From NCBI GenBank assembly GCA_947476555.1, contig CANJRI010000003.1, positions 22,536 through 86,535 on the forward strand: 64,000 bases of DNA, written 5' to 3'. This DNA comes from Caulobacteraceae bacterium. Its GTDB lineage: Bacteria; Pseudomonadota; Alphaproteobacteria; Caulobacterales; Caulobacteraceae. Positions 1 through 64,000 of this stretch are shown piece by piece; within the stretch, counting starts at the first letter, position 1, and every line of letters begins with the position of its first letter. A model generated the notes under the pieces. It saw nothing but the letters and a program-made list of their open reading frames with translations, did not search any database and had not been told where the DNA came from. The translations under genes were made by a program, and so were the position numbers.

Positions 1-452
1 AGATCAAGGACCTGTTTCGCGAGTGGCTGGAGACCGACCACCCCGACCGGGCCCGCAAGGTGATGTCCCTGGTCCGCCAGATGCGGGGCGGGAAGGACTA
101 CGACGCCCAGTGGGGCCGGCGCATGACCGGCGAGGGGCCGATCGGCGAGCTGATGAACGCCCGCTTCAAGGCCGCCAAGGCGCGGTACGGCCTGGGCCGG
201 GGATGGGGCGAGGTCGACGCCACGAAGTTCCGCGTGCCGCCCAAGCCCGGCGACCAGATCGACCTGTTCGGAGAGGGCGCGGGTTGTTCCTTACCGGCTA
301 AACACGCCCACCAACTCCATGTGGGGCGACCACAGGAACTGGTCCACGGGGAGCACCCGATCCAGCCGGAAGCCGGCGTCGATGAGCATGCGGGCGTCGC
401 GCGCGAAGGTGGCCGGGTTGCAGGAGATGCCGATCACCCGGGCCACGCGTGA
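1..452 (+). CDS. PA0069-family radical SAM protein, C-terminal part (5' truncated by window edge)
   Basis: Frame 3 reads IKDLFREWLETDHPDRARKVMSLVRQMRGGKDYDAQWGRRMTGEGPIGELMNARFKAAKARYGL, typical of the C-terminus of this family; the true 3' end is uncertain. Confidence 0.7.
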   Translation, partial: IKDLFREWLETDHPDRARKVMSLVRQMRGGKDYDAQWGRRMTGEGPIGELMNARFKAAKARYGLGRGWGEVDATKFRVPPKPGDQIDLFGEGAGCSLPAKHAHQLHVGRPQELVHGEHPIQPEAGVDEHAGVAREGGRVAGDADHPGHA

Positions 453-1565
453 GCGCGCCAGCTCGGCGGCCTGTTCGGCCGCGCCCGCGCGGGGTGGGTC
501 GAAGACGGCGACGTCGGTCTTGCGCAACTCCTCGGCCAGCATCGGACGGCGGACCAGGTCCCGGGCGTCGGCCGCGATATCCTTCAGGCCCGGCGCGCTG
601 GCCCGGGCCGCGATCAGGGCGGCGATGGCCGCCGGAGCGAAGTCGGCGGCCTGGACCGGGGCGATGGCCGCAAGCCGGAAGGTGAAGGTCCCCACCCCGC
701 AGTAGAGGTCGGCGATGCGGGTCGCGCCCCCCGCGGCCTCGGCGACGAAGGCCGCCATGGCCGCTTCGGCGCCAGGGGTGGCCTGCAGGAAGGCGCCCGG
801 CGGCAGCGACACCCGCGCCGGCCCCAGGCGCACGCTGGGCGCGCGGGCCAGGAACGCCATGTCCCCGGCCAGGGTGACCCGCGCCAGGTCTGCGGCCGCC
901 GCGCGTTCGGCCAGTTGCATCCGGGCGTCGGCGGAAAGCCCACCGCTCTTGGCCTCCACCCCGGTGATGTCGATATCGAGGCCGGTGTCGGTGAGCGTGA
1001 CGTGCAGGGTCGGGGCCGACTTGGGATGCTCGAAGAGCGGCGCCGCCAGACGCTTCAGGGCCGGCAGGGCCGCCTCGATGGCCGGATCGGCGATGGGGCA
1101 GACGGCGATGTCCACCAAGTCCCACGACTTGCGGGACTTGTAGCCCAGGCGCGCCACGCCACGGCTCCCGCTACGGGCGTGCAGGGCGACGCGGCGGCGG
1201 CTCGCGGGGGCGGCGGCGAAGGCCGGCAGGATCTCGGTCTCGATATGCTGGCGGGCCAGGGTGTCCCGCAGGCGCTCCACCTTCCAGTCGAGGTACGGCG
1301 CGTGGTCCCAATGCTGCAGGGCGCAGCCGCCGCAGGCGTGGAAGTGCGGGCAAGGCGGCTCGATCCGTTCGGGGCTGGCCTGAAGCACCTCCAGCAGCCG
1401 CAGGCGGTCACCGCCGCCCTCGGCGCGCACGCGCTCGCCGGGCAGGGTGAAGGGCACGAAACGGGGACCAGCGGCGACGCCGTCGCCCTCTCCCCCGACC
1501 GCCTCGATAAGGAGTTCAACCGGCGGACCGGCTTTGGCCTGGGGACGGGGAGGAGGACGACGCAT
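291..1565 (-). CDS. class I SAM-dependent RNA methyltransferase, RumA/TrmA (uracil-5) family
   Basis: 424 aa; Fe-S Cys motif CPHFHACGGCALQHW, DLYCGVGTFTF SAM motif, VFDPPRAG, ISCNPATFARD. Confidence 0.9.
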   Translation of the reverse strand: MRRPPPRPQAKAGPPVELLIEAVGGEGDGVAAGPRFVPFTLPGERVRAEGGGDRLRLLEVLQASPERIEPPCPHFHACGGCALQHWDHAPYLDWKVERLRDTLARQHIETEILPAFAAAPASRRRVALHARSGSRGVARLGYKSRKSWDLVDIAVCPIADPAIEAALPALKRLAAPLFEHPKSAPTLHVTLTDTGLDIDITGVEAKSGGLSADARMQLAERAAAADLARVTLAGDMAFLARAPSVRLGPARVSLPPGAFLQATPGAEAAMAAFVAEAAGGATRIADLYCGVGTFTFRLAAIAPVQAADFAPAAIAALIAARASAPGLKDIAADARDLVRRPMLAEELRKTDVAVFDPPRAGAAEQAAELARSRVARVIGISCNPATFARDARMLIDAGFRLDRVLPVDQFLWSPHMELVGVFSR

Positions 1566-1678
1566 CCCCTCCCATAGCAGAGGCCGGCGTCGTTCAAGCG
1601 CCGTTCAGCTTCGTGCGGCCAAGTTTCGACCCAACGCGGCCGGCAGGGTCGTGATTCAAATTCGAGACGAGGGATTTC

Positions 1679-2317
1679 ATGTCGAACCGCTCCACCTTCG
1701 CCAAGGCGGGCCTGGCCACGCTGGCCGGCGTCCTGGCGCTGGCCTCCGCCGCCCAGGCCCAGCCCTACGGGTCCCATGGCTACTACGGCTCGGGCCCGAA
1801 CTATTCCTACGACGCCTGCAAGCGCGAGAAGACTGGCCGTGGAACCATCGGGGCCCTGATCGGAGGCGCCATGGGCGCGGTGATCGGCTCCCAGGCCGCG
1901 GCCCGTGGCCACCGCACGGACGGCTCGATTCTGGGCGGCGCGGTCGGCGCGGCGGTGGGCGCCGGGGTCGGCAATTCGGCGGCCGCCTGCACCAACGGCC
2001 AGATGGTCGAGCCGATGGCTCCGCCTCCGCCGGCCCCCCTGCCCCCGCCGGCCGCCTACAACGACCGCTATGACCGCTCCGGCGATCGCTACGATCGCTA
2101 TGGCCAAGGCTACGGACGCGACGCCTACCGATACGAAGAGCGCGACTACGCCTATGGCCGCCGCGGCGAGCGCTTCCGGATGGCCGAGGGCCAGGGGATC
2201 GACGCGGCCGGCTGCACCCTGGCGGAAAGCCCGATCTACATGCCGGACGGGCGCACCCAGACCCGCTTCGTGCGCGTCTGCCGCGACCCCACCGGCCGGT
2301 ACCAGGTCGTCGACTAA
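1679..2317 (+). CDS. glycine-zipper 2TM domain-containing secreted/membrane protein
   Basis: Signal peptide plus GTIGALIGGAMGAVIGSQ...GGAVGAAVGAGVGNS glycine zipper. Confidence 0.8.
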   Translation: MSNRSTFAKAGLATLAGVLALASAAQAQPYGSHGYYGSGPNYSYDACKREKTGRGTIGALIGGAMGAVIGSQAAARGHRTDGSILGGAVGAAVGAGVGNSAAACTNGQMVEPMAPPPPAPLPPPAAYNDRYDRSGDRYDRYGQGYGRDAYRYEERDYAYGRRGERFRMAEGQGIDAAGCTLAESPIYMPDGRTQTRFVRVCRDPTGRYQVVD

Positions 2318-2336
2318 AAGCTCTCTCTAGTGAACT

Positions 2337-2366
2337 AGGCCGCCCTTCACGGGGCGGCCTTTTTCT
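2337..2366. terminator. intrinsic terminator AGGCCGCCC-ttcacg-GGGCGGCCT-TTTTC
   Basis: 9-bp perfect GC-rich stem followed by T-run, between convergent genes. Confidence 0.8.
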
Positions 2367-3087
2367 TTGTGGCCCAGAGCAGGAACTCGCGATTGCCGTC
2401 GCCGCCGGCGATGGGGCTGTCGGTCGTTTCGCGGACCAGCCAGCCAGCCTCGGCCAGGAAGCCCTTCACCGCCTCCAGCGCGTCCAGCCGGGCCGCCTCG
2501 TCCGAAACGACGCCGCCCTTCCCCACCCGCTCGGGTCCGACCTCGAACTGCGGCTTCACCAGGATGACGAGGTCGGCGCAGTCCGCCGCCAGGGCCAGGG
2601 CCGCCGGCAGCGCCTTCGCAAGGCCGATGAAGGAGAGGTCGCCGACGATCAACTCTGGCGCGTCGGGGATCAGGGCCGGCGACAGGCTCCGGGCGTCGGT
2701 GGCCTCCAGGCTGACGATGCGCGGATCGGCGGCGAGCGTGGGATGCAGCTGGCCCCGGCCCACGTCCACCGCATAGACCCGTGTGGCGCCCTTCGAGAGG
2801 CAGACTTCGGTGAACCCGCCCGTTGAGGCGCCCAGGTCGACGACGACCCGTCCCGCCACCGCCACCGGCCAGGTCTCCAGGGCATGCAAGAGCTTCAGCG
2901 CGCCGCGCCCAACCCAGGGATGGGCCGGGACCGCCTCCAGACCAACATCGGCGTCCAGCAGCTCCGCCGGCTTCAGCACCGGCCGGCCGGCCGCCATCAC
3001 CCCGCCGGCTTCGATGGCGGCGCGGGCCTTGGCGCGGCTCTCGAACAGGCCGCGCTCGACGAGCAGGATGTCCGCCCGGACCTTCAG
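2347..3087 (-). CDS. tlyA: TlyA-family rRNA (cytidine-2'-O)-methyltransferase; S4 domain encoded upstream of the first standard start
   Basis: Translation from CTG at 3087: [44 protein letters not shown]...[19 protein letters not shown]4 plus FtsJ-like domain. Confidence 0.85.
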
Positions 3088-5777
3088 GCCACCGCGCCCA
3101 GGCGGGCCAGGGCGCTCTCCAGCTTGGCCTTGGCGGCCTCGGCCTCGGCCAGGCGCTCGCGGTTCTCCTCCACCACCTCCTCGGGGGCGCGGGAGACGAA
3201 GTCGGGGTTGTTCAGCTTGCCGGCCGTGCGCGCGATGTCGGAGGCCAGAGCGGCGACCTCCTTGGCCAGGCGGGCGCGCTCGGCGGCGAGATCGATGAAC
3301 TCGGCGACCGGCAGGGCCAGCGTCGCGCCCTCCACCACGTAGGGGATCGAGCCCTCGGGGGCGGCGTCCACGAACCGGACCTCGGAGACCCGCAGCAGGC
3401 GGGCGACCAGGGGGGCGTTGGCCTTGAGCACATTTCGCTGGGCCTCGCTGGCCTCCACCACCAGCAGCGGCGGCTGGGCCTGCGGCGGCACGTTCAGCTC
3501 CTGGCGCACCGACCGGCCTTCGGAGATGGCCTCGATGATCAGGGCGATCTCGGCGTCGGCGACGGGATCGACCAGGCTGGCCGGAAGTTCGGGCCAGGGC
3601 GCGGTCATCAGGAAGCCGTCATGGGCGCGCGGCGCGCCCAGGCCGGCCGTCTGGCCCCACAGCTCCTCGGTGACGAAGGGCATGACCGGGTGGAGCAAGG
3701 CCAGGATCACGTCCAGCGCCCAGGCGGCGGTGGCCTGGGTCTCGACCTTGGCGGCTTGGTCCTCGCCGGTGAGCAGCGGCTTGGCCAGCTCCACGTACCA
3801 GTCGCAGAAGCGGTTCCAGATGAAGCGGTAGAGGGTGTTGGCCGCCTCGTCGAAACCGCAGTCCGCCAGGGCCGCCGTGACGGCGGCGGAGGTGCGCTGG
3901 GTCTCGCCGACGATCCAGCGGTTGAGCGGCGCCTTCACGGCGGCCGGATCGAACCCCGGCGCGCGGGCGCAGCCGTTCATCTGGGTGAACCGGGTGGCGT
4001 TCCACAGCTTGGTGCCGAAGTTGCGATAGCCCTCGATGCGCGGGCGCGAGAGCTTGATGTCCCGCGCCGCGCCGGACATCGCCGTCAGGGTGAAGCGCAG
4101 GGCGTCGGCGCCGAAGTCGTCCACCAGTTCGAGCGGGTCGAGGACGTTGCCCTTGGACTTGGACATCTTGGCGCCCGAGGCGTCGCGCACCAGGGCGTTG
4201 ATGAACACCCGCTTGAACGGGACCTCGTCCATGAAGTGCAGGCCCTGCATCATCATCCGGGCGACCCAGAAGAAGATGATGTCGAAACCGGTGATGAGGG
4301 TGTGGGTCGGATAGAACCGGGCGAGGTCGTCGGTCTTCTCCGGCCAGCCGAGCGTCGAAAACGGCCACAGCGCGGATGAGAACCAGGTGTCGAGGACGTC
4401 CTCGTCCTGGGTCAGCGGCTCGTCACGGCCGTAGTGCTCCAACGCCTTGGCTTTCGCGCCCTCTTCCGTTTCCTCGACGAAGACCGTCCCGTCCGGCCCG
4501 AACCAGGCCGGGATGCGGTGGCCCCACCAGAGCTGGCGCGAGATGCACCACGGCTGGATGTTCCGCATCCACTCGAAATAGGTCTTCTCCCAGTGCTTGG
4601 GGACGAAGACCGTGCGGTCGGTCTCGACGGCGGCGATGGCCTCGCGGGCCAGGTGCTCGGCGTTAACGTACCACTGGTCGGTCAGGTAGGGCTCGACGAC
4701 GACGCCCGAGCGATCCCCGTGCGGGACCATGTGCCGGGTCTTCTCGACGCCGCGCAGCAGCTCCAGCGCCTCGAATTCCTCGATCACCCTCTTGCGGGCG
4801 ACGGACCGGTCCAGGCCCCTGTAGGCTTGCGGAACCGCGTCGTTCAGGCGCCCGAAATCGTCGAGGATGTTGATCATCTCCAGGCCGTGGCGCTTGCCGA
4901 CCGTGAAGTCGTTGAAGTCGTGGGCGGGCGTGAGCTTCACCGCGCCGGTGCCCTTCTCCGGATCGGCGTATTCGTCGGCCACGATGGGGACCAGGCGCCC
5001 GACGATCGGCAGGCGCACCTTCTTGCCGACGAGGTGCTTGTACCGCTCGTCGGAGGGATGCACCGCCACGGCGGTGTCGCCCAGCATGGTCTCAGGTCGG
5101 GTGGTGGCCACGACGATCTCGCCGGAGCCGTCCTCCAGCGGATAGGCGAAGTGCCAGAAGTGGCCGTCCACCTCCCGCTGCTCGACTTCCAGGTCCGAAA
5201 TCGCGGTCTGGAAGTGCGGGTCCCAGTTCACCAGCCGCTTGTCGCGATAGATGAGCTTTTCCCGGTGAAGGGTCACAAAAACCTTGCGAACCGCCGCGCT
5301 CAGGCCCTCGTCCAGCGTGAACCGCTCACGGCTCCAGTCGCAGGACGCACCCAGCCGGCGCAGCTGGTTGACGATGGTCCCGCCGCTCTGCGCCTTCCAT
5401 TCCCAGACCTTGGCGACGAAGGCCTCGCGGCCCATTTCCCGCCGACCCACATTGCCCTCGGACGCCAGCTGGCGCTCCACCACCATCTGGGTGGCGATGC
5501 CGGCGTGGTCGGTGCCGGGCAGCCAGAGCGCCGCCTTGCCGCGCATCCGCTCGAAGCGGATCAGCACGTCCTGCAGGGTGTTGTTCAGCGCATGGCCGAT
5601 GTGCAGCGAGCCGGTGACATTCGGCGGCGGGATGACGATCGAGAACGGCTCGGCGGCCGGATCGTCCACGGGCGCGAAACGGCCCGAGGCCTCCCAGGCG
5701 GCGTAGAGGCGTGGTTCGGCGGTCTTGGGGTCGAAGGTTTTTTCGAGCATGGGGCCGGTCATGGTGAGCGGGTGCAA
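3084..5777 (-). CDS. valS: valyl-tRNA synthetase
   Basis: 897 aa; [17 protein letters not shown] (HIGH) and [12 protein letters not shown] (KMSKS) motifs; true start may be an internal Met ([10 protein letters not shown] or MLEKTF). Confidence 0.97.
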
Positions 5778-5813
5778 TACAATCCCGCCTGCTGTGGCGG
5801 AAGCGCCGAGTTG

Positions 5814-5961
5814 CCTTCTCCCCTCGCGGGAGAAGGTAGCCCGCGTCAGCGGGTCGGATGAGGGGTCGCTGAGACCTGCCGATGGAACGGTGATCTAGGG
5901 CAAGCGTCCCGCCCTCATCCGTCGGCCTTCGGCCGCCACCTTCTCCCACGAGGGGAGAAGG
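5814..5961. repeat. REP-like inverted repeat pair (CCTTCTCCCCTCGCGGGAGAAGG ... CCTTCTCCCACGAGGGGAGAAGG)
   Basis: Two hairpins of the same family flanking GGATGAGGGGTCGC / CCCTCATCC arms. Confidence 0.75.
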
Positions 5962-5973
5962 GCTCCCGCATCC

Positions 5974-6540
5974 CTACCGTACTCGGCCGCGGGCGATGCG
6001 CTCGACTTCGGTGTCGACGGCTTCCTTGACGATGCGCGGCAGGTTCTCGTTGAGCCACTGCTGGAGCAGCGGGTTCAGCAGCTCCCGCACCACATCCTCC
6101 AGCGTGCGGCCCTCGCGCGGCATGGCGATGCTCGCAGTGAGCGCGCCGAACGCTGAGGCGGCGGCGGCGGCCGAAGCGGCGCTCACCAAGGTCTGGGCCG
6201 GCGCTGGCGCGGCCACCGGCTCCGGCGGCCCGGCGGGGGCCAGGATATCGAGGTCCCCGTGGGTCTCGACCTTCTGGGTGAGCTCCAGCGGCTCGTCATC
6301 GTCCTCCTCGACCACCGGCTCAGGAGCGGGGGGGGGCGGCGCTACGGCCACCGGCGCCGGCGCGGCGGCCGGCGATGGCGCCGCGGCCTGGACGGGCTCG
6401 GGCTCGGGCTCGGGCTCCGGTTCCGGCGACGCCACAGCGGCCGCGGGCGCGTCAGCAGGCGCGTCGTCCTCGGAGATGATCCGCCGGATGGAGGCGAGAA
6501 TCTCCTCCATCGTCGGTTCCTGGGAGGTCTGTTCGGACAT
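5974..6540 (-). CDS. popZ: polar organizing protein PopZ (DUF2497 family)
   Basis: N-term MSEQTSQEPTMEEILASIRRIISEDDAPAD, acidic/Pro-rich linker, C-term GRTLEDVVRELLNPLLQQWLNENLPRIVKEAVDTEVERIARGR. Confidence 0.92.
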   Translation of the reverse strand: MSEQTSQEPTMEEILASIRRIISEDDAPADAPAAAVASPEPEPEPEPEPVQAAAPSPAAAPAPVAVAPPPPAPEPVVEEDDDEPLELTQKVETHGDLDILAPAGPPEPVAAPAPAQTLVSAASAAAAASAFGALTASIAMPREGRTLEDVVRELLNPLLQQWLNENLPRIVKEAVDTEVERIARGRVR

Positions 6541-6650
6541 GGGCCGTTACCGCCGGAGATAGAATCTGGACGCCAAGCCTAAGCGCGCCCGGACGATCCT
6601 GCAATTTCCGCTAGCGTAAGGCAGGCAGGAAATCGCCCGAGAGGCGAGTT

Positions 6651-8195
6651 TTAACGTGCCGGCGGCGGCGTCAGGCCCGGCGGGATCGGCGATTCCCCCG
6701 GCATCTCGCCTGGGTTCGGGGCCGGGAACGGCGTCAGGACGTGGTCGATGATCGCGATCGGCTCTTCCCACGGCACCCAACCCCAGGTGATCCGCAGGTT
6801 CCGGAAATGCCGCGCGGCGTCGTACTGCGGGATGGCCGGGACAAGGTTCCGGCCTTCCAGTCGGCCCATCAGGGCCAGCACGTTGGTGGCGGCCACATAT
6901 TCGTCTCTGCGGGCGCTGACCTGGGACAGCTCGGCGGCGCGCAGCTCCTGCTCGGCGTTCAGCACGTCGATGGTGGTGCGCAGGCCCACCTGCTGCTCCT
7001 CGCGCGTGCCGGTGGCCGCGATGGTGGCGGCCCGCACCTGCTCGTCGGAGGAGGCGATGTTCGACCGGGCGGCGAGCAGCGAGCTCCAGAACTGGGTCAC
7101 GCCCTGCATCACGCTGCGGCGCACGCCTTCGATGCCGATCCGGTCGGCGGTGTTGCGGTCCGCGGCGGCGCGGATCCGCGATGAGGTCAGGCCGCCGTTG
7201 AACAGCGGCACGGTGACGTTGACGCCCAGGCTCGAGCCGCGGGTGTAGAACTCGCGTTCCCAGACCTCTTCCCGGACCTGGTTGCGGAAATCGAGCGTCG
7301 CCTGGGCGGTGACGTTCGGCATCCGGTCGGCACGGGCGCCAGCCAGCCGCGCGCGGCTGGCTATTTCCGTGAATTTCTGGGCCCGAAGCTGCGGGTTGAA
7401 TTTCTCGGCCAGGTCGAAGGCCTGGTCCGGATCGCTCGGCAACAGGTGGGCGAGCGACGGTTCGGGCGCCAGTTCCCCGGGGTTCTGGCCCACCACGGTC
7501 GCATAGGCGGCCCGGCTGATCGCCAGCTGCGACTGGGTGCTCTGCAGCAGCGACCGGGCGGCGGCGAGGCGGGACTGCGACTGGGCGACGTCGGTGCGGG
7601 TGATCTCGCCCACGTCGAAGCGGGCCTGGGTCTCCTCCACCTGGCGGCCCAGGACCTGGACGTTGGCCTCGCGGATGCGCACCGCTTCCTGGTCGCGGCG
7701 GACATCCACATAGAACTGGATTACGTTGGTCAGCACCTGGGCCTCGATGCGGCGCAGGTTCTCGTGGCCGGCCAGGACCTCGGCGTGGGCCGCCGAGACC
7801 GAGGCGGCGACGCGGCCGCCGGTCCACAGGGGCTGGGTGAGATTGAGGGTGGCGCGGCTGTTGGCGGTGTCCACGCGTCCACGACCGTCAATGACGCCGT
7901 CGCCGTTGCGATCGACCGCGCCCAGGGCCCGGGCGACCACGTCCGGCGTCGCGTTCTCGGAATAGGCCCAGCCGGCGCCCAGGCTGAGCGTCGGTCGCCA
8001 GCCGCTGCGGGCCTGGACATAGTTCTCGTCGAGGGCGCGCTGGCTGGCGCGGGCGGCCTGCAGGGTCGGATTGGTCTCGTAGGCGAGCGCGATGGCGTCG
8101 GCCAGGGTCTCGGCGCCGGCCGGCGCCGCCGCACCAAACCCGACGCTTACGCTGAAGACCGCGGCCAGTAGCCGGCCGCGCAGACTGATCGACAT
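6651..8195 (-). CDS. tolC: TolC-family outer membrane efflux protein
   Basis: MSISLRGRLLAAVFSVSVGFGAAAPAGAETLADAIALAYETNPTLQAARASQRALDENYVQARSGWRPTL. Confidence 0.9.
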   Translation of the reverse strand: MSISLRGRLLAAVFSVSVGFGAAAPAGAETLADAIALAYETNPTLQAARASQRALDENYVQARSGWRPTLSLGAGWAYSENATPDVVARALGAVDRNGDGVIDGRGRVDTANSRATLNLTQPLWTGGRVAASVSAAHAEVLAGHENLRRIEAQVLTNVIQFYVDVRRDQEAVRIREANVQVLGRQVEETQARFDVGEITRTDVAQSQSRLAAARSLLQSTQSQLAISRAAYATVVGQNPGELAPEPSLAHLLPSDPDQAFDLAEKFNPQLRAQKFTEIASRARLAGARADRMPNVTAQATLDFRNQVREEVWEREFYTRGSSLGVNVTVPLFNGGLTSSRIRAAADRNTADRIGIEGVRRSVMQGVTQFWSSLLAARSNIASSDEQVRAATIAATGTREEQQVGLRTTIDVLNAEQELRAAELSQVSARRDEYVAATNVLALMGRLEGRNLVPAIPQYDAARHFRNLRITWGWVPWEEPIAIIDHVLTPFPAPNPGEMPGESPIPPGLTPPPAR

Positions 8196-8305
8196 TCCGT
8201 ATCCCCGGTTGCGAGAGACGCACCTGTTTGTCCGCGCCCGCTCGGACGGGGCGGCGCCAGGCGAGTTTATGCCACCGCCCGGTTTCGAAGGTGTTTCAAC
8301 CATCA

Positions 8306-8866
8306 TCAGAAGGCGAAACCGTGTTCTGGCGCGAAGCCTTCCATGACCGGCGGGAAGGAATCGAACAGTTCGCGCCGCCCGGCGCCATCGTCGCCGCGTA
8401 TGTAGAGACAGGCCTTGCCGACCGGCCCATCGCGCTCGACGAGCCCCAGACGGCCTTTCGGCGCCAGGGCGGCCAGCCAGGCCGCCGGCGCCCGGGCCAC
8501 CGCGCCTTCACAGACGACGATATCGAATTCCCCCGCCGGCGCCTGACCGGCGTCGATGCGGGTCACGTCAGCGCCCAGCGCCTCGATCACCGCCGCCGCA
8601 TAGGGCGCGGCGATGGCCAGGGCCCGCTCGCCCGGCATGGGCCGCAGGGCCTGCAGCAACTTGGCCACGTCGCGGGGCTTCAGCAGGTAGCGGCCGGGTG
8701 CGTGCTCGACCTCAAGGTCGGCGTAGGCCAGGAACGCCTTGCTCGGCGCCACGAAGGTCTCGCGCAGCAGGGCGCGCATGGCGTCATGGATCCGGATGTC
8801 GGTGACGTCCTGGGTGCGCACCTGGCTTTCCACCATGTTCAGGCGGGCGGCGGCGAAATCGGCCAT
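8306..8866 (-). CDS. protein-L-isoaspartate O-methyltransferase family protein
   Basis: MADFAAARLNMVESQVRTQDVTDIRIHDAMRALLRETFVAPSKAFLAYADLEVEHAPGRYLLKPRDVAKLLQAL. Confidence 0.85.
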   Translation of the reverse strand: MADFAAARLNMVESQVRTQDVTDIRIHDAMRALLRETFVAPSKAFLAYADLEVEHAPGRYLLKPRDVAKLLQALRPMPGERALAIAAPYAAAVIEALGADVTRIDAGQAPAGEFDIVVCEGAVARAPAAWLAALAPKGRLGLVERDGPVGKACLYIRGDDGAGRRELFDSFPPVMEGFAPEHGFAF

Positions 8867-9029
8867 CGAATCCTCGGCAAACACTCAGGGGGCTCGGCTC
8901 GGGGCTTATAGCCCACGGGCGTTAAACGCAATTGGCGCCCGGTTCCGGCGATTGCCGGAGCGGTAGGCTTCTGCTAGCCAGCGCCCTCGCCGGAACGCGA
9001 CACACCGCAGCGTTCCTTCGACTATCGGC

Positions 9030-9103
9030 GGCCTGATGGCGGAGTGGTGACGCAGCGGACTGCAAATCCGCGCACCCGGGTTCGATTCCCGGTCAGGCCT
9101 CCA
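9030..9103 (+). tRNA. tRNA-Cys (GCA), CCA encoded
   Basis: Acceptor GGCCTGA/TCAGGCC, anticodon loop ACTGCAAAT, GGTTCGATTCC T-arm, terminal CCA. Confidence 0.95.
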
Positions 9104-9113
9104 GACCTCCTCC

Positions 9114-11201
9114 TCAATCCATCAGCCGCTGGAACAGATAGGTGTATTCGAGCGCCTGGCGCATGGCCCGCTCGTTGAGGTTAGCCGCCGCGGCGTGGCC
9201 GCCGTCGATGTTCTCGTAATAGAGGTAGTCGTAGCCGAGCTCCTTCAGCCGCGCGGCCGCCTTGCGGGCGTGGGCCGGATGGACCCGGTCGTCCTTGGTG
9301 GAGGTCTCGATGAAGGCCTTCGGATAGTTCTGGCCAGCCCTCAGGTTCTGGTAGGGCGAATAGCTCATCAGCATCGCCCGCTCCTCGGGGATCGCCGGAT
9401 CGCCGTATTCGCCAACCCAGGACGCGCCCGCGCCGATGCTGGTGTAGCCGATCATGTCGAACAGCGGCACCTGGATGACCACGGCGTTGTAGAGCTCCGG
9501 CCGCTTGGTGAGCGCCACCCCCATCAAGAGGCCGCCGTTGGAGCCGCCCATGATCCCCAGCCGGCGCGGGCTGGTGATCTTCCGCGCGATCAGGTCCTCG
9601 GAGACCGCGAAGAAGTCGTCGTAGACCGCGTTGCGCTTCAGCTTCAGGCCGGCGTTGTGCCACCTCGGGCCGAACTCCCCGCCGCCGCGGATGTTGGCGA
9701 CCACATAGACCCCGCCCTTCTCCAACCAGAGCTTGCCCACCGTCGCCGCGTAGCCCGGCGTCTGGCTGACCAGGAAGCCGCCATAGGCGTAGAGCAGCGT
9801 GGGGTTGGAGCCGTCGAGCTTCAGGTCCTTGGGGCGGACCACGAAATACGGGACCTTCGTTCCATCCCGAGAGGTGGCCCAGAACTGCTCCACCAGGTGC
9901 TTGGAGGCGTCGAAGCGGGCCGGCAGGGTGCGCAGGCGTTCAGGGGCGCCGGCCGCGGCGTCGGCGATCCACTGGCTGGACGGCGTCAGGTAGCCGGTGA
10001 CGCTGAGGATAACCCGGTCATCGTGGGTGGAGGCCGAGGACACGCTGATCGACGAATCCGCCGGCAGGTCGAGCCGCGTGGACGTCCAGGCGTCGCCACG
10101 CCGGGAATAGCTGAGCACCTGGCCCTTCACGTTCTCATAGAGCGCCACCACCAGCCGCCCGCGGGTGGTCGCCACCTGTTCCACCGACTGGCTCTCGCTG
10201 GGCCGCAGGATCAGGCTGGGGTTCAGATCGGCGGGCCGGGCCTTGAGCGCGGCCAGGTCGAAGTCGATCAGGTCGCCTTCCCTCAGCGACTTGGCGGGCC
10301 AGTCTTCTTCCAAGGTGACGATCAGGCGGCCGGCCACATAGCCCTGGATGGTGGACTTGGTGGGGATGGCCAGCTTCACCGCACCGGCCGGGGTGATCAG
10401 GTTGTGCTCGACGTTGAAGAAATCCACCGCCCGCTCGGCGAAGGTGGCGGCCGGCCGGCCATCGGGCTCGCGCAGCACCATCACATCGACGCTGACGTCC
10501 TTGCGCTCGCCCCGGAATATCTCGCGGGCGGCCGAGAGCGGACGGCCCCGCTCCACCACCTTCAGCACGAAGGGATAGCCGGACTCGGTGAGTTCGCCCT
10601 CCTCCCACTCGGTGCCGACGATCAGCGAGCCCTGGTCGAGCCAGGTGAGGTTGTGCTTGCCCTCCGGAAGGTGGAAGCCGCCCTCCACGAAGCGACCGGC
10701 GGCGGCGTCGAACTCGCGCACCGTGAACGCATCCTTGCCGCCGTCCGAAAGCGAGACCAGGCAAAGCCGGTCGTCCGGCTCCAGACAGCGGACGCCGGAC
10801 CAGACCCAGTTGGCCTTCTCCGCCGTGGCGAGGGCGTCCATGTCCAGCAGGGTGCGCCAGGCCGGGGTTCCCGACCGGTAGCTGGCGACGGTGGTGGCCC
10901 GCCAGACGCCCCGCACGTGATCGGCGTCCTGCCAGAAATCGCGCAGCATCCCCTCGCCGGCGAAACCCACACCGGGAATCCGGTCGCTGGCCGTGGCGAT
11001 GGCCAGGGCGTCGGCGTAGAGGCCCTTGTAGCGGGCGTCGTCCTGCAGCACCGGCAGCGATCGGGCGTTCTCGGCCCGCGCCCAGTCCAGCGCGCGCTGG
11101 CTCTCGATCTCCTCCATCCAGGCAAAGGGGTCGTCGTTAGGGGCGGCGCCCATCAGCAAGGCTCCGGCGAGAAGGGTGACCAGGGGACGAAGGATCTTCA
11201 T
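9114..11201 (-). CDS. prolyl oligopeptidase family (S9) serine peptidase
   Basis: 695 aa; NIRGGGEFGPRWH, GIMGGSNGGLLMG nucleophile motif, C-terminal GGHAAAAN. Confidence 0.92.
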   Translation of the reverse strand: MKILRPLVTLLAGALLMGAAPNDDPFAWMEEIESQRALDWARAENARSLPVLQDDARYKGLYADALAIATASDRIPGVGFAGEGMLRDFWQDADHVRGVWRATTVASYRSGTPAWRTLLDMDALATAEKANWVWSGVRCLEPDDRLCLVSLSDGGKDAFTVREFDAAAGRFVEGGFHLPEGKHNLTWLDQGSLIVGTEWEEGELTESGYPFVLKVVERGRPLSAAREIFRGERKDVSVDVMVLREPDGRPAATFAERAVDFFNVEHNLITPAGAVKLAIPTKSTIQGYVAGRLIVTLEEDWPAKSLREGDLIDFDLAALKARPADLNPSLILRPSESQSVEQVATTRGRLVVALYENVKGQVLSYSRRGDAWTSTRLDLPADSSISVSSASTHDDRVILSVTGYLTPSSQWIADAAAGAPERLRTLPARFDASKHLVEQFWATSRDGTKVPYFVVRPKDLKLDGSNPTLLYAYGGFLVSQTPGYAATVGKLWLEKGGVYVVANIRGGGEFGPRWHNAGLKLKRNAVYDDFFAVSEDLIARKITSPRRLGIMGGSNGGLLMGVALTKRPELYNAVVIQVPLFDMIGYTSIGAGASWVGEYGDPAIPEERAMLMSYSPYQNLRAGQNYPKAFIETSTKDDRVHPAHARKAAARLKELGYDYLYYENIDGGHAAAANLNERAMRQALEYTYLFQRLMD

Positions 11202-11211
11202 TCCTGAAGTG

Positions 11212-11355
11212 TTAGCGCCGCTCGCGCAGGATCGCGAGGGCCAGACGCGGCCGGATCAGGAACAGCCCGGCCCACACCACGCGGGCGAGGGTCCGGGTCA
11301 GACGACGGCGGGGACGAAACTCGGTCTCGAAGAGGTTGGCGTAGTCGGCGGTCAT
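11212..11355 (-). CDS. small hydrophobic/basic protein, 47 aa, unknown
   Basis: Read directly: MTADYANLFETEFRPRRRLTRTLARVVWAGLFLIRPRLALAILRERR*; below the ORF-track length cutoff. Confidence 0.45.
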   Translation of the reverse strand: MTADYANLFETEFRPRRRLTRTLARVVWAGLFLIRPRLALAILRERR

Positions 11356-11384
11356 GGCGGCTCTCCCGTTGCGATGAGAGAGAC

Positions 11385-12383
11385 CTAGGCGCTACCTGCG
11401 ACAGAATCGGACGCAAGGGCCCGGCGGGCGACCTCCAGCTCCGCCGCCATCATGTCCCGCAGCGCCTGCGGCGCCACGATCCGGACCTTGTCGCCCCAGG
11501 TGAACAGGTGCCACGCCAGCTCGCGCATGCCGCTGGCCCGGAAACGGACGAGAACCCCGCCGCCGGCCTGCGCCTCCAGCGTCTGCCCGGTGTGGAAACG
11601 CCAACGCAGGGCGTCCTCAGCCCCTTCCGGGGTCACGGCCAGCACCACGTCATGGGTGTCGTCCTGATAGATGCCGAAGCTCTCGTCGGCATAGGCCTGC
11701 AGGGAGAAATCCTCCGGACGGGCGGCGGCGCGGTCCAGGATCTCCACGTCCAGCATGCGGTCCAGCCGCCAGTTGCGGGGGCCGGCCTTGCCTTCCGCCG
11801 CCACCAGGTAGTTCGACCGCCCGAACAGGATCCCGTAGGGCGTGACCTCGCGGGTCCGGCCGGGATTGGAGCCCCCCTGATAGCGGAAGCGCAGGGCGCG
11901 CATCGCCTTCACCGCTTCGCGGATGCTGGCCAGGATGGCGTCTTCCTCGAACGGCCGGGGGCCGGCCTGAACGGCGATGGCCTCGGCCTGCAACAGGGCC
12001 TCCAGGTCGGGGGCCAGCTTGCGGCGGGCGGCCGCCCGCGTGGCCGACAGCACCTTCTGCTCCAGCGAGCGCAGGGCCTGGGCCCGGCCCTTGGCCCCCT
12101 CCTTGGTCAGCATATCCGCGGCGGCCGACAGGGCCGCCAGCTCCTCGGCGGTGGGCGCCTGGAAGAGGCCATCCAAGCCCGCCGGAATGCGGAACCGGCG
12201 GGTCGGCGGGTCGTCCACCTCCTCCATCTGCGGGAACATCTCACGGACCGCGCCGCGCATGCGCTCGGCCGTCCGCCGGCCAACGCCCATCCGATCGGCC
12301 ATCTCGTCGAGGGTCAGCCCCTCGGCGTTGGAGGCGAGGAGCCGGGCCATCTCCAGCAGTCGGCCGGCCTTTTCGTGGCGCAT
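11385..12383 (-). CDS. helix-turn-helix WYL-domain transcriptional regulator
   Basis: N-term HTH LDEMADRMGVGRRTAERMRGAVREMFP; C-term WYL-type SNYLVAAEGKAGPRNWRLDRMLDVEIL. Confidence 0.88.
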   Translation of the reverse strand: MRHEKAGRLLEMARLLASNAEGLTLDEMADRMGVGRRTAERMRGAVREMFPQMEEVDDPPTRRFRIPAGLDGLFQAPTAEELAALSAAADMLTKEGAKGRAQALRSLEQKVLSATRAAARRKLAPDLEALLQAEAIAVQAGPRPFEEDAILASIREAVKAMRALRFRYQGGSNPGRTREVTPYGILFGRSNYLVAAEGKAGPRNWRLDRMLDVEILDRAAARPEDFSLQAYADESFGIYQDDTHDVVLAVTPEGAEDALRWRFHTGQTLEAQAGGGVLVRFRASGMRELAWHLFTWGDKVRIVAPQALRDMMAAELEVARRALASDSVAGSA

Positions 12384-12457
12384 TTCCAGCTACGTCCGTT
12401 TCTGTCGCAGCGCCCATTGAGAAGGGAGTCACAGCAACCCGCAACGGAGTTCTTCCG

Positions 12458-12736
12458 ATGGCCCAATACCGCAGCTTCCAGCCCCGCCCCGTCCGCCCCT
12501 GGCCGGCCCTGCGTCCCCTGCCCCTCCTGCCCGGCTCGGTGGTCGACGCGGTGCTGCGCTTCCACGATCAGGCCCTCGACCAGGGCGGCGGCCGCACTCT
12601 GCTGCGCCTGTCCGACGCCGCGCTCGAGCGGCCGGAAGTCAAGCAAGCCCTGGGCGATCTGACCCGTAGAGCCGCCGGTGTCTCGATCCTCTGGAACGAG
12701 CGCGAGGGCGAGATCATCCGGGTGCTGGCGGCCTAG
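12458..12736 (+). CDS. hypothetical protein
   Basis: 92 aa ORF divergent from the WYL regulator. Confidence 0.6.
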   Translation: MAQYRSFQPRPVRPWPALRPLPLLPGSVVDAVLRFHDQALDQGGGRTLLRLSDAALERPEVKQALGDLTRRAAGVSILWNEREGEIIRVLAA

Positions 12737-12741
12737 CGCGC

Positions 12742-12764
12742 CCTTCTCCCCCTCGCGGGAGAAG
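12742..12764. repeat. REP-like hairpin CCTTCTCCCCCTCGCGGGAGAAGG
   Basis: Same family as 5814..5961; lies between convergent genes. Confidence 0.65.
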
Positions 12765-12771
12765 GATCTCG

Positions 12772-14169
12772 CTACCCGTACAAACGCTCGAACACCGCCG
12801 GCAGGCTGTCGGGCAGGCCGAGCAGCGGCCCTGACGACAGCAGCAGCACCGCCTCAGCGCCCGAAAGGTCGCCCAACGCCGCGGTCACCTCTTCCGCCGA
12901 CCGGCGCCCCTCCGTCGCGACCCCCGTCGCCCCGACCCTCTCCAGGATCTCCTCGAAGCTCGACTGGTCGTGGCTGGCCGCGCCATACGCCGGCGGCGGG
13001 ATGACGATCACCCGCGCCGCGCCGTCGAACACCGTGTCGTACCAGGAGAGCGCCTCGCGATTGCGCCAGGAAAAGGTGTGCGGCTCGAAGACCACCGTGA
13101 GCGGCCGCTCGGGATAGTGCAGCCGCATGGCCTCGATGGCCGAGCGGGCCTTCTCGTAGGATGAGCCGAAACCCTCGATGAGCGGGATGGAAGAGCCCGG
13201 CGCCAGCCGGTCCAGGCGCCGGCGGATCCCCGCGAACCTCTCGACGCCGGCGGCCAGCGCCGCCTCATCCACCAGGCCACGTTCCAGCAGGTAGGCGGCG
13301 ACCCCGACGATGTTCTCGATGTTGTGCTCGCCCAGCAGGGTGGTCGCGAGCGCCAGCCGCCGGCCGTCCGGCCCAACGAGGGTGAACCGGCTGGTCTCTC
13401 CGAAGCTGACGCCTTCCGAATACCAGCCGTCGCAGGGCGCGGTGTCGTACCAGACGAGGCGGCAGCCCGCCTCGCCGGCGATGGCGCGGATCGCCGGATG
13501 GTCGCGGGCCACCAGCAGGCCGTCAGCCGGCAACAGACGCATCAGCTCGCCGAACGGCTTCTCGTAGTCGGCGAAGGTGGGGAAGACGTTGACGTGGTCG
13601 TGGATCAGCGAGGTCAGCAGCACGTCCCGGGGGTGGTAGACCACGAACTTCGAGCGCGGGTCGGCCTCGGCGATGATGTACTCGTCACCCTCCAGCACCA
13701 CCTCGGGCGCGCTGCCCCAGTGGCCGGTGTCGGGCAGCGAGGGGGAGATGGCGCCCACCATCCAGCCGACGTCGCGCCCGGCCTGGCGCAGGACCTGGGC
13801 CATCAGCGCCGTGCAGGTGGACTTGCCGAAGGAGCCCGCCACCACCGTGTTCAGGCGGGCGGCCGTGGCCTCTCCCACCATCTCCGGGAAGGTCGTGACC
13901 CGCACCCCGCGCCGGCGCGCCTCCACCACCTCCGGGTTGGCCTCGCCGCCCAGCTTGGCGCTGGCCCCCAGCACCAGGGCGTCCAGGTGTTCCGGCAGAT
14001 TGGCGGCGTCGAACCGGCGGAAGAACGGGAATCCGAGCCCCTCCACGTAGGTCGACATCGGGGGGAAGACGTCCTGGTCCGAGCCGGACACATCCGCGCC
14101 GGCCTGGCGCATCATCAAGGCCGCGGCCGCCATGCCCGCGCCGGCGATTCCCGTGAAATGGATGCGCAT
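12772..14169 (-). CDS. mpl: UDP-N-acetylmuramate:L-alanyl-gamma-D-glutamyl-meso-diaminopimelate ligase
   Basis: MRIHFTGIAGAGMAAAALMMRQAGADVSGSD; Mur ligase ATP motif AGSFGKSTCTALMA; LIEGFGSSYEKARSAIEAMRLHYP. Confidence 0.92.
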   Translation of the reverse strand: MRIHFTGIAGAGMAAAALMMRQAGADVSGSDQDVFPPMSTYVEGLGFPFFRRFDAANLPEHLDALVLGASAKLGGEANPEVVEARRRGVRVTTFPEMVGEATAARLNTVVAGSFGKSTCTALMAQVLRQAGRDVGWMVGAISPSLPDTGHWGSAPEVVLEGDEYIIAEADPRSKFVVYHPRDVLLTSLIHDHVNVFPTFADYEKPFGELMRLLPADGLLVARDHPAIRAIAGEAGCRLVWYDTAPCDGWYSEGVSFGETSRFTLVGPDGRRLALATTLLGEHNIENIVGVAAYLLERGLVDEAALAAGVERFAGIRRRLDRLAPGSSIPLIEGFGSSYEKARSAIEAMRLHYPERPLTVVFEPHTFSWRNREALSWYDTVFDGAARVIVIPPPAYGAASHDQSSFEEILERVGATGVATEGRRSAEEVTAALGDLSGAEAVLLLSSGPLLGLPDSLPAVFERLYG

Positions 14170-14208
14170 GGACCCTGGTTAGCCGATCCCGCGCGCCCGT
14201 CCAGCCGG

Positions 14209-14224
14209 TTAAGGCCGCATTAAC
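14209..14224. promoter_or_regulatory. perfect CtrA box TTAA-GGCCGCA-TTAAC
   Basis: Exact match to TTAA-N7-TTAAC, within the palindrome GGTTAAggccgcaTTAACC. Confidence 0.7.
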
Positions 14225-14234
14225 CAACGCACCG

Positions 14235-14239
14235 GATTC
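14235..14239. promoter_or_regulatory. CcrM methylation site GATTC (GANTC)
   Basis: Exact GANTC 10 bp after the CtrA box. Confidence 0.6.
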
Positions 14240-14313
14240 TCAGGGGCGTCTTCCTTGAAGACATCCACCATCACAGACTTTGTACAGCCCGGCGCTCGCG
14301 CCGGGCTTTTTTT
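14240..14313 (+). ncRNA. candidate small RNA (two hairpins with intrinsic terminator)
   Basis: Hairpin GTCTTC-CTT-GAAGAC (14248-14262), ~23 nt linker, then AGCCCGGCGCTCGCGCCGGGCT + TTTTTTT; no convincing ORF. Confidence 0.4.
14286..14313 (+). terminator. intrinsic terminator AGCCCGGCGCTCGCGCCGGGCTTTTTTT
   Basis: Perfect GC-rich stem followed by seven T. Confidence 0.85.
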
Positions 14314-14394
14314 CAAAGGGCGCGATACGCGGCTCCGCGCCGCGCTTGCACCCCCCGGCGGGCACGCGTATATGCCCGGCCCTCGACGGCCTGA

Positions 14395-14470
14395 TCCCGG
14401 ATAGCTCAGTTGGTAGAGCAGTCGGCTGTTAACCGACTTGTCGCAGGTTCGAGTCCTGCTCCGGGAGCCA
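14395..14470 (+). tRNA. tRNA-Asn (GTT), CCA encoded
   Basis: Acceptor TCCCGGA/TCCGGGA, anticodon stem-loop GTCGGCTGTTAACCGAC, GGTTCGAGTCC T-arm, GCCA end. Confidence 0.95.
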
Positions 14471-14471
14471 T
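14457..14471. repeat. left direct repeat TGCTCCGGGAGCCAT (3' end of tRNA-Asn), putative attL
   Basis: Exact 15-bp match with 15476..15490. Confidence 0.85.
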
Positions 14472-14743
14472 CGAGGCGAATAGGGCTCGCGCGTCACACG
14501 CGCCCTAGATCGCGCGCGGGTTTGCGGCCTAGGCGTAGGAGCAAGCCGACGCCGTCGGCCCGCAGGGCCTCGGAAAACCTGGCCGAATCACCGCGTCCAC
14601 GTCGGATCGGCTCGCCCCCCTGGTCAAGAATGCGCCCTGAGCATCTCATGCTAGCGGGAGGCTGAAACTCGTAGGCCGCGCCAAGCCAAAGGGTGTGCCG
14701 ACCGCCGGCTAGAGGATGGTTGGCGTCGGTGATAAGGGACGGC

Positions 14744-15475
14744 ATGCGCTACCCCAGCTTCCGGATCGACTCCCACTACGGGGTCAAGCAACCCGAGTTC
14801 AACTTGGCTGTTCAGGCCTTGGTCAAGGCCTTGGAGGATGACCGCGGCGTGTTCATCGCGGACAACCTGATCACCTTCGGCCGGAACCTCGGGTTTCTGG
14901 ACGACGAGCCCTTGATGAAAGCATGGAAAACCCACTGCGAGGGCCGGGAACGCGCCGTGCTGTGGCGCACCGCGAACCTCGCCTGGGCCGCCCGACACGC
15001 CGCCCGGTTGGAGGGAGATTTCGTCGAGTGCGGCGTCTTCAGGGGCGTGACGGCCAGTATTGTCGCCGACCTCGTCGACCTATCCGGCCGGACCTTCTGG
15101 CTTTACGACGCCTTCGGCGATGTACCCGGACAGAAGACCCTGGAAGGGATGCATGAGGGTCGCGAGGCGGAGGTCCGCGAGAGGTTTGCCAACATGCCGC
15201 AAGTGAAGGTTATCAAGGGGATCGTGCCGGATAGCTTCGCCCAAGGCCTGCCCGACAAGGTCGCCTTCGCGCATATCGACATGAACAATCCGGATCCGGA
15301 GATCGCAGCGCTGGAGGCCCTGGCGACCCGCCTCGTTCCGGGCGCGGCCATCGTGCTCGACGACTACGGCTGGTTTGCCTACGGCAAGCAGTTCTTGGCC
15401 GAGCGGGACTGGTTTGCGGCTCGGGGCCGCTCGGTGATGGAAATGCCAACTGGCCAGGGGTTGGTAATCTGGTGA
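14744..15475 (+). CDS. TylF/MycF-like class I SAM-dependent methyltransferase
   Basis: GDFVECGVFRGVTASIVADLV, TFWLYDAFGDVPGQ, AFAHIDMNNPDPEIAALEAL, GAAIVLDDYGWFAY. Confidence 0.8.
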   Translation: MRYPSFRIDSHYGVKQPEFNLAVQALVKALEDDRGVFIADNLITFGRNLGFLDDEPLMKAWKTHCEGRERAVLWRTANLAWAARHAARLEGDFVECGVFRGVTASIVADLVDLSGRTFWLYDAFGDVPGQKTLEGMHEGREAEVRERFANMPQVKVIKGIVPDSFAQGLPDKVAFAHIDMNNPDPEIAALEALATRLVPGAAIVLDDYGWFAYGKQFLAERDWFAARGRSVMEMPTGQGLVIW

Positions 15476-15490
15476 TGCTCCGGGAGCCAT
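15476..15490. repeat. right direct repeat TGCTCCGGGAGCCAT, putative attR
   Basis: Identical to 14457..14471; begins right after the TylF-like stop codon. Confidence 0.85.
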
Positions 15491-15499
15491 GGTGACTCC

Positions 15500-15940
15500 C
15501 TACCAGACCCCAACGTTCGGCGCCGACGCCCAGGGCTCGGCCGGTGGTAGAGCATCTCCCATCTGCAGCAGTTCGATCGAGATGTTGTCCGGCGAGCGGA
15601 CGAAGGCCATCCGCCCGTCCCGCGGCGGCCGGTTGATGACCACGCCGGCGTCCTTGAGCCGCTGGCAGACCGCGTAAATGTCCTTCACCGCATAGGCCAG
15701 GTGGCCGAAGTTGCGGCCGCCCTCATAGGCTTCCGGGTCCCAGTTGTGGGTGAGTTCGACCATCGGCGCCTGGCCCTCGCGGGCCGCCGCCTCGTCGTCC
15801 GGCGCGAAGAGGAACACCAGGGTGAAGCGGCCGGCCGGGACGTCGCGCCGCGACACTTCCTTAAGCCCCAGCTTGCTACAGTAGAAATCCAACGAATCCG
15901 CCAGATCGGTCACGCGAACCATGGTGTGCAGGTATTTCAT
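15500..15940 (-). CDS. gloA: lactoylglutathione lyase / VOC family protein
   Basis: MKYLHTMVRVTDLADSLDFYCSKLGLKEVSRRD...VELTHNWDPEAYEGGRNFGHLAYAV...GRMAFVRSPDNISIELLQ. Confidence 0.85.
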   Translation of the reverse strand: MKYLHTMVRVTDLADSLDFYCSKLGLKEVSRRDVPAGRFTLVFLFAPDDEAAAREGQAPMVELTHNWDPEAYEGGRNFGHLAYAVKDIYAVCQRLKDAGVVINRPPRDGRMAFVRSPDNISIELLQMGDALPPAEPWASAPNVGVW

Positions 15941-16123
15941 GACGGACTGGTCCTCCCGGGTGGCGCCTGTGCTGCAATGCCGCCACGCGCCAGAACGACT
16001 AGTCCCCTAAGACCATGGGTGACCGCAATTTCATTTGCGCTCGACTTGGGCGGGTAGCACAACCGGCATACAGCCTTGGGGGGCGTCCTGGGGCAGGCCT
16101 AGGGCCGGACGCTCCAGGATACC

Positions 16124-17182
16124 GTGATGCGACTTAAACCTCCTCAGGTGTTCGTGCTCGTCGTGGTCGGCGTGCTGGCCGTCTACTTCCTGTTCTCCAG
16201 CCTGTTCCGAGGCGACAAGGCCGCCCAGGCCAAGGCCGGGCCCGAGCCCGCGCCCAGCGTCCAGGTGCAGACGATCCCGGAATCGGTGCGCGAGGTGCGG
16301 GTCACCCTGCGCGGCCGCACCGAGGCGGCGCGTTCGGTCTCTGTGCGCTCGGAGACCTCGGGCGTGGTCGCCGCGACCCCGACGCCCGAGGGCGCCGCCG
16401 TCCGCCAGGGCCAGATCCTGTGCCGCCTCGCCGTCGACGCCCGCCAGGCCGCGCTCGACCAGGCCAGGGCCAATCTCCGTTCCCGCCAGTTGCAGCACCA
16501 GGCGTCCGCCGAACTGGCCGCCAAGGGCTACCGCTCGCAGACCCAGGTGCTTGAGAGCCAGGCGGCGCTGGATGGCGCCCAGGCCGCCACGCGCGGCGCC
16601 GAGATCGCCCTCGCCCAGGTCAATATCCGCGCGCCCTTCGCCGGCGTGTTCGACCGCCGGGAGGCCGAGGTCGGCAGCTACCTTGCCCCAGGCCAGCCCT
16701 GCGGGACGCTGATCGAACTCAATCCGCTGGTGGTCTATGGCGACGTCGCCGAGACCGAGGCCGGCCGGCTGAAGATCGGGGCGCCCGCCACCGCCCGCCT
16801 CGTCTCCGGCGAGATGCTGAATGGCCGCGTGCGCTATGTGGCTCGCGACGCCGACCCCGCCACCCGCACCTATCGGGTCGAGGTGACGGTGGCCAATCCC
16901 AGCCTCGCTTTCCGCTCCGGCCTCTCGGCCGAGGTCAAGATCGGCGTCGGCGCCAGCCGGGCGCACCTGGCGCCGCTGTCGTCTCTGGTTCTGGACGCCG
17001 CCGGCCGCCAGGGTGTCCGCTACGTGCTGCCGGACCAGAGGGTGGCCTTCGCCCCTGTCACGGTGCTTGAGGAAACCCCTGAAGGTGTCTGGGTCAGCGG
17101 CCTTTCTGGCGCCGTGCGGCTGATCACCGTCGGCCAGTCCTACGTCGCCGAGGGGCAGAGGGTGCGGGTCGCCGCGCGATGA
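16124..17182 (+). CDS. efflux RND transporter periplasmic adaptor subunit
   Basis: N-terminal TM, lipoyl/hairpin pattern VRVTLRGRTEAARSVSVRSETSGVV, NIRAPFAGVFDRREAEVGSYL; overlaps the next gene. Confidence 0.93.
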   Translation: MMRLKPPQVFVLVVVGVLAVYFLFSSLFRGDKAAQAKAGPEPAPSVQVQTIPESVREVRVTLRGRTEAARSVSVRSETSGVVAATPTPEGAAVRQGQILCRLAVDARQAALDQARANLRSRQLQHQASAELAAKGYRSQTQVLESQAALDGAQAATRGAEIALAQVNIRAPFAGVFDRREAEVGSYLAPGQPCGTLIELNPLVVYGDVAETEAGRLKIGAPATARLVSGEMLNGRVRYVARDADPATRTYRVEVTVANPSLAFRSGLSAEVKIGVGASRAHLAPLSSLVLDAAGRQGVRYVLPDQRVAFAPVTVLEETPEGVWVSGLSGAVRLITVGQSYVAEGQRVRVAAR

Positions 17183-20100
17183 TCGGGTCCCTGATCGATG
17201 GCGCGATCCAGAGGCGCAAGGTCGTCCTCGGCGTCGCCCTGATCGCCACCCTGTTCGGCTTCTTCGCCTATCTGGCGGTCCCCCGGGAGGCCGAGCCCAG
17301 CATCGACGTGCCCTTCATCGCCGTGACCGTCCCCTACCCCGGCGTCAGCCCGGAGGACGCCGAGCGGCTGCTGGTCAAGCCGCTTGAGTTGGAATTGCAG
17401 AACATCGAGGGGGTCAAGCTGATGACCTCGGTGGCGCGCCAGAACATGGCCGCCGTCAGCCTGGAGTTCGACCCCAGCTTCGACAAGGACAAGGCCCTGG
17501 CCGACGTCCGCGCCCAGGTGGACCTGGCCCGCGGCCGCTTCCCGCCCGACGCGGAGGAGCCGCTGATCCAGGAAGCCAATATCGCCGAGGAGCCGGTGAT
17601 CGGCGTCGAGATCTCCGGCCAGGCCCCGGAGCGCGAACTCAACGCCGTGGTCCGCTCGCTCCGCGACCGCCTGGAGAACCTCCCTGGCGTGTTGGAAGTG
17701 CAGCTGAACGGCGTCCGCGACGAGGTGCTCGAGGTCACCATCGATCCGCTGCGGATGGAGGCCTACAACGTCACCACCGGCGAACTCGCCCAGGTGATCG
17801 GCCGCAACAACCAGCTGGTGCCGGCCGGCGCCCTGCGTTCCGGCACGGGGCAGTTCGCGGTGAAGGTTCCCGGCGTGGTGGAGCGCCCGCAGGACATCCT
17901 CTCCCTGCCGATCAAGAAGAACGGCGACCGGCTGGTCACCGTCGGCGACATCGGCGACGTGCGCCGCACCTTCAAGGAGCCCAGCTACATCACCCGCTTC
18001 AACGGCGAGCCGGTCCTGTCCCTGGCGGTCTCCAAGCGTGGCGGCGCCAACATCCTGGAGACCGCGGCCCAGGTCCGTCAGACGGTGGCGCAGGAGCAGA
18101 AGCGCTGGCCGCCCGGCATCAAGGCCGCCTTCACCTTCGACGAGTCCGAGGGCATCGGCCGCCGGATGAGCGTCCTGGAGAGCGGCCTCTTGATGGCCAG
18201 CCTCCTGGTGATGATGATCGTCGTCCTGTCGCTGGGCATCCGCCAGGGCCTGATCGTCGGAGTGGCGATCCCGGTCTGCTTCATGCTGACCTTCCTGATG
18301 CTCTACGCCTTCGGCGTGACCCTCAACATGATGGTCATGTTCGGTCTCGTCCTGGCGGTGGGCATCCTGGTGGACGGCGGCATCGTGGTGGTCGAGTACG
18401 CCGACCGGAAGATGGCCGAGGGCCTTCCCCGCGAAGCCGCCTTCGCCGCCGCCGGAAAACGCATGTTCTGGCCGGTGGTGAACGGCACCCTGACCACCCT
18501 CTGCGCCTTCCTGCCGTTCCTGTTCTGGAACTCGATCCCCGGCAAGTTCATGAGCTACCTGCCGCTCACCCTGTTCTTCGTGCTGGGCGCCTCGATCTTC
18601 GTGGCCCTGCTATTCACGCCCGCCCTGGGCTCGGTGTTCGGGCGCGCCACCGCCGTTGACGCCGCCCACCTGGCGGAGATCGAGAAATCCGAACACGGCG
18701 ATCCGACCCAGATGACCGGATTCATGGGCCGGTATGCGCGCACGCTCGCCTGGCTCGGGGATCACCCGACCCGAACCATGGGCGTCGCCTTCGCGGTCGT
18801 CATCGGGATCATCGTCCTGTTCGCGGCGACCCCGCGCGAGACCGAGTTCGCCGTGCGGGAGGACCCGGAATCGGTGGCGATCTTTGTGAAGGGGCGCGGC
18901 AATCTCTCCCCTGAGGCGCACTACGGACTGGTCAGCCAGGTGGCCAGCCGGCTGCAGGGGATGAAGGGCGTGGAGTCGCTCTACCTGCGGGCCGGCGCCT
19001 TCAGCCCCGGCGGCGGACCGAACGCGGCGCCCAACGACACCATCGGCCGGCTGCAGGTGGATTTCGTCTCCTACGAGGAACGCCGCCGCCTGGGCCTGGA
19101 GGGCCGGGACATCGAGGCGGATATCCGTCGCCGCGTGGCCAACGTGCCCGGCTTGCAGGTCGAGGTGCGTCCGCCCCAGGCCGGCCCGCCGGTCGGCAAG
19201 GACGTGCAGGTCGAGCTGCTGAGCACCGACCCGGCCGCGCTGGGCAGAGCCGCCGACCTGGTCAAGGCCAAGCTCGCCGCCGACCGCGACATCATCGAGC
19301 TGGAGGACAACCGCACCTCCCCGGGCATCGAATGGAACCTGGTGGTCGACCGTGAGGCGGCCGGCCGTTACGGCGTCGACGTGGTCTCGGTGGGCCAGGC
19401 GATCCAGTTCGTCACCGGCGGGGTGCTGATGGGCCGTTTCCGCCCCGACGACACCGACGAGGAACTGGACATCCGGGTGCGCTTCCCCCTCGAGGCGCGC
19501 AACACCCAGGCCTTCGAGCAGCTGAAGATCTCCACCCCCCAGGGGCCGGTCCCGGCCAGCTACTTCATCAAGCAGGTCCCCGGCCAACAGGTGACCACCA
19601 TCCTGCGCCGCGATTCCCAGCGGCTGGTGGTGGTGCAGGCCAACACCGTCGAGGGCGTGGCCGCTAACCGCAAGATCGCCGAGTTGCGGCCCTGGCTGGA
19701 GAGCGCGCCCCTCGACCCTTCCGTGACCTGGAAGTTCACCGGCGCCGACGAGGAAGGCCAGAAGGCGGCCGCCTTCTTCATGATCGCCATGGCCATTTCG
19801 CTGTTCCTGATGGGCGTGATCCTGCTCTGGCAGTTCAACAGCTTCTATGGGGTAGCGGTGACGCTCTCGGCCGTGCTGCTGTCCACGGCCGGCGTCCTGC
19901 TGGGCGTGCAGGTCAACCTGTTCGGCGCCTTCGAATATCTCAGCGTCATCTTCCTCGGCACCGGCGTGGTCGCCCTGGCCGGCGTCGTCGTCGGCCACAA
20001 CATCGTGCTGGTGGACACCTTCTACCGCCTGCTGCGCGACGGCATGGACCGCCAGGACGCGGCCGTGCGCGCCGCCACCCAGCGGTTCCGGCCGGTTATG

Positions 20101-20382
20101 CTCACCACCCTGGTGACGGTGGTGGGCCTGCTGCCCCTGATGCTGCAGATCCACCCCAACTTCCGCACCGGCCACCTGGAGTTTAAGGCGCCGGGCTCCG
20201 ACTGGTGGGTTCAGCTTTCCGCCGCCGTGGTCTGGGGCCTGTCCTTCGCCACCTTGCTGACCCTGCTGGTGACCCCGGTGATGCTAGCCGCGCCCGCGGT
20301 TTACCGACGCCGCCTCAACAAACGGTTCGGCCGCAAGCCCCAACACACTGACCTGGAAAGCTTTCCCCGCGCCGCGGAATAG
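17179..20382 (+). CDS. efflux RND transporter permease subunit (AcrB/HAE family)
   Basis: 1067 aa; PREAEPSIDVPFIAVTVPYPGVSPEDAERLLVKPLE, multi-TM, LVTPVM C-term. Confidence 0.95.
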   Translation: MIGSLIDGAIQRRKVVLGVALIATLFGFFAYLAVPREAEPSIDVPFIAVTVPYPGVSPEDAERLLVKPLELELQNIEGVKLMTSVARQNMAAVSLEFDPSFDKDKALADVRAQVDLARGRFPPDAEEPLIQEANIAEEPVIGVEISGQAPERELNAVVRSLRDRLENLPGVLEVQLNGVRDEVLEVTIDPLRMEAYNVTTGELAQVIGRNNQLVPAGALRSGTGQFAVKVPGVVERPQDILSLPIKKNGDRLVTVGDIGDVRRTFKEPSYITRFNGEPVLSLAVSKRGGANILETAAQVRQTVAQEQKRWPPGIKAAFTFDESEGIGRRMSVLESGLLMASLLVMMIVVLSLGIRQGLIVGVAIPVCFMLTFLMLYAFGVTLNMMVMFGLVLAVGILVDGGIVVVEYADRKMAEGLPREAAFAAAGKRMFWPVVNGTLTTLCAFLPFLFWNSIPGKFMSYLPLTLFFVLGASIFVALLFTPALGSVFGRATAVDAAHLAEIEKSEHGDPTQMTGFMGRYARTLAWLGDHPTRTMGVAFAVVIGIIVLFAATPRETEFAVREDPESVAIFVKGRGNLSPEAHYGLVSQVASRLQGMKGVESLYLRAGAFSPGGGPNAAPNDTIGRLQVDFVSYEERRRLGLEGRDIEADIRRRVANVPGLQVEVRPPQAGPPVGKDVQVELLSTDPAALGRAADLVKAKLAADRDIIELEDNRTSPGIEWNLVVDREAAGRYGVDVVSVGQAIQFVTGGVLMGRFRPDDTDEELDIRVRFPLEARNTQAFEQLKISTPQGPVPASYFIKQVPGQQVTTILRRDSQRLVVVQANTVEGVAANRKIAELRPWLESAPLDPSVTWKFTGADEEGQKAAAFFMIAMAISLFLMGVILLWQFNSFYGVAVTLSAVLLSTAGVLLGVQVNLFGAFEYLSVIFLGTGVVALAGVVVGHNIVLVDTFYRLLRDGMDRQDAAVRAATQRFRPVMLTTLVTVVGLLPLMLQIHPNFRTGHLEFKAPGSDWWVQLSAAVVWGLSFATLLTLLVTPVMLAAPAVYRRRLNKRFGRKPQHTDLESFPRAAE

Positions 20383-22224
20383 CTAGGCCTGGCGCGTCTG
20401 GCGCCGCCACAGGGCCGCGTACTCCCCACCCTTGGCCAACAGCGCCTCGTGGGTCCCGCACTCGACGATGCGGCCGCGCCGCAGCACCACGATCTGGTCG
20501 GCGTCGACGATGGTGGAGAGCCGGTGCGCCACCACCAGGGTGGTGCGGCCGGCCCGGACCTTGCGCAGGGTGGCCTGGATCGCCGCCTCGGTGGGGCCAT
20601 CCAGGGCGCTCGTCGCCTCATCGAGGATCAGCAGGCGCGGACCGGCCAGCAGCGCCCGGGCGATCCCCACCCGCTGCCGCTCGCCGCCGGAAAGCTTCAG
20701 CCCCCGCTCGCCCACCCGCGTGGCCATGCCGTCCGGCAGGCTGTCGATGAACGGCCCGAGCTCGGCGGCGTCGGCGGCGGCGCGCACTTCCTCGGGCGTG
20801 GCGTCCGGACGGGCGAAGGCGATGTTGGTCTGCAGGGTGTCGTTGAACAGCGCCACGTCCTGCGGCACCAGGGCCACGGCCCGACGCAGGTCGGCCTGCT
20901 TCACCTGGCGCATGTCGAGACCGTCGATGGTCACCCGCCCGTCCTGCGGATCGATCAGCCGCATGGCCAGCCGCACCGCCGTGGTCTTGCCGGCGCCCGA
21001 CGGACCCACCAGGGCGGTGGTGGTCCCTGGCCGTGCCCGGAAACTCACGCCCAGCAGGCCGATCGACCGCGCGTCGTGCCGGAAGGTCACCTCCTCGAAG
21101 GCGATCTCGGCCCCTGCCCCGCCTGCCGGCGGCAGGGTGACAGCGTCCGGCGCGTCGACGATGTCGGGCGCGGTGGCGCGCAGGGCCACCATCTGCTCCA
21201 TGTCGATGAAGGCCTGGCGGATTTCCCGGTAATTGAACCCCAGGATCGCCAGCGGGGCGTAGATCGAGGTCAACAACAGGACCGCCATGGTGACGTCGCC
21301 GATCCGCATCCGGCCGGCCAGCACCTCGTAGCCGGCCATCACCGTCATCGCCGCCAGGGCGAGGCTGAGGATCACCGCCTGGACGGCGTTCAGCAGGTTC
21401 AGCGAGGTGGTGGCGGTGACGTTGGCCCGCACCAGGTCGCCCATGGCCGCGCCGTACTGTCCGACCGTTCGGGTCTCGTGCCCGAAGGTCTTCACCGTCT
21501 CGTAGTTGATCAATGCGTCGACCGCGACGCCCGCCGAGCGGCTGTCGGCCTCGTTCAGCGCCCGGCGGTGGGCCAGCCGCCAGTCGGTGATCTTGAACGT
21601 CACCACGACGTAAAGAACGACGCTCACCAGGGCGACCGCCGCGAACCGCCAGTCGAGGCGGATGGCCAGCACCGCCATCGCCAGCACCAGCTCCACCGCC
21701 GTGGGGCCGAGGTTGAAGACCACGCTGCGCATCAGGAAATCGGTGGCCCGCGAGCCCCGGTCGATGACCCTCGACAGCGAGCCGGTTTGTTTGGACTGAT
21801 GGAAATCCATGGAAAGCGACAGGGCATGGCCAAAGGTCTCGGTCGCCGCCTTGGCCACCGTGTGCTGCGAGACCACCGTGAAGATCGCGTCCCGGGCATA
21901 GGGGGCGCAGGAGGCGATCATCCGCAGGCCGGCAAAGGCCAGGGCAAGCGTCAGAAAACCGGCGCCAAGCTGCGCCGCTCCGTCGGGAACGAGGCGGTTG
22001 ATGGCGTCCCCCAGGGCCACCGGCGCGGCCACGCTGGCCAACTTGCCGACAACCACCAGCACAAGCGCCGCGCCGATCCGCCAGGCCAAGCCCGGCGCGC
22101 CGGAGCGCAGCACCAACTGGCCGAGGTCCGCCATCGCCTGGCCGAACCGGAATTTCCCCTCGGCGGCGGACTCGGCGCCGCCCCGTTCATGCATGCGCCC
22201 GCGCGCCATGTGGGCGTGGGTCAT
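20383..22224 (-). CDS. ABC transporter ATP-binding/permease, Atm1-type half-transporter
   Basis: 613 aa; Walker A GPSGAGKTTAV, signature LSGGERQRVGIARALL, Walker B LLILDEATSALD. Confidence 0.92.
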   Translation of the reverse strand: MTHAHMARGRMHERGGAESAAEGKFRFGQAMADLGQLVLRSGAPGLAWRIGAALVLVVVGKLASVAAPVALGDAINRLVPDGAAQLGAGFLTLALAFAGLRMIASCAPYARDAIFTVVSQHTVAKAATETFGHALSLSMDFHQSKQTGSLSRVIDRGSRATDFLMRSVVFNLGPTAVELVLAMAVLAIRLDWRFAAVALVSVVLYVVVTFKITDWRLAHRRALNEADSRSAGVAVDALINYETVKTFGHETRTVGQYGAAMGDLVRANVTATTSLNLLNAVQAVILSLALAAMTVMAGYEVLAGRMRIGDVTMAVLLLTSIYAPLAILGFNYREIRQAFIDMEQMVALRATAPDIVDAPDAVTLPPAGGAGAEIAFEEVTFRHDARSIGLLGVSFRARPGTTTALVGPSGAGKTTAVRLAMRLIDPQDGRVTIDGLDMRQVKQADLRRAVALVPQDVALFNDTLQTNIAFARPDATPEEVRAAADAAELGPFIDSLPDGMATRVGERGLKLSGGERQRVGIARALLAGPRLLILDEATSALDGPTEAAIQATLRKVRAGRTTLVVAHRLSTIVDADQIVVLRRGRIVECGTHEALLAKGGEYAALWRRQTRQA

Positions 22225-22348
22225 GGCGACGGGGATACGGACATTGGGAACACGCTTGCTTGAATCGACTTAACCCTGACCATAGCTAGTTGGGCTTTCG
22301 CCGGGCGCTGGCAAGCGCCCACCTCGAAGTTTCCCGGAGCCAGCGCCA

Positions 22349-22945
22349 ATGGGGCCTGAGACCCGCCTGAAATCCGCCTGCGTCTTCTGCGGCTCGTCCG
22401 ACGCCGCCGATCCGGCCTTCATCGTCGCGGCCGGCGACCTCGGCCGCGCCCTCGCGGCCGCCCGGATCAAGCTGGTCTACGGCGGCGGCGGCGTGGGCCT
22501 GATGGGCGCCACCGCCCGCGCGGCCGACGCGGCCGGCGGCGAGGTGCTGGGCATCATTCCGACCTTCCTGGTGGGTCGCGAACGGGCGCTGGAAAGCGTC
22601 GAGCATGTGGTCGTCAACTCCATGCACGAACGAAAGATGATGATGTTCGAGAAGTCGGACGGCTTCGTCATCCTGCCGGGCGGCGTGGGCACCCTGGAGG
22701 AGGTCGTGGAGCTCTTGTCCTGGCGCCGCCTCGACCTGCACGCCAAGCCGGTGGTCTTCTACAACCCGCGGAATTTCTGGAAGACCCTGTTCGACCTCTT
22801 CCAGCACACCGTCGACGAGAATCTGACGCCGCCCAGCTTCATGGACGCCTGGACCGTGGTCGACCGCATCGAGGATGTGGTCCCGGCCCTGCTCGGCGAA
22901 CCGACCGACAACCAGTCGGAGGTCAGGGTCCTCAAGCGCAGCTAA
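22349..22945 (+). CDS. LOG family (TIGR00730) Rossmann-fold protein
   Basis: KLVYGGGGVGLMG, MHERKMMMFEKSDGFVILPGGVGTLEEVVELLSW. Confidence 0.93.
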   Translation: MGPETRLKSACVFCGSSDAADPAFIVAAGDLGRALAAARIKLVYGGGGVGLMGATARAADAAGGEVLGIIPTFLVGRERALESVEHVVVNSMHERKMMMFEKSDGFVILPGGVGTLEEVVELLSWRRLDLHAKPVVFYNPRNFWKTLFDLFQHTVDENLTPPSFMDAWTVVDRIEDVVPALLGEPTDNQSEVRVLKRS

Positions 22946-23004
22946 GCTTGCCCTTGCATCAAAATGCAGTTGTCGAACGCCGCGTCACAGGGGATCATAG
23001 AGCA

Positions 23005-23334
23005 ATGACGGCGCTCATCAGCCTCATCGCCGCCCTGGCGGTCCAAGCCGCTCCAGCTACGGGCCAATGTAGCTTTGCCTACACTCAGGCGTTCCGGGCC
23101 CGCACCATCGAGCCGGAGCTGACCGACTACTACCCCGACATATTTCAGTGGAACGCGGCCGAACCGATCATAAGGATTCGGGGATCGAGCGTGGAGCTCG
23201 TGTTCCTCGCGACGAACCTCGACCTCGTTGATGCACCGCAACTCCTTGTCGTGGTTGAGCAGTGCGGTGCGGGGCCGGTTCGCAGCCGGTTGCTGAGAAC
23301 CAGGCCCGCGGACCGCTTGACGACAGAGAGCTAG
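23005..23334 (+). CDS. hypothetical secreted protein
   Basis: [34 protein letters not shown]...; signal-peptide-like start. Confidence 0.5.
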
Positions 23335-25376
23335 GGAACGTTCGCCTCCAGCTCGTCCAACCACACCCGCGACGTGCCATCGGACGGCGCGCGCCAATCC
23401 CCTCTGGGCGACAGCGCGCCGCCTGAGACCACCTTTGGGCCATTCGGCATGGCCGAACGCTTGAACTGGCTGGTCTCGAAGAAGCGGTGCAGGAATTCGC
23501 CGAGCCAGCGCTTGATGGTGGGCAGGTCGTAGGCGTTGCGGGTCCCTTCCGGGAAGTTCGGCGGCCAGGCGCCTTCCGCCACGTCCCGCCAGGCGTGCCA
23601 AGCCAGGAACGCCACCTTCGACGGCGGCAGGCCGTAGCGGGTGATGTGGTAGAGGTTGAAGTCCTGCAACTCGTAGGGGCCGACCTTGGCCTCGGTGCTC
23701 TGGATGGCGCCCTCGGCGTCCGCGGGCACCAGCTCCGGCGAGATTTCGGTGCCCAGCACCGACAGCAGGGTGCGCGACGCCGGCCGGTCGAGCTGGCCGC
23801 TCTCCGCCACCCAGCGGATCAGGTGCTGGATCAGGGTCTTCGCCACCGAGCCGTTGACGTTGTAGTGGCTCATGTGGTCGCCGACGCCGTAGGTCTGCCA
23901 GCCGAGCGCGTTCTCTGAGAGGTCGCCGGTCCCCAGCACCATGCCCCCGTGCTTGTTGGCGAGCCGGAACAGGTAGTCGGTGCGCAGGCCCGCCTGCACA
24001 TTCTCGAAGGTGATGTCGTAGACCGGCTGGCCCTCGGCGTAGGGGTGGCCGATCTCCTGCAGCATCCGCCGGGCGGTCGGGCGGATGTCGATCTCCTTGC
24101 CGGTGACGCCTAGGGCCCGCATCAGGCGCCAGGCGTTGGACTTGGTCCCCCGGCTGGTGGCGAAACCCGGCATGGTGAAGCCCAGAATCTCGGACCGCGG
24201 GCGCCCCAGGGTGTCGAAGGCCTTGGCCGCCACGATCAGGGCATGGGTGGAATCCAGGCCGCCGGAAACACCGATCACCAGGGCCTTGCTCTTGGTGTGC
24301 TGCAGCCGCTTCACCAGGCCGTGGACCTGGATGTTGAAGGCCTCGTAGCAGTCCTTGTCCAACCGCGCGGGATCGTCGGGCACGAAGGGGAAGCGATCGA
24401 GCGGCCGGACCAGGCCGATGTCGTCGAACGCCGGCCGATGCTCGAACCGGACCCGGCGGTAGTCGTGCTCGGGGTCGCCCGCCGCCACCGCGCCATTGTT
24501 GAAGGTGGGCGTGCGCAACCGCTCCAGGCGCAGGCGCTGTACGTCGATGTCCGCGACCGCCATCTGGCTGTCGGCCGGAAACCGCGCCGTCTCGGCCAGC
24601 AGGCGGCCCAACTCGTGGATGCTGGCCTGTCCGTCCCAGGCAAGGTCCGTGGTGCTCTCCCCCGGACCGGCCGCGGAATAGAGGTAGGCGGCGTTGCAGC
24701 GCATGGACTGCGAGGCGCACAGGATGGCCCGCTCGTCCGACTTGCCCACCAGGACGTTGGAGGCCGAGAGGTTGCAGAGGATCAGCGCCCCGGCCAGGGC
24801 CGCGCGGGTCGAAGGGGGCTCGGGCGCCCAGAAGTCCTCGCAGATCTCGGCGGCGAAGATGAAGTCCGGCAGGTCGGCCGCTTCGAACAGGATGTCCGTC
24901 CCGAAAGGCGCTTCCTGGCCGGCGACGGTGATCTCCAGGCCCACGACCCCCGCCCCGGCGGCGAACCAGCGGTTCTCGTAATACTCCCGGTAGTTGGGCA
25001 GGAAGCTCTTGGGGACTACACCCAGGATCCGGCCCCGCGAGATCGCCACGGCGCAGTTGTACAGCCGCCCATTGCGGCGCAGCGGCGCGCCGACCAGCAG
25101 GACCGGCTTAAGGGCCGCGCTCGCCTTCGCCAGGCCAGCCAGCTCGTCCTCCACGCGCTGCAGCAGGGCGTCCTGCAGGAACAGGTCGTCGATGGCGTAG
25201 GCGCTGAGCCCGAGTTCGGGGAAGACCATCAGGTCGACGCCTTGGGCGTGACCCTCGCGAGCCATCTCCAGGGTCTCGGCGGCGTTGAACCCGGGATCGC
25301 CCACGCCGACCCGCGGGGTGCAGACAGCCGTCCGGACGAAGCCGTGGCTATGGATCGAATAGAACGCCTTGCTCAC
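23331..25376 (-). CDS. nadE: glutamine-dependent NAD(+) synthase
   Basis: Nitrilase domain plus [17 protein letters not shown]-PPase motif; [33 protein letters not shown]. Confidence 0.96.
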
Positions 25377-25467
25377 CGTCGGCTCCAGCCCGGAGAAATG
25401 CTCACTTTGAGCATATAGCTCCGCAAGAGCTTAGGAGCAAAGGGCGTGCGCCCCAACCGTCGAAGGA

Positions 25468-25896
25468 TCAGTCGTCGCGGTGGACGCGTTCGCGGCGCTC
25501 GTGGCGCTCCTGGGCCTCGAGGCTCAGGGTGGCGATCGGGCGGGCGTCGAGCCGGGCCACGCCGATCGGCTCACCAGTCTCTTCGCAGTAGCCGTAGGAG
25601 CCGTCCTCGATCCGCCGCAGAGCCTCGTCGATCTTGGAGATCAGCTTCCGTTGGCGGTCGCGGGTGCGAAGCTCAAGAGCCCGATCGGTTTCCGAGGTGG
25701 CCCGATCGGCCAAGTCGGGATGGTTCTCGGTCTCGTTCTGGAGATGGGACAGCGTCTCGCGAAATTCGCGGAGAATGTCTTCTTTCCACTGCAAGAGTTT
25801 TTGCTTGAAATACTCAAGCTGGCGCTCGTTCATGAACTCTTCGTCCTCGGAAGGACGATATTCAGGACTGTCAGCCAGAACTGCGGCTGTCTTCAT
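25468..25896 (-). CDS. dksA: RNA polymerase-binding protein DksA
   Basis: MKTAAVLADSPEYRPSEDEEFMNERQLEYFKQKLLQWKEDILREFRETLSHLQ...YGYCEETGEPIGVARLDARPIATLSLEAQERHERRERV. Confidence 0.96.
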   Translation of the reverse strand: MKTAAVLADSPEYRPSEDEEFMNERQLEYFKQKLLQWKEDILREFRETLSHLQNETENHPDLADRATSETDRALELRTRDRQRKLISKIDEALRRIEDGSYGYCEETGEPIGVARLDARPIATLSLEAQERHERRERVHRDD

Positions 25897-25988
25897 GAAA
25901 GCCTCACGCCCCTTGCCCACCTTCAGACACGCGCCGGGTGTATAGCAAATAGTTCGACGGTTTCAACGTCATCGCTGAAGTCGTGCAA

Positions 25989-26411
25989 TTACGCCGCACG
26001 CCCCATTTCCAGCTTGGCCAGTTCGACCTCGGCGCGGGTCTCGATCTCGTCGAGCAGACCCTCCAGTTTGGGGTCCTCGGTGGCCGCCCGCTCCTCACGC
26101 ACCGCCTTGCGCAGGGCCTCGAGGTCGGCGGGCCCTATCTCGCCATCCAGCAGCGCGATCTTGAGGCCTTCCAGCACGTCCAGGATACGGCCGGCGCGGC
26201 CCACGGAACGGCGGCGACGCTCGGTCGCCGAGCGCACATCCTGCAGTGCGATCAGGGCCGCGACGCCCACCACCCCGGAGGAAGCCCAGGTGGCCGCGAC
26301 CTGGCCGGGACCAGCCTCGGGGCCCGCGATCCGGAACCCCTGCCCTTCCGCTGGCCGGCTCGCCTTCGAATTGCCTGGCTGCGAGACCCCGCCCGTGCCG
26401 TTGACCTTCAT
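25989..26411 (-). CDS. fliX: flagellar assembly protein FliX
   Basis: 140 aa, FliX-like C-term EERAATEDPKLEGLLDEIETRAEVELAKLEMGRAA; divergent from flgI. Confidence 0.88.
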   Translation of the reverse strand: MKVNGTGGVSQPGNSKASRPAEGQGFRIAGPEAGPGQVAATWASSGVVGVAALIALQDVRSATERRRRSVGRAGRILDVLEGLKIALLDGEIGPADLEALRKAVREERAATEDPKLEGLLDEIETRAEVELAKLEMGRAA

Positions 26412-26560
26412 GGCGATACGCCGAACCCCTCACAACTTCAGGTTCAGCATCGGGGGCCAAACTTGCAGTATGGTTAATAGGCGGCAATTTCTGCCGGCCC
26501 GGTTTCGCGGCGCAGCTTCTCTCCATGCTGTTTTCGTTGATTTTTCTGCATCATTCAGCT

Positions 26561-26576
26561 TGGCACGGAGATCGCA
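26561..26576 (+). promoter_or_regulatory. sigma54-like promoter TGGCACG-GAGA-TCGCA upstream of flgI
   Basis: GG-N10-GC spacing exact; one mismatch to TGGCACG-N4-TTGCA. Confidence 0.65.
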
Positions 26577-26588
26577 TGGCCGCGGGCG

Positions 26589-27689
26589 ATGAAACGCCAC
26601 CTCCGTTCCTTCGCCCTGATCGCCGCCGCCGCGCTGGCCGCGTCTCCGGCCTTCGCGAAGTCCCGCATCAAGGACATCGTCGAATTCGAGGGCGTCCGTG
26701 AGAACCAGCTGGTCGGCTACGGCATCGTCGTCGGCCTGAACGGCACCGGCGACGCCCTGCGCAACGCCCCCTTCACCCAGCAGAGCCTGGAAGCCATGCT
26801 GGAGCGCCTGGGGGTCAACACCCGCGACGCCCAGCTGAACACCAAGAACGTGGCCGCGGTGATGGTCACAGCCAAGCTGCCGCCGTTCGCGGCCACCGGC
26901 TCGCAGATCGACGTCTCGGTCTCGGCCCTGGGGGACGCCAAGAGCCTGCTGGGCGGCACCTTGCTGGTGACCCCTCTCCTGGGGGCCGATGGCAATACCT
27001 ACGCGGCGGCGCAAGGCACCGTGCAGACCGGCTCGGTCAGTGCGTCCGGCGCCTCGGGCTCCACCGTCTCCAAGGGCGTGCCCACCGCGGGCCGCATCGC
27101 CGGCGGGGCCAGTGTCGAACGTGAGGTCGGCTTCCAGCTGGCCCGCATGGACCAGATGCGTCTGACCCTGCGCAATCCCGACTTCACCACCGCCCGCCGG
27201 GTCGCCGAGGCGGTGAACGCCAGATATCCGGGCACGGCTGTCGCCGAGAACCCCACCATCGTCAGCCTCACGCCCGGGCGCGACGTGATCGGCTTCATGG
27301 CCCAGATCGAGAACCTCACCGTCGAGCCGGACTCCCCCGCCAAGGTGGTGATCGACGAGGTGGCCGGGGTCATCGTCATGGGTGAGGCGGTGCGCGTCTC
27401 CACCGTGGCGATCCAGCAGGGCAACCTGACCATCACCGTGCGCGAGCAGCCGGCCGTCAGCCAACCGCCGCCCTTCGCCCGCACCGGCCAGACCACCGTG
27501 GTCCCGCAGAGCGACATCGCCGTGGACGAGGAAACCGGTCGCCAGTTCTTGACCGTCGGCTCGGGCGCCTCGCTGGCGAGCCTTGTAAACGGCCTGAACG
27601 CCCTGGGCGTGACCCCGCGCGACATGATCTCGATCCTGCAGACCATCAAGGCGGCCGGCGCCCTGCAGGCCGAGATCGAGGTGATGTGA
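26589..27689 (+). CDS. flgI: flagellar basal body P-ring protein FlgI
   Basis: Signal peptide then RIKDIVEFEGVRENQLVGYGIVVGLNGTGDALRN; GVTPRDMISILQTIKAAGALQAEIEVM. Confidence 0.97.
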   Translation: MKRHLRSFALIAAAALAASPAFAKSRIKDIVEFEGVRENQLVGYGIVVGLNGTGDALRNAPFTQQSLEAMLERLGVNTRDAQLNTKNVAAVMVTAKLPPFAATGSQIDVSVSALGDAKSLLGGTLLVTPLLGADGNTYAAAQGTVQTGSVSASGASGSTVSKGVPTAGRIAGGASVEREVGFQLARMDQMRLTLRNPDFTTARRVAEAVNARYPGTAVAENPTIVSLTPGRDVIGFMAQIENLTVEPDSPAKVVIDEVAGVIVMGEAVRVSTVAIQQGNLTITVREQPAVSQPPPFARTGQTTVVPQSDIAVDEETGRQFLTVGSGASLASLVNGLNALGVTPRDMISILQTIKAAGALQAEIEVM

Positions 27690-27691
27690 GC

Positions 27692-27976
27692 ATGGATCCG
27701 CTCGCCGCCCTCGCGCCGAACACCGATCCCGCCGCCTTTCAGCGCGCGCGCATCCACAAGGCCGCCCAGGATTTCGAAGCGCAGTTCATGTCGATCATGC
27801 TGCAGCCGATGTTCGAGGGCCTCGACGCCGAGGGCCCGTTCGGCGGCGGGGCCGGCGAGAAGATGTTCCAGTCTGTGATGACCGAGGCGCTCGGCAAGCA
27901 GATGACCCGCTCGGGCGGGATTGGCTTGGCCGACACCGTCCAGCGCGAGATGCTCAAGATGCAGGGACTTTCCTGA
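27692..27976 (+). CDS. FlgJ-like rod-binding protein (CheL)
   Basis: AAQDFEAQFMSIMLQPMFEGLDAEGPFGGGAGEKMFQSVMTEALGKQMTRSGGIGLADTV. Confidence 0.9.
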   Translation: MDPLAALAPNTDPAAFQRARIHKAAQDFEAQFMSIMLQPMFEGLDAEGPFGGGAGEKMFQSVMTEALGKQMTRSGGIGLADTVQREMLKMQGLS

Positions 27977-28419
27977 TGGCCTTGGCCGCCCTCAATCCCC
28001 AGGACCGGGTCGAGCAACTGATCGTGCTCACCGAACGCCTCACCCAGCTGATGGTCGAACAGGCCCTGGCTTTCGAGGGTCGTCGCCCGCAGGACGCCGC
28101 CGACGGCCTGGAGGAGACCCAGCGCCTCGCCAACCTCTACCGCCACGAATCCAGCCGCGTGCGGGCCGATCCCGCCCTGATCGGCGGGGTCCCCAACGAG
28201 CTGCGCGGCCGCCTGGTGCGCGCCACCGAGGCCTTCGACGCCGTCCTCGCCCGCCAGGGCCGGGCCCTGAACGCCGCCAAGACCGTCACCGAGGGCCTGG
28301 TGCGCGCCATCGCCGACGAGGTCTCCGTCCAGCGCGGCAAGGGCAACGCCTATGGCGCCGACGGCGCCGCCCCCGCCGCCGGTTCGGCGACGGCGATCAC
28401 CCTGAACAAGCGGGCCTGA
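27976..28419 (+). CDS. flbY: flagellar protein FlbY
   Basis: Position directly after flgI-flgJ and FlbY-like sequence PQDRVEQLIVLTERLTQLMVEQALAFEGRRPQD. Confidence 0.8.
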   Translation: MALAALNPQDRVEQLIVLTERLTQLMVEQALAFEGRRPQDAADGLEETQRLANLYRHESSRVRADPALIGGVPNELRGRLVRATEAFDAVLARQGRALNAAKTVTEGLVRAIADEVSVQRGKGNAYGADGAAPAAGSATAITLNKRA

Positions 28420-28425
28420 GCCCCC

Positions 28426-30579
28426 TCAGTTCGACGCCCGCTGGGTGGTCGCCCCCGCCTTGGCCTGCAATTCCGTCTCGCAGGTGCGCACATCCGCGCA
28501 GTAGTTCGGCGGCTCGCGCCCGCTGACCGGGTTCTTGTAGTGGAACCACATCGGCTTGATGTTCGGCCACTCGATCAGCTCGGGGCCGGGCACGAAACCG
28601 CGCTGGCGAAGCTTCATGGCGGCGATCGGCAGGGTCGGCTTGATGACGTCGGTCATCTTCTTGAAGATCCCCGTCGTTCCCGGCGGCGGCGCGTTCGGGT
28701 CGAGCGGCCGCGGCGGGGCGGGCCGCGACCAGCCGCCCTTCCAGCCGTTCGACGGCAGATAGGGCTCGTCGATCGCCAGGGTCCAGACCTTCCACGTCCC
28801 GTTTTCGAGCCTCGCCCCATCGTTCGGATACATGCCCGCCATGAACACCCCGGCCTCCCCGCCCCAGCGATGCCCGATGTTCATCAGGCGGGCGCGGACG
28901 TCGGCATGGGTGCCGTCCTCGTTGACGGTGATCACCGGCTGCGGGCGGTAGTGCAGGGCCGCGCCGGTGCGGGTCGGCGAGGTCTTCCCGTACATCGCCG
29001 TCTCGGCGGTCAGGATGTTCTCGGGGCCCTCGTAGAAGCCCACCATGTACTTCCCGCGCCAGCCCTTGGCGTGGAACAGGGCCGAGGCCTTGTCCCAGGC
29101 GAAATCGTCCAGCCACCAGCTGAAGGCGTTGGTGACGTTCTCGGCGCCTTGATAGGCGAGCGCGACCCTGAGCCCGCGGCGCGCCTCGGCGATGCGCTGT
29201 TCCAGGCTGCCCGTCGGAGCGGCGGGCGGCGTGGCCAGAGCGGGCGTCAGCCGGGTCCGTCCCACGACCTTCACGCCAGCGGGATAGGCCGTCGGGCGCC
29301 CCGTCACCGGGTGCGTGTAGAAGATATCCGCGACCGCGCCGCCCGCCTTCACGGCGGCGGCGTCCGGCGAACCGCGGTCCGGCCGGGCGTCCGCCGGCGG
29401 CGTCGGCGCGGCCAAGCGGCTCTTGTTGAAGCCCTGATAGTAGTCGGTGTTCATCACCGGGAAGGTGCGCATCTCGCGGATGCGCCAGATTCCGCCCTGC
29501 TTCACGAAGCGGCCTTCCAGCACCTGGAAGCCGAGCGACGCCTCGCCGGTGTCGACGCTGCCCAGCTGGGTCATCTGGATGCCGCGGGTGCGGGCCTCGA
29601 TCCCGTTCGGCGCGACATCGACGATGAAGCCAAACTGCGGCCGGTCGTTGGCCTCGCCGCGCTTCAGGCCGGCGGGGCCCATGGTGGCCAGCCAGCGACG
29701 GACGCCGGACGCGCCCTGATAGATGCCGATCTCCGCGTCCTCGATCACCGCGTCGGCGGTGAACAGGTCGGCGACGTCGTCCCACATCTTGCGGTCCAGA
29801 TAGTAGCCGTAGGCGCTTTGCAGATTGAGGACCTTGTCCTCGTCGACCATGGCGCTGATCCGGCGCTCAAGGGTCTGCAGGCGCGCGCCGGCCTGCGCCG
29901 GGCTCACCGCCGCCACCGCCGGATAGATCGGATTGGCGGACAAGGGCTCGCCGGCCGTTTTCGGGCCGAAGCTATAGTCGATGATCGGCGACGTCGGCTT
30001 GAGGCTGCGCCACCCGTCCTCGTAGCTGCCGCCGAAGATGGCGTTGTAGTGCAAGGTGGCGAACTTCCAGACGCCGCCCTCCTTGACGTATTTGTTCTCC
30101 TGGATGCCGCCGCTCCAGGTCGCCTTGCCGCCGTAGCGGCCATCGATTCCGAAGTCGTGGTAGCGCGCCGTGGCGCGCATGCCATCGGCGGACAGGATCA
30201 CCACCGGCGTGCTCAGCAGCCGGGTATTGAAGGCTGCGTTTGGCAGGCCCTCCTGCCCTTCGCCGTAGGTGTTACGGATCAGCTGGTGGATGCCGTTGAC
30301 GCCGCTCGCGCGGTTGTCGCCGTGTACCATCTCGCCCGAGGTCGAGAACAGGCCCGCCATCTCGCGCCACATGCCGGCCTGGGCGTACTGCCCGTAGACC
30401 ATCGTCAGCCGCTTGACCGCTCGCAGGGATTCCGCCCGTTCCACTTCCTGGGCGAGGCGCGCCACCTGCATGGCCGGCGCGGGCGCCTGGGCTGTGACCG
30501 TCGCGCCGGGAGCGATCAAAAGCCCCGCGATCGAGAGGCCGATGCAAAGCCGGCGTCGTGAGCTTTTCATCCCTGTCAT
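28426..30579 (-). CDS. secreted protein with multiple NTF2/SnoaL-like domains
   Basis: Signal peptide; repeated units starting AESLRAVKRLTMVYGQYAQAGMWREMAGLFSTSGEM, DEDKVLNLQSAYGYYLDRKMWDDVADLFTADAVIED, AFSWWLDDFAWDKASALFHAKG. Confidence 0.8.
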   Translation of the reverse strand: MTGMKSSRRRLCIGLSIAGLLIAPGATVTAQAPAPAMQVARLAQEVERAESLRAVKRLTMVYGQYAQAGMWREMAGLFSTSGEMVHGDNRASGVNGIHQLIRNTYGEGQEGLPNAAFNTRLLSTPVVILSADGMRATARYHDFGIDGRYGGKATWSGGIQENKYVKEGGVWKFATLHYNAIFGGSYEDGWRSLKPTSPIIDYSFGPKTAGEPLSANPIYPAVAAVSPAQAGARLQTLERRISAMVDEDKVLNLQSAYGYYLDRKMWDDVADLFTADAVIEDAEIGIYQGASGVRRWLATMGPAGLKRGEANDRPQFGFIVDVAPNGIEARTRGIQMTQLGSVDTGEASLGFQVLEGRFVKQGGIWRIREMRTFPVMNTDYYQGFNKSRLAAPTPPADARPDRGSPDAAAVKAGGAVADIFYTHPVTGRPTAYPAGVKVVGRTRLTPALATPPAAPTGSLEQRIAEARRGLRVALAYQGAENVTNAFSWWLDDFAWDKASALFHAKGWRGKYMVGFYEGPENILTAETAMYGKTSPTRTGAALHYRPQPVITVNEDGTHADVRARLMNIGHRWGGEAGVFMAGMYPNDGARLENGTWKVWTLAIDEPYLPSNGWKGGWSRPAPPRPLDPNAPPPGTTGIFKKMTDVIKPTLPIAAMKLRQRGFVPGPELIEWPNIKPMWFHYKNPVSGREPPNYCADVRTCETELQAKAGATTQRASN

Positions 30580-30697
30580 CCCCTGTTCTCTTCGCGGCGG
30601 TCGCCGGTGGTTGGTAAGACAATCGGCGACAAGGTGCGGCGGTAGCGCCGTTATTTCAATCGAATTCCCGGCAGAGCCGGACAAGTGCCCGCGCCTG

Positions 30698-32299
30698 TCA
30701 GTGCGGGACCATCCAGGTCAGCACGTACTGCTGCAGCATCACCAACAGCCCCAGCAGGAAGGTGAGGAAGATGCTGTGCTTGAAGGTCTTCGCCAGCACC
30801 TCGCCTTCGCGGCCCTTCAGATTGGTGACGGCCGTACCCGTCGCGATGTTCTGGGGCGAGATCATCTTGCCCATGACGCCGCCCGATGAGTTCGTCGCCG
30901 CCATCAGCACCGGGTCGAGGCCGAGCTTGTTCGCGGCCACCACCTGGAGATTGCCGAACAGCGCATTTCCCGAGGTGTCGCTGCCGCTCAGGAAGACCGC
31001 GGCCCATCCGAGAAACGCCGAGACGAGCGGGAATATGGGTCCCACGGAGGCGACGCCCATCCCCAGGGTATAGGTCATTCCCGAGTAGTTCATCACATAG
31101 GCGAGGGCGACGATCACCGTCACTGTCAGCGCGGCCAGCCTGACCTGGACGAGGGTTTCCTTCACGCAGGCGAGGTAGCCGCGCAAGCCGATGCGGACCC
31201 AGAGCCCGATGAGGATGCTGGTCAGCAGGATCGCCGTGCCGGCGGCCAGCGGCTGGAAGTTCCAGATCGCCGCGTAGGGCCGGTCGTAGATGGTGATGAA
31301 CACCGCGTTGTGGAGCCCGGGCCATTCCACGGGTGTCTGGCCAATGAGGTTGATCGCCAGGGTGGTCCAGACGATCACGATCGCCGACAGCGCGATCCAT
31401 GGCACCCACCCCTGCCAGGTCGGCACGGGCGATTGCTCGGCCCGCAGCTCCGGCGAAAGGTCCAGCGCGAAGGCCGGATCGTGGGGAAGCTTCCAGACCT
31501 TCAGGAACGCCAGGGTGCAGATCAGGCAGCCGAGCGCCGAGATCACGTCCGTCAGCTCGTAGCCAAGATAGTTGGACGCCAGGAACTGGGCGAACCCGAA
31601 GGAGCCGCCGGCGACCAGCAGCACGGGCCACAAGGTCTTCAGCGAGCGCCAGCCGGCGTAGATCCCGACCACATAGAACGGCAGCAGCAGCGCCAGGAAC
31701 GGCAGCTGGCGGCCGATCATCGACGCCAGGTCGTGGACCGGCAGCTGGGTCACGGCCGCCAGGGTCGTCACGGGCGATCCCAAGGCCCCGAAGGCCACGG
31801 GCGCGGTGTTGAAGATCAGCGTGAACATCAGCGCTTCCAGGACCGGGAAGCCGAGGGCGATCAGCAGGGCGCTGGTGATGGCGACCGGTGTTCCGAAGCC
31901 GGCCACCCCTTCGAGCAGGCATCCCAGGCAAAAGCCGACGACGACCAGGACGACCCGGCGGTCATTGGGCAGGTGCTGGACGACCCAGATCCGGAAGGCC
32001 GTGAAACGTCCGCTCTTCTGGGTGATGTTGTAGAGGACGAGGGCGTTGAACACGATCCACAGGACCGGCCAGAGCGCGAACGTTGCGCCCGCGGCGGCGC
32101 TGTTCAGGGCCAGCGGGACGGGAAACTTCCAGACAAGAGTCGCCACGACGAGGCCGGTCGCCAGGCCCGCCAGCGAGGCCTGCCACGCCGGGCGGCGAAG
32201 TATGCCCAGCATCACCAGCACAACGGCCAGCGGCAGCGCAGCGACGAGAAATGATAGCGCCAGCGATTCACCGACCGGCGTCACAAGCTGATTGAACAT
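30698..32299 (-). CDS. lldP: L-lactate permease family transporter
   Basis: 533 aa; WPVLWIVFNALVLYNIT, CLLEGVAGFGTPVAI, SGSDTSGNALFGNLQ, MISPQNIATGTAVT. Confidence 0.93.
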   Translation of the reverse strand: MFNQLVTPVGESLALSFLVAALPLAVVLVMLGILRRPAWQASLAGLATGLVVATLVWKFPVPLALNSAAAGATFALWPVLWIVFNALVLYNITQKSGRFTAFRIWVVQHLPNDRRVVLVVVGFCLGCLLEGVAGFGTPVAITSALLIALGFPVLEALMFTLIFNTAPVAFGALGSPVTTLAAVTQLPVHDLASMIGRQLPFLALLLPFYVVGIYAGWRSLKTLWPVLLVAGGSFGFAQFLASNYLGYELTDVISALGCLICTLAFLKVWKLPHDPAFALDLSPELRAEQSPVPTWQGWVPWIALSAIVIVWTTLAINLIGQTPVEWPGLHNAVFITIYDRPYAAIWNFQPLAAGTAILLTSILIGLWVRIGLRGYLACVKETLVQVRLAALTVTVIVALAYVMNYSGMTYTLGMGVASVGPIFPLVSAFLGWAAVFLSGSDTSGNALFGNLQVVAANKLGLDPVLMAATNSSGGVMGKMISPQNIATGTAVTNLKGREGEVLAKTFKHSIFLTFLLGLLVMLQQYVLTWMVPH

Positions 32300-32337
32300 G
32301 CGTTTCCCCCTGGCCTACGCGGACGCCCGCGAAGCTG

Positions 32338-32415
32338 TTATTTCATTGTCGGCATCACGAACTCGGCGCCGGAACGGATGCCTGTCGGCCGCTGGATCGG
32401 CGGGGCGGCGTTCAT
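32338..32415 (-). CDS. 25-aa ORF, possible remnant of a longer gene
   Basis: MNAAPPIQRPTGIRSGAEFVMPTMK*; ATG overlaps the preceding ADH stop (ATGA). Confidence 0.3.
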   Translation of the reverse strand: MNAAPPIQRPTGIRSGAEFVMPTMK

Positions 32416-33587
32416 CGCATTGCTCCGGCGGACCACACCTGGCGATACATCCCTATGATTTCGCCGACGCTCGGCACGCGAGGATTGTTGCCGGGAGACC
32501 CGGAGGCAAGCGCCTGTTCGGCCATCACGGGAAGGACAGAGTTCCACTTGGACTCATCGATCCCGTAGGCCTGCGGCGTCGGGACCTCCAGATCCCGGTT
32601 GATCTGAGCCAGCTCGGCCAGCAACCGGGCGACGCTGGACTGATCCCCCTCCTCCCCCTTCGCCACGCCCATGACGCGGGCGCAATCGGCGTAGCGGCGC
32701 AGCGCGCTTGGCGCGGAGAACTCGGTCACCGCGGGAAGCAGCATCGCGTTCGACAGGCCGTGCGGGACATGGAAATGGGCGCCGATCGGCCGGCTCATCC
32801 CATGCACCAGCGCGACCGAGGAATTGGAGAAGGCGATCCCGGCCAGGGTGGCGCCCAGCATCAGCGCCTCACGCCCCTCGCGGTGCGAACCGTCCCGGTA
32901 GACCAGCCGCAGATTGGGCGCGATCGCTCGCATCGCGGCCAGCGCCATCTGGTCCGAGAACGGATTGGCCCGGCGCGAGACATAGGCCTCGATCGCGTGG
33001 GTCAGGGAATCGATCGCCGTGTCGGCCGTCAGCCGCCTGGGCTTGGTGAGGGTGAGTTCGAAGTCCACCAGCGCCGCCACCGGCAGGTAGCCCACGCCGG
33101 GACAGAGCATCTTCTCGTCCGTCGCCTCGTCGGTGATGATCGTGAAGCGCGTGGCCTCCGACCCCGTGCCCGCCGTGGTCGGGATCGCGATGATCGGCAG
33201 GCCCGGCTCGTTCTGCAGGTGCGGGGTCTTGTAGTCGGCGACCCGGCCGCCGAACGCGCTCACCACCGCGATGGCCTTGGCGCTGTCGATGGGGCTGCCG
33301 CCGCCGAAGGCGACGACGCAGTCGTGATCCCCCGCCTTCAGGAATTCGACGCCCGCCTCGATCGAGGCCACCGTCGGGTCGGGCACGGTTTCGGAGAACA
33401 CCCGCGCCGCGATCCCGGCCTTCTCCAGGCTGTCGGTGATCGGCTCCAGCCGCCCGGTGTCCACCAGGAAGGCGTCGGTGACGATCAGCGGCCGGCTCAG
33501 TCCGAGGCGCTCCAGGACCTGCCCGATCTCTTGCGAGGCGCCGCCGCCGATGCGCAGCAGACGCGGCAAATCAATCGCGGCCGCCAT
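32412..33587 (-). CDS. iron-containing alcohol dehydrogenase
   Basis: FGGGSPIDSAKAIAV, PIIAIPTTAGTGSEATRFTIITD, SLTHAIEAYVSRRANPFSD, GMSRPIGAHFHVPHGLSNAMLLP. Confidence 0.94.
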   Translation of the reverse strand: MAAAIDLPRLLRIGGGASQEIGQVLERLGLSRPLIVTDAFLVDTGRLEPITDSLEKAGIAARVFSETVPDPTVASIEAGVEFLKAGDHDCVVAFGGGSPIDSAKAIAVVSAFGGRVADYKTPHLQNEPGLPIIAIPTTAGTGSEATRFTIITDEATDEKMLCPGVGYLPVAALVDFELTLTKPRRLTADTAIDSLTHAIEAYVSRRANPFSDQMALAAMRAIAPNLRLVYRDGSHREGREALMLGATLAGIAFSNSSVALVHGMSRPIGAHFHVPHGLSNAMLLPAVTEFSAPSALRRYADCARVMGVAKGEEGDQSSVARLLAELAQINRDLEVPTPQAYGIDESKWNSVLPVMAEQALASGSPGNNPRVPSVGEIIGMYRQVWSAGAMR

Positions 33588-33731
33588 CACTCTCCCCAGG
33601 ACTTTTCGTTGGCTGCAACATCGGCGATCAAGGTTCTGCGTCAATGGCCAATTTGGCTTGGACGTCCCACAGCCGCTCCAAGGACCTCTAAGGCTGGCTA
33701 GCGGGCCATCGCGGACGTACTAGGCTAGCTT

Positions 33732-34166
33732 ATGGACCTTGGGCGGCGGCTTGATCGGCTCCGTACGCGGCGGCGGGCTTCGTTGCTGCTATTCCTCGCG
33801 GTGCTCGTGCACAACGCCGAGGAGGGCGTCAGCTATCCGTTCAGCCGACTGGAGGCGATGCAGCTGGCTCAGTTGACCTGGCCTGCGCTGCAGTTCCCGA
33901 CGGTTATCGAGTTTCAGATGGCGCTCGTGCTTTTGACAGCGGCCGTCGGCGCAGTGCTGGCTTGGGCGGCCAATACTCGGCGCGAGCCGCAGGGGTGGCT
34001 GGCCCTGAAGTTGCTGGCCTCGGTTTTCCTGGCGAACGTGATCGTCCCCCACGTTCCCGCCGCTATCCTGTTAGGTGGATATGCGCCCGGCGTGATCACA
34101 GCCGTGGCTATCAATCTGCCCCTGAGCCTGTGGATTCTGAAACACCGGCGGGAGCCCTCCTCGTGA
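33732..34166 (+). CDS. HXXEE domain-containing membrane protein
   Basis: HNAEE motif, multi-TM. Confidence 0.75.
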   Translation: MDLGRRLDRLRTRRRASLLLFLAVLVHNAEEGVSYPFSRLEAMQLAQLTWPALQFPTVIEFQMALVLLTAAVGAVLAWAANTRREPQGWLALKLLASVFLANVIVPHVPAAILLGGYAPGVITAVAINLPLSLWILKHRREPSS

Positions 34167-34176
34167 GACGAGCAAG

Positions 34177-34200
34177 GTCCGCAATGGGTGGATTGCGGAC
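34177..34200. repeat. dispersed repeat copy GTCCGCAAT-gggtgg-ATTGCGGAC
   Basis: Perfect 9-bp inverted repeat; same core as 34462 and 35172. Confidence 0.75.
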
Positions 34201-34230
34201 ATTGGACCTCGATCCCGCTACGGTCGCAAC

Positions 34231-34455
34231 ATGTGGTGGCGCAAACCCAAACCGGAGCTTCCGCTTCGCGATCAGCTGCTGGCAGCTAAAGCGGACCTCG
34301 TGCGCCAGCTTGAAATCCTGAGTGTTCCGCCAAGCTCCATCGGAAAAGGCGGAGCATTCATCGACAACACGCGTCTGATCGCCCAGCTGCAAGAAACGCT
34401 CCGGGAAGTTGAGCACCAGCTCGCCAGCTTCGGTCACGGCGACCCGATACCCTGA
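34231..34455 (+). CDS. hypothetical protein, 74 aa
   Basis: MWWRKPKPELPLRDQLLAAKADLVRQLEILSVPP...; helical. Confidence 0.5.
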   Translation: MWWRKPKPELPLRDQLLAAKADLVRQLEILSVPPSSIGKGGAFIDNTRLIAQLQETLREVEHQLASFGHGDPIP

Positions 34456-34461
34456 ACGCCT

Positions 34462-34481
34462 GCAATGGGTGGGAAGCGGAC
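34462..34481. repeat. dispersed repeat copy GCAATGGGTGGGAAGCGGAC
   Basis: Identical 20-mer at 35172..35191. Confidence 0.75.
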
Positions 34482-34534
34482 CTACGCCGCCGGTGCCCCT
34501 GACCTGTGACCCGAACGCCGCGCGACCGTCGCTC

Positions 34535-35086
34535 CTAAGCGGCCCTTGGACTGTTGGTAAGTGGGCCCGCGCCAAGCGCTCTTAGGCGGCCGTAGACGAA
34601 TGGCGCGCCGATAACGAGATAGAGCAGCGCAAGAAAGGTACCGATGGCGGCGTGTGATGGAGCGCCGCTCTCAACCTCGGCGTCGCAAACCGTGCGTGCT
34701 GCGCACCAAGCGAGCATGAAGAACCCAACGACCATTGCAAAGATGAGGAACGGCTCGACAGCGGCCAGCCATTCCGGTCCGAGGGGCGCTAGTGGGGGGA
34801 CTAGCCAAGCGATAGCGAAGACGAGGACCGTCGCCAGAGCGACGGCGAGCGCTAGTGGGCGGGCCCTGGCAAGTCGGCGCGGACCTCTCGTAGGGTCATG
34901 GCCCGCAGCGAAAGCCAAAGCCCGCCAAATCCACGTCACGTGAAGCAGCGTGCACACAAATATCGCGGCCATCGCCAGGGAGAGGGCGTCGATACCCCCG
35001 GTGTTGACGGCGTAGGCCGGCACGAAGAAGCCGAGCGCGATGTAGATGGGTATGAATACCAACGGTCGTAGCGGCAATCGTCGCAT
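34535..35086 (-). CDS. hypothetical multi-TM membrane protein
   Basis: MRRLPLRPLVFIPIYIALGFFVPAYAVNTGGIDALSLAMAAIFVCTLLHVTWIWRAL. Confidence 0.6.
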   Translation of the reverse strand: MRRLPLRPLVFIPIYIALGFFVPAYAVNTGGIDALSLAMAAIFVCTLLHVTWIWRALAFAAGHDPTRGPRRLARARPLALAVALATVLVFAIAWLVPPLAPLGPEWLAAVEPFLIFAMVVGFFMLAWCAARTVCDAEVESGAPSHAAIGTFLALLYLVIGAPFVYGRLRALGAGPLTNSPRAA

Positions 35087-35171
35087 CGGTAGTCCTCCCA
35101 CAAGCCAGACTGACGGGCGATTGGCGCATCGACGAGAATGCCTCTGCCGGGAGGGCTCTTCCAACGACCGC

Positions 35172-35191
35172 AATGGGTGGGAAGCGGACAT
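35172..35191. repeat. dispersed repeat copy GCAATGGGTGGGAAGCGGAC
   Basis: Identical to 34462..34481. Confidence 0.75.
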
Positions 35192-35250
35192 CAGCATCTC
35201 GATCGTCGCGGCCCAAAGGCGTGGAAGCCGAACTCAGGCGAATTGGCCGA

Positions 35251-35637
35251 TCAGCCCGCCGCGTCCACGTTCTCGTTCCGGGGCTGCACAAGCGCTACGA
35301 CCGTCTCGGCGAATTCGTCGGGAGCGAACGGTTTTTCAATCAGCAACGCCCCGTCCACCCCATAGCGTTTCACCGGCTCAGGGTTGCCGGTTATGTACAC
35401 CACCTTCAGGCTCGGATTGATTTCACGCGCTTTGCGAGCCAGATCGAAGCCGGTTACGCCAACGCCAAGATTTATGTCGGTGACCAGGACGGCCATTTCC
35501 CTCGCCTCCTGCTCAAGGAGCGCTAGGGCCTCCTGGTCATCCAGCGCCGCCTTCACTTGCACCCCTCGCGACTGGAGCGCCTCCTGGATGATCTCCAGAA
35601 TCTCCGGCTCGTCGTCCACGATGAGTACTTGGGGCAT
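35251..35637 (-). CDS. single-domain response regulator (receiver domain)
   Basis: LIVDDEPEILEIIQEAL, VTDINLG, KPFAPDEF. Confidence 0.92.
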   Translation of the reverse strand: MPQVLIVDDEPEILEIIQEALQSRGVQVKAALDDQEALALLEQEAREMAVLVTDINLGVGVTGFDLARKAREINPSLKVVYITGNPEPVKRYGVDGALLIEKPFAPDEFAETVVALVQPRNENVDAAG

Positions 35638-35884
35638 CGCATTTCCGCGCAGGCAGCATCAAGCGCCCGAGTTCTGGAGTGTCGGACTTCCGACATAACG
35701 TGCCATTTCCGCTCAGGTTCCCGGCCAGAAACCAGGCGCGGGTGGTTGTTGGAACGCCTACAGAACTGCCGTTATCCCCAAAATGAGTGGGCTCTCTCAT
35801 AAGCGGACCTTCCCAACGTCGCCCAAGGGTCGAAAGCCGACGTTCGCCGACCCACCAAAAACCTTGACTCCCGCCCCGCTCTAT

Positions 35885-35899
35885 GTTCTCGTTTTGTTC
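35885..35899 (+). promoter_or_regulatory. LexA/SOS box GTTC-TCGTTTT-GTTC
   Basis: Exact GTTC-N7-GTTC, abutting the GTG start at 35900. Confidence 0.75.
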
Positions 35900-36445
35900 G
35901 TGTCCAACGCCGCCCCAGACCGCAACAGCGGAATCCTCCGCGAGCTGGCCGAGCTTGGCCTCTCGGTGGCGCGCGATCTGCAGGCCAGGGTGGCGGCGGC
36001 CGAAGACGACGCCACAGCCAACCAGCTCGCCCGCAGCTTCGAGCGAGTCTCGCGCTCCGTCCGCCATTGCCTGGCCCTGGAGGCCCGCCTGCTGGACGGC
36101 TTCCGCCGGCGCCTCGTCGAGGATCGCGAGCAGGTGGCCGAGGGGCGCCGCGCCGAGATAAGCCAACATCGCCACCGCGTCCGCGAGGCGATGGAGCATT
36201 TCGCCTTTACGGACCCCGAGGTCGGCGACACCGAGGTCGATTACATCCTGGAGCGGGCCGGCGCGTGGCTGGAGCGCGAGGTCGAGGCCCCGGACTTCCT
36301 CGACCTGCCCGTCGAGCAGCACATCGCCCGCCTGCGCCGCGCCCTGGGTCGCGACGGCGCCGCCGAGGAGGAAGAGGCCGAGGGCGACCCCGTTCCCGAA
36401 ACGGGGCCCAGCCTCTCGGACCTCCCCTGGCGAAGCTCGGCCTGA
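35900..36445 (+). CDS. unknown protein, paralog of 53986..54543 (DLPWR C-terminal motif)
   Basis: GTG start; ILRELAELGLSVARDLQARVAAAEDDATANQLARSFERVSRSVRHCLALE...SLSDLPWR. Confidence 0.8.
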   Translation: MSNAAPDRNSGILRELAELGLSVARDLQARVAAAEDDATANQLARSFERVSRSVRHCLALEARLLDGFRRRLVEDREQVAEGRRAEISQHRHRVREAMEHFAFTDPEVGDTEVDYILERAGAWLEREVEAPDFLDLPVEQHIARLRRALGRDGAAEEEEAEGDPVPETGPSLSDLPWRSSA

Positions 36446-36448
36446 AGG

Positions 36449-36505
36449 ACCCTTCTCCCCTCGTGGGAGAAGGTGGACGCGAAGTGGCCGGATGAGGGGT
36501 CGCGC
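36449..36505. repeat. REP-like element CCTTCTCCCCTCGTGGGAGAAGG ... GGATGAGGGGTCGC
   Basis: Same family as 5814..5961. Confidence 0.65.
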
Positions 36506-36568
36506 TCCCCCATCGACCCCGCCCAAGCTCCACTCTAGAACTCTCCCGACACTGCTTCGGAGAGCCCG

Positions 36569-37777
36569 TTGACGCGCGCCCTGATCCTCGCGGCCCTGAT
36601 CGCCGCCACCCCCCTGCCCGCCCTGGCCCAGGCCATCTCGCCAGCGGCCCGCGCCGCGCACCGCGACGCCGTCGTCATGGACAGCCATTTCGACACCCCG
36701 GCCCTGCTCGGCCGGCCGGGCTGGAGCATACTTGACCGTCACAGCCCCGAGATGGACGGCAGCCAGGTGGATTACCCGCGCATGGTCGAGGGCGGGGTGG
36801 ACGGGGGCTTCTTCGCGGTGTTCACCCCTCAGGGGCCGCGGACGCCGGAGGGCTATGCGGCGGCGCGGGACTTCGCGCTCTACCGGCTGACCGAGATCCG
36901 CGAGATGGCGGCGCGGCACAGCAAGGAATTCGCCCTCACCCTGACCGCCGACGAGGCCTTGGCGGCGGCGAAGGCGGGACGGAAATTCGTGATCCCGTCG
37001 ATGGAGAACAGCTATCCGGTGGGCAAGGACCTCAGCCTGATGCGGACCTTCCATCGACTGGGCGTGCGGGTGATGAGCCCGGCGCACCAGACCAACAACG
37101 ACCTGGCGGACAGCTCCACCGACCCCAAGGGGACCGAGTGGGGCGGCCTCTCGCCGCTGGGACGCCAATGGGTGGAGGAGGCCAACCGCCTGGGCGTGTT
37201 GATCGACGGCTCACACGCCACCGACCTCGCGGCCGAGCAAATGGCCGCCTATTCCCGCACGCCGATCATCATGACCCACTCGGGGGTGAAGGCGGTGTTC
37301 GACCACCCGCGCAACATCTCCGACCTGTTGCTCCGCTTCATCGCCCGGCGCGGCGGGGTGGTGCAGATCAACGTCTTCTCCAGCTACATGGTCGAGGGCG
37401 CGCCCGATCCCGCGCGAGCGGCGGCCCTGGCCGAGCTCAACCGCAAATATCCCGGCCCGCGCAATCAGGCCCGGCAGGTCGCCTATATCGCCGAGCGCGA
37501 GGCGATCGACCGGCGGCTGCCCGCGGCCCGCGCCAACATCGACCAGGTCATGGAGCACATCTTCCACGCCATCACCGTAGGCGGCATCGACGCCGTGGGC
37601 CTCTCGGGCGACTTCGACGGCGGCGGCGGGGTGGAGGGCCTCAACGACGTCACCGCCTATCCGATGGTGACGCAGAAGCTGATGGACGCCGGCTACACCA
37701 AGGAGGACGTGGCGAAATTCTGGGGCGGAAACGCCCTGCGTGTGCTGCGCCAGGCGCAGGAGGCTGCGGCCAAGTAA
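36569..37777 (+). CDS. membrane dipeptidase (M19 family)
   Basis: VVMDSHFDTP, GVRVMSPAHQTNNDLADSS, LIDGSHATD, IIMTHSGVKAV, GLSGDFDGGGGVEGLNDV; TTG start. Confidence 0.92.
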   Translation: MTRALILAALIAATPLPALAQAISPAARAAHRDAVVMDSHFDTPALLGRPGWSILDRHSPEMDGSQVDYPRMVEGGVDGGFFAVFTPQGPRTPEGYAAARDFALYRLTEIREMAARHSKEFALTLTADEALAAAKAGRKFVIPSMENSYPVGKDLSLMRTFHRLGVRVMSPAHQTNNDLADSSTDPKGTEWGGLSPLGRQWVEEANRLGVLIDGSHATDLAAEQMAAYSRTPIIMTHSGVKAVFDHPRNISDLLLRFIARRGGVVQINVFSSYMVEGAPDPARAAALAELNRKYPGPRNQARQVAYIAEREAIDRRLPAARANIDQVMEHIFHAITVGGIDAVGLSGDFDGGGGVEGLNDVTAYPMVTQKLMDAGYTKEDVAKFWGGNALRVLRQAQEAAAK

Positions 37778-37834
37778 GAACTATCCGACGCTTCAGGAGT
37801 TTGTGACCGGCAGATCCACCGGGAGACCTCCTTC

Positions 37835-38500
37835 TTGCGTCAGCACGCCCTCGCCCTCGCGGCCGTCGTCAGCCTGTGCGCCGGCTCGGCCTTCGCCCAA
37901 TCCACCGGGGTGGCGGTGGGTGCCCAACTGGGCACGCCGGGCGTCGGCGCCTCGGTCCAGATGAAGGCCTCGGAGAGCCTGGTGCTGCGTGGCGACCTCG
38001 ACTGGATGCGGTTCGGTTACGACCGCGACTATTCGGGCGTGGAATACGACAGCAAGCTGAAGTCCTTCACCGGCGGCGCCTTCGCCGACTTCCATCCCGG
38101 CGGCGGGCCGCTGATGGTCAGCGCCGGCGCCTATTACGGCACGCGGAAACTGGACTTGGACGCCCGGCCCACGGGCACTGTGGACATCGGCGGCCAGAGC
38201 TTCACCCCCGCCCAGATCGGCGAGATCACGGGCGAGGCCAGGATGTCCAAGCTGCAGCCCTTTCTCGGCCTCGGCTACGACAACACCTTCTCCGGAACCG
38301 GTGGCTGGGGCTTCCGGGCCGTGGCCGGCGTCGCCTTCTCCAAGGATCCGAGCGTCGATCTGATCGCCAGCGGCGGGACGCTCGCCACCGACCCCAACTT
38401 CCAGGCCCGTCTGGCACAGGAGGAGGCCGACGTCCGCGACGACGCCCGCAGGCTGCGCTACTTCCCGGTGGTGCAGGTGGGGATCACCCGTCAGTTCTAG
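37835..38500 (+). CDS. outer-membrane beta-barrel-like hypothetical protein
   Basis: Signal peptide, alternating beta pattern, C-terminal VVQVGITRQF (terminal F). Confidence 0.65.
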   Translation: MRQHALALAAVVSLCAGSAFAQSTGVAVGAQLGTPGVGASVQMKASESLVLRGDLDWMRFGYDRDYSGVEYDSKLKSFTGGAFADFHPGGGPLMVSAGAYYGTRKLDLDARPTGTVDIGGQSFTPAQIGEITGEARMSKLQPFLGLGYDNTFSGTGGWGFRAVAGVAFSKDPSVDLIASGGTLATDPNFQARLAQEEADVRDDARRLRYFPVVQVGITRQF

Positions 38501-38764
38501 CCGAGAATCCCTGCCAGGTTTGACCGTTTGCGTACGGATTACGCTGTAAGCGCGCACGGGTGCGGCGCCGGACCTATCGCGCTCCCCTTCCCCGACTACA
38601 ACCAGTACTCCCCGACAGCGCCGGCGGCGGCTTCTGCTACGCTACGGTCAAGGTGACGTTCTGAGGCCAAGAAGGTATCCCTGGTCGCCCGCCATCATGG
38701 AACCTCGCATAGCGCGGACGATCCCAAGCCGCCGGCGGCCAAAGTTGAACCGGAGGAGAGCCCA

Positions 38765-41749
38765 GTGAAGCGTCCCGAACTCTTCATATCGCTCGCCATG
38801 GCCGTCGCGCTGGGCGCGAGCGGCGCGTCGGGGGCTCAGACCCCGCCGGACCCGCCCAGGCTTTCGCCCGGCGACGTCCGCGTCGATGTCACCGTCACCG
38901 AGGGCACGTCCATGGCGGTGTCGATCTCGCCGGACGGCGCCTGGGTGGTGAGCGATCTGGTGGGCAGCCTTTGGGTCACCCCGGCGGCAGGGGGTCCGTC
39001 GCGCCGCATCACCGATCTGTTCAGCGACGCCCGCCAGCCGGTGTGGTCGCCGGACGGGAAGACCATCGCCTATTTCGCCTTCAGCGACGGCGGCTACGAC
39101 CTTTGGACGATCAAGCCCGACGGCTCGGACAACAGGAAGCTGACCACGGGCGCCTACGACGACCGCGATCCGGCCTGGTCCCCCGACGGGACCAAGATCG
39201 CCTTCGCCTCGGACCGGGGCGAACCGGGCAAGGACAGCTACAATATCTGGACCCTGGAGGTCGCCACCGGGCGGCTGGCGCGGGTGACGAACAACGCCTT
39301 CGAAAATCGCCTGCCAACCTGGTCGCCGGACGGCAAGGAGATCGCCTACGCCAGCGCCCGCGGCCAGGTGTCGGCCATCTACGCGACTGCGCTGGGATCG
39401 CCGCAGGAGCGCGAGATGCGTCGTGTGGCGGGGGCGGTGACTGCGCCGTCCTGGGGACCATCAGGCCAGTTGGCCTATGTGGCGGCCGACGCCAAGTCCA
39501 GCCGTCTGGAGATCGACGGCAAGACCGTCTCGGGCGCCGAGAACGTCTTTCCGTTCCGCGTCTCGTGGCTGCCGAACGACGGCGGATTCTATTACGTGTC
39601 CGACGGCAAGATCCGAAAGCGCTCGGCCGGCGGCGCCGCGCCGAAGACGGTGGCGTTCTCCGCCGCGCTGGAGGTCACGCGGCCGGTCTACGACAAGGTC
39701 AAACGCGATTTCGACTCCACCGCCCCACGCAAGGTGCTGGGCATCCAGCGCCCGGCCCTGTCACCGGACGGAACCAAGATCGCCTTCGCGGCAGTCGGCG
39801 ACATCTACCTGGCCCCCGTGGCCGGCGGCGCGCCCGCCGAGAACCTGACCCGCGACGCGGCCGCCGATGAGGATCCCGCCTGGTCGCCGGACGGCTCGAA
39901 GCTGGTCTATTCGTCGGACAAGGGCGGCGGGTTCCTGCAGCTCTGGATTCGGGATGTCGTGTCCGGCAGGGACGCCCGGCTAACCAACCTCGATCTCCAG
40001 CCCCTGGAAGCGGTCTGGTCGCCGGACGGGACGCGGATCGCCTTCATCGCCGTCGACGGCATGTGGGGCGTTGGGCGGCTGGCGGTCGTCCAGGTGGCCG
40101 GCGGCGAGGTCACCTTCCTGAGCCCCAGCCTGGACCAGCCCGGCCGTCCGACCTGGTCGGCCGACGGCAAGCACGTGGCGGTAGGCCTGACGCTGCCGTT
40201 CTCGAAGAGCTTCCGGGAAGGCACCAACCAGATCGCGGTCTATCCCTCGGACCGGGCAGCCGACCCCATCTGGCGGGTTCCCGTCGAGAACCTTTCCATC
40301 GACACGCGGGGCGGCGGCGGCCCGGCCTGGTCGCCCGACGGCCAGAAGATGGCGGCGATCTACGAAGGCGTCCTGCGGATCTGGCCGGTATCGCCCGACG
40401 GCGCGCCGCTGGGGCCCCCTCGCAGCCTGACCTCGGAGATCGCCCACTCGCCTTCCTGGTCGGGAGATTCCAGGACCATCCTCTTCCAGTCGGACGCCAA
40501 GCTGAAGAGGGTCGATGTCGAGACCGGCCAGATCACCGAGGTCCCGCTGGATCTGACCTACACCCTGGCCAAGCCCGCGGGGCGGGTCGTCGTCCATGCC
40601 GGCAAGATGGTGGATTCGATCACCGACAGGACCCAGGCCAACGTCGACATCGTCATCGACGGCAACCGCATCGCCTCCGTCGGACCGCACGATCCGGCGC
40701 TTCACGCCGGCGGCGCCAAGGTGGTGGATGGCTCGAACCTGACGGCCATTCCCGGCCTGATCGAATTCCATACCCACACGCAGAAGGACTTCGGCGCAAA
40801 CTACTACAAGGCCTGGCTGGCCTACGGCGTCACCACCCTCCGCACCCCCGGCAACCAGGTCTACGAAGGGGTCAAGAACCGTGAGGAGAGCGAGGCCGGC
40901 GTCCTGATCGCCCCGCGCATCTACGCCACCGGCCAGCTGATGGAATGGCAGCGCGTCTACTACAAGATGGGCGTCGCCATCTCCGGGCCCGCCCACCTCG
41001 AACTCGAACTGAAGCGCGCCGCGGCGCTGAAGTATGACCTGCTGAAAAGCTACGTTCGCATGACGGACGTGGGGCAGCGCCGCATCACCGAGTTCGCCCA
41101 CAACGAGATGGGAGTCCCCGTGACCACCCACGAAATCTACCCGGCCGCGTTCACCGGCGTGGACTCCACCGAACACGTCGGCGCCACCAGCCGGCGCGGC
41201 TATTCGCCGAAGCAGGGGCCGCAGGGGCGCTTCTACCAGGATATGGTGGCGCTGTTCGGCGAGAGCCGGCGCGTGATCTCGCCCACCATTTTCGGCGGGG
41301 GCTTCGCTTTCATGCAGCGGCCTCCTGGGGGTGACGACGACCCACGACTGTCGCTCTATCCCGCGTGGGCCCGGGCCTTCGTGTACGGTGACATCGCGCC
41401 GGGGATCGCGGTCAGCCGCGCCGCCAACGCCGAGGCCGTCCACCGCATCCATGCGGCCGGAGCCCAGATCGTGGCCGGCACCGACACGTCGCTCGCGATC
41501 AAGATGCACGCCGAGATCGCCACCTATGTGCAGGGGGGGCTGACGCCCTTCCAGGCCCTGCAGTCGGCGACGGTCACCCCTGCGCAGGTCCTGGGCCTGG
41601 ACGCGGGCGTGATCGCAGCGGGCAAGCTTGCCGACATCATCCTGGTGGCCGGCGATCCTCGCCGGGACATCTCGGCGACCGCCAACGTCCGCAAGGTGAT
41701 CTCCAACGGACGGGTGTTCGACGTGGAGGACCTGATCGCCGGCAAGTAG
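38765..41749 (+). CDS. TolB-like beta-propeller (PD40 repeats) fused to amidohydrolase
   Basis: Repeated WSPDG motifs; C-term IPGLIEFHTHTQKDFG, VAGTDTSLAIKMHAE, GKLADIILVAGDPRRDI. Confidence 0.9.
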   Translation: MKRPELFISLAMAVALGASGASGAQTPPDPPRLSPGDVRVDVTVTEGTSMAVSISPDGAWVVSDLVGSLWVTPAAGGPSRRITDLFSDARQPVWSPDGKTIAYFAFSDGGYDLWTIKPDGSDNRKLTTGAYDDRDPAWSPDGTKIAFASDRGEPGKDSYNIWTLEVATGRLARVTNNAFENRLPTWSPDGKEIAYASARGQVSAIYATALGSPQEREMRRVAGAVTAPSWGPSGQLAYVAADAKSSRLEIDGKTVSGAENVFPFRVSWLPNDGGFYYVSDGKIRKRSAGGAAPKTVAFSAALEVTRPVYDKVKRDFDSTAPRKVLGIQRPALSPDGTKIAFAAVGDIYLAPVAGGAPAENLTRDAAADEDPAWSPDGSKLVYSSDKGGGFLQLWIRDVVSGRDARLTNLDLQPLEAVWSPDGTRIAFIAVDGMWGVGRLAVVQVAGGEVTFLSPSLDQPGRPTWSADGKHVAVGLTLPFSKSFREGTNQIAVYPSDRAADPIWRVPVENLSIDTRGGGGPAWSPDGQKMAAIYEGVLRIWPVSPDGAPLGPPRSLTSEIAHSPSWSGDSRTILFQSDAKLKRVDVETGQITEVPLDLTYTLAKPAGRVVVHAGKMVDSITDRTQANVDIVIDGNRIASVGPHDPALHAGGAKVVDGSNLTAIPGLIEFHTHTQKDFGANYYKAWLAYGVTTLRTPGNQVYEGVKNREESEAGVLIAPRIYATGQLMEWQRVYYKMGVAISGPAHLELELKRAAALKYDLLKSYVRMTDVGQRRITEFAHNEMGVPVTTHEIYPAAFTGVDSTEHVGATSRRGYSPKQGPQGRFYQDMVALFGESRRVISPTIFGGGFAFMQRPPGGDDDPRLSLYPAWARAFVYGDIAPGIAVSRAANAEAVHRIHAAGAQIVAGTDTSLAIKMHAEIATYVQGGLTPFQALQSATVTPAQVLGLDAGVIAAGKLADIILVAGDPRRDISATANVRKVISNGRVFDVEDLIAGK

Positions 41750-41760
41750 GCGCGGTGATG

Positions 41761-42213
41761 CTAGACGCCGACGCTGAAGATCGCTTGCCCACCGTCGGTT
41801 GCGACAAGCGACCAGCCATCCCGCGCCAGCAGGCCGGCGGCCGTGGAGGTGGCGGCATAGAGCCATCGGTAGCCCATCTGGGCCGCCGCCGGGCGGGACG
41901 CCATGATGAGCGCTGCGCCGATCCCCCGCCGCCGCAGAGGCGGGTTGGTCCACAAGCCCACCAGCCACGGCGTCAGGTGTGCGTAGCTGGCGATGGAGGT
42001 CGGCGCGATGGCGCAGGCGCCGACCGCCCTTCCCTCGGTTAGCGCGATCAGGCCGAGCGGCAATCCCTCGCCCGCCGCCCGCGCGGTCAGATCGGCCAAA
42101 GCATCGCCCGGACCCCCCGGCCCGTACCACTCGGGCCACTCCGCGAGGTAGCCCTCGGCGATCTCCGCGACCCGGTCAGGATGCCGATGAAGCAGGGCGA
42201 TCTCGAAACTCAT
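41761..42213 (-). CDS. GNAT family N-acetyltransferase
   Basis: AVGACAIAPTSIASYAHLTPWLVGLWTNPPLRRRGIGAALI. Confidence 0.85.
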   Translation of the reverse strand: MSFEIALLHRHPDRVAEIAEGYLAEWPEWYGPGGPGDALADLTARAAGEGLPLGLIALTEGRAVGACAIAPTSIASYAHLTPWLVGLWTNPPLRRRGIGAALIMASRPAAAQMGYRWLYAATSTAAGLLARDGWSLVATDGGQAIFSVGV

Positions 42214-42228
42214 CGCCGCACGGCCTTT

Positions 42229-42243
42229 GTTCCCCATGCGTTC
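42229..42243. promoter_or_regulatory. LexA/SOS box GTTC-CCCATGC-GTTC
   Basis: Exact GTTC-N7-GTTC between uvrA and the divergent GNAT gene. Confidence 0.8.
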
Positions 42244-42327
42244 TCGTGGTATCCACGACTTGCATGACTACATTAGCCCGTCCCGCCCCCGGACCTTCCG
42301 GCGGCGGCTGATTGTTTCCGGGACAAG

Positions 42328-45219
<2,892 letters not shown>

Positions 45220-45238
45220 ACTCCTTCCGAAAGGGAGG

Positions 45239-45850
45239 ATGCGGATGCTAATCTCTCGAAGGGGCCTCACGGCCGGGATCGGGCTGTCGCTGGCCGCGCC
45301 CCACGTCCTGGCGGCCGAGCTTACGCCCCGCCAGACCGAAGGGCCCTACTACCCCCTCACCCGCCCCGCCGATCAGGACTGGGACCTCACCCGCCTGCCG
45401 GGCCGCAGCGCCCGGGCGGAGGGCCAGGTGATCGAGGTGACCGGCCGGGTGCTGGATATCCAGGGCCGGCCGGTGGCGCGCGCCAAGCTGGACCTCTGGC
45501 AGGCCAACAGCCGGGGCCGGTACATGCATCCCGGCGACGGCGGCAACAGCGCGCCTCTCGACCCGAACTTCCAGGGCTCGGCGGTGATCCTCGCGGACGC
45601 CCAGGGCCGCTACCGGTTCCGGACCATCAAGCCGGCCCCCTACAGCGGGCGAACGTCGCACATCCATTTCATGATCTCTGGACGCGGCCGGCCGCTGACC
45701 ACGCAGATGTACTTTCCGGGAGAGCCGCTGAACGCACGCGACGGGATCCTGCGCGGATCGGGCGCGGAGGCGCGCGCCCTGATCGCTCTCGCGCAGCCCA
45801 GGACCGCTGACGGCGCCCTGGCCTATGCGTGGGACGTGCGGCTGGCCTAG
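45239..45850 (+). CDS. intradiol ring-cleavage dioxygenase-like protein
   Basis: Tat-like N-term SRRGLTAGIGLSLAAPHVLA; TEGPYYP, GRPVARAKLDLWQANSRGRY, GRTSHIHFMI. Confidence 0.85.
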   Translation: MRMLISRRGLTAGIGLSLAAPHVLAAELTPRQTEGPYYPLTRPADQDWDLTRLPGRSARAEGQVIEVTGRVLDIQGRPVARAKLDLWQANSRGRYMHPGDGGNSAPLDPNFQGSAVILADAQGRYRFRTIKPAPYSGRTSHIHFMISGRGRPLTTQMYFPGEPLNARDGILRGSGAEARALIALAQPRTADGALAYAWDVRLA

Positions 45851-46761
45851 GCGGCTGTGGCCGGCGGCGACGTGCTGGGATCCTTCAGCGCCCGATAGGC
45901 GAAGGCGCCGGGCGCCGCGAGGACCGCGTAATACATGGCGGTGAAAAGGCTACCGATCAGCACGTAGGCGATCATGAACGGGCTGGCGTAGCTACTTGCC
46001 GTAACCTCCCGCGCACGCAGGATAGCCACGAGATCAGCAACCTCGCCCCCCGTGGCCATCATGGCCGCCAAGGAGAGGCAGAAGAACACCACCAGGGTGA
46101 CGACAGCCAGCACGACCAGGCAGCAAACCGCCAGGAGATACGCCCCCCCGAGCCGCCAGAATTGCCCACGTGTCATCGCCCAGGACTCGAATACCGCCAG
46201 CTTGCCCCGATCAAAGGTGATCACCGGCGCCAGGGACATCCTGATGCCAACGAAGATGAGCAGGCCGAGGGAAAACAGTTCAGCGACGGCAAGGACGAAC
46301 GTCGTCGCCGCCTCGCCGGCGATCGAGGCCAGCAAGCCAAGGAGCGCCACGCCAAGCTGCACGATGGCGATCAGGAAGACGGCGAGTACGAGGTAGATCA
46401 GGGTCAATCCCATCAGCCGGAGTTCGTCGCCGCCGAACCTCAGATAGCTGAACCTGTCGCCCACCGGCCTTAGCAGTATGCGGTAGACGGCGGCCGCCAT
46501 CATGCATTGGACGGACAGGCCGAAGACGAGGAGCGGAGAAAGCACGAGAAGCGCTTGCATCAGCGCGCCAGGATCGATCGCGCCGTCGGCCTCCAGCGAC
46601 TGCAGGGCAGCCCTGCCATCGGCCGGCATGTTGATCGTGATCACCGCCCCGGCGACGCTGATCAGCAAGGCGAACAGCGTCCAGGCGAGCAGCGCCTTGG
46701 GACGTTCGCGCGTCAGGCGGAAGCCCTCGAGGGCGGCGTCGCTCGGAGAAAATCCAGCCAT
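45847..46761 (-). CDS. multi-TM membrane protein, unknown
   Basis: 304 aa with several TM segments. Confidence 0.7.
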
Positions 46762-46888
46762 TCAAGTCCCTTGGGCCGCGCGCCTCAGGCGGCGACTCGT
46801 ACGGCCCCGGGGGTCAAATTGGGGCGCCGTCCCGGCACCGGCAAGGCCCCGCTCGCGATTGTCGGCGATCGTTGCTAATCAGCCGCCC

Positions 46889-48319
46889 ATGACAACAAAC
46901 CCCGTGCATGTGGTGGGCGGCGGCCTGGCCGGTTCCGAGGCCGCCTGGCAGATCGCCCAGGCCGGCGTGCCCGTGATCCTCCACGAGATGCGACCGGTGC
47001 GCGGCACCGACGCCCACCAGACCGACGGCCTGGCCGAACTGGTCTGCTCCAACTCGTTCCGCGCCGATGACTGGACGGGGAACGCGGTGGGCCTGCTGCA
47101 CGCCGAGATGCGGGCGCTCTCGTCGATCATCATGGCCTGCGGCGACGCCTGCCAGGTGCCGGCCGGCGGGGCGCTGGCGGTCGACCGGGACGGCTTTTCC
47201 CAGGCCGTCACCGCGCGGCTGGAGGCCCATCCGCTGGTCACCATCGCCCGCGAGGAGATCGCCGGCCTGCCGCCGCCGGACTGGGACAGCGTGATCCTGG
47301 CCACCGGCCCTCTCACCTCGCCTGCCCTGGCCCAGGCCATCCTGACCCTGACCGGCGAAGACGAGCTGTCGTTCTTCGACGCCATCGCCCCCATCGTGCA
47401 CCTGGAGTCCGTGGACTTCGGCGTGGTCTGGCGCCAGTCCCGCTACGACAAGGAAGGTCCGGGCGGCGACGCGGCCGCCTACATCAATTGCCCGATGGAC
47501 AAGGCCCAATACGACGCCTTCATCGACGCCCTACTGGCCGGGCCCAAGTCGGAGTTCAAGGACTGGGAGCACGTGCCCTATTTCGACGGCTGCCTGCCGA
47601 TCGAGGTGATGGCCGAGCGAGGCCGCGAGACCCTGCGCCACGGGCCGATGAAGCCGGTGGGCCTGACCAACGCCCACAAGCCCACCGAGAAGGCCCATGC
47701 GATCGTCCAGCTGCGCCAGGACAACGCGCTCGGCACGCTGTGGAACATGGTCGGCTTCCAGACCAAGCTGAAGCATGGCGCCCAGACCGAGATCTTCCGG
47801 ATGATCCCGGGGCTGGAGAAGGCGATGTTCGCGCGTCTGGGCGGGCTGCACCGCAACACCTTCATCAACTCGCCACGCCTGCTGGACGCCTCGCTGCGGC
47901 TGAAGGTCCAGCCGCGCCTGCGCTTCGCCGGCCAGGTGACCGGGGTCGAAGGCTATGTGGAAAGCGCCGGGGTGGGCCTGATGGCGGGCCGCTTCGCCGC
48001 CGCGGAGCGCCTGGGTCGGCCGCTCTCCCCGCCGCCGGCGACCACCGCCCTGGGCGCCCTGATCGGTCACATCACCGGCGGCCACCTGGAAGGCGGCAAG
48101 GGCTCGTTCCAGCCGATGAACATCAACTACGGCCTGCTGCCGCCGCTGGAGGCGCCGAAGCACGACGCCGAAGGCCGCAGGCTGCCCAACAAGGAACGCG
48201 GCCGGGCCAAGAAGCGGCTGATGGGCGAGCGGGCGCTGGCCGACCTCAAGGCGTGGTCAGATGCGGCCCAGGGCGACGGCGAGCAGCAGGCGCAGGCGCT
48301 TACCGAACTCGGAGTCTGA
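46889..48319 (+). CDS. trmFO: FADH2-dependent methylenetetrahydrofolate--tRNA (uracil-54-C5) methyltransferase
   Basis: [58 protein letters not shown]. Confidence 0.96.
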
Positions 48320-48889
48320 CCGGCCCGCCAGCGTCGCGTGCGCCACAGCCGGGAAGGCGGCGGCGCTAAGCTTGCGAGCGCCTGCGCGCGCCGCGGCCAT
48401 ATCAGGAGCCTGACCGCGCCGGGCGAGCATCCAGGCGGCGCCGGCCGCTTCGGCCGCCGACGGATCCGAGGTGGGATCGAGGATACGGGCGGCGACGGCG
48501 GCAGCCTGTCCGGCGGTTCCCCTTGCCCACTCGGCGGCTTCGGCCGCGCTCATCGGTGTGGGGTCGAGTTCCCGGTAGCGTGCGTCGATCATCGCCTCCA
48601 GGGCCGCGCGCGGCAGGCCGTGGTGGGCGACAGCGGCGGCCAGGGCCTGGGCGGTGGGGTGGTGGCGGACCGGCCGGCCCTCGAACACCTCATCCAGCAC
48701 CTCGCGCCACCAGGTCAGGCGGATTTCCCCCAGCAGGGCGTTCGAAGCCACCTTCGGCGCACGGGCCAGTTCATGGTCGAAGGCGTAGAGCGCGATGACG
48801 TCGGCGCGCGCCTGTGCGTCGCCGACGAACCGGCTGGAAAGCCAGCGGTCCGGATCCACGCGGCGGATCAAGGCGTCGAGGTCGTCCAT
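48257..48889 (-). CDS. squalene/phytoene synthase family protein
   Basis: [60 protein letters not shown]. Confidence 0.85.
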
Positions 48890-48952
48890 CGTCCCAACGA
48901 AAAGGGCCCGCCTGATCGGCGGGCCCCTCAGAAGCAGAAAACCGCCCCGGCG

Positions 48953-49552
48953 TCAGCCGAAGATGGTCTGGTTCATGGTCATGGTGGCCAGCATTGGCAC
49001 CGACAGCAGGGTGTTGATACGCGAGAAGATCATCGCCTTGCGCCCGGCAGCGGCCTTGGCGTCGGCGTCGCCTTCCTTGATGCCGAGGGCGATCTTCTGC
49101 GCCGGCCAGATGAAAGCCCAGACGTTGATGAACATGATCGTGGCGAGCCACATGCCCAGCCCGATGAAGGCCGTGCGGCCGTCCTGGAAGCCGTTGCCCA
49201 GGGTGAGGGCTTCGACAAGGAAGCCCCGGTTGAAGGCCAGGATCACGCCCATCACCCAGGTGACCAACGCCGCCCAACGGAACCAGAACAGCGCCTCGGG
49301 CGCGATGAAGCGGGACACCGCAGGCTTAAGCTCGGCCGGAATCTCCGGCATCTTCCGGATCTGCACGAAGTTGAAGTAGTAGAGCAGCCCGATCCACAGA
49401 ATGCCCGCCAGCGTATGCAGCCAGCGGAACACCGCCTGCCAGAAGATCGCGTCGGTGGATCCGTAGTGCATCTGGTAGCCAGCGATCACGGCGAGCGCGA
49501 TCACGAAGCTGACGATCAGCGTGTTGCGGAGATTGGAAAGAAGTCCGGCCAT
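48953..49552 (-). CDS. urate hydroxylase PuuD-like membrane protein
   Basis: RWLHTLAGILWIGLLYYFNFVQI, GLGMWLATIMFINVWAFIWPAQ. Confidence 0.8.
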   Translation of the reverse strand: MAGLLSNLRNTLIVSFVIALAVIAGYQMHYGSTDAIFWQAVFRWLHTLAGILWIGLLYYFNFVQIRKMPEIPAELKPAVSRFIAPEALFWFRWAALVTWVMGVILAFNRGFLVEALTLGNGFQDGRTAFIGLGMWLATIMFINVWAFIWPAQKIALGIKEGDADAKAAAGRKAMIFSRINTLLSVPMLATMTMNQTIFG

Positions 49553-49616
49553 GGAAGCGCCCTCTGAGTCCTGCCTTTGGCGGAGGTATAGGGCGGTTTG
49601 ACGCAGGGAGTAAGTC

Positions 49617-49976
49617 TCAGACAGCGATCAGCGCGCACGCCAACCGCCGGCCCTCCGATGTGAGGACGTTGTAGAGGCGGGCGGCCGCTGGAGTGTCCAT
49701 GAATTCCAGGCCGACCCCGGCGGCCTGCAGGGCCTCCCTCACCGCCCGCGGTGGTTGCGCGTTCCGTGCGCCGACGCCCAGCAGCAGGAACTCCACCTCC
49801 GCGGGACCCGCGGAGATCACCGGGGCGAGCGCGTCCACGGTGAGCTCGGCAAGGTCAGCCACGGGCCAGGCGCGGACTTCATCGCCGACGATCAGCACCG
49901 ACCCCTCGCGGCGCTCGCCGGACAGGCGGAAACCGCCGCCGCCGTAGGCGTCCACCGAGGGCGCGTCCCGGGCCAC
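49617..49976 (-). CDS. Mth938-like domain protein
   Basis: VEFLLLGVGARNAQPPRAVREALQAAGVGLEFMDTPAAARLYNVLTSEGRRLACALIAV; downstream of secF. Confidence 0.85.
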   Translation of the reverse strand: MARDAPSVDAYGGGGFRLSGERREGSVLIVGDEVRAWPVADLAELTVDALAPVISAGPAEVEFLLLGVGARNAQPPRAVREALQAAGVGLEFMDTPAAARLYNVLTSEGRRLACALIAV

Positions 49977-50960
49977 CTAGGCCCGGGCGGGTTTGAGCGG
50001 CTCGGCCTCTTCCTCCCCGCGCCGCACCCCAAGACCCATCAGGACCGAGGCGGCGACGAAGAACGAGGAATAGGTGCCGACGACGATCCCGAAGATCATC
50101 GCGACGGAGAAGCCGAACAGGGCCTCGCCGCCAAACGCGGCCAGGACGCCCAGGGCCATCATGCCGGTGACGCCGGTGATCGCGGTCCGTGAGAGGGTCT
50201 CGTTGATCGACAGATCGATCACCTGGCCCAGCGGCATGCGCTTGTACTTACGCAGGTTCTCACGGATCCGGTCGAGCACCACGACGGTGTCGTTCACCGA
50301 ATAGCCGATGATGGTCAGGATGGCGGCGATGGAGGTGAGCGTGAACTCCATGCCGGTGACGGCGAACAGGCCGAAGGTCAGCAGGACGTCGTGCAGCAAC
50401 GCGGCGGCCGCGCCCAGGCCGAAGGTCAGGCCGAACCGGAACCAGATGTAGGTCATCATCATCAGGACCCCGAGCCCGAGGGCCAGGAAGCCGTTGCGGA
50501 ACAGCTCGCCCGAGACCTTCGGGCCCACCACTTCGGTACGCTTGAAGGTCAGGGGCCCGAGCGCCTTCACCAGCTCCGCCTTGGCAGACTCGACGGCTTG
50601 CGCCGGGTTGGCCGATTCCGGTGTCTCGAAGCGAACCATCGCGTCGTTGGGCGAGCCAAAGGCCTGGGGCTGCACGTCGCCCATGCCGATCCCGCTGAGG
50701 GTCGTACGAACCCGCTCCAGGTCAATCGGGCGCGGGGAGCTGAGCTCCAGCACCGTGCCGCCGCGGAAATCGACGCCGCAGTTCAGGCCGCCGCAGGGCG
50801 GAGTAAATGGCCACACGGTGAGGAAGACCGCCGCGACGGTGGCCGTGCCTGACAGCAGGGCCCAGAGCCAGGCCAGGTGCATGAACCGGAAATTGGTCTG
50901 GACTGGCAGCACCTTGATCATCGGCCACCACCCAGCACTCTTGGGAGGACGCTGGCTCAT
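49977..50960 (-). CDS. secF: protein translocase subunit SecF
   Basis: NCGVDFRGGTVLEL, YSVNDTVVVLDRIRENLR. Confidence 0.96.
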   Translation of the reverse strand: MSQRPPKSAGWWPMIKVLPVQTNFRFMHLAWLWALLSGTATVAAVFLTVWPFTPPCGGLNCGVDFRGGTVLELSSPRPIDLERVRTTLSGIGMGDVQPQAFGSPNDAMVRFETPESANPAQAVESAKAELVKALGPLTFKRTEVVGPKVSGELFRNGFLALGLGVLMMMTYIWFRFGLTFGLGAAAALLHDVLLTFGLFAVTGMEFTLTSIAAILTIIGYSVNDTVVVLDRIRENLRKYKRMPLGQVIDLSINETLSRTAITGVTGMMALGVLAAFGGEALFGFSVAMIFGIVVGTYSSFFVAASVLMGLGVRRGEEEAEPLKPARA

Positions 50961-52564
50961 GCGATCGGCAACCTTTTCGGCTTGGTGGTTCGCAACCAGA
51001 TGGTCAGCAGGATCTGGGTGACCATCACGGCGGTGAAGACCGAGGTGAAGACCCCGATCGCCAGGGTCCAGGCGAAGCCTTTCACCGGTCCGGCGCCGAG
51101 GGAGAACATGATCAACGCCGCGCCCAGGTGGGTGATGTTGGCGTCGAAGATCGTCAGCATGGCCCGGCTGAATCCCGCCTCCATGGCCGCGATCACGGTG
51201 CGGCCGTTGCGGACCTCCTCGCGCATGCGCTCGTAGATCAGCACGTTGGCGTCCACCGCCACCGCGAGGGTGAGGATCAGGCCGGCGATGCCGGGGAGGG
51301 TGAGCGTGGCCTGGGTTAGCGACATGGCCCCGACGATCAGCAGGCCGTTGACCAGCAGGGCGATGATCGAGACCCCGCCGAACAGGAAGCCGTAGGTGAG
51401 CACCATGAAGATCAGCACCAAGACAATGGCGATCACGGCGGATATCTGCCCGGCGACCACGGCGTCCGCGCCAAGTTCGGCGCCGACGGTGCTCTGCTGC
51501 TCGACCTTCAGCGGCGCCGGCAGGGCCCCGGCGCGCAGCAGGATCGCCAGGTCGTTGGCGGTCTGGGCCGTGTAGTTGCCGGTGATCCGGCCGCTGCCCC
51601 CGGTGATCGCGGTCTGGATGGTGGGCGCCGAGATGACCTTGCCATCGAGGACGATGGCGAAGCGCTTGCCGATGCTCTGGGTGGTCACGTCGGCGAAGCG
51701 GCGGGCGCCCTGGCCGTTCAGGCGGAACGACACTTCCGGCGACCCGGTCTGCTGATCGAAGGACTGCGCCGCGTGCACCAGCATCTCGCCGGTCACCTGG
51801 GCGCGGCGCTGGACCACGTAGAAGGGTTGGTAGTCGTCGCCGGGCAACAGCTGGGTGCCCGGGGGCAGGCGGCCTGCCTGGGCCTCGGCGAGGTTGGCGG
51901 TCTCGTCCACCATCTGGAAGGTCAGCTTGGCGGTCTGGCCGATGATGTCCTTCAGGCGTTGTGGGTCGCTCTCGCCCGGCGCCTGGACAACGATCCGGTT
52001 GGAGCCCTGGCGGATGATGGTCGGCTCACGGGTCCCCAGCTCATCGATCCGTCGCCGGATGATCTCGATGGACTGCTCCACCGCACGCGAAGCCTCGGTC
52101 TGCAGGGCCGCCGGCGGCGTGGAGACACGGATCAGCGCGCCGTCGGTGGTGACATTGAGCGTCCGCCCGCCGCCGCCGCCGGGCTGGGCGGAGGCCGGGT
52201 CGGTGAGGCTGTTGCGCAGCTGCGTGGCCGCGGTCTGGACCTGGGCCGGGTCGGTGACGCGGACGGTGATGTCCCCGCCCACCACACCGAGGTCGGCGAA
52301 GGCGATCTGCGCGTCCCGGAACTGTGTGCGGATATCCTCGACGGTGTTGGTCAGCTGCTCCTTGCGCAGGGCGGCCGTGTCAACTTCGAGCAGCAGATAG
52401 GAACCGCCCTGGAGGTCCAGGCCGAGGTTCATCGTGTTCTTGGGCATGAAGCCCGGCAGGCTCTCGCGGACGCTGGGCGACAGGGCGTTGGGCAGCGAAA
52501 AGATCGCCCCAAGCACCGCCGACAGCACGACGAGCAGGACCTTCCAGCGGGAGAGGCTCAGCAT
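50957..52564 (-). CDS. secD: protein translocase subunit SecD
   Basis: NLGLDLQGGSYLLLEVD, GIAGLILTLAVAVDANVLIYERMREEVR. Confidence 0.97.
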   Translation of the reverse strand: MLSLSRWKVLLVVLSAVLGAIFSLPNALSPSVRESLPGFMPKNTMNLGLDLQGGSYLLLEVDTAALRKEQLTNTVEDIRTQFRDAQIAFADLGVVGGDITVRVTDPAQVQTAATQLRNSLTDPASAQPGGGGGRTLNVTTDGALIRVSTPPAALQTEASRAVEQSIEIIRRRIDELGTREPTIIRQGSNRIVVQAPGESDPQRLKDIIGQTAKLTFQMVDETANLAEAQAGRLPPGTQLLPGDDYQPFYVVQRRAQVTGEMLVHAAQSFDQQTGSPEVSFRLNGQGARRFADVTTQSIGKRFAIVLDGKVISAPTIQTAITGGSGRITGNYTAQTANDLAILLRAGALPAPLKVEQQSTVGAELGADAVVAGQISAVIAIVLVLIFMVLTYGFLFGGVSIIALLVNGLLIVGAMSLTQATLTLPGIAGLILTLAVAVDANVLIYERMREEVRNGRTVIAAMEAGFSRAMLTIFDANITHLGAALIMFSLGAGPVKGFAWTLAIGVFTSVFTAVMVTQILLTIWLRTTKPKRLPIA

Positions 52565-52582
52565 CGGATTTGGGCTCTGGTC

Positions 52583-52927
52583 CTAGACCTTGTCGTTGGC
52601 GGGCGCGGGTTCGCCCTTGGTGCGCACGTCCGAGATCATGGTCTTGACCACCTTCACGGTGACGCCGGTGGCGATCTCGACGCCGACTTCCTTGTCCTCG
52701 ACGCGGACCACCTTGCCGATCACGCCGGACGGCAGGACCACGGTGTCGCCGCGCTTGATCGCGGCCAGCAGGGCTTGATGCTGCTTCATGCGGGTCTGCT
52801 GCGGGCGGATGAGCAGGAAGTAGAACAGCACCACGAGGGCGACCAGCGGCAGGAACTGGATCAGCATGGCCTGGGGCCCGGCTGGGGCGGCGCCAGCGGC
52901 TTGAGCGTAGGCAGGTGTGGCGAACAT
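52583..52927 (-). CDS. yajC: preprotein translocase subunit YajC
   Basis: PLVALVVLFYFLLIRPQQTRMKQHQALLAAIKRGDTVVLPSGVIGKV. Confidence 0.95.
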   Translation of the reverse strand: MFATPAYAQAAGAAPAGPQAMLIQFLPLVALVVLFYFLLIRPQQTRMKQHQALLAAIKRGDTVVLPSGVIGKVVRVEDKEVGVEIATGVTVKVVKTMISDVRTKGEPAPANDKV

Positions 52928-53044
52928 GGCCTCTCCGGAGGTGGCGTCCGGACCCGTTTCGGGGGGCCCGGTTTCAGGGTGGCCGGAAGCTAGGCGCTGA
53001 GACCGGGTTTTGCAATGGAACCCGGGGCGGTCTAAGCGGGCCCC

Positions 53045-53872
53045 ATGAAAACGGTGCTCACCCGCATCGCCGAAGCCCTTGAACGGCTGGCGCCGCCGGC
53101 CCGCGAAGGCGCTGACTTCGGCCAGGCCCGCCTGTTCCGGCACGATCCGGCGACCGGCGCCTTCCACCCGGCGCCTGACTATCCCCTGCCCCTGGAAAGC
53201 CTGGTGGGCGTCGATCGCCAGAAGGCGAGCGTGTTGGGCAACCTGGAACGGTTCGCCGCCGGCCTGCCCTACAACCATGTCCTGCTGTGGGGCGTGCGGG
53301 GAACCGGCAAGAGCTCGCTGGCCAAGGCCGCCTTCATGGCGATCGCAAAAGACGCCGCCGCGCTCAAGCTGGTGGAGGTGGACCGGGACGAGGTGGCCGC
53401 CCTGCCCGCCCTGTTCGACGAATTGCGCGGGCGGCCCGAGCGGTTCGTGGTGCTCTGCGACGACCTTTCCTTCGAGGAGGGGGCGGCCGCGGCCAAGGCG
53501 CTGAAGTCGGCCCTGGAGGGGGGCGTCTCCGGCCCGCCGGCCAATGTGCTGTTCCTGGCCACCTCCAACCGCCGGCACCTGATGCCCCGGGGCCACGGGG
53601 AGGACCGGGGCTTGGTGGCCGCGCACGAAGACGCCGAGGAGGAGGTCAGCGTCTCCGACCGCTTCGGCCTGTGGATCGGCTTCCCGCCCATGGACCAGCC
53701 AACCTATCTGGCGGCCGTCGCGGCCTATGCGGCGCGGTTCGGCCTCGCCGTCCCCGACCTGGAGCGGCGGGCGCTGCAATGGTCACAGCTACGCGGCGGC
53801 CGGTCCGGGCGGGTCGCGTGGCAGTTCATCCGCGACCTGGCGGGCGAACTCGGCAAGCCGCTGCCGCTCTGA
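53045..53872 (+). CDS. DUF815 family ATP-binding (AAA-like) protein
   Basis: PYNHVLLWGVRGTGKSSLAKA, VLCDDLSFEE, NVLFLATSNRRHLMPR. Confidence 0.92.
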   Translation: MKTVLTRIAEALERLAPPAREGADFGQARLFRHDPATGAFHPAPDYPLPLESLVGVDRQKASVLGNLERFAAGLPYNHVLLWGVRGTGKSSLAKAAFMAIAKDAAALKLVEVDRDEVAALPALFDELRGRPERFVVLCDDLSFEEGAAAAKALKSALEGGVSGPPANVLFLATSNRRHLMPRGHGEDRGLVAAHEDAEEEVSVSDRFGLWIGFPPMDQPTYLAAVAAYAARFGLAVPDLERRALQWSQLRGGRSGRVAWQFIRDLAGELGKPLPL

Positions 53873-53890
53873 GCGTTTTCGGACATCACT

Positions 53891-53979
53891 CCGCTCGTCC
53901 CCGCGAAGGCGAGGATCCAAGCGGGGGTTGCGACTAGCTCGGATTCGGCTTGGGTCCCCGCCTGCGCGGGGATGAGCGG
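53891..53979. repeat. imperfect inverted repeat of the GGGTCCCCGCNTGCGCGGGGATGAGCGG dispersed family
   Basis: Arms of about 32 nt at 53891-53922 and 53948-53979. Confidence 0.75.
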
Positions 53980-53985
53980 GGTTGT

Positions 53986-54543
53986 TCAGGCCGAGCTTTC
54001 GTGGCGCCAGGGTAGATCGTCGAGGCTGTGCCCCTCGCCAGGCCCGTCCTCGTTGTCGGCCTCGGCCTCCTCATCGTCGGCGGCCCCGGTACGGCCCAGG
54101 GCGACGCGAAGGCGGTCGATATGCTGTTCGGGCGTGAGGTCCAGGAAGGCCGGCCGCTCGGTCTCGCGCTCCAGCCATTCGCCGGCCCGGCGCAGGACGT
54201 AGTCCACCTCGCTGTCGCCGACCTCCGGATCCTCGTCCGCGTACCGCTCTATGGCCTCGCGGACCCGGGCGCGGTGCTGGGCGACCACGGCGCGCCGCGC
54301 CTCGGCGACCTGCTCGCGCGCCTCGACGACGCGGCGGCGCTCGCCGTCCTTCAGGCGGACGATCAGAGCCAGACAGTGACGGACCGAACGGGAGACCCGC
54401 TCGAAGCTGCGGGCGAGGTTGTTCGCGACCGCGTCATCCTCGGCGGCGGCGCTGCGGGCGGCGAGGTCGCGCGCCATCGCCAGGCCGAGCTCGGCCAGCT
54501 CCCGGAGCATTTCGCTGTCACGATCTGCGGCTTCGGCGGACAT
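53986..54543 (-). CDS. unknown protein, paralog of 35900..36445 (DLPWR C-terminal motif)
   Basis: MSAEAADRDSEMLRELAELGLAMARDLAARSAAAEDDAVANNLARSFERVSRSVRHCLAL...SLDDLPWR. Confidence 0.8.
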   Translation of the reverse strand: MSAEAADRDSEMLRELAELGLAMARDLAARSAAAEDDAVANNLARSFERVSRSVRHCLALIVRLKDGERRRVVEAREQVAEARRAVVAQHRARVREAIERYADEDPEVGDSEVDYVLRRAGEWLERETERPAFLDLTPEQHIDRLRVALGRTGAADDEEAEADNEDGPGEGHSLDDLPWRHESSA

Positions 54544-54558
54544 GAACAAAACAGGAAC
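54544..54558 (-). promoter_or_regulatory. LexA/SOS box GTTC-CTGTTTT-GTTC
   Basis: Exact GTTC-N7-GTTC directly abutting the ATG at 54543. Confidence 0.75.
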
Positions 54559-54660
54559 ATGTTCACGCTGCAGGGTCAAGGCTTTTAGAAGCTCGCGGGG
54601 GCGCGGTTAAGCATTTCGTTGAAGAGATCGCGCCGCCTGCTCAGTACTAGAGCGTAAGCC

Positions 54661-54858
54661 TTACGGTAGACGATTGCCGGCGCAATCGACCGAGAACAGC
54701 CGCGTCACACCCATCATCACCACCACGCGCTCGCAGCCGTCATGCTCGGCCAGAACCTTCGGAATCGTATCCACGATAGCTTTGGGATCACGCGCCTCGA
54801 TTCGCTGTGAAGGCCTGTGGGCAGGGTCCCCCGGATAGTAGATCAGCAAATGATACAC
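54661..54858 (-). CDS. hypothetical protein, 65 aa
   Basis: MYHLLIYYPGDPAHRPSQRIEARDPKAIVDTIPKVLAEHDGCERVVVMMGVTRLFSVDCAGNRLP. Confidence 0.55.
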   Translation of the reverse strand: MYHLLIYYPGDPAHRPSQRIEARDPKAIVDTIPKVLAEHDGCERVVVMMGVTRLFSVDCAGNRLP

Positions 54859-55132
54859 ACGCGCTCCCTGCGTCCTGCTAACCGACGCACTCGCCGCCCG
54901 TTCCGCCTCCCGCGCGAACGGGGATACCCGAAATGGGGGTTCTAAAGGTCTGATCGGGCATACGGCTGTCCGCCCGGCCCGTTGCGGACACCATCACTCC
55001 GGCGCGAACGTGCGTCGCTGCCCTTGAGCCATTCAAATCGGTCGGAACTTTGCGCAGCCGCAGCCGTTTGGCCCCAGTGCCAGCGGCCACGGCGAAGCCG
55101 TTGAAAAACTCGGCGGTGCGGGGGAAGCAGAC

Positions 55133-56293
55133 ATGAAAACGGCCACAGCGTCCACTGACGCGCTCGACTCCGCGGAAGCGGGGCGACGCCTCGCAGAGGA
55201 GATTCAGCACGGACTGGGGGGCCAGCCTAAGGCCATCATGATCTTCGCCGCGCCCTCGTACGATCACGAAGCGCTTCTGGCGGCCCTCGCCGCACGGTGC
55301 CCCGATGCTTTGATCGTGGGGGCCTCGTCGGCGGGCGAATTCCTAAACCAGCAACGCGGTGAAGGCTTGGCTTGCGCCCTGGGTTTGACCGGCGAGGACG
55401 TCCGCTTTGGAGTTGGGGTGACGCGCGAAATCACCTCCGACGCCGCCGCAGCGGCTCGGCAGATCGTCTCCGGTTTTAGCGGACTTGCCGACTACACCTT
55501 CCCCTACCGGTCCGCCCTCGTGATGGCTGACGCGCTGGCTGGACACGCTGACGTCCTGGTTGACGAGCTGACCCTTGCAACGGCAGGCCAGTACCAGTTC
55601 TTTGGTGGCGGCGCGGGAGACAATGCGCAGTTCCAGCGCACGTCGGTTTTCTGCGGGCGCGAAGTGCTAAATGGCGCGGCCGTCGCCCTGGAAATACTGA
55701 CGGAAAAGCCGATTGGTGTCGGCGTCCGTCACGGCTGGGCTCCGGCGTCTGCTCCCTTCCGAGTCACTCAGGCCGACGGGATGCGACTCGTCAGCCTCAA
55801 CGGACTGCCGGCGGCCGAGGCTTTCGAAGCGCACGCCAGGACCACAGCACAGACCTTGGACAGAGCGGCGCCGATCCCCTTCTTCCTGCACAACATCCTT
55901 GGGATAGAGGCAGGAGACGCCCACCGGCTCCGCGTCCCGCTCGCCATTCTCGCGGACGGATCGGTGCTGTGCGCAGCGGAGGTGCCCCAGGGCTCGGTCG
56001 TCTACATCATGCGCGCTTCGGCCGCCTCGGCTGTGGAGGCCGCGCAGGAAGCGACGCAGGCTGCGTTGGCGGCCCTCGGTGAGCATAAGCCGCAGGCCGC
56101 TCTCTTCTTCGACTGCGTGGCTACCCGGCTTCGGATGGGTGATCAATTCGGCGAGGAAGTCGGGGTCGTGCGAGACCAACTTTCCGGCGCAGACCTGCTC
56201 GGCTGCAATACCCATGGCCAGATCGCTCGGGCGGAAGGCCAGTTTGAGGGCTTCCACAACTGCACAGCGGTCGTGGCGGTGCTCCCGGAGTGA
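55133..56293 (+). CDS. FIST (FIST N + FIST C) sensory protein
   Basis: GGQPKAIMIFAAPSYDHEALLAALAARCPDALIVGASSAGEF...GHADVLVDELTLATAGQYQFFGGGAGDNAQF...AALFFDCVATRLRMGDQF. Confidence 0.9.
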   Translation: MKTATASTDALDSAEAGRRLAEEIQHGLGGQPKAIMIFAAPSYDHEALLAALAARCPDALIVGASSAGEFLNQQRGEGLACALGLTGEDVRFGVGVTREITSDAAAAARQIVSGFSGLADYTFPYRSALVMADALAGHADVLVDELTLATAGQYQFFGGGAGDNAQFQRTSVFCGREVLNGAAVALEILTEKPIGVGVRHGWAPASAPFRVTQADGMRLVSLNGLPAAEAFEAHARTTAQTLDRAAPIPFFLHNILGIEAGDAHRLRVPLAILADGSVLCAAEVPQGSVVYIMRASAASAVEAAQEATQAALAALGEHKPQAALFFDCVATRLRMGDQFGEEVGVVRDQLSGADLLGCNTHGQIARAEGQFEGFHNCTAVVAVLPE

Positions 56294-58122
56294 TCTCGAC
56301 AAGCGCCCGCGATCTGGGTGGGCTCCTCTCGGCCCTCGCCGATCGGCGAACAAGGGCCGCTCAGGCTACGGCCGTCGCGCGGCAACTCGGTTCAAAAGAC
56401 CTCCTCGTGCTCCTGCGCGACCCGGAACTGGGCGTGCTCCGTCCCGCGCCCGGCTTCCCGCAGACGCTCGCAGGCGGCCCGACCTGGTCCGCACTTTTGG
56501 CGAGGTGCGATCAAGTCGGCGCTTTTCGGACAGAGGTGCATCATCCCGATCCCCAACATCTTCAAGCGGCCGACGTCTGGGCTGGGCAAGAGGGGACGGT
56601 GCTGCTGCTCATCGGCGGAGAACACCGGGTCCGGGCCGAGGAGGTCGCCGAGGCTGCGGGACTGTTGATCGCCTTACTGCAGTCTGAAGCGCGTGAGGAG
56701 GCTGCGGCGGCCAGCGCCCGCTCGGCCGGGGACGCAACACGCCGCGCCCTCGCCCTTGCTTCCTCTCTTGATCAAGCGCGGTCTCAGCTGGCGTCGAATG
56801 CGCGAAGCTTGCGGGAGGCGCTGGCCGAGGCGGCCCGCCTCAACCGGGAGCTTCGGGCCTTGAACGAGACGCTGGAGCAGCGGGTACAAGAGGAAATCGC
56901 GGAGCGCATGAAGGCAGAAAGCGCTCTGCGGCAGGCACAAAAGATGGAAGCCATCGGACAGCTGACGGGTGGCGTCGCTCACGACTTCAACAACCTGCTG
57001 ACCGTGATAATGGGCGGACTCGACAACATTGCCCGCCAGCTCGATGCAGGCTCCGCTGACCGGGATGACGCTCGCCTGCGCCGGGCGGTGGAGATGGCGA
57101 CCCAGTCCGCCGAGCGGGCCGCGACGCTAACTTCCCGCCTGCTCGCCTTCTCCCGCCGACAAGCGCTGGATCCCAAGCCTTTGAAGGCCGACCGACTGGT
57201 TCATGACATCGGCGAGCTCCTACAGCGCTCAATCGGCGAGCATATTATCCTCGAGCTCGTGGCCTCTGCCGGTCTTTGGCCGGCATTCGCGGATCCTAAC
57301 GAGCTGGAGCAGGCGCTCCTCAACCTCGCCGTCAATGCTCGGGACGCGATGCCAGAGGGCGGCAAACTCACGATCGAGACCCAGAATGTCTTCCTGGACG
57401 ATGCGTACCTGTCGACGGTGCCCGAGCCTGTTTCCCCAGGCCAGTATGTGATGCTCGCCGTATCTGACACGGGACATGGGATGGACGGCGACACCCTGTC
57501 CCGCGTGTTTGAACCGTTCTTCACGACGAAAGAAACCGGCAAGGGGACCGGTCTAGGCCTGAGCCAAGTGTACGGGTTCTTGCGCCAGTCAGGCGGTCAC
57601 GTACGGGTCTATAGCGAGTTAGATCAGGGTACGACCGTGAAACTGTACCTTCCACGCTTCCATGGCGAGGTGGCCTCTCCCGGAGTGGCGCCGGAACCTC
57701 CTGATATGTCGCTGCTCCGCGGGAAGGAGCTCGTGCTCCTCGTAGAGGACGATGACGGAGTACGCACCTACTCCAGCGGCGTTCTGCGGGAACTGGGCTA
57801 CACGGTCATCGAGGCAGGCGACGCCGCGAGCGCGTTGGCGGCTTTGGAAGAACACCCCCGAGTAGACCTATTGTTCACCGACGTCGTCCTTCCGGGCGGA
57901 GTTCACGGTCACAAGCTGGCGGCCCAGGTGCGAGAGCGCCGGCCGGGGGTCCAGGTGCTCTTCACCAGCGGCTACACGCGAAACGCAATCGTTCATAATG
58001 GCCGGCTCGATCCCGGAGTGCAGCTGATCACCAAGCCTTTTACCTACGAGGACCTGGCGCTGCGTGTCCGGCGTCTGCTGGACGCCTCCGGCCCGAGGAG
58101 CGACGGCGAAGCCAAGAGCTGA
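56290..58122 (+). CDS. hybrid sensor histidine kinase with C-terminal receiver domain
   Basis: GAF-like N-term; H-box GGVAHDFNNLLTVIMGGLDNIARQ; KGTGLGLSQVYGFLRQSGGHV; receiver VLLVEDDDGVRTYSSGVLRELGY, GTG start overlapping the FIST stop. Confidence 0.93.
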   Translation: MISTSARDLGGLLSALADRRTRAAQATAVARQLGSKDLLVLLRDPELGVLRPAPGFPQTLAGGPTWSALLARCDQVGAFRTEVHHPDPQHLQAADVWAGQEGTVLLLIGGEHRVRAEEVAEAAGLLIALLQSEAREEAAAASARSAGDATRRALALASSLDQARSQLASNARSLREALAEAARLNRELRALNETLEQRVQEEIAERMKAESALRQAQKMEAIGQLTGGVAHDFNNLLTVIMGGLDNIARQLDAGSADRDDARLRRAVEMATQSAERAATLTSRLLAFSRRQALDPKPLKADRLVHDIGELLQRSIGEHIILELVASAGLWPAFADPNELEQALLNLAVNARDAMPEGGKLTIETQNVFLDDAYLSTVPEPVSPGQYVMLAVSDTGHGMDGDTLSRVFEPFFTTKETGKGTGLGLSQVYGFLRQSGGHVRVYSELDQGTTVKLYLPRFHGEVASPGVAPEPPDMSLLRGKELVLLVEDDDGVRTYSSGVLRELGYTVIEAGDAASALAALEEHPRVDLLFTDVVLPGGVHGHKLAAQVRERRPGVQVLFTSGYTRNAIVHNGRLDPGVQLITKPFTYEDLALRVRRLLDASGPRSDGEAKS

Positions 58123-58160
58123 ACAGAGGCGATGTCCGCTAACTACCCTTCGCAGACGTT

Positions 58161-58346
58161 TCAAGCGATCCAGAACCAAACGACATTAAGCAGGCCGCCT
58201 ACTAGGATACCTAGCGCCGCAGAATTGATGAGGTCCTGGCCTGCCAGCACCGCGGAGACGGCAATTACCGCCGCAAAAACCACCCATCGCATTAGGACGA
58301 TCGGCCAATGCCGTTTCAGCCAAGCCGCATCATACCCACCTGCCAT
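58161..58346 (-). CDS. small two-TM hypothetical protein, 61 aa
   Basis: MAGGYDAAWLKRHWPIVLMRWVVFAAVIAVSAVLAGQDLINSAALGILVGGLLNVVWFWIA. Confidence 0.5.
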   Translation of the reverse strand: MAGGYDAAWLKRHWPIVLMRWVVFAAVIAVSAVLAGQDLINSAALGILVGGLLNVVWFWIA

Positions 58347-58380
58347 CGCTGGATGGTCAGGTTTATTGTTTAGGGGGTCA

Positions 58381-58402
58381 ATGTCCGCTCCCGACCCATT
58401 GC
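58381..58402. repeat. dispersed repeat copy (reverse complement) ATGTCCGCTCCCGACCCATTGC
   Basis: Related to the GCAATGGGTGGGAAGCGGACAT core. Confidence 0.6.
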
Positions 58403-58571
58403 TGACCTTCGGCAGGTCCGCTTCCAGGCAGTGGCGACGGCCTCTCCTGAGATAGGTTGATCTTCCCCGCCGAGGGGATAGTTTCCTTCCAGTCCACGCG
58501 TTCAGCGATGCAACATTTCGCGATCAACGGGCAGTCACGTCGCCCGTCAATGATATGGGGGAGATTTGGAC

Positions 58572-61361
58572 ATGCTCAGGGACCGGTTTCGGACGCTGCT
58601 TCTGGCGACATCGATTTTTGGCCTCAGTGGCTATGCTCATGCTCAAGAGGCGACGGGCGAAGTTGAGGCCGTTGTCGTGACAGGCTCTCGCCTGCAAACC
58701 GGCTTCCAGGCCCCTACACCCGTTACGGTGCTCGGCGAGCGGCAGCTAGAGCAACGGGCGGTGACCACCATAGCCGAGGCGGTCAACGAGTTACCCTCTT
58801 TCCGACAGACGGTGACCAATACCCAAACCCAGCGCGGCAACGGTAACGGCGGACAGAACGGCGTCGATTTGAGGGGCTTGGGCCGCAACCGCACCTTGGT
58901 CCTACTGGATGGACACCGCGTTGTGCCAACCAACATCGGCGGCACACTCGACATCAACCAGATTCCGACGCCGCTGATTTCGCGCGTCGAGGTGGTCACC
59001 GGCGGCGCGTCGGCGGCCTACGGATCGGACGCGGTTTCGGGCGTGGTCAACTTTATAGTCAAGGATCGTATCGAGGGTATTGAGGGGACGATCCAGTACG
59101 GACAGACCTTCCGCAGCGACTCTGAGGAGCCGGGCGTCAGCCTTGCGGCAGGGACTACCTTCCTTGGCGGCAAAGGACGCATCGTTGTCGGCGGCGACTG
59201 GTCCGACAACAAGGGCCTCGGGACCATCTATACCCGCGACTACGGTCGCGAGCAGTGGGGTCTAGTCAATTTCGGCACGGTCGCGACACGGGGAGGCCTG
59301 CCGGCGCAAGGTCTCGCCCCCAACGTGACCCGTTGGGGCCAGACCGACGGCGCGACGATCATCTCCGGGCCCTTGAGAGGCACGGCGTTCGGCGCGGGCG
59401 GCCAGCCCTTCCAGATGCAGTACGGCGAAATCTACTCAGATCTGATGATCGGGGGCGTCAATGGCCCCGACGCCAGTCCGTTCGGCCGCTGGCTGATGGC
59501 GGCCCCGAGCCGCCGCCACAACTTCCTCGGCCGGGTGACCTATGACTTCAGCGATAATCTCACGGCCTGGGCGGAGTACGGCTACGCCTACCAGCAGTCC
59601 GACACGGAAATCACCTATCACCAAACCCCAAGTTTGATTGTACCGATCACCAATCCCTTCATTCCCGCGGCGACGCGGGCGGCGATGGTGGCCAACAATC
59701 TGACGCAGATCACCGTTGGACGCTACGACACTGAACTCAACGGTTACTTGTTCGATATCCACGACACGACCCATCGAGGCGTCGGCGGGATCAAGGGCGA
59801 CTTCGGCGGGGTCAAGTGGGACCTGTCCTACGGCCACGGCGTGGCGAAGGGCCACTCGATCCTGTTCACCAACATCGCGGAGGGCAACTGGTTAGCGGCG
59901 ACCTACGTGGTTACCGGACCGAATGGACAGCCGGCCTGTGGTCCCCTGGGCACAAATCCCAATATCGGCGCCCGCACGAGCCAGGTCGAGCCGGGCTGCG
60001 TGCCGTTCAATATCTTTGGGCGTAATTCCGCCAGCCAAGAGGCGAAAGACTATATCCAGTTCACGTCGGATACGGCCACACGCGTAGCGCAAGATGTGGT
60101 GCAGGGTAACGTCAGCTTCGAGCCTTTATCGACTTGGGCGGGGCCAGTGGCGGTCGCGGCAGGCGGCGAATGGCGCAAGGAAACCGGGGCCAGCCAGCAG
60201 GCTCCGCAGAACCTCCTTACGCCCGGCCTGTCGAATGGCGGGTCAACCTACGCCGGCGCCATAACGGTCAAGGAAGGCTACCTCGAGGTCGGCGTTCCGC
60301 TGGCTCGCGACACCTCTTTCGCTCAGGCGCTGGACTTGAATGGCGCGGTGCGGCGCACCGATTACTCCACCTCTGGGGCGGTCACGACTTGGAAAGTCGG
60401 AGCGACATGGGACATCAATGATGTAATCCGGTTGCGTGGCACGCGATCACGCGACATTCGGGCTCCCAACATCACCGAATTGTTTGCCTCTGGCGCCCGT
60501 GGCATCACCGCCTCAGCCACCAATCCGATCAAGGGCACTTCAGGAGCACTGTTCACCCAAAGCGGTGGCAACCCTAACTTGACCCCGGAGGTCGCCGACA
60601 GCTTCACCGGGGGGGTGGTCCTGCAACCCGGCGGAGCTCTTCAAGGCCTGCGGGTGGCCGTCGATTACTTCTCCGTCAACATCGAGGATGTAATATCGTC
60701 CGTATCCGCTGCCAACATTCTCAATCGCTGCGCTTCCGGGTTGCAGGATTACTGCGCCCTCATCGACTTTGACAACTCCGCCTTTGGCATTGCGCAGGTC
60801 CGGACGACTCCTGCCAACTTGGATCGCCTAAAGACGGAAGGTATCGACTTCGAGCTTGCCTACCGAGTTCCGCTTGATAACTGGAATATCCCAGGCGACC
60901 TGACCATCCAAAACTTCACCACCTGGGTGGGTACGCTTGCTACGACCGACGCGGTCGGCACGATCGACCGCGCGGGCGCGGCGACGGGCGGGGTGCCGGA
61001 GTGGACCAGCAATCTCAATCTCACCTATCGGATCAATAAATTCACGAATGCTCTGCAGTTCCGATACAATTCGTCAGTCCTTGGAAACGCAGAGTTCATC
61101 GGCCCTGAGCAGGATGGCTATAATCCGGCGCTGCCCAACAGTATAAACAAAAACCTGTGGCCGGGGATGGTCTACGTATCCTGGTCAGGCAGCTATGACA
61201 TTATCGACGAGGGCGGAAGGCGGCTGCAGCTATTCGCTGTTGTCAATAATCTACTTGATCAGGATCCTCCTGCGGCGACCCTGATCGGGCTGCTCAATGG
61301 GGGCAATCCCTACGACCTCTACGGACGCCGTTGGCGCCTTGGCGTCCGCTTCGGCTTCTAA
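58572..61361 (+). CDS. TonB-dependent receptor
   Basis: Plug-domain VEAVVVTGSRLQTG...GVDLRGLGRNRTLVLLDGHRV, VSRVEVVTGGASAAYGSDAVSGVVNFIVKD-like, C-term YGRRWRLGVRFGF. Confidence 0.95.
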   Translation: MLRDRFRTLLLATSIFGLSGYAHAQEATGEVEAVVVTGSRLQTGFQAPTPVTVLGERQLEQRAVTTIAEAVNELPSFRQTVTNTQTQRGNGNGGQNGVDLRGLGRNRTLVLLDGHRVVPTNIGGTLDINQIPTPLISRVEVVTGGASAAYGSDAVSGVVNFIVKDRIEGIEGTIQYGQTFRSDSEEPGVSLAAGTTFLGGKGRIVVGGDWSDNKGLGTIYTRDYGREQWGLVNFGTVATRGGLPAQGLAPNVTRWGQTDGATIISGPLRGTAFGAGGQPFQMQYGEIYSDLMIGGVNGPDASPFGRWLMAAPSRRHNFLGRVTYDFSDNLTAWAEYGYAYQQSDTEITYHQTPSLIVPITNPFIPAATRAAMVANNLTQITVGRYDTELNGYLFDIHDTTHRGVGGIKGDFGGVKWDLSYGHGVAKGHSILFTNIAEGNWLAATYVVTGPNGQPACGPLGTNPNIGARTSQVEPGCVPFNIFGRNSASQEAKDYIQFTSDTATRVAQDVVQGNVSFEPLSTWAGPVAVAAGGEWRKETGASQQAPQNLLTPGLSNGGSTYAGAITVKEGYLEVGVPLARDTSFAQALDLNGAVRRTDYSTSGAVTTWKVGATWDINDVIRLRGTRSRDIRAPNITELFASGARGITASATNPIKGTSGALFTQSGGNPNLTPEVADSFTGGVVLQPGGALQGLRVAVDYFSVNIEDVISSVSAANILNRCASGLQDYCALIDFDNSAFGIAQVRTTPANLDRLKTEGIDFELAYRVPLDNWNIPGDLTIQNFTTWVGTLATTDAVGTIDRAGAATGGVPEWTSNLNLTYRINKFTNALQFRYNSSVLGNAEFIGPEQDGYNPALPNSINKNLWPGMVYVSWSGSYDIIDEGGRRLQLFAVVNNLLDQDPPAATLIGLLNGGNPYDLYGRRWRLGVRFGF

Positions 61362-61504
61362 CCCGTGAATTCCGGCCCTGGCGCAGAGATGCGCGCGGTG
61401 GGTGATAGAAGCAGCTTCAATATGTGGAGCGCCGCCGACCGTCCCAAAGTTTCAGCCAGGCTTGTGAGTGGAGGCTAGGCTGTCAACGTCTCGATCAGTG
61501 GGGG

Positions 61505-61526
61505 CCACTAACCACCCATTGCGGAA
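61505..61526. repeat. dispersed repeat copy (reverse complement) CCACTAACCACCCATTGCGGAA
   Basis: Rev-comp core CCGCAATGGGTGG shared with 34177..34200. Confidence 0.5.
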
Positions 61527-61632
61527 ATTGCTTCGGGACCTCGTGAGATCGGCGCCCTAAGCCAAGCGGCGGCGCGCGGAGATGTACCGGGGGTGGTCGC
61601 TATGCTCGGTCATCCGCTTGGCCCTGATGGGG

Positions 61633-62343
61633 CTATCGCTTCCACGCGTTCAGATACTTGCGCACCGTTGGCCCGGAGTGAGCGCGGCCGTAGAGCGGGG
61701 TATCCGGGGCGAACGCCATCGCCTTGTTCAGCGGCGCGGTCACTGGTTCGAAGCCCGCCTCCCGCACCAGGGCGGTGGCTAGGTCTACGGCGCCCTTATC
61801 GTCGCCGAACACGGGGATACCGACTTTCGGCTCCGGCCGATGCGCTTCACTTTTCAGGAGAGCGTAACTCACGGGGTTGAAGGCGCGGACGTAGCGCACG
61901 CCTAGCAGATACTTTGTCGATGTCGGTCCCACGCCCCTGTCGAGCGCCTCCTGAGCCACAGGCCCGTCCCGCGCCGGATACGGATTGCTGGCGTCGATCA
62001 CGACCTTGCCTTTCAGCGTGGCGCCGTGCTCCTGGCCGATGGCTGGCAGGGCGCTGTACGGAACCGCCAGGAACACCACCGGTCCGAAGGCGGCGGCCTC
62101 GGCCACCGTGCCAACGCGCGCCCTAGGGCCCAGCCTGGCTGCCATCGGCCTTAATTCTTCGGGATGGCGGGAAGAGAACATCACCTCGTGCCCGGCCTTT
62201 ATCCACAACTCGCCGGCGGCGGAGCCGATCCGGCCAGAGCCGATGATACCGATCCTGATCGGCCGCGTTGCCTTGACCTGAGCTTGCGCGGCTACGGGGA
62301 CGGCCAGGGAAACTGCGATGAGACGGCGGCGAGTCCAGGACAT
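61633..62343 (-). CDS. NADPH-dependent F420 reductase-like / NAD(P)-binding oxidoreductase
   Basis: IRIGIIGSGRIGSAAGELWIKAGHEVMFSSRHPEEL, VVIDASNPYPARDG; N-terminal signal-like region. Confidence 0.85.
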   Translation of the reverse strand: MSWTRRRLIAVSLAVPVAAQAQVKATRPIRIGIIGSGRIGSAAGELWIKAGHEVMFSSRHPEELRPMAARLGPRARVGTVAEAAAFGPVVFLAVPYSALPAIGQEHGATLKGKVVIDASNPYPARDGPVAQEALDRGVGPTSTKYLLGVRYVRAFNPVSYALLKSEAHRPEPKVGIPVFGDDKGAVDLATALVREAGFEPVTAPLNKAMAFAPDTPLYGRAHSGPTVRKYLNAWKR

Positions 62344-62555
62344 GGCTGACTCCCATTAAGGTGGTAAGACAAGCTTAGCCGAGATCTGCCGGTAGCTCCA
62401 ATCAACGGCGTCGGTTGCTCAGAATATTGGTTTGGCTGATCAGCCGTCCCCTTTCCACCCTTAGGGGACGTTAGGTACCTCGGCTTTGCGGCTCGCCCGG
62501 CCGGGAGATCGGCCCCATATGGCGCAACGGGTCGGCTCGAAAACGCCCCCGCGAT

Positions 62556-63671
62556 CTACTTGCGCGAAGCGAGCTTCTTGTCCGGGTGGACCAAGTAGGC
62601 CGGCACCGCACGCGCCAGGTAGGTCATGGAGATCCGGGTCCGTTGGCCGTTCACCGCGTCCATATCGGTGTCCGCCATCCGCTTCAGGGCATAGTAGGCG
62701 CCCGCCGCGTCCAGGCCGCCGTTGTACTCGCCCGACGTGCCGTAATCACCGAAGGGGAAGTAAACCATGTTGATCGGCAGGTAGCCGCCCACAAAGGCTT
62801 CCATGTCTCCGTTCGGCTTGAAGGTGGCCCGCATCAGGGCGGACTTGAAGTCAAAGACCGGTTGGACGCGCGCGCTGGCGATCATCCGGAACTGGTTCGT
62901 CCGCTCGGAAACGAACTGGCCGCCCACGATCTTGCCCTTGAACGCATTGGCTTGGCGCAACGCGATTTGTGGGTCGATCGTATAGCTCACGTTCCGCTGG
63001 TGCCCCGCCGCGCCCATCAGCGGGACCTGCTGGCCACGATAGAACTTGATCGTCACGTGGTCGTCGTTCTGCCAGTTGATCGGCCGGTCGCTGTCGTTGG
63101 TGACTTCCATCAGCCACGAGGCGCCGGCGCTGTAGTGGGTCTGCCAACGGAACGACTGGTTGCCGGGAGGAGCCTCATAGGTGCCGCGGGTCCGGTCGAA
63201 GCAGCCGAACACCCGGGCCGCGTTGTTGTCGACTCCAGCTTCCTTGGTCAGCGGGTCGGTGTAGTCGAACTCGTCGACCTTGCCGTCCAGGTTGAAGCCG
63301 AAGCCCTCCGAACTCTGGTCGAGCTGGATGCTCGGATCCGGCACCGACAGCGGGTGCATGTAGACGTTGACCGGCTTGCCGTCCTTGCGGCCACGCGCGC
63401 CGATCAACTCTTCGAAGGTGCTCCGCGTCATCTCCGGCGTGACGATCTTGTCGATGTCCGCCCTGGACATGCCATTATTGGCTAGGCTGTACGCCAGGAT
63501 CTCGGGACCCGAGGCGTTCTTGCCCTTGGGGCACTCGAGCTTCTCGTTCGGATTGTTCATCGCCGGCACCCAGAGGCTGACAATATAGCCCCTGCTCTCG
63601 GCCTGCGCGGTCTGGCTCGCGCTGACTGCAAGGGCCGCCACCAGAGACGCCGTCGCGATCTGCTTCCTCAT
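62556..63671 (-). CDS. secreted protein of unknown function
   Basis: MRKQIATASLVAALAVSASQTAQAESRGYIVSLWVPAMNNPNEKLECPKGKNASGPEILAYSLANNGMS; strong coding ORF with signal peptide. Confidence 0.75.
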   Translation of the reverse strand: MRKQIATASLVAALAVSASQTAQAESRGYIVSLWVPAMNNPNEKLECPKGKNASGPEILAYSLANNGMSRADIDKIVTPEMTRSTFEELIGARGRKDGKPVNVYMHPLSVPDPSIQLDQSSEGFGFNLDGKVDEFDYTDPLTKEAGVDNNAARVFGCFDRTRGTYEAPPGNQSFRWQTHYSAGASWLMEVTNDSDRPINWQNDDHVTIKFYRGQQVPLMGAAGHQRNVSYTIDPQIALRQANAFKGKIVGGQFVSERTNQFRMIASARVQPVFDFKSALMRATFKPNGDMEAFVGGYLPINMVYFPFGDYGTSGEYNGGLDAAGAYYALKRMADTDMDAVNGQRTRISMTYLARAVPAYLVHPDKKLASRK

Positions 63672-63829
63672 TCCGTACTCTCCCAAGGCTAGAATTTTTT
63701 TATTCTGGCGCTGCTGATGCCTATCAGAATGTTCGGCCTAACAGCATGCGCGCGACAACTGCCGCGGGAGGCTGTCAAACTACTGTAACGCTCTTCCGCA
63801 ATCACCCCTAGGGGCTTTTGAGGTTCCAT

Positions 63830-63859
63830 CTGGGTCCCGGCATTCGCGGGGATGAGCGG
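63830..63859. repeat. single copy of the GGGTCCCGGCATTCGCGGGGATGAGCGG dispersed family
   Basis: Matches the right arm of 53891..53979; ORF readout IPANAGTQ. Confidence 0.65.
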
Positions 63860-63950
63860 TATTGGGTGCGGACGCCAGGCTCTGCAGCGGCCCCCCTCCA
63901 CCGCTTCGCGGTCCCCCTCCCCCTGAGGGGGAGGAATTGGAGGGTAGCTG

Positions 63951-64000
63951 TCAGCCTTGGCCGGCTTGAACAGCCTGGTTGGCGCGGCTGATGGCCATGG
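63951..64000 (-). CDS. 3' end of a gene running off the window (…AISRANQAVQAGQG*)
   Basis: Open reverse frame ending in TGA at 63951; too short to identify. Confidence 0.25.
   Translation of the reverse strand, partial: MAISRANQAVQAGQG

Follow-up and report, generated by a model that had tools for sequence, protein, structure and literature searches.

How did an exact copy of the 3′ end of a tRNA-Asn gene come to lie directly behind a methyltransferase gene in a Caulobacteraceae genome, and was the stretch between the two copies inserted there by an integrase? We pursued this in a 64,000-nucleotide stretch of DNA, hereafter the window, from a genome whose near relatives in the public collection carry the Phenylobacterium label. 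The features concerned are collected in Table 1.

Table 1. Features of the tRNA-Asn locus, in positions of the window.
Feature	Position	Strand	Basis
Mpl-like Mur ligase (mpl), conserved left neighbour	12772-14169	-	PF08245, PF01225; synteny
tRNA-Asn(GTT), complete, presumed integration target	14395-14470	+	ARAGORN
Proximal 15-bp repeat TGCTCCGGGAGCCAT, presumed attL core	14457-14471	+	exact match
Non-coding, 272 bp, tRNA-Asn to tylF, no recognisable gene	14472-14743	.	ORF list and sequence
AAGGGA, probable tylF ribosome-binding motif	14734-14739	+	read from sequence
TylF-like SAM-dependent methyltransferase (tylF), 243 aa, intact	14744-15475	+	PF05711
Distal 15-bp repeat TGCTCCGGGAGCCAT, presumed attR core	15476-15490	+	exact match
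Glyoxalase family gene (gloA), conserved right neighbour	15500-15940	-	PF00903; synteny

The repeat pair and the gene between its copies

The proximal copy of TGCTCCGGGAGCCAT comprised the last 14 bases of tRNA-Asn and the base that follows, while the distal copy lay on the same strand as the tRNA, immediately 3′ of the tylF TGA. Exact matching bore out an earlier sequence-only reading, which had placed this 15-mer at the tRNA 3′ end and again after the methyltransferase stop codon, and exposed no third exact copy in the 64-kb window or in the whole 2.56 Mb draft genome. The length of about 1,019 bp claimed in that reading held if one repeat copy was counted, whereas the inter-repeat stretch itself was 1,004 bp. 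Its description of a unit with a single complete gene and no integrase also stood: tylF was the sole gene between the repeats, Pfam-supported and full length, and tblastn with three integrases as queries (those of G040, G101 and C49, introduced below) found neither an integrase nor a remnant of one. A displaced 3′ fragment thus lies beside a complete tRNA-Asn in the same orientation, the arrangement by which tRNA-integrated islands are recognised.

The frequency of such a copy by chance was estimated from a control, the mirror image of the two-fold degenerate 14-mer, which had 16 matches in 101 genomes of the genus, a rate of ~2e-8 per position and strand. From this control, a same-strand copy of the 14-mer within 1 kb has an estimated chance of ~2e-5, and the exact 15-mer a lower one. 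A chance match, or template switching that copied a short piece of the tRNA end with no integrase involved, therefore appears rather improbable to us; the repeat is only 15 bp, the scan that detected it covered many sites, and the end of tylF coincides with the repeat start, but the copy is exactly the tRNA end and its 5′ boundary is common to the repeats of two mobile elements.

The TylF-like ORF scored 45.8 bits against PF05711 (curated cut-off 23), and its product, a predicted SAM-dependent methyltransferase, aligned over its full length with relatives, several of which stop at the same residue. The nearest of these belonged to Phenylobacterium, at ~50-56% identity, and were located at other loci, away from tRNA-Asn; no match was found among annotated phages (protein) or plasmids (DNA). 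Likewise, the 272-bp gap upstream of tylF had no similarity to the fetched loci among the matches listed. Foreign base composition was rejected as a marker of the unit, its G+C content of 64.7% being ~1 standard deviation under the window mean for 1-kb stretches.

Three more TylF-like copies were present elsewhere in the same genome (L326 2504-4060; L327 5290-5922), two fused in a single open frame and a third broken by a TAG codon, the latter adjoining NeuB- and PseG-like genes (L327; names read from sequence). Because this paralogue sits beside such genes, it is reasonable to guess, but only to guess, that tylF methylates a surface sugar.

Gene turnover between tRNA-Asn and gloA

The gene order mpl - tRNA-Asn - gloA - hlyD was kept in many relatives. 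This conserved order of mpl and gloA on the two flanks argues against an assembly chimera in this metagenome-derived genome, as does the repeat length, since 15 bp is below the word length at which assemblers usually join; although the draft is in 114 contigs, we regard a chimera as extremely improbable.

The interval from tRNA-Asn to gloA, which the sequence-only reading had proposed to compare among relatives, could be measured in 63 other Phenylobacterium genomes. Linkage of the two genes was kept in all 63, and the interval varied from 34 bp to 14.6 kb. Near-empty sites (34-72 bp) were found in nine species, none of them close kin of the window species; the window lineage is itself isolated among the genomes compared, its best relative reaching no more than ~77% amino-acid identity in a comparison of gloA, hlyD, and mpl. 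Elsewhere the interval was filled with unrelated ordinary genes, most commonly a DedA-like gene (15 genomes), followed by short-chain-dehydrogenase-like, aldo/keto-reductase-like, and other genes (names read from sequences). Conservation of the methyltransferase and both repeats in all relatives had been named as the observation that would speak against integration; instead, tylF was present at this locus in the window genome and in none of the other 63.

Repeats of the tRNA 3′ end of at least 11 bp were absent from all measured intervals other than the integrase-linked cases described below. The tRNA-gloA interval is a hotspot at which ordinary genes turn over, almost always with no tRNA repeat, so most exchange at the locus is not tRNA-directed integration.

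The tRNA gene itself varied in orientation and number. In G037 (L049 13870-13945) it was inverted relative to mpl and gloA, which suggests a small local inversion. G129 had two complete tandem tRNA-Asn genes, 187 bp apart (L302 1467-1729), and G004 had two matching copies, one on contig L317 and the other on L071.

Duplicated genes of this kind provide another route to the distal repeat: a second tRNA-Asn may once have preceded gloA, and the arrival of tylF by ordinary recombination may have left no more than the last 14 bases of that gene. The copies in G129 and G004 show that the starting state exists, and ordinary genes do swap at this locus without repeats. However, tandem copies were confined to a distant part of the genus, and the break would have to have fallen exactly on the base that opens the integrase-linked repeats in other species. 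We consider such a relic unlikely.

Integrases at the same tRNA end

A search for other tRNA-Asn insertions with an integrase, also proposed in the sequence-only reading, recovered two integrase-bearing elements in the genus. In G101 (L288), a 5.5 kb island bounded by the 15-bp repeat GGAGCCATCGAGACC extended from tRNA-Asn to a DedA-like gene and encoded a 414-aa integrase; several small ORFs were also located on it. The gloA contig of G040 (L037) included one end of a prophage-like element, whose 411-aa integrase is encoded on the minus strand; a lone repeat, TGCTCGGGGAGCCACCG, lay 146 bp upstream of this integrase. The complete tRNA-Asn beside mpl was on a different contig of this genome (L315) and, because tRNA and integrase end on separate contigs, we infer the insertion across the contig break. 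The two integrases were 46% identical, and both had the domains PF13356 (Arm-DNA-bind_3), PF22022 (Phage_int_M), and PF00589 (Phage_integrase), a layout that we take to be that of P4-type tyrosine integrases.

Additionally, a contig from IMG/VR (L343) encoded a 64%-identical integrase. Some 180 bp upstream of this gene, in the same orientation and in the corresponding place relative to the integrase, was TGCCCGGGGAGCCA, with which a tRNA-Asn variant of the genus terminates. The repeats of the window and of G040 and this phage core all began at one and the same base of the tRNA, the phage match being one base longer, and the G101 repeat overlapped that of the window. This shared start lies within the T-stem, three bases ahead of the acceptor strand and near the junction subsite that has been reported for integrases using tRNA genes (PMC4383910). 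Judged from these sequences, tRNA-Asn is a real attachment site in Phenylobacterium. A scan of IMG/VR with the window 15-mer returned 38 matches, which we set aside; none of the 38 was near a tRNA gene or a G040-type integrase, and they look like chance matches.

Origin of the repeat-bounded unit

Since the window has the repeat, and integrases elsewhere in the genus use this tRNA, we read the pair as an integration scar at the tRNA-Asn 3′ end, made by a tyrosine integrase that has since been lost with most of the insert, and give this a probability of about 0.68. The enzyme was most likely of the P4 type, like those found at this tRNA elsewhere in Phenylobacterium. Such an integrase would have inserted an element site-specifically at the tRNA 3′ end, restoring tRNA-Asn and leaving a 3′ tRNA fragment on its distal side; the integrase gene and the bulk of the inserted DNA would then have been lost, with the intact methyltransferase gene staying between attL and attR. 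The insertion step is drawn from the repeat and from the integrase-bearing elements in neighbouring species, and the later loss we infer. Integration at the tRNA, as first claimed from the letters of the window, thus gained support from the variability of the site and from two elements with integrases that target the same tRNA end in other species, and the accompanying suggestion that the unit is the remnant of a larger island fits as well.

Several details sit less well with this history. The tylF gene abuts the distal repeat, while the integrases of G101 and G040 begin ~150 bp from theirs. Moreover, the window has TCGAG, a tRNA-Asn trailer common in the genus, behind the proximal copy, whereas after a simple insertion the original trailer would be expected behind the distal one. 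Read as diverged copies of the trailer TCGAGACC, the two flanks agree with it at 6/10 and 7/10 positions. The predicted empty junction would carry TGCTCCGGGAGCCATGGTGACTCC before gloA, with 10 bp between the tRNA and the gloA stop; this would be shorter than any junction observed (34-72 bp) and was found in no relative among the genomes compared.

The sequence-only reading had also raised a minimal non-autonomous cassette, in which tylF and two att sites insert and excise by means of an integrase acting in trans. This gained no positive support and seems very unlikely to us. Its repeats are perfect, its gene is intact, and integrases that use tRNA-Asn circulate in the genus, but searches with two repeat variants, TGCTCSGGGAGCCA and TGCCCSGGGAGCCA, located no second unit in 101 genomes of the genus or ~300 of the order, though the tRNA ends of other genera may differ. 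Apart from the window pair, close same-strand repeats were seen only in G129, where they belonged to two complete tRNA genes. Furthermore, the window genome lacks an integrase related to that of G040, relatives of tylF sit at unrelated loci, and the unit has no relative in phages (protein) or plasmids (DNA). A short integrase on contig C49 (L328) was rejected as a helper; it has a catalytic domain only and no detectable kinship to the G040 integrase. That the 1-kb, single-gene, integrase-less unit is a genuinely transferable one, moved by the P4-type integrases of resident phages, is highly doubtful; if true, tRNA sites could acquire single genes much as integrons do.

Returning to the proposed integration scar, we compared it with known systems. 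Islander, a catalogue of tRNA-integrated genomic islands, takes as its signature a complete tRNA with its own 3′ fragment, and rejects candidates below 2 kb or without an integrase (PMC4383910). Like Islander islands, the window unit has the complete tRNA and a same-orientation 3′ fragment, with the repeat start near the T-stem/acceptor junction, a described subsite; unlike them, it has no integrase and 1,004 bp between its repeats, against a filter of at least 2 kb. It shares tRNA, neighbourhood, and an overlapping repeat with the P4-type elements of G101 and G040, and the 5′ repeat boundary with the latter, but in these the distal repeat is ~150 bp from an integrase of 411-414 aa, and other genes are present as well. 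Islands at the asn-tDNA of Klebsiella have a closely comparable repeat, whose 17 bp take in the final 16 bases of the tRNA, and several island types, GIE492 among them, occupy one tRNA (PMC4891358). GIE492 is ~22 kb, has an integrase, and was shown to excise (PMC4891358), in contrast to the 1-kb unit with one gene and no integrase, which is known from sequence. Our literature search found no work on the tRNA-Asn site in Phenylobacterium, the one match concerning dusA.

The unit is most likely the small leftover of a virus-like element inserted at tRNA-Asn. Insertion at a tRNA is an ordinary kind of event, of which the unit is a modest example. For Phenylobacterium, the comparison records the tRNA-Asn flanked by mpl and gloA as a site of both gene turnover and integration, with two integrase-bearing occupants, and suggests that repeat-bounded units falling under the usual size and integrase filters can persist as single-gene scars.
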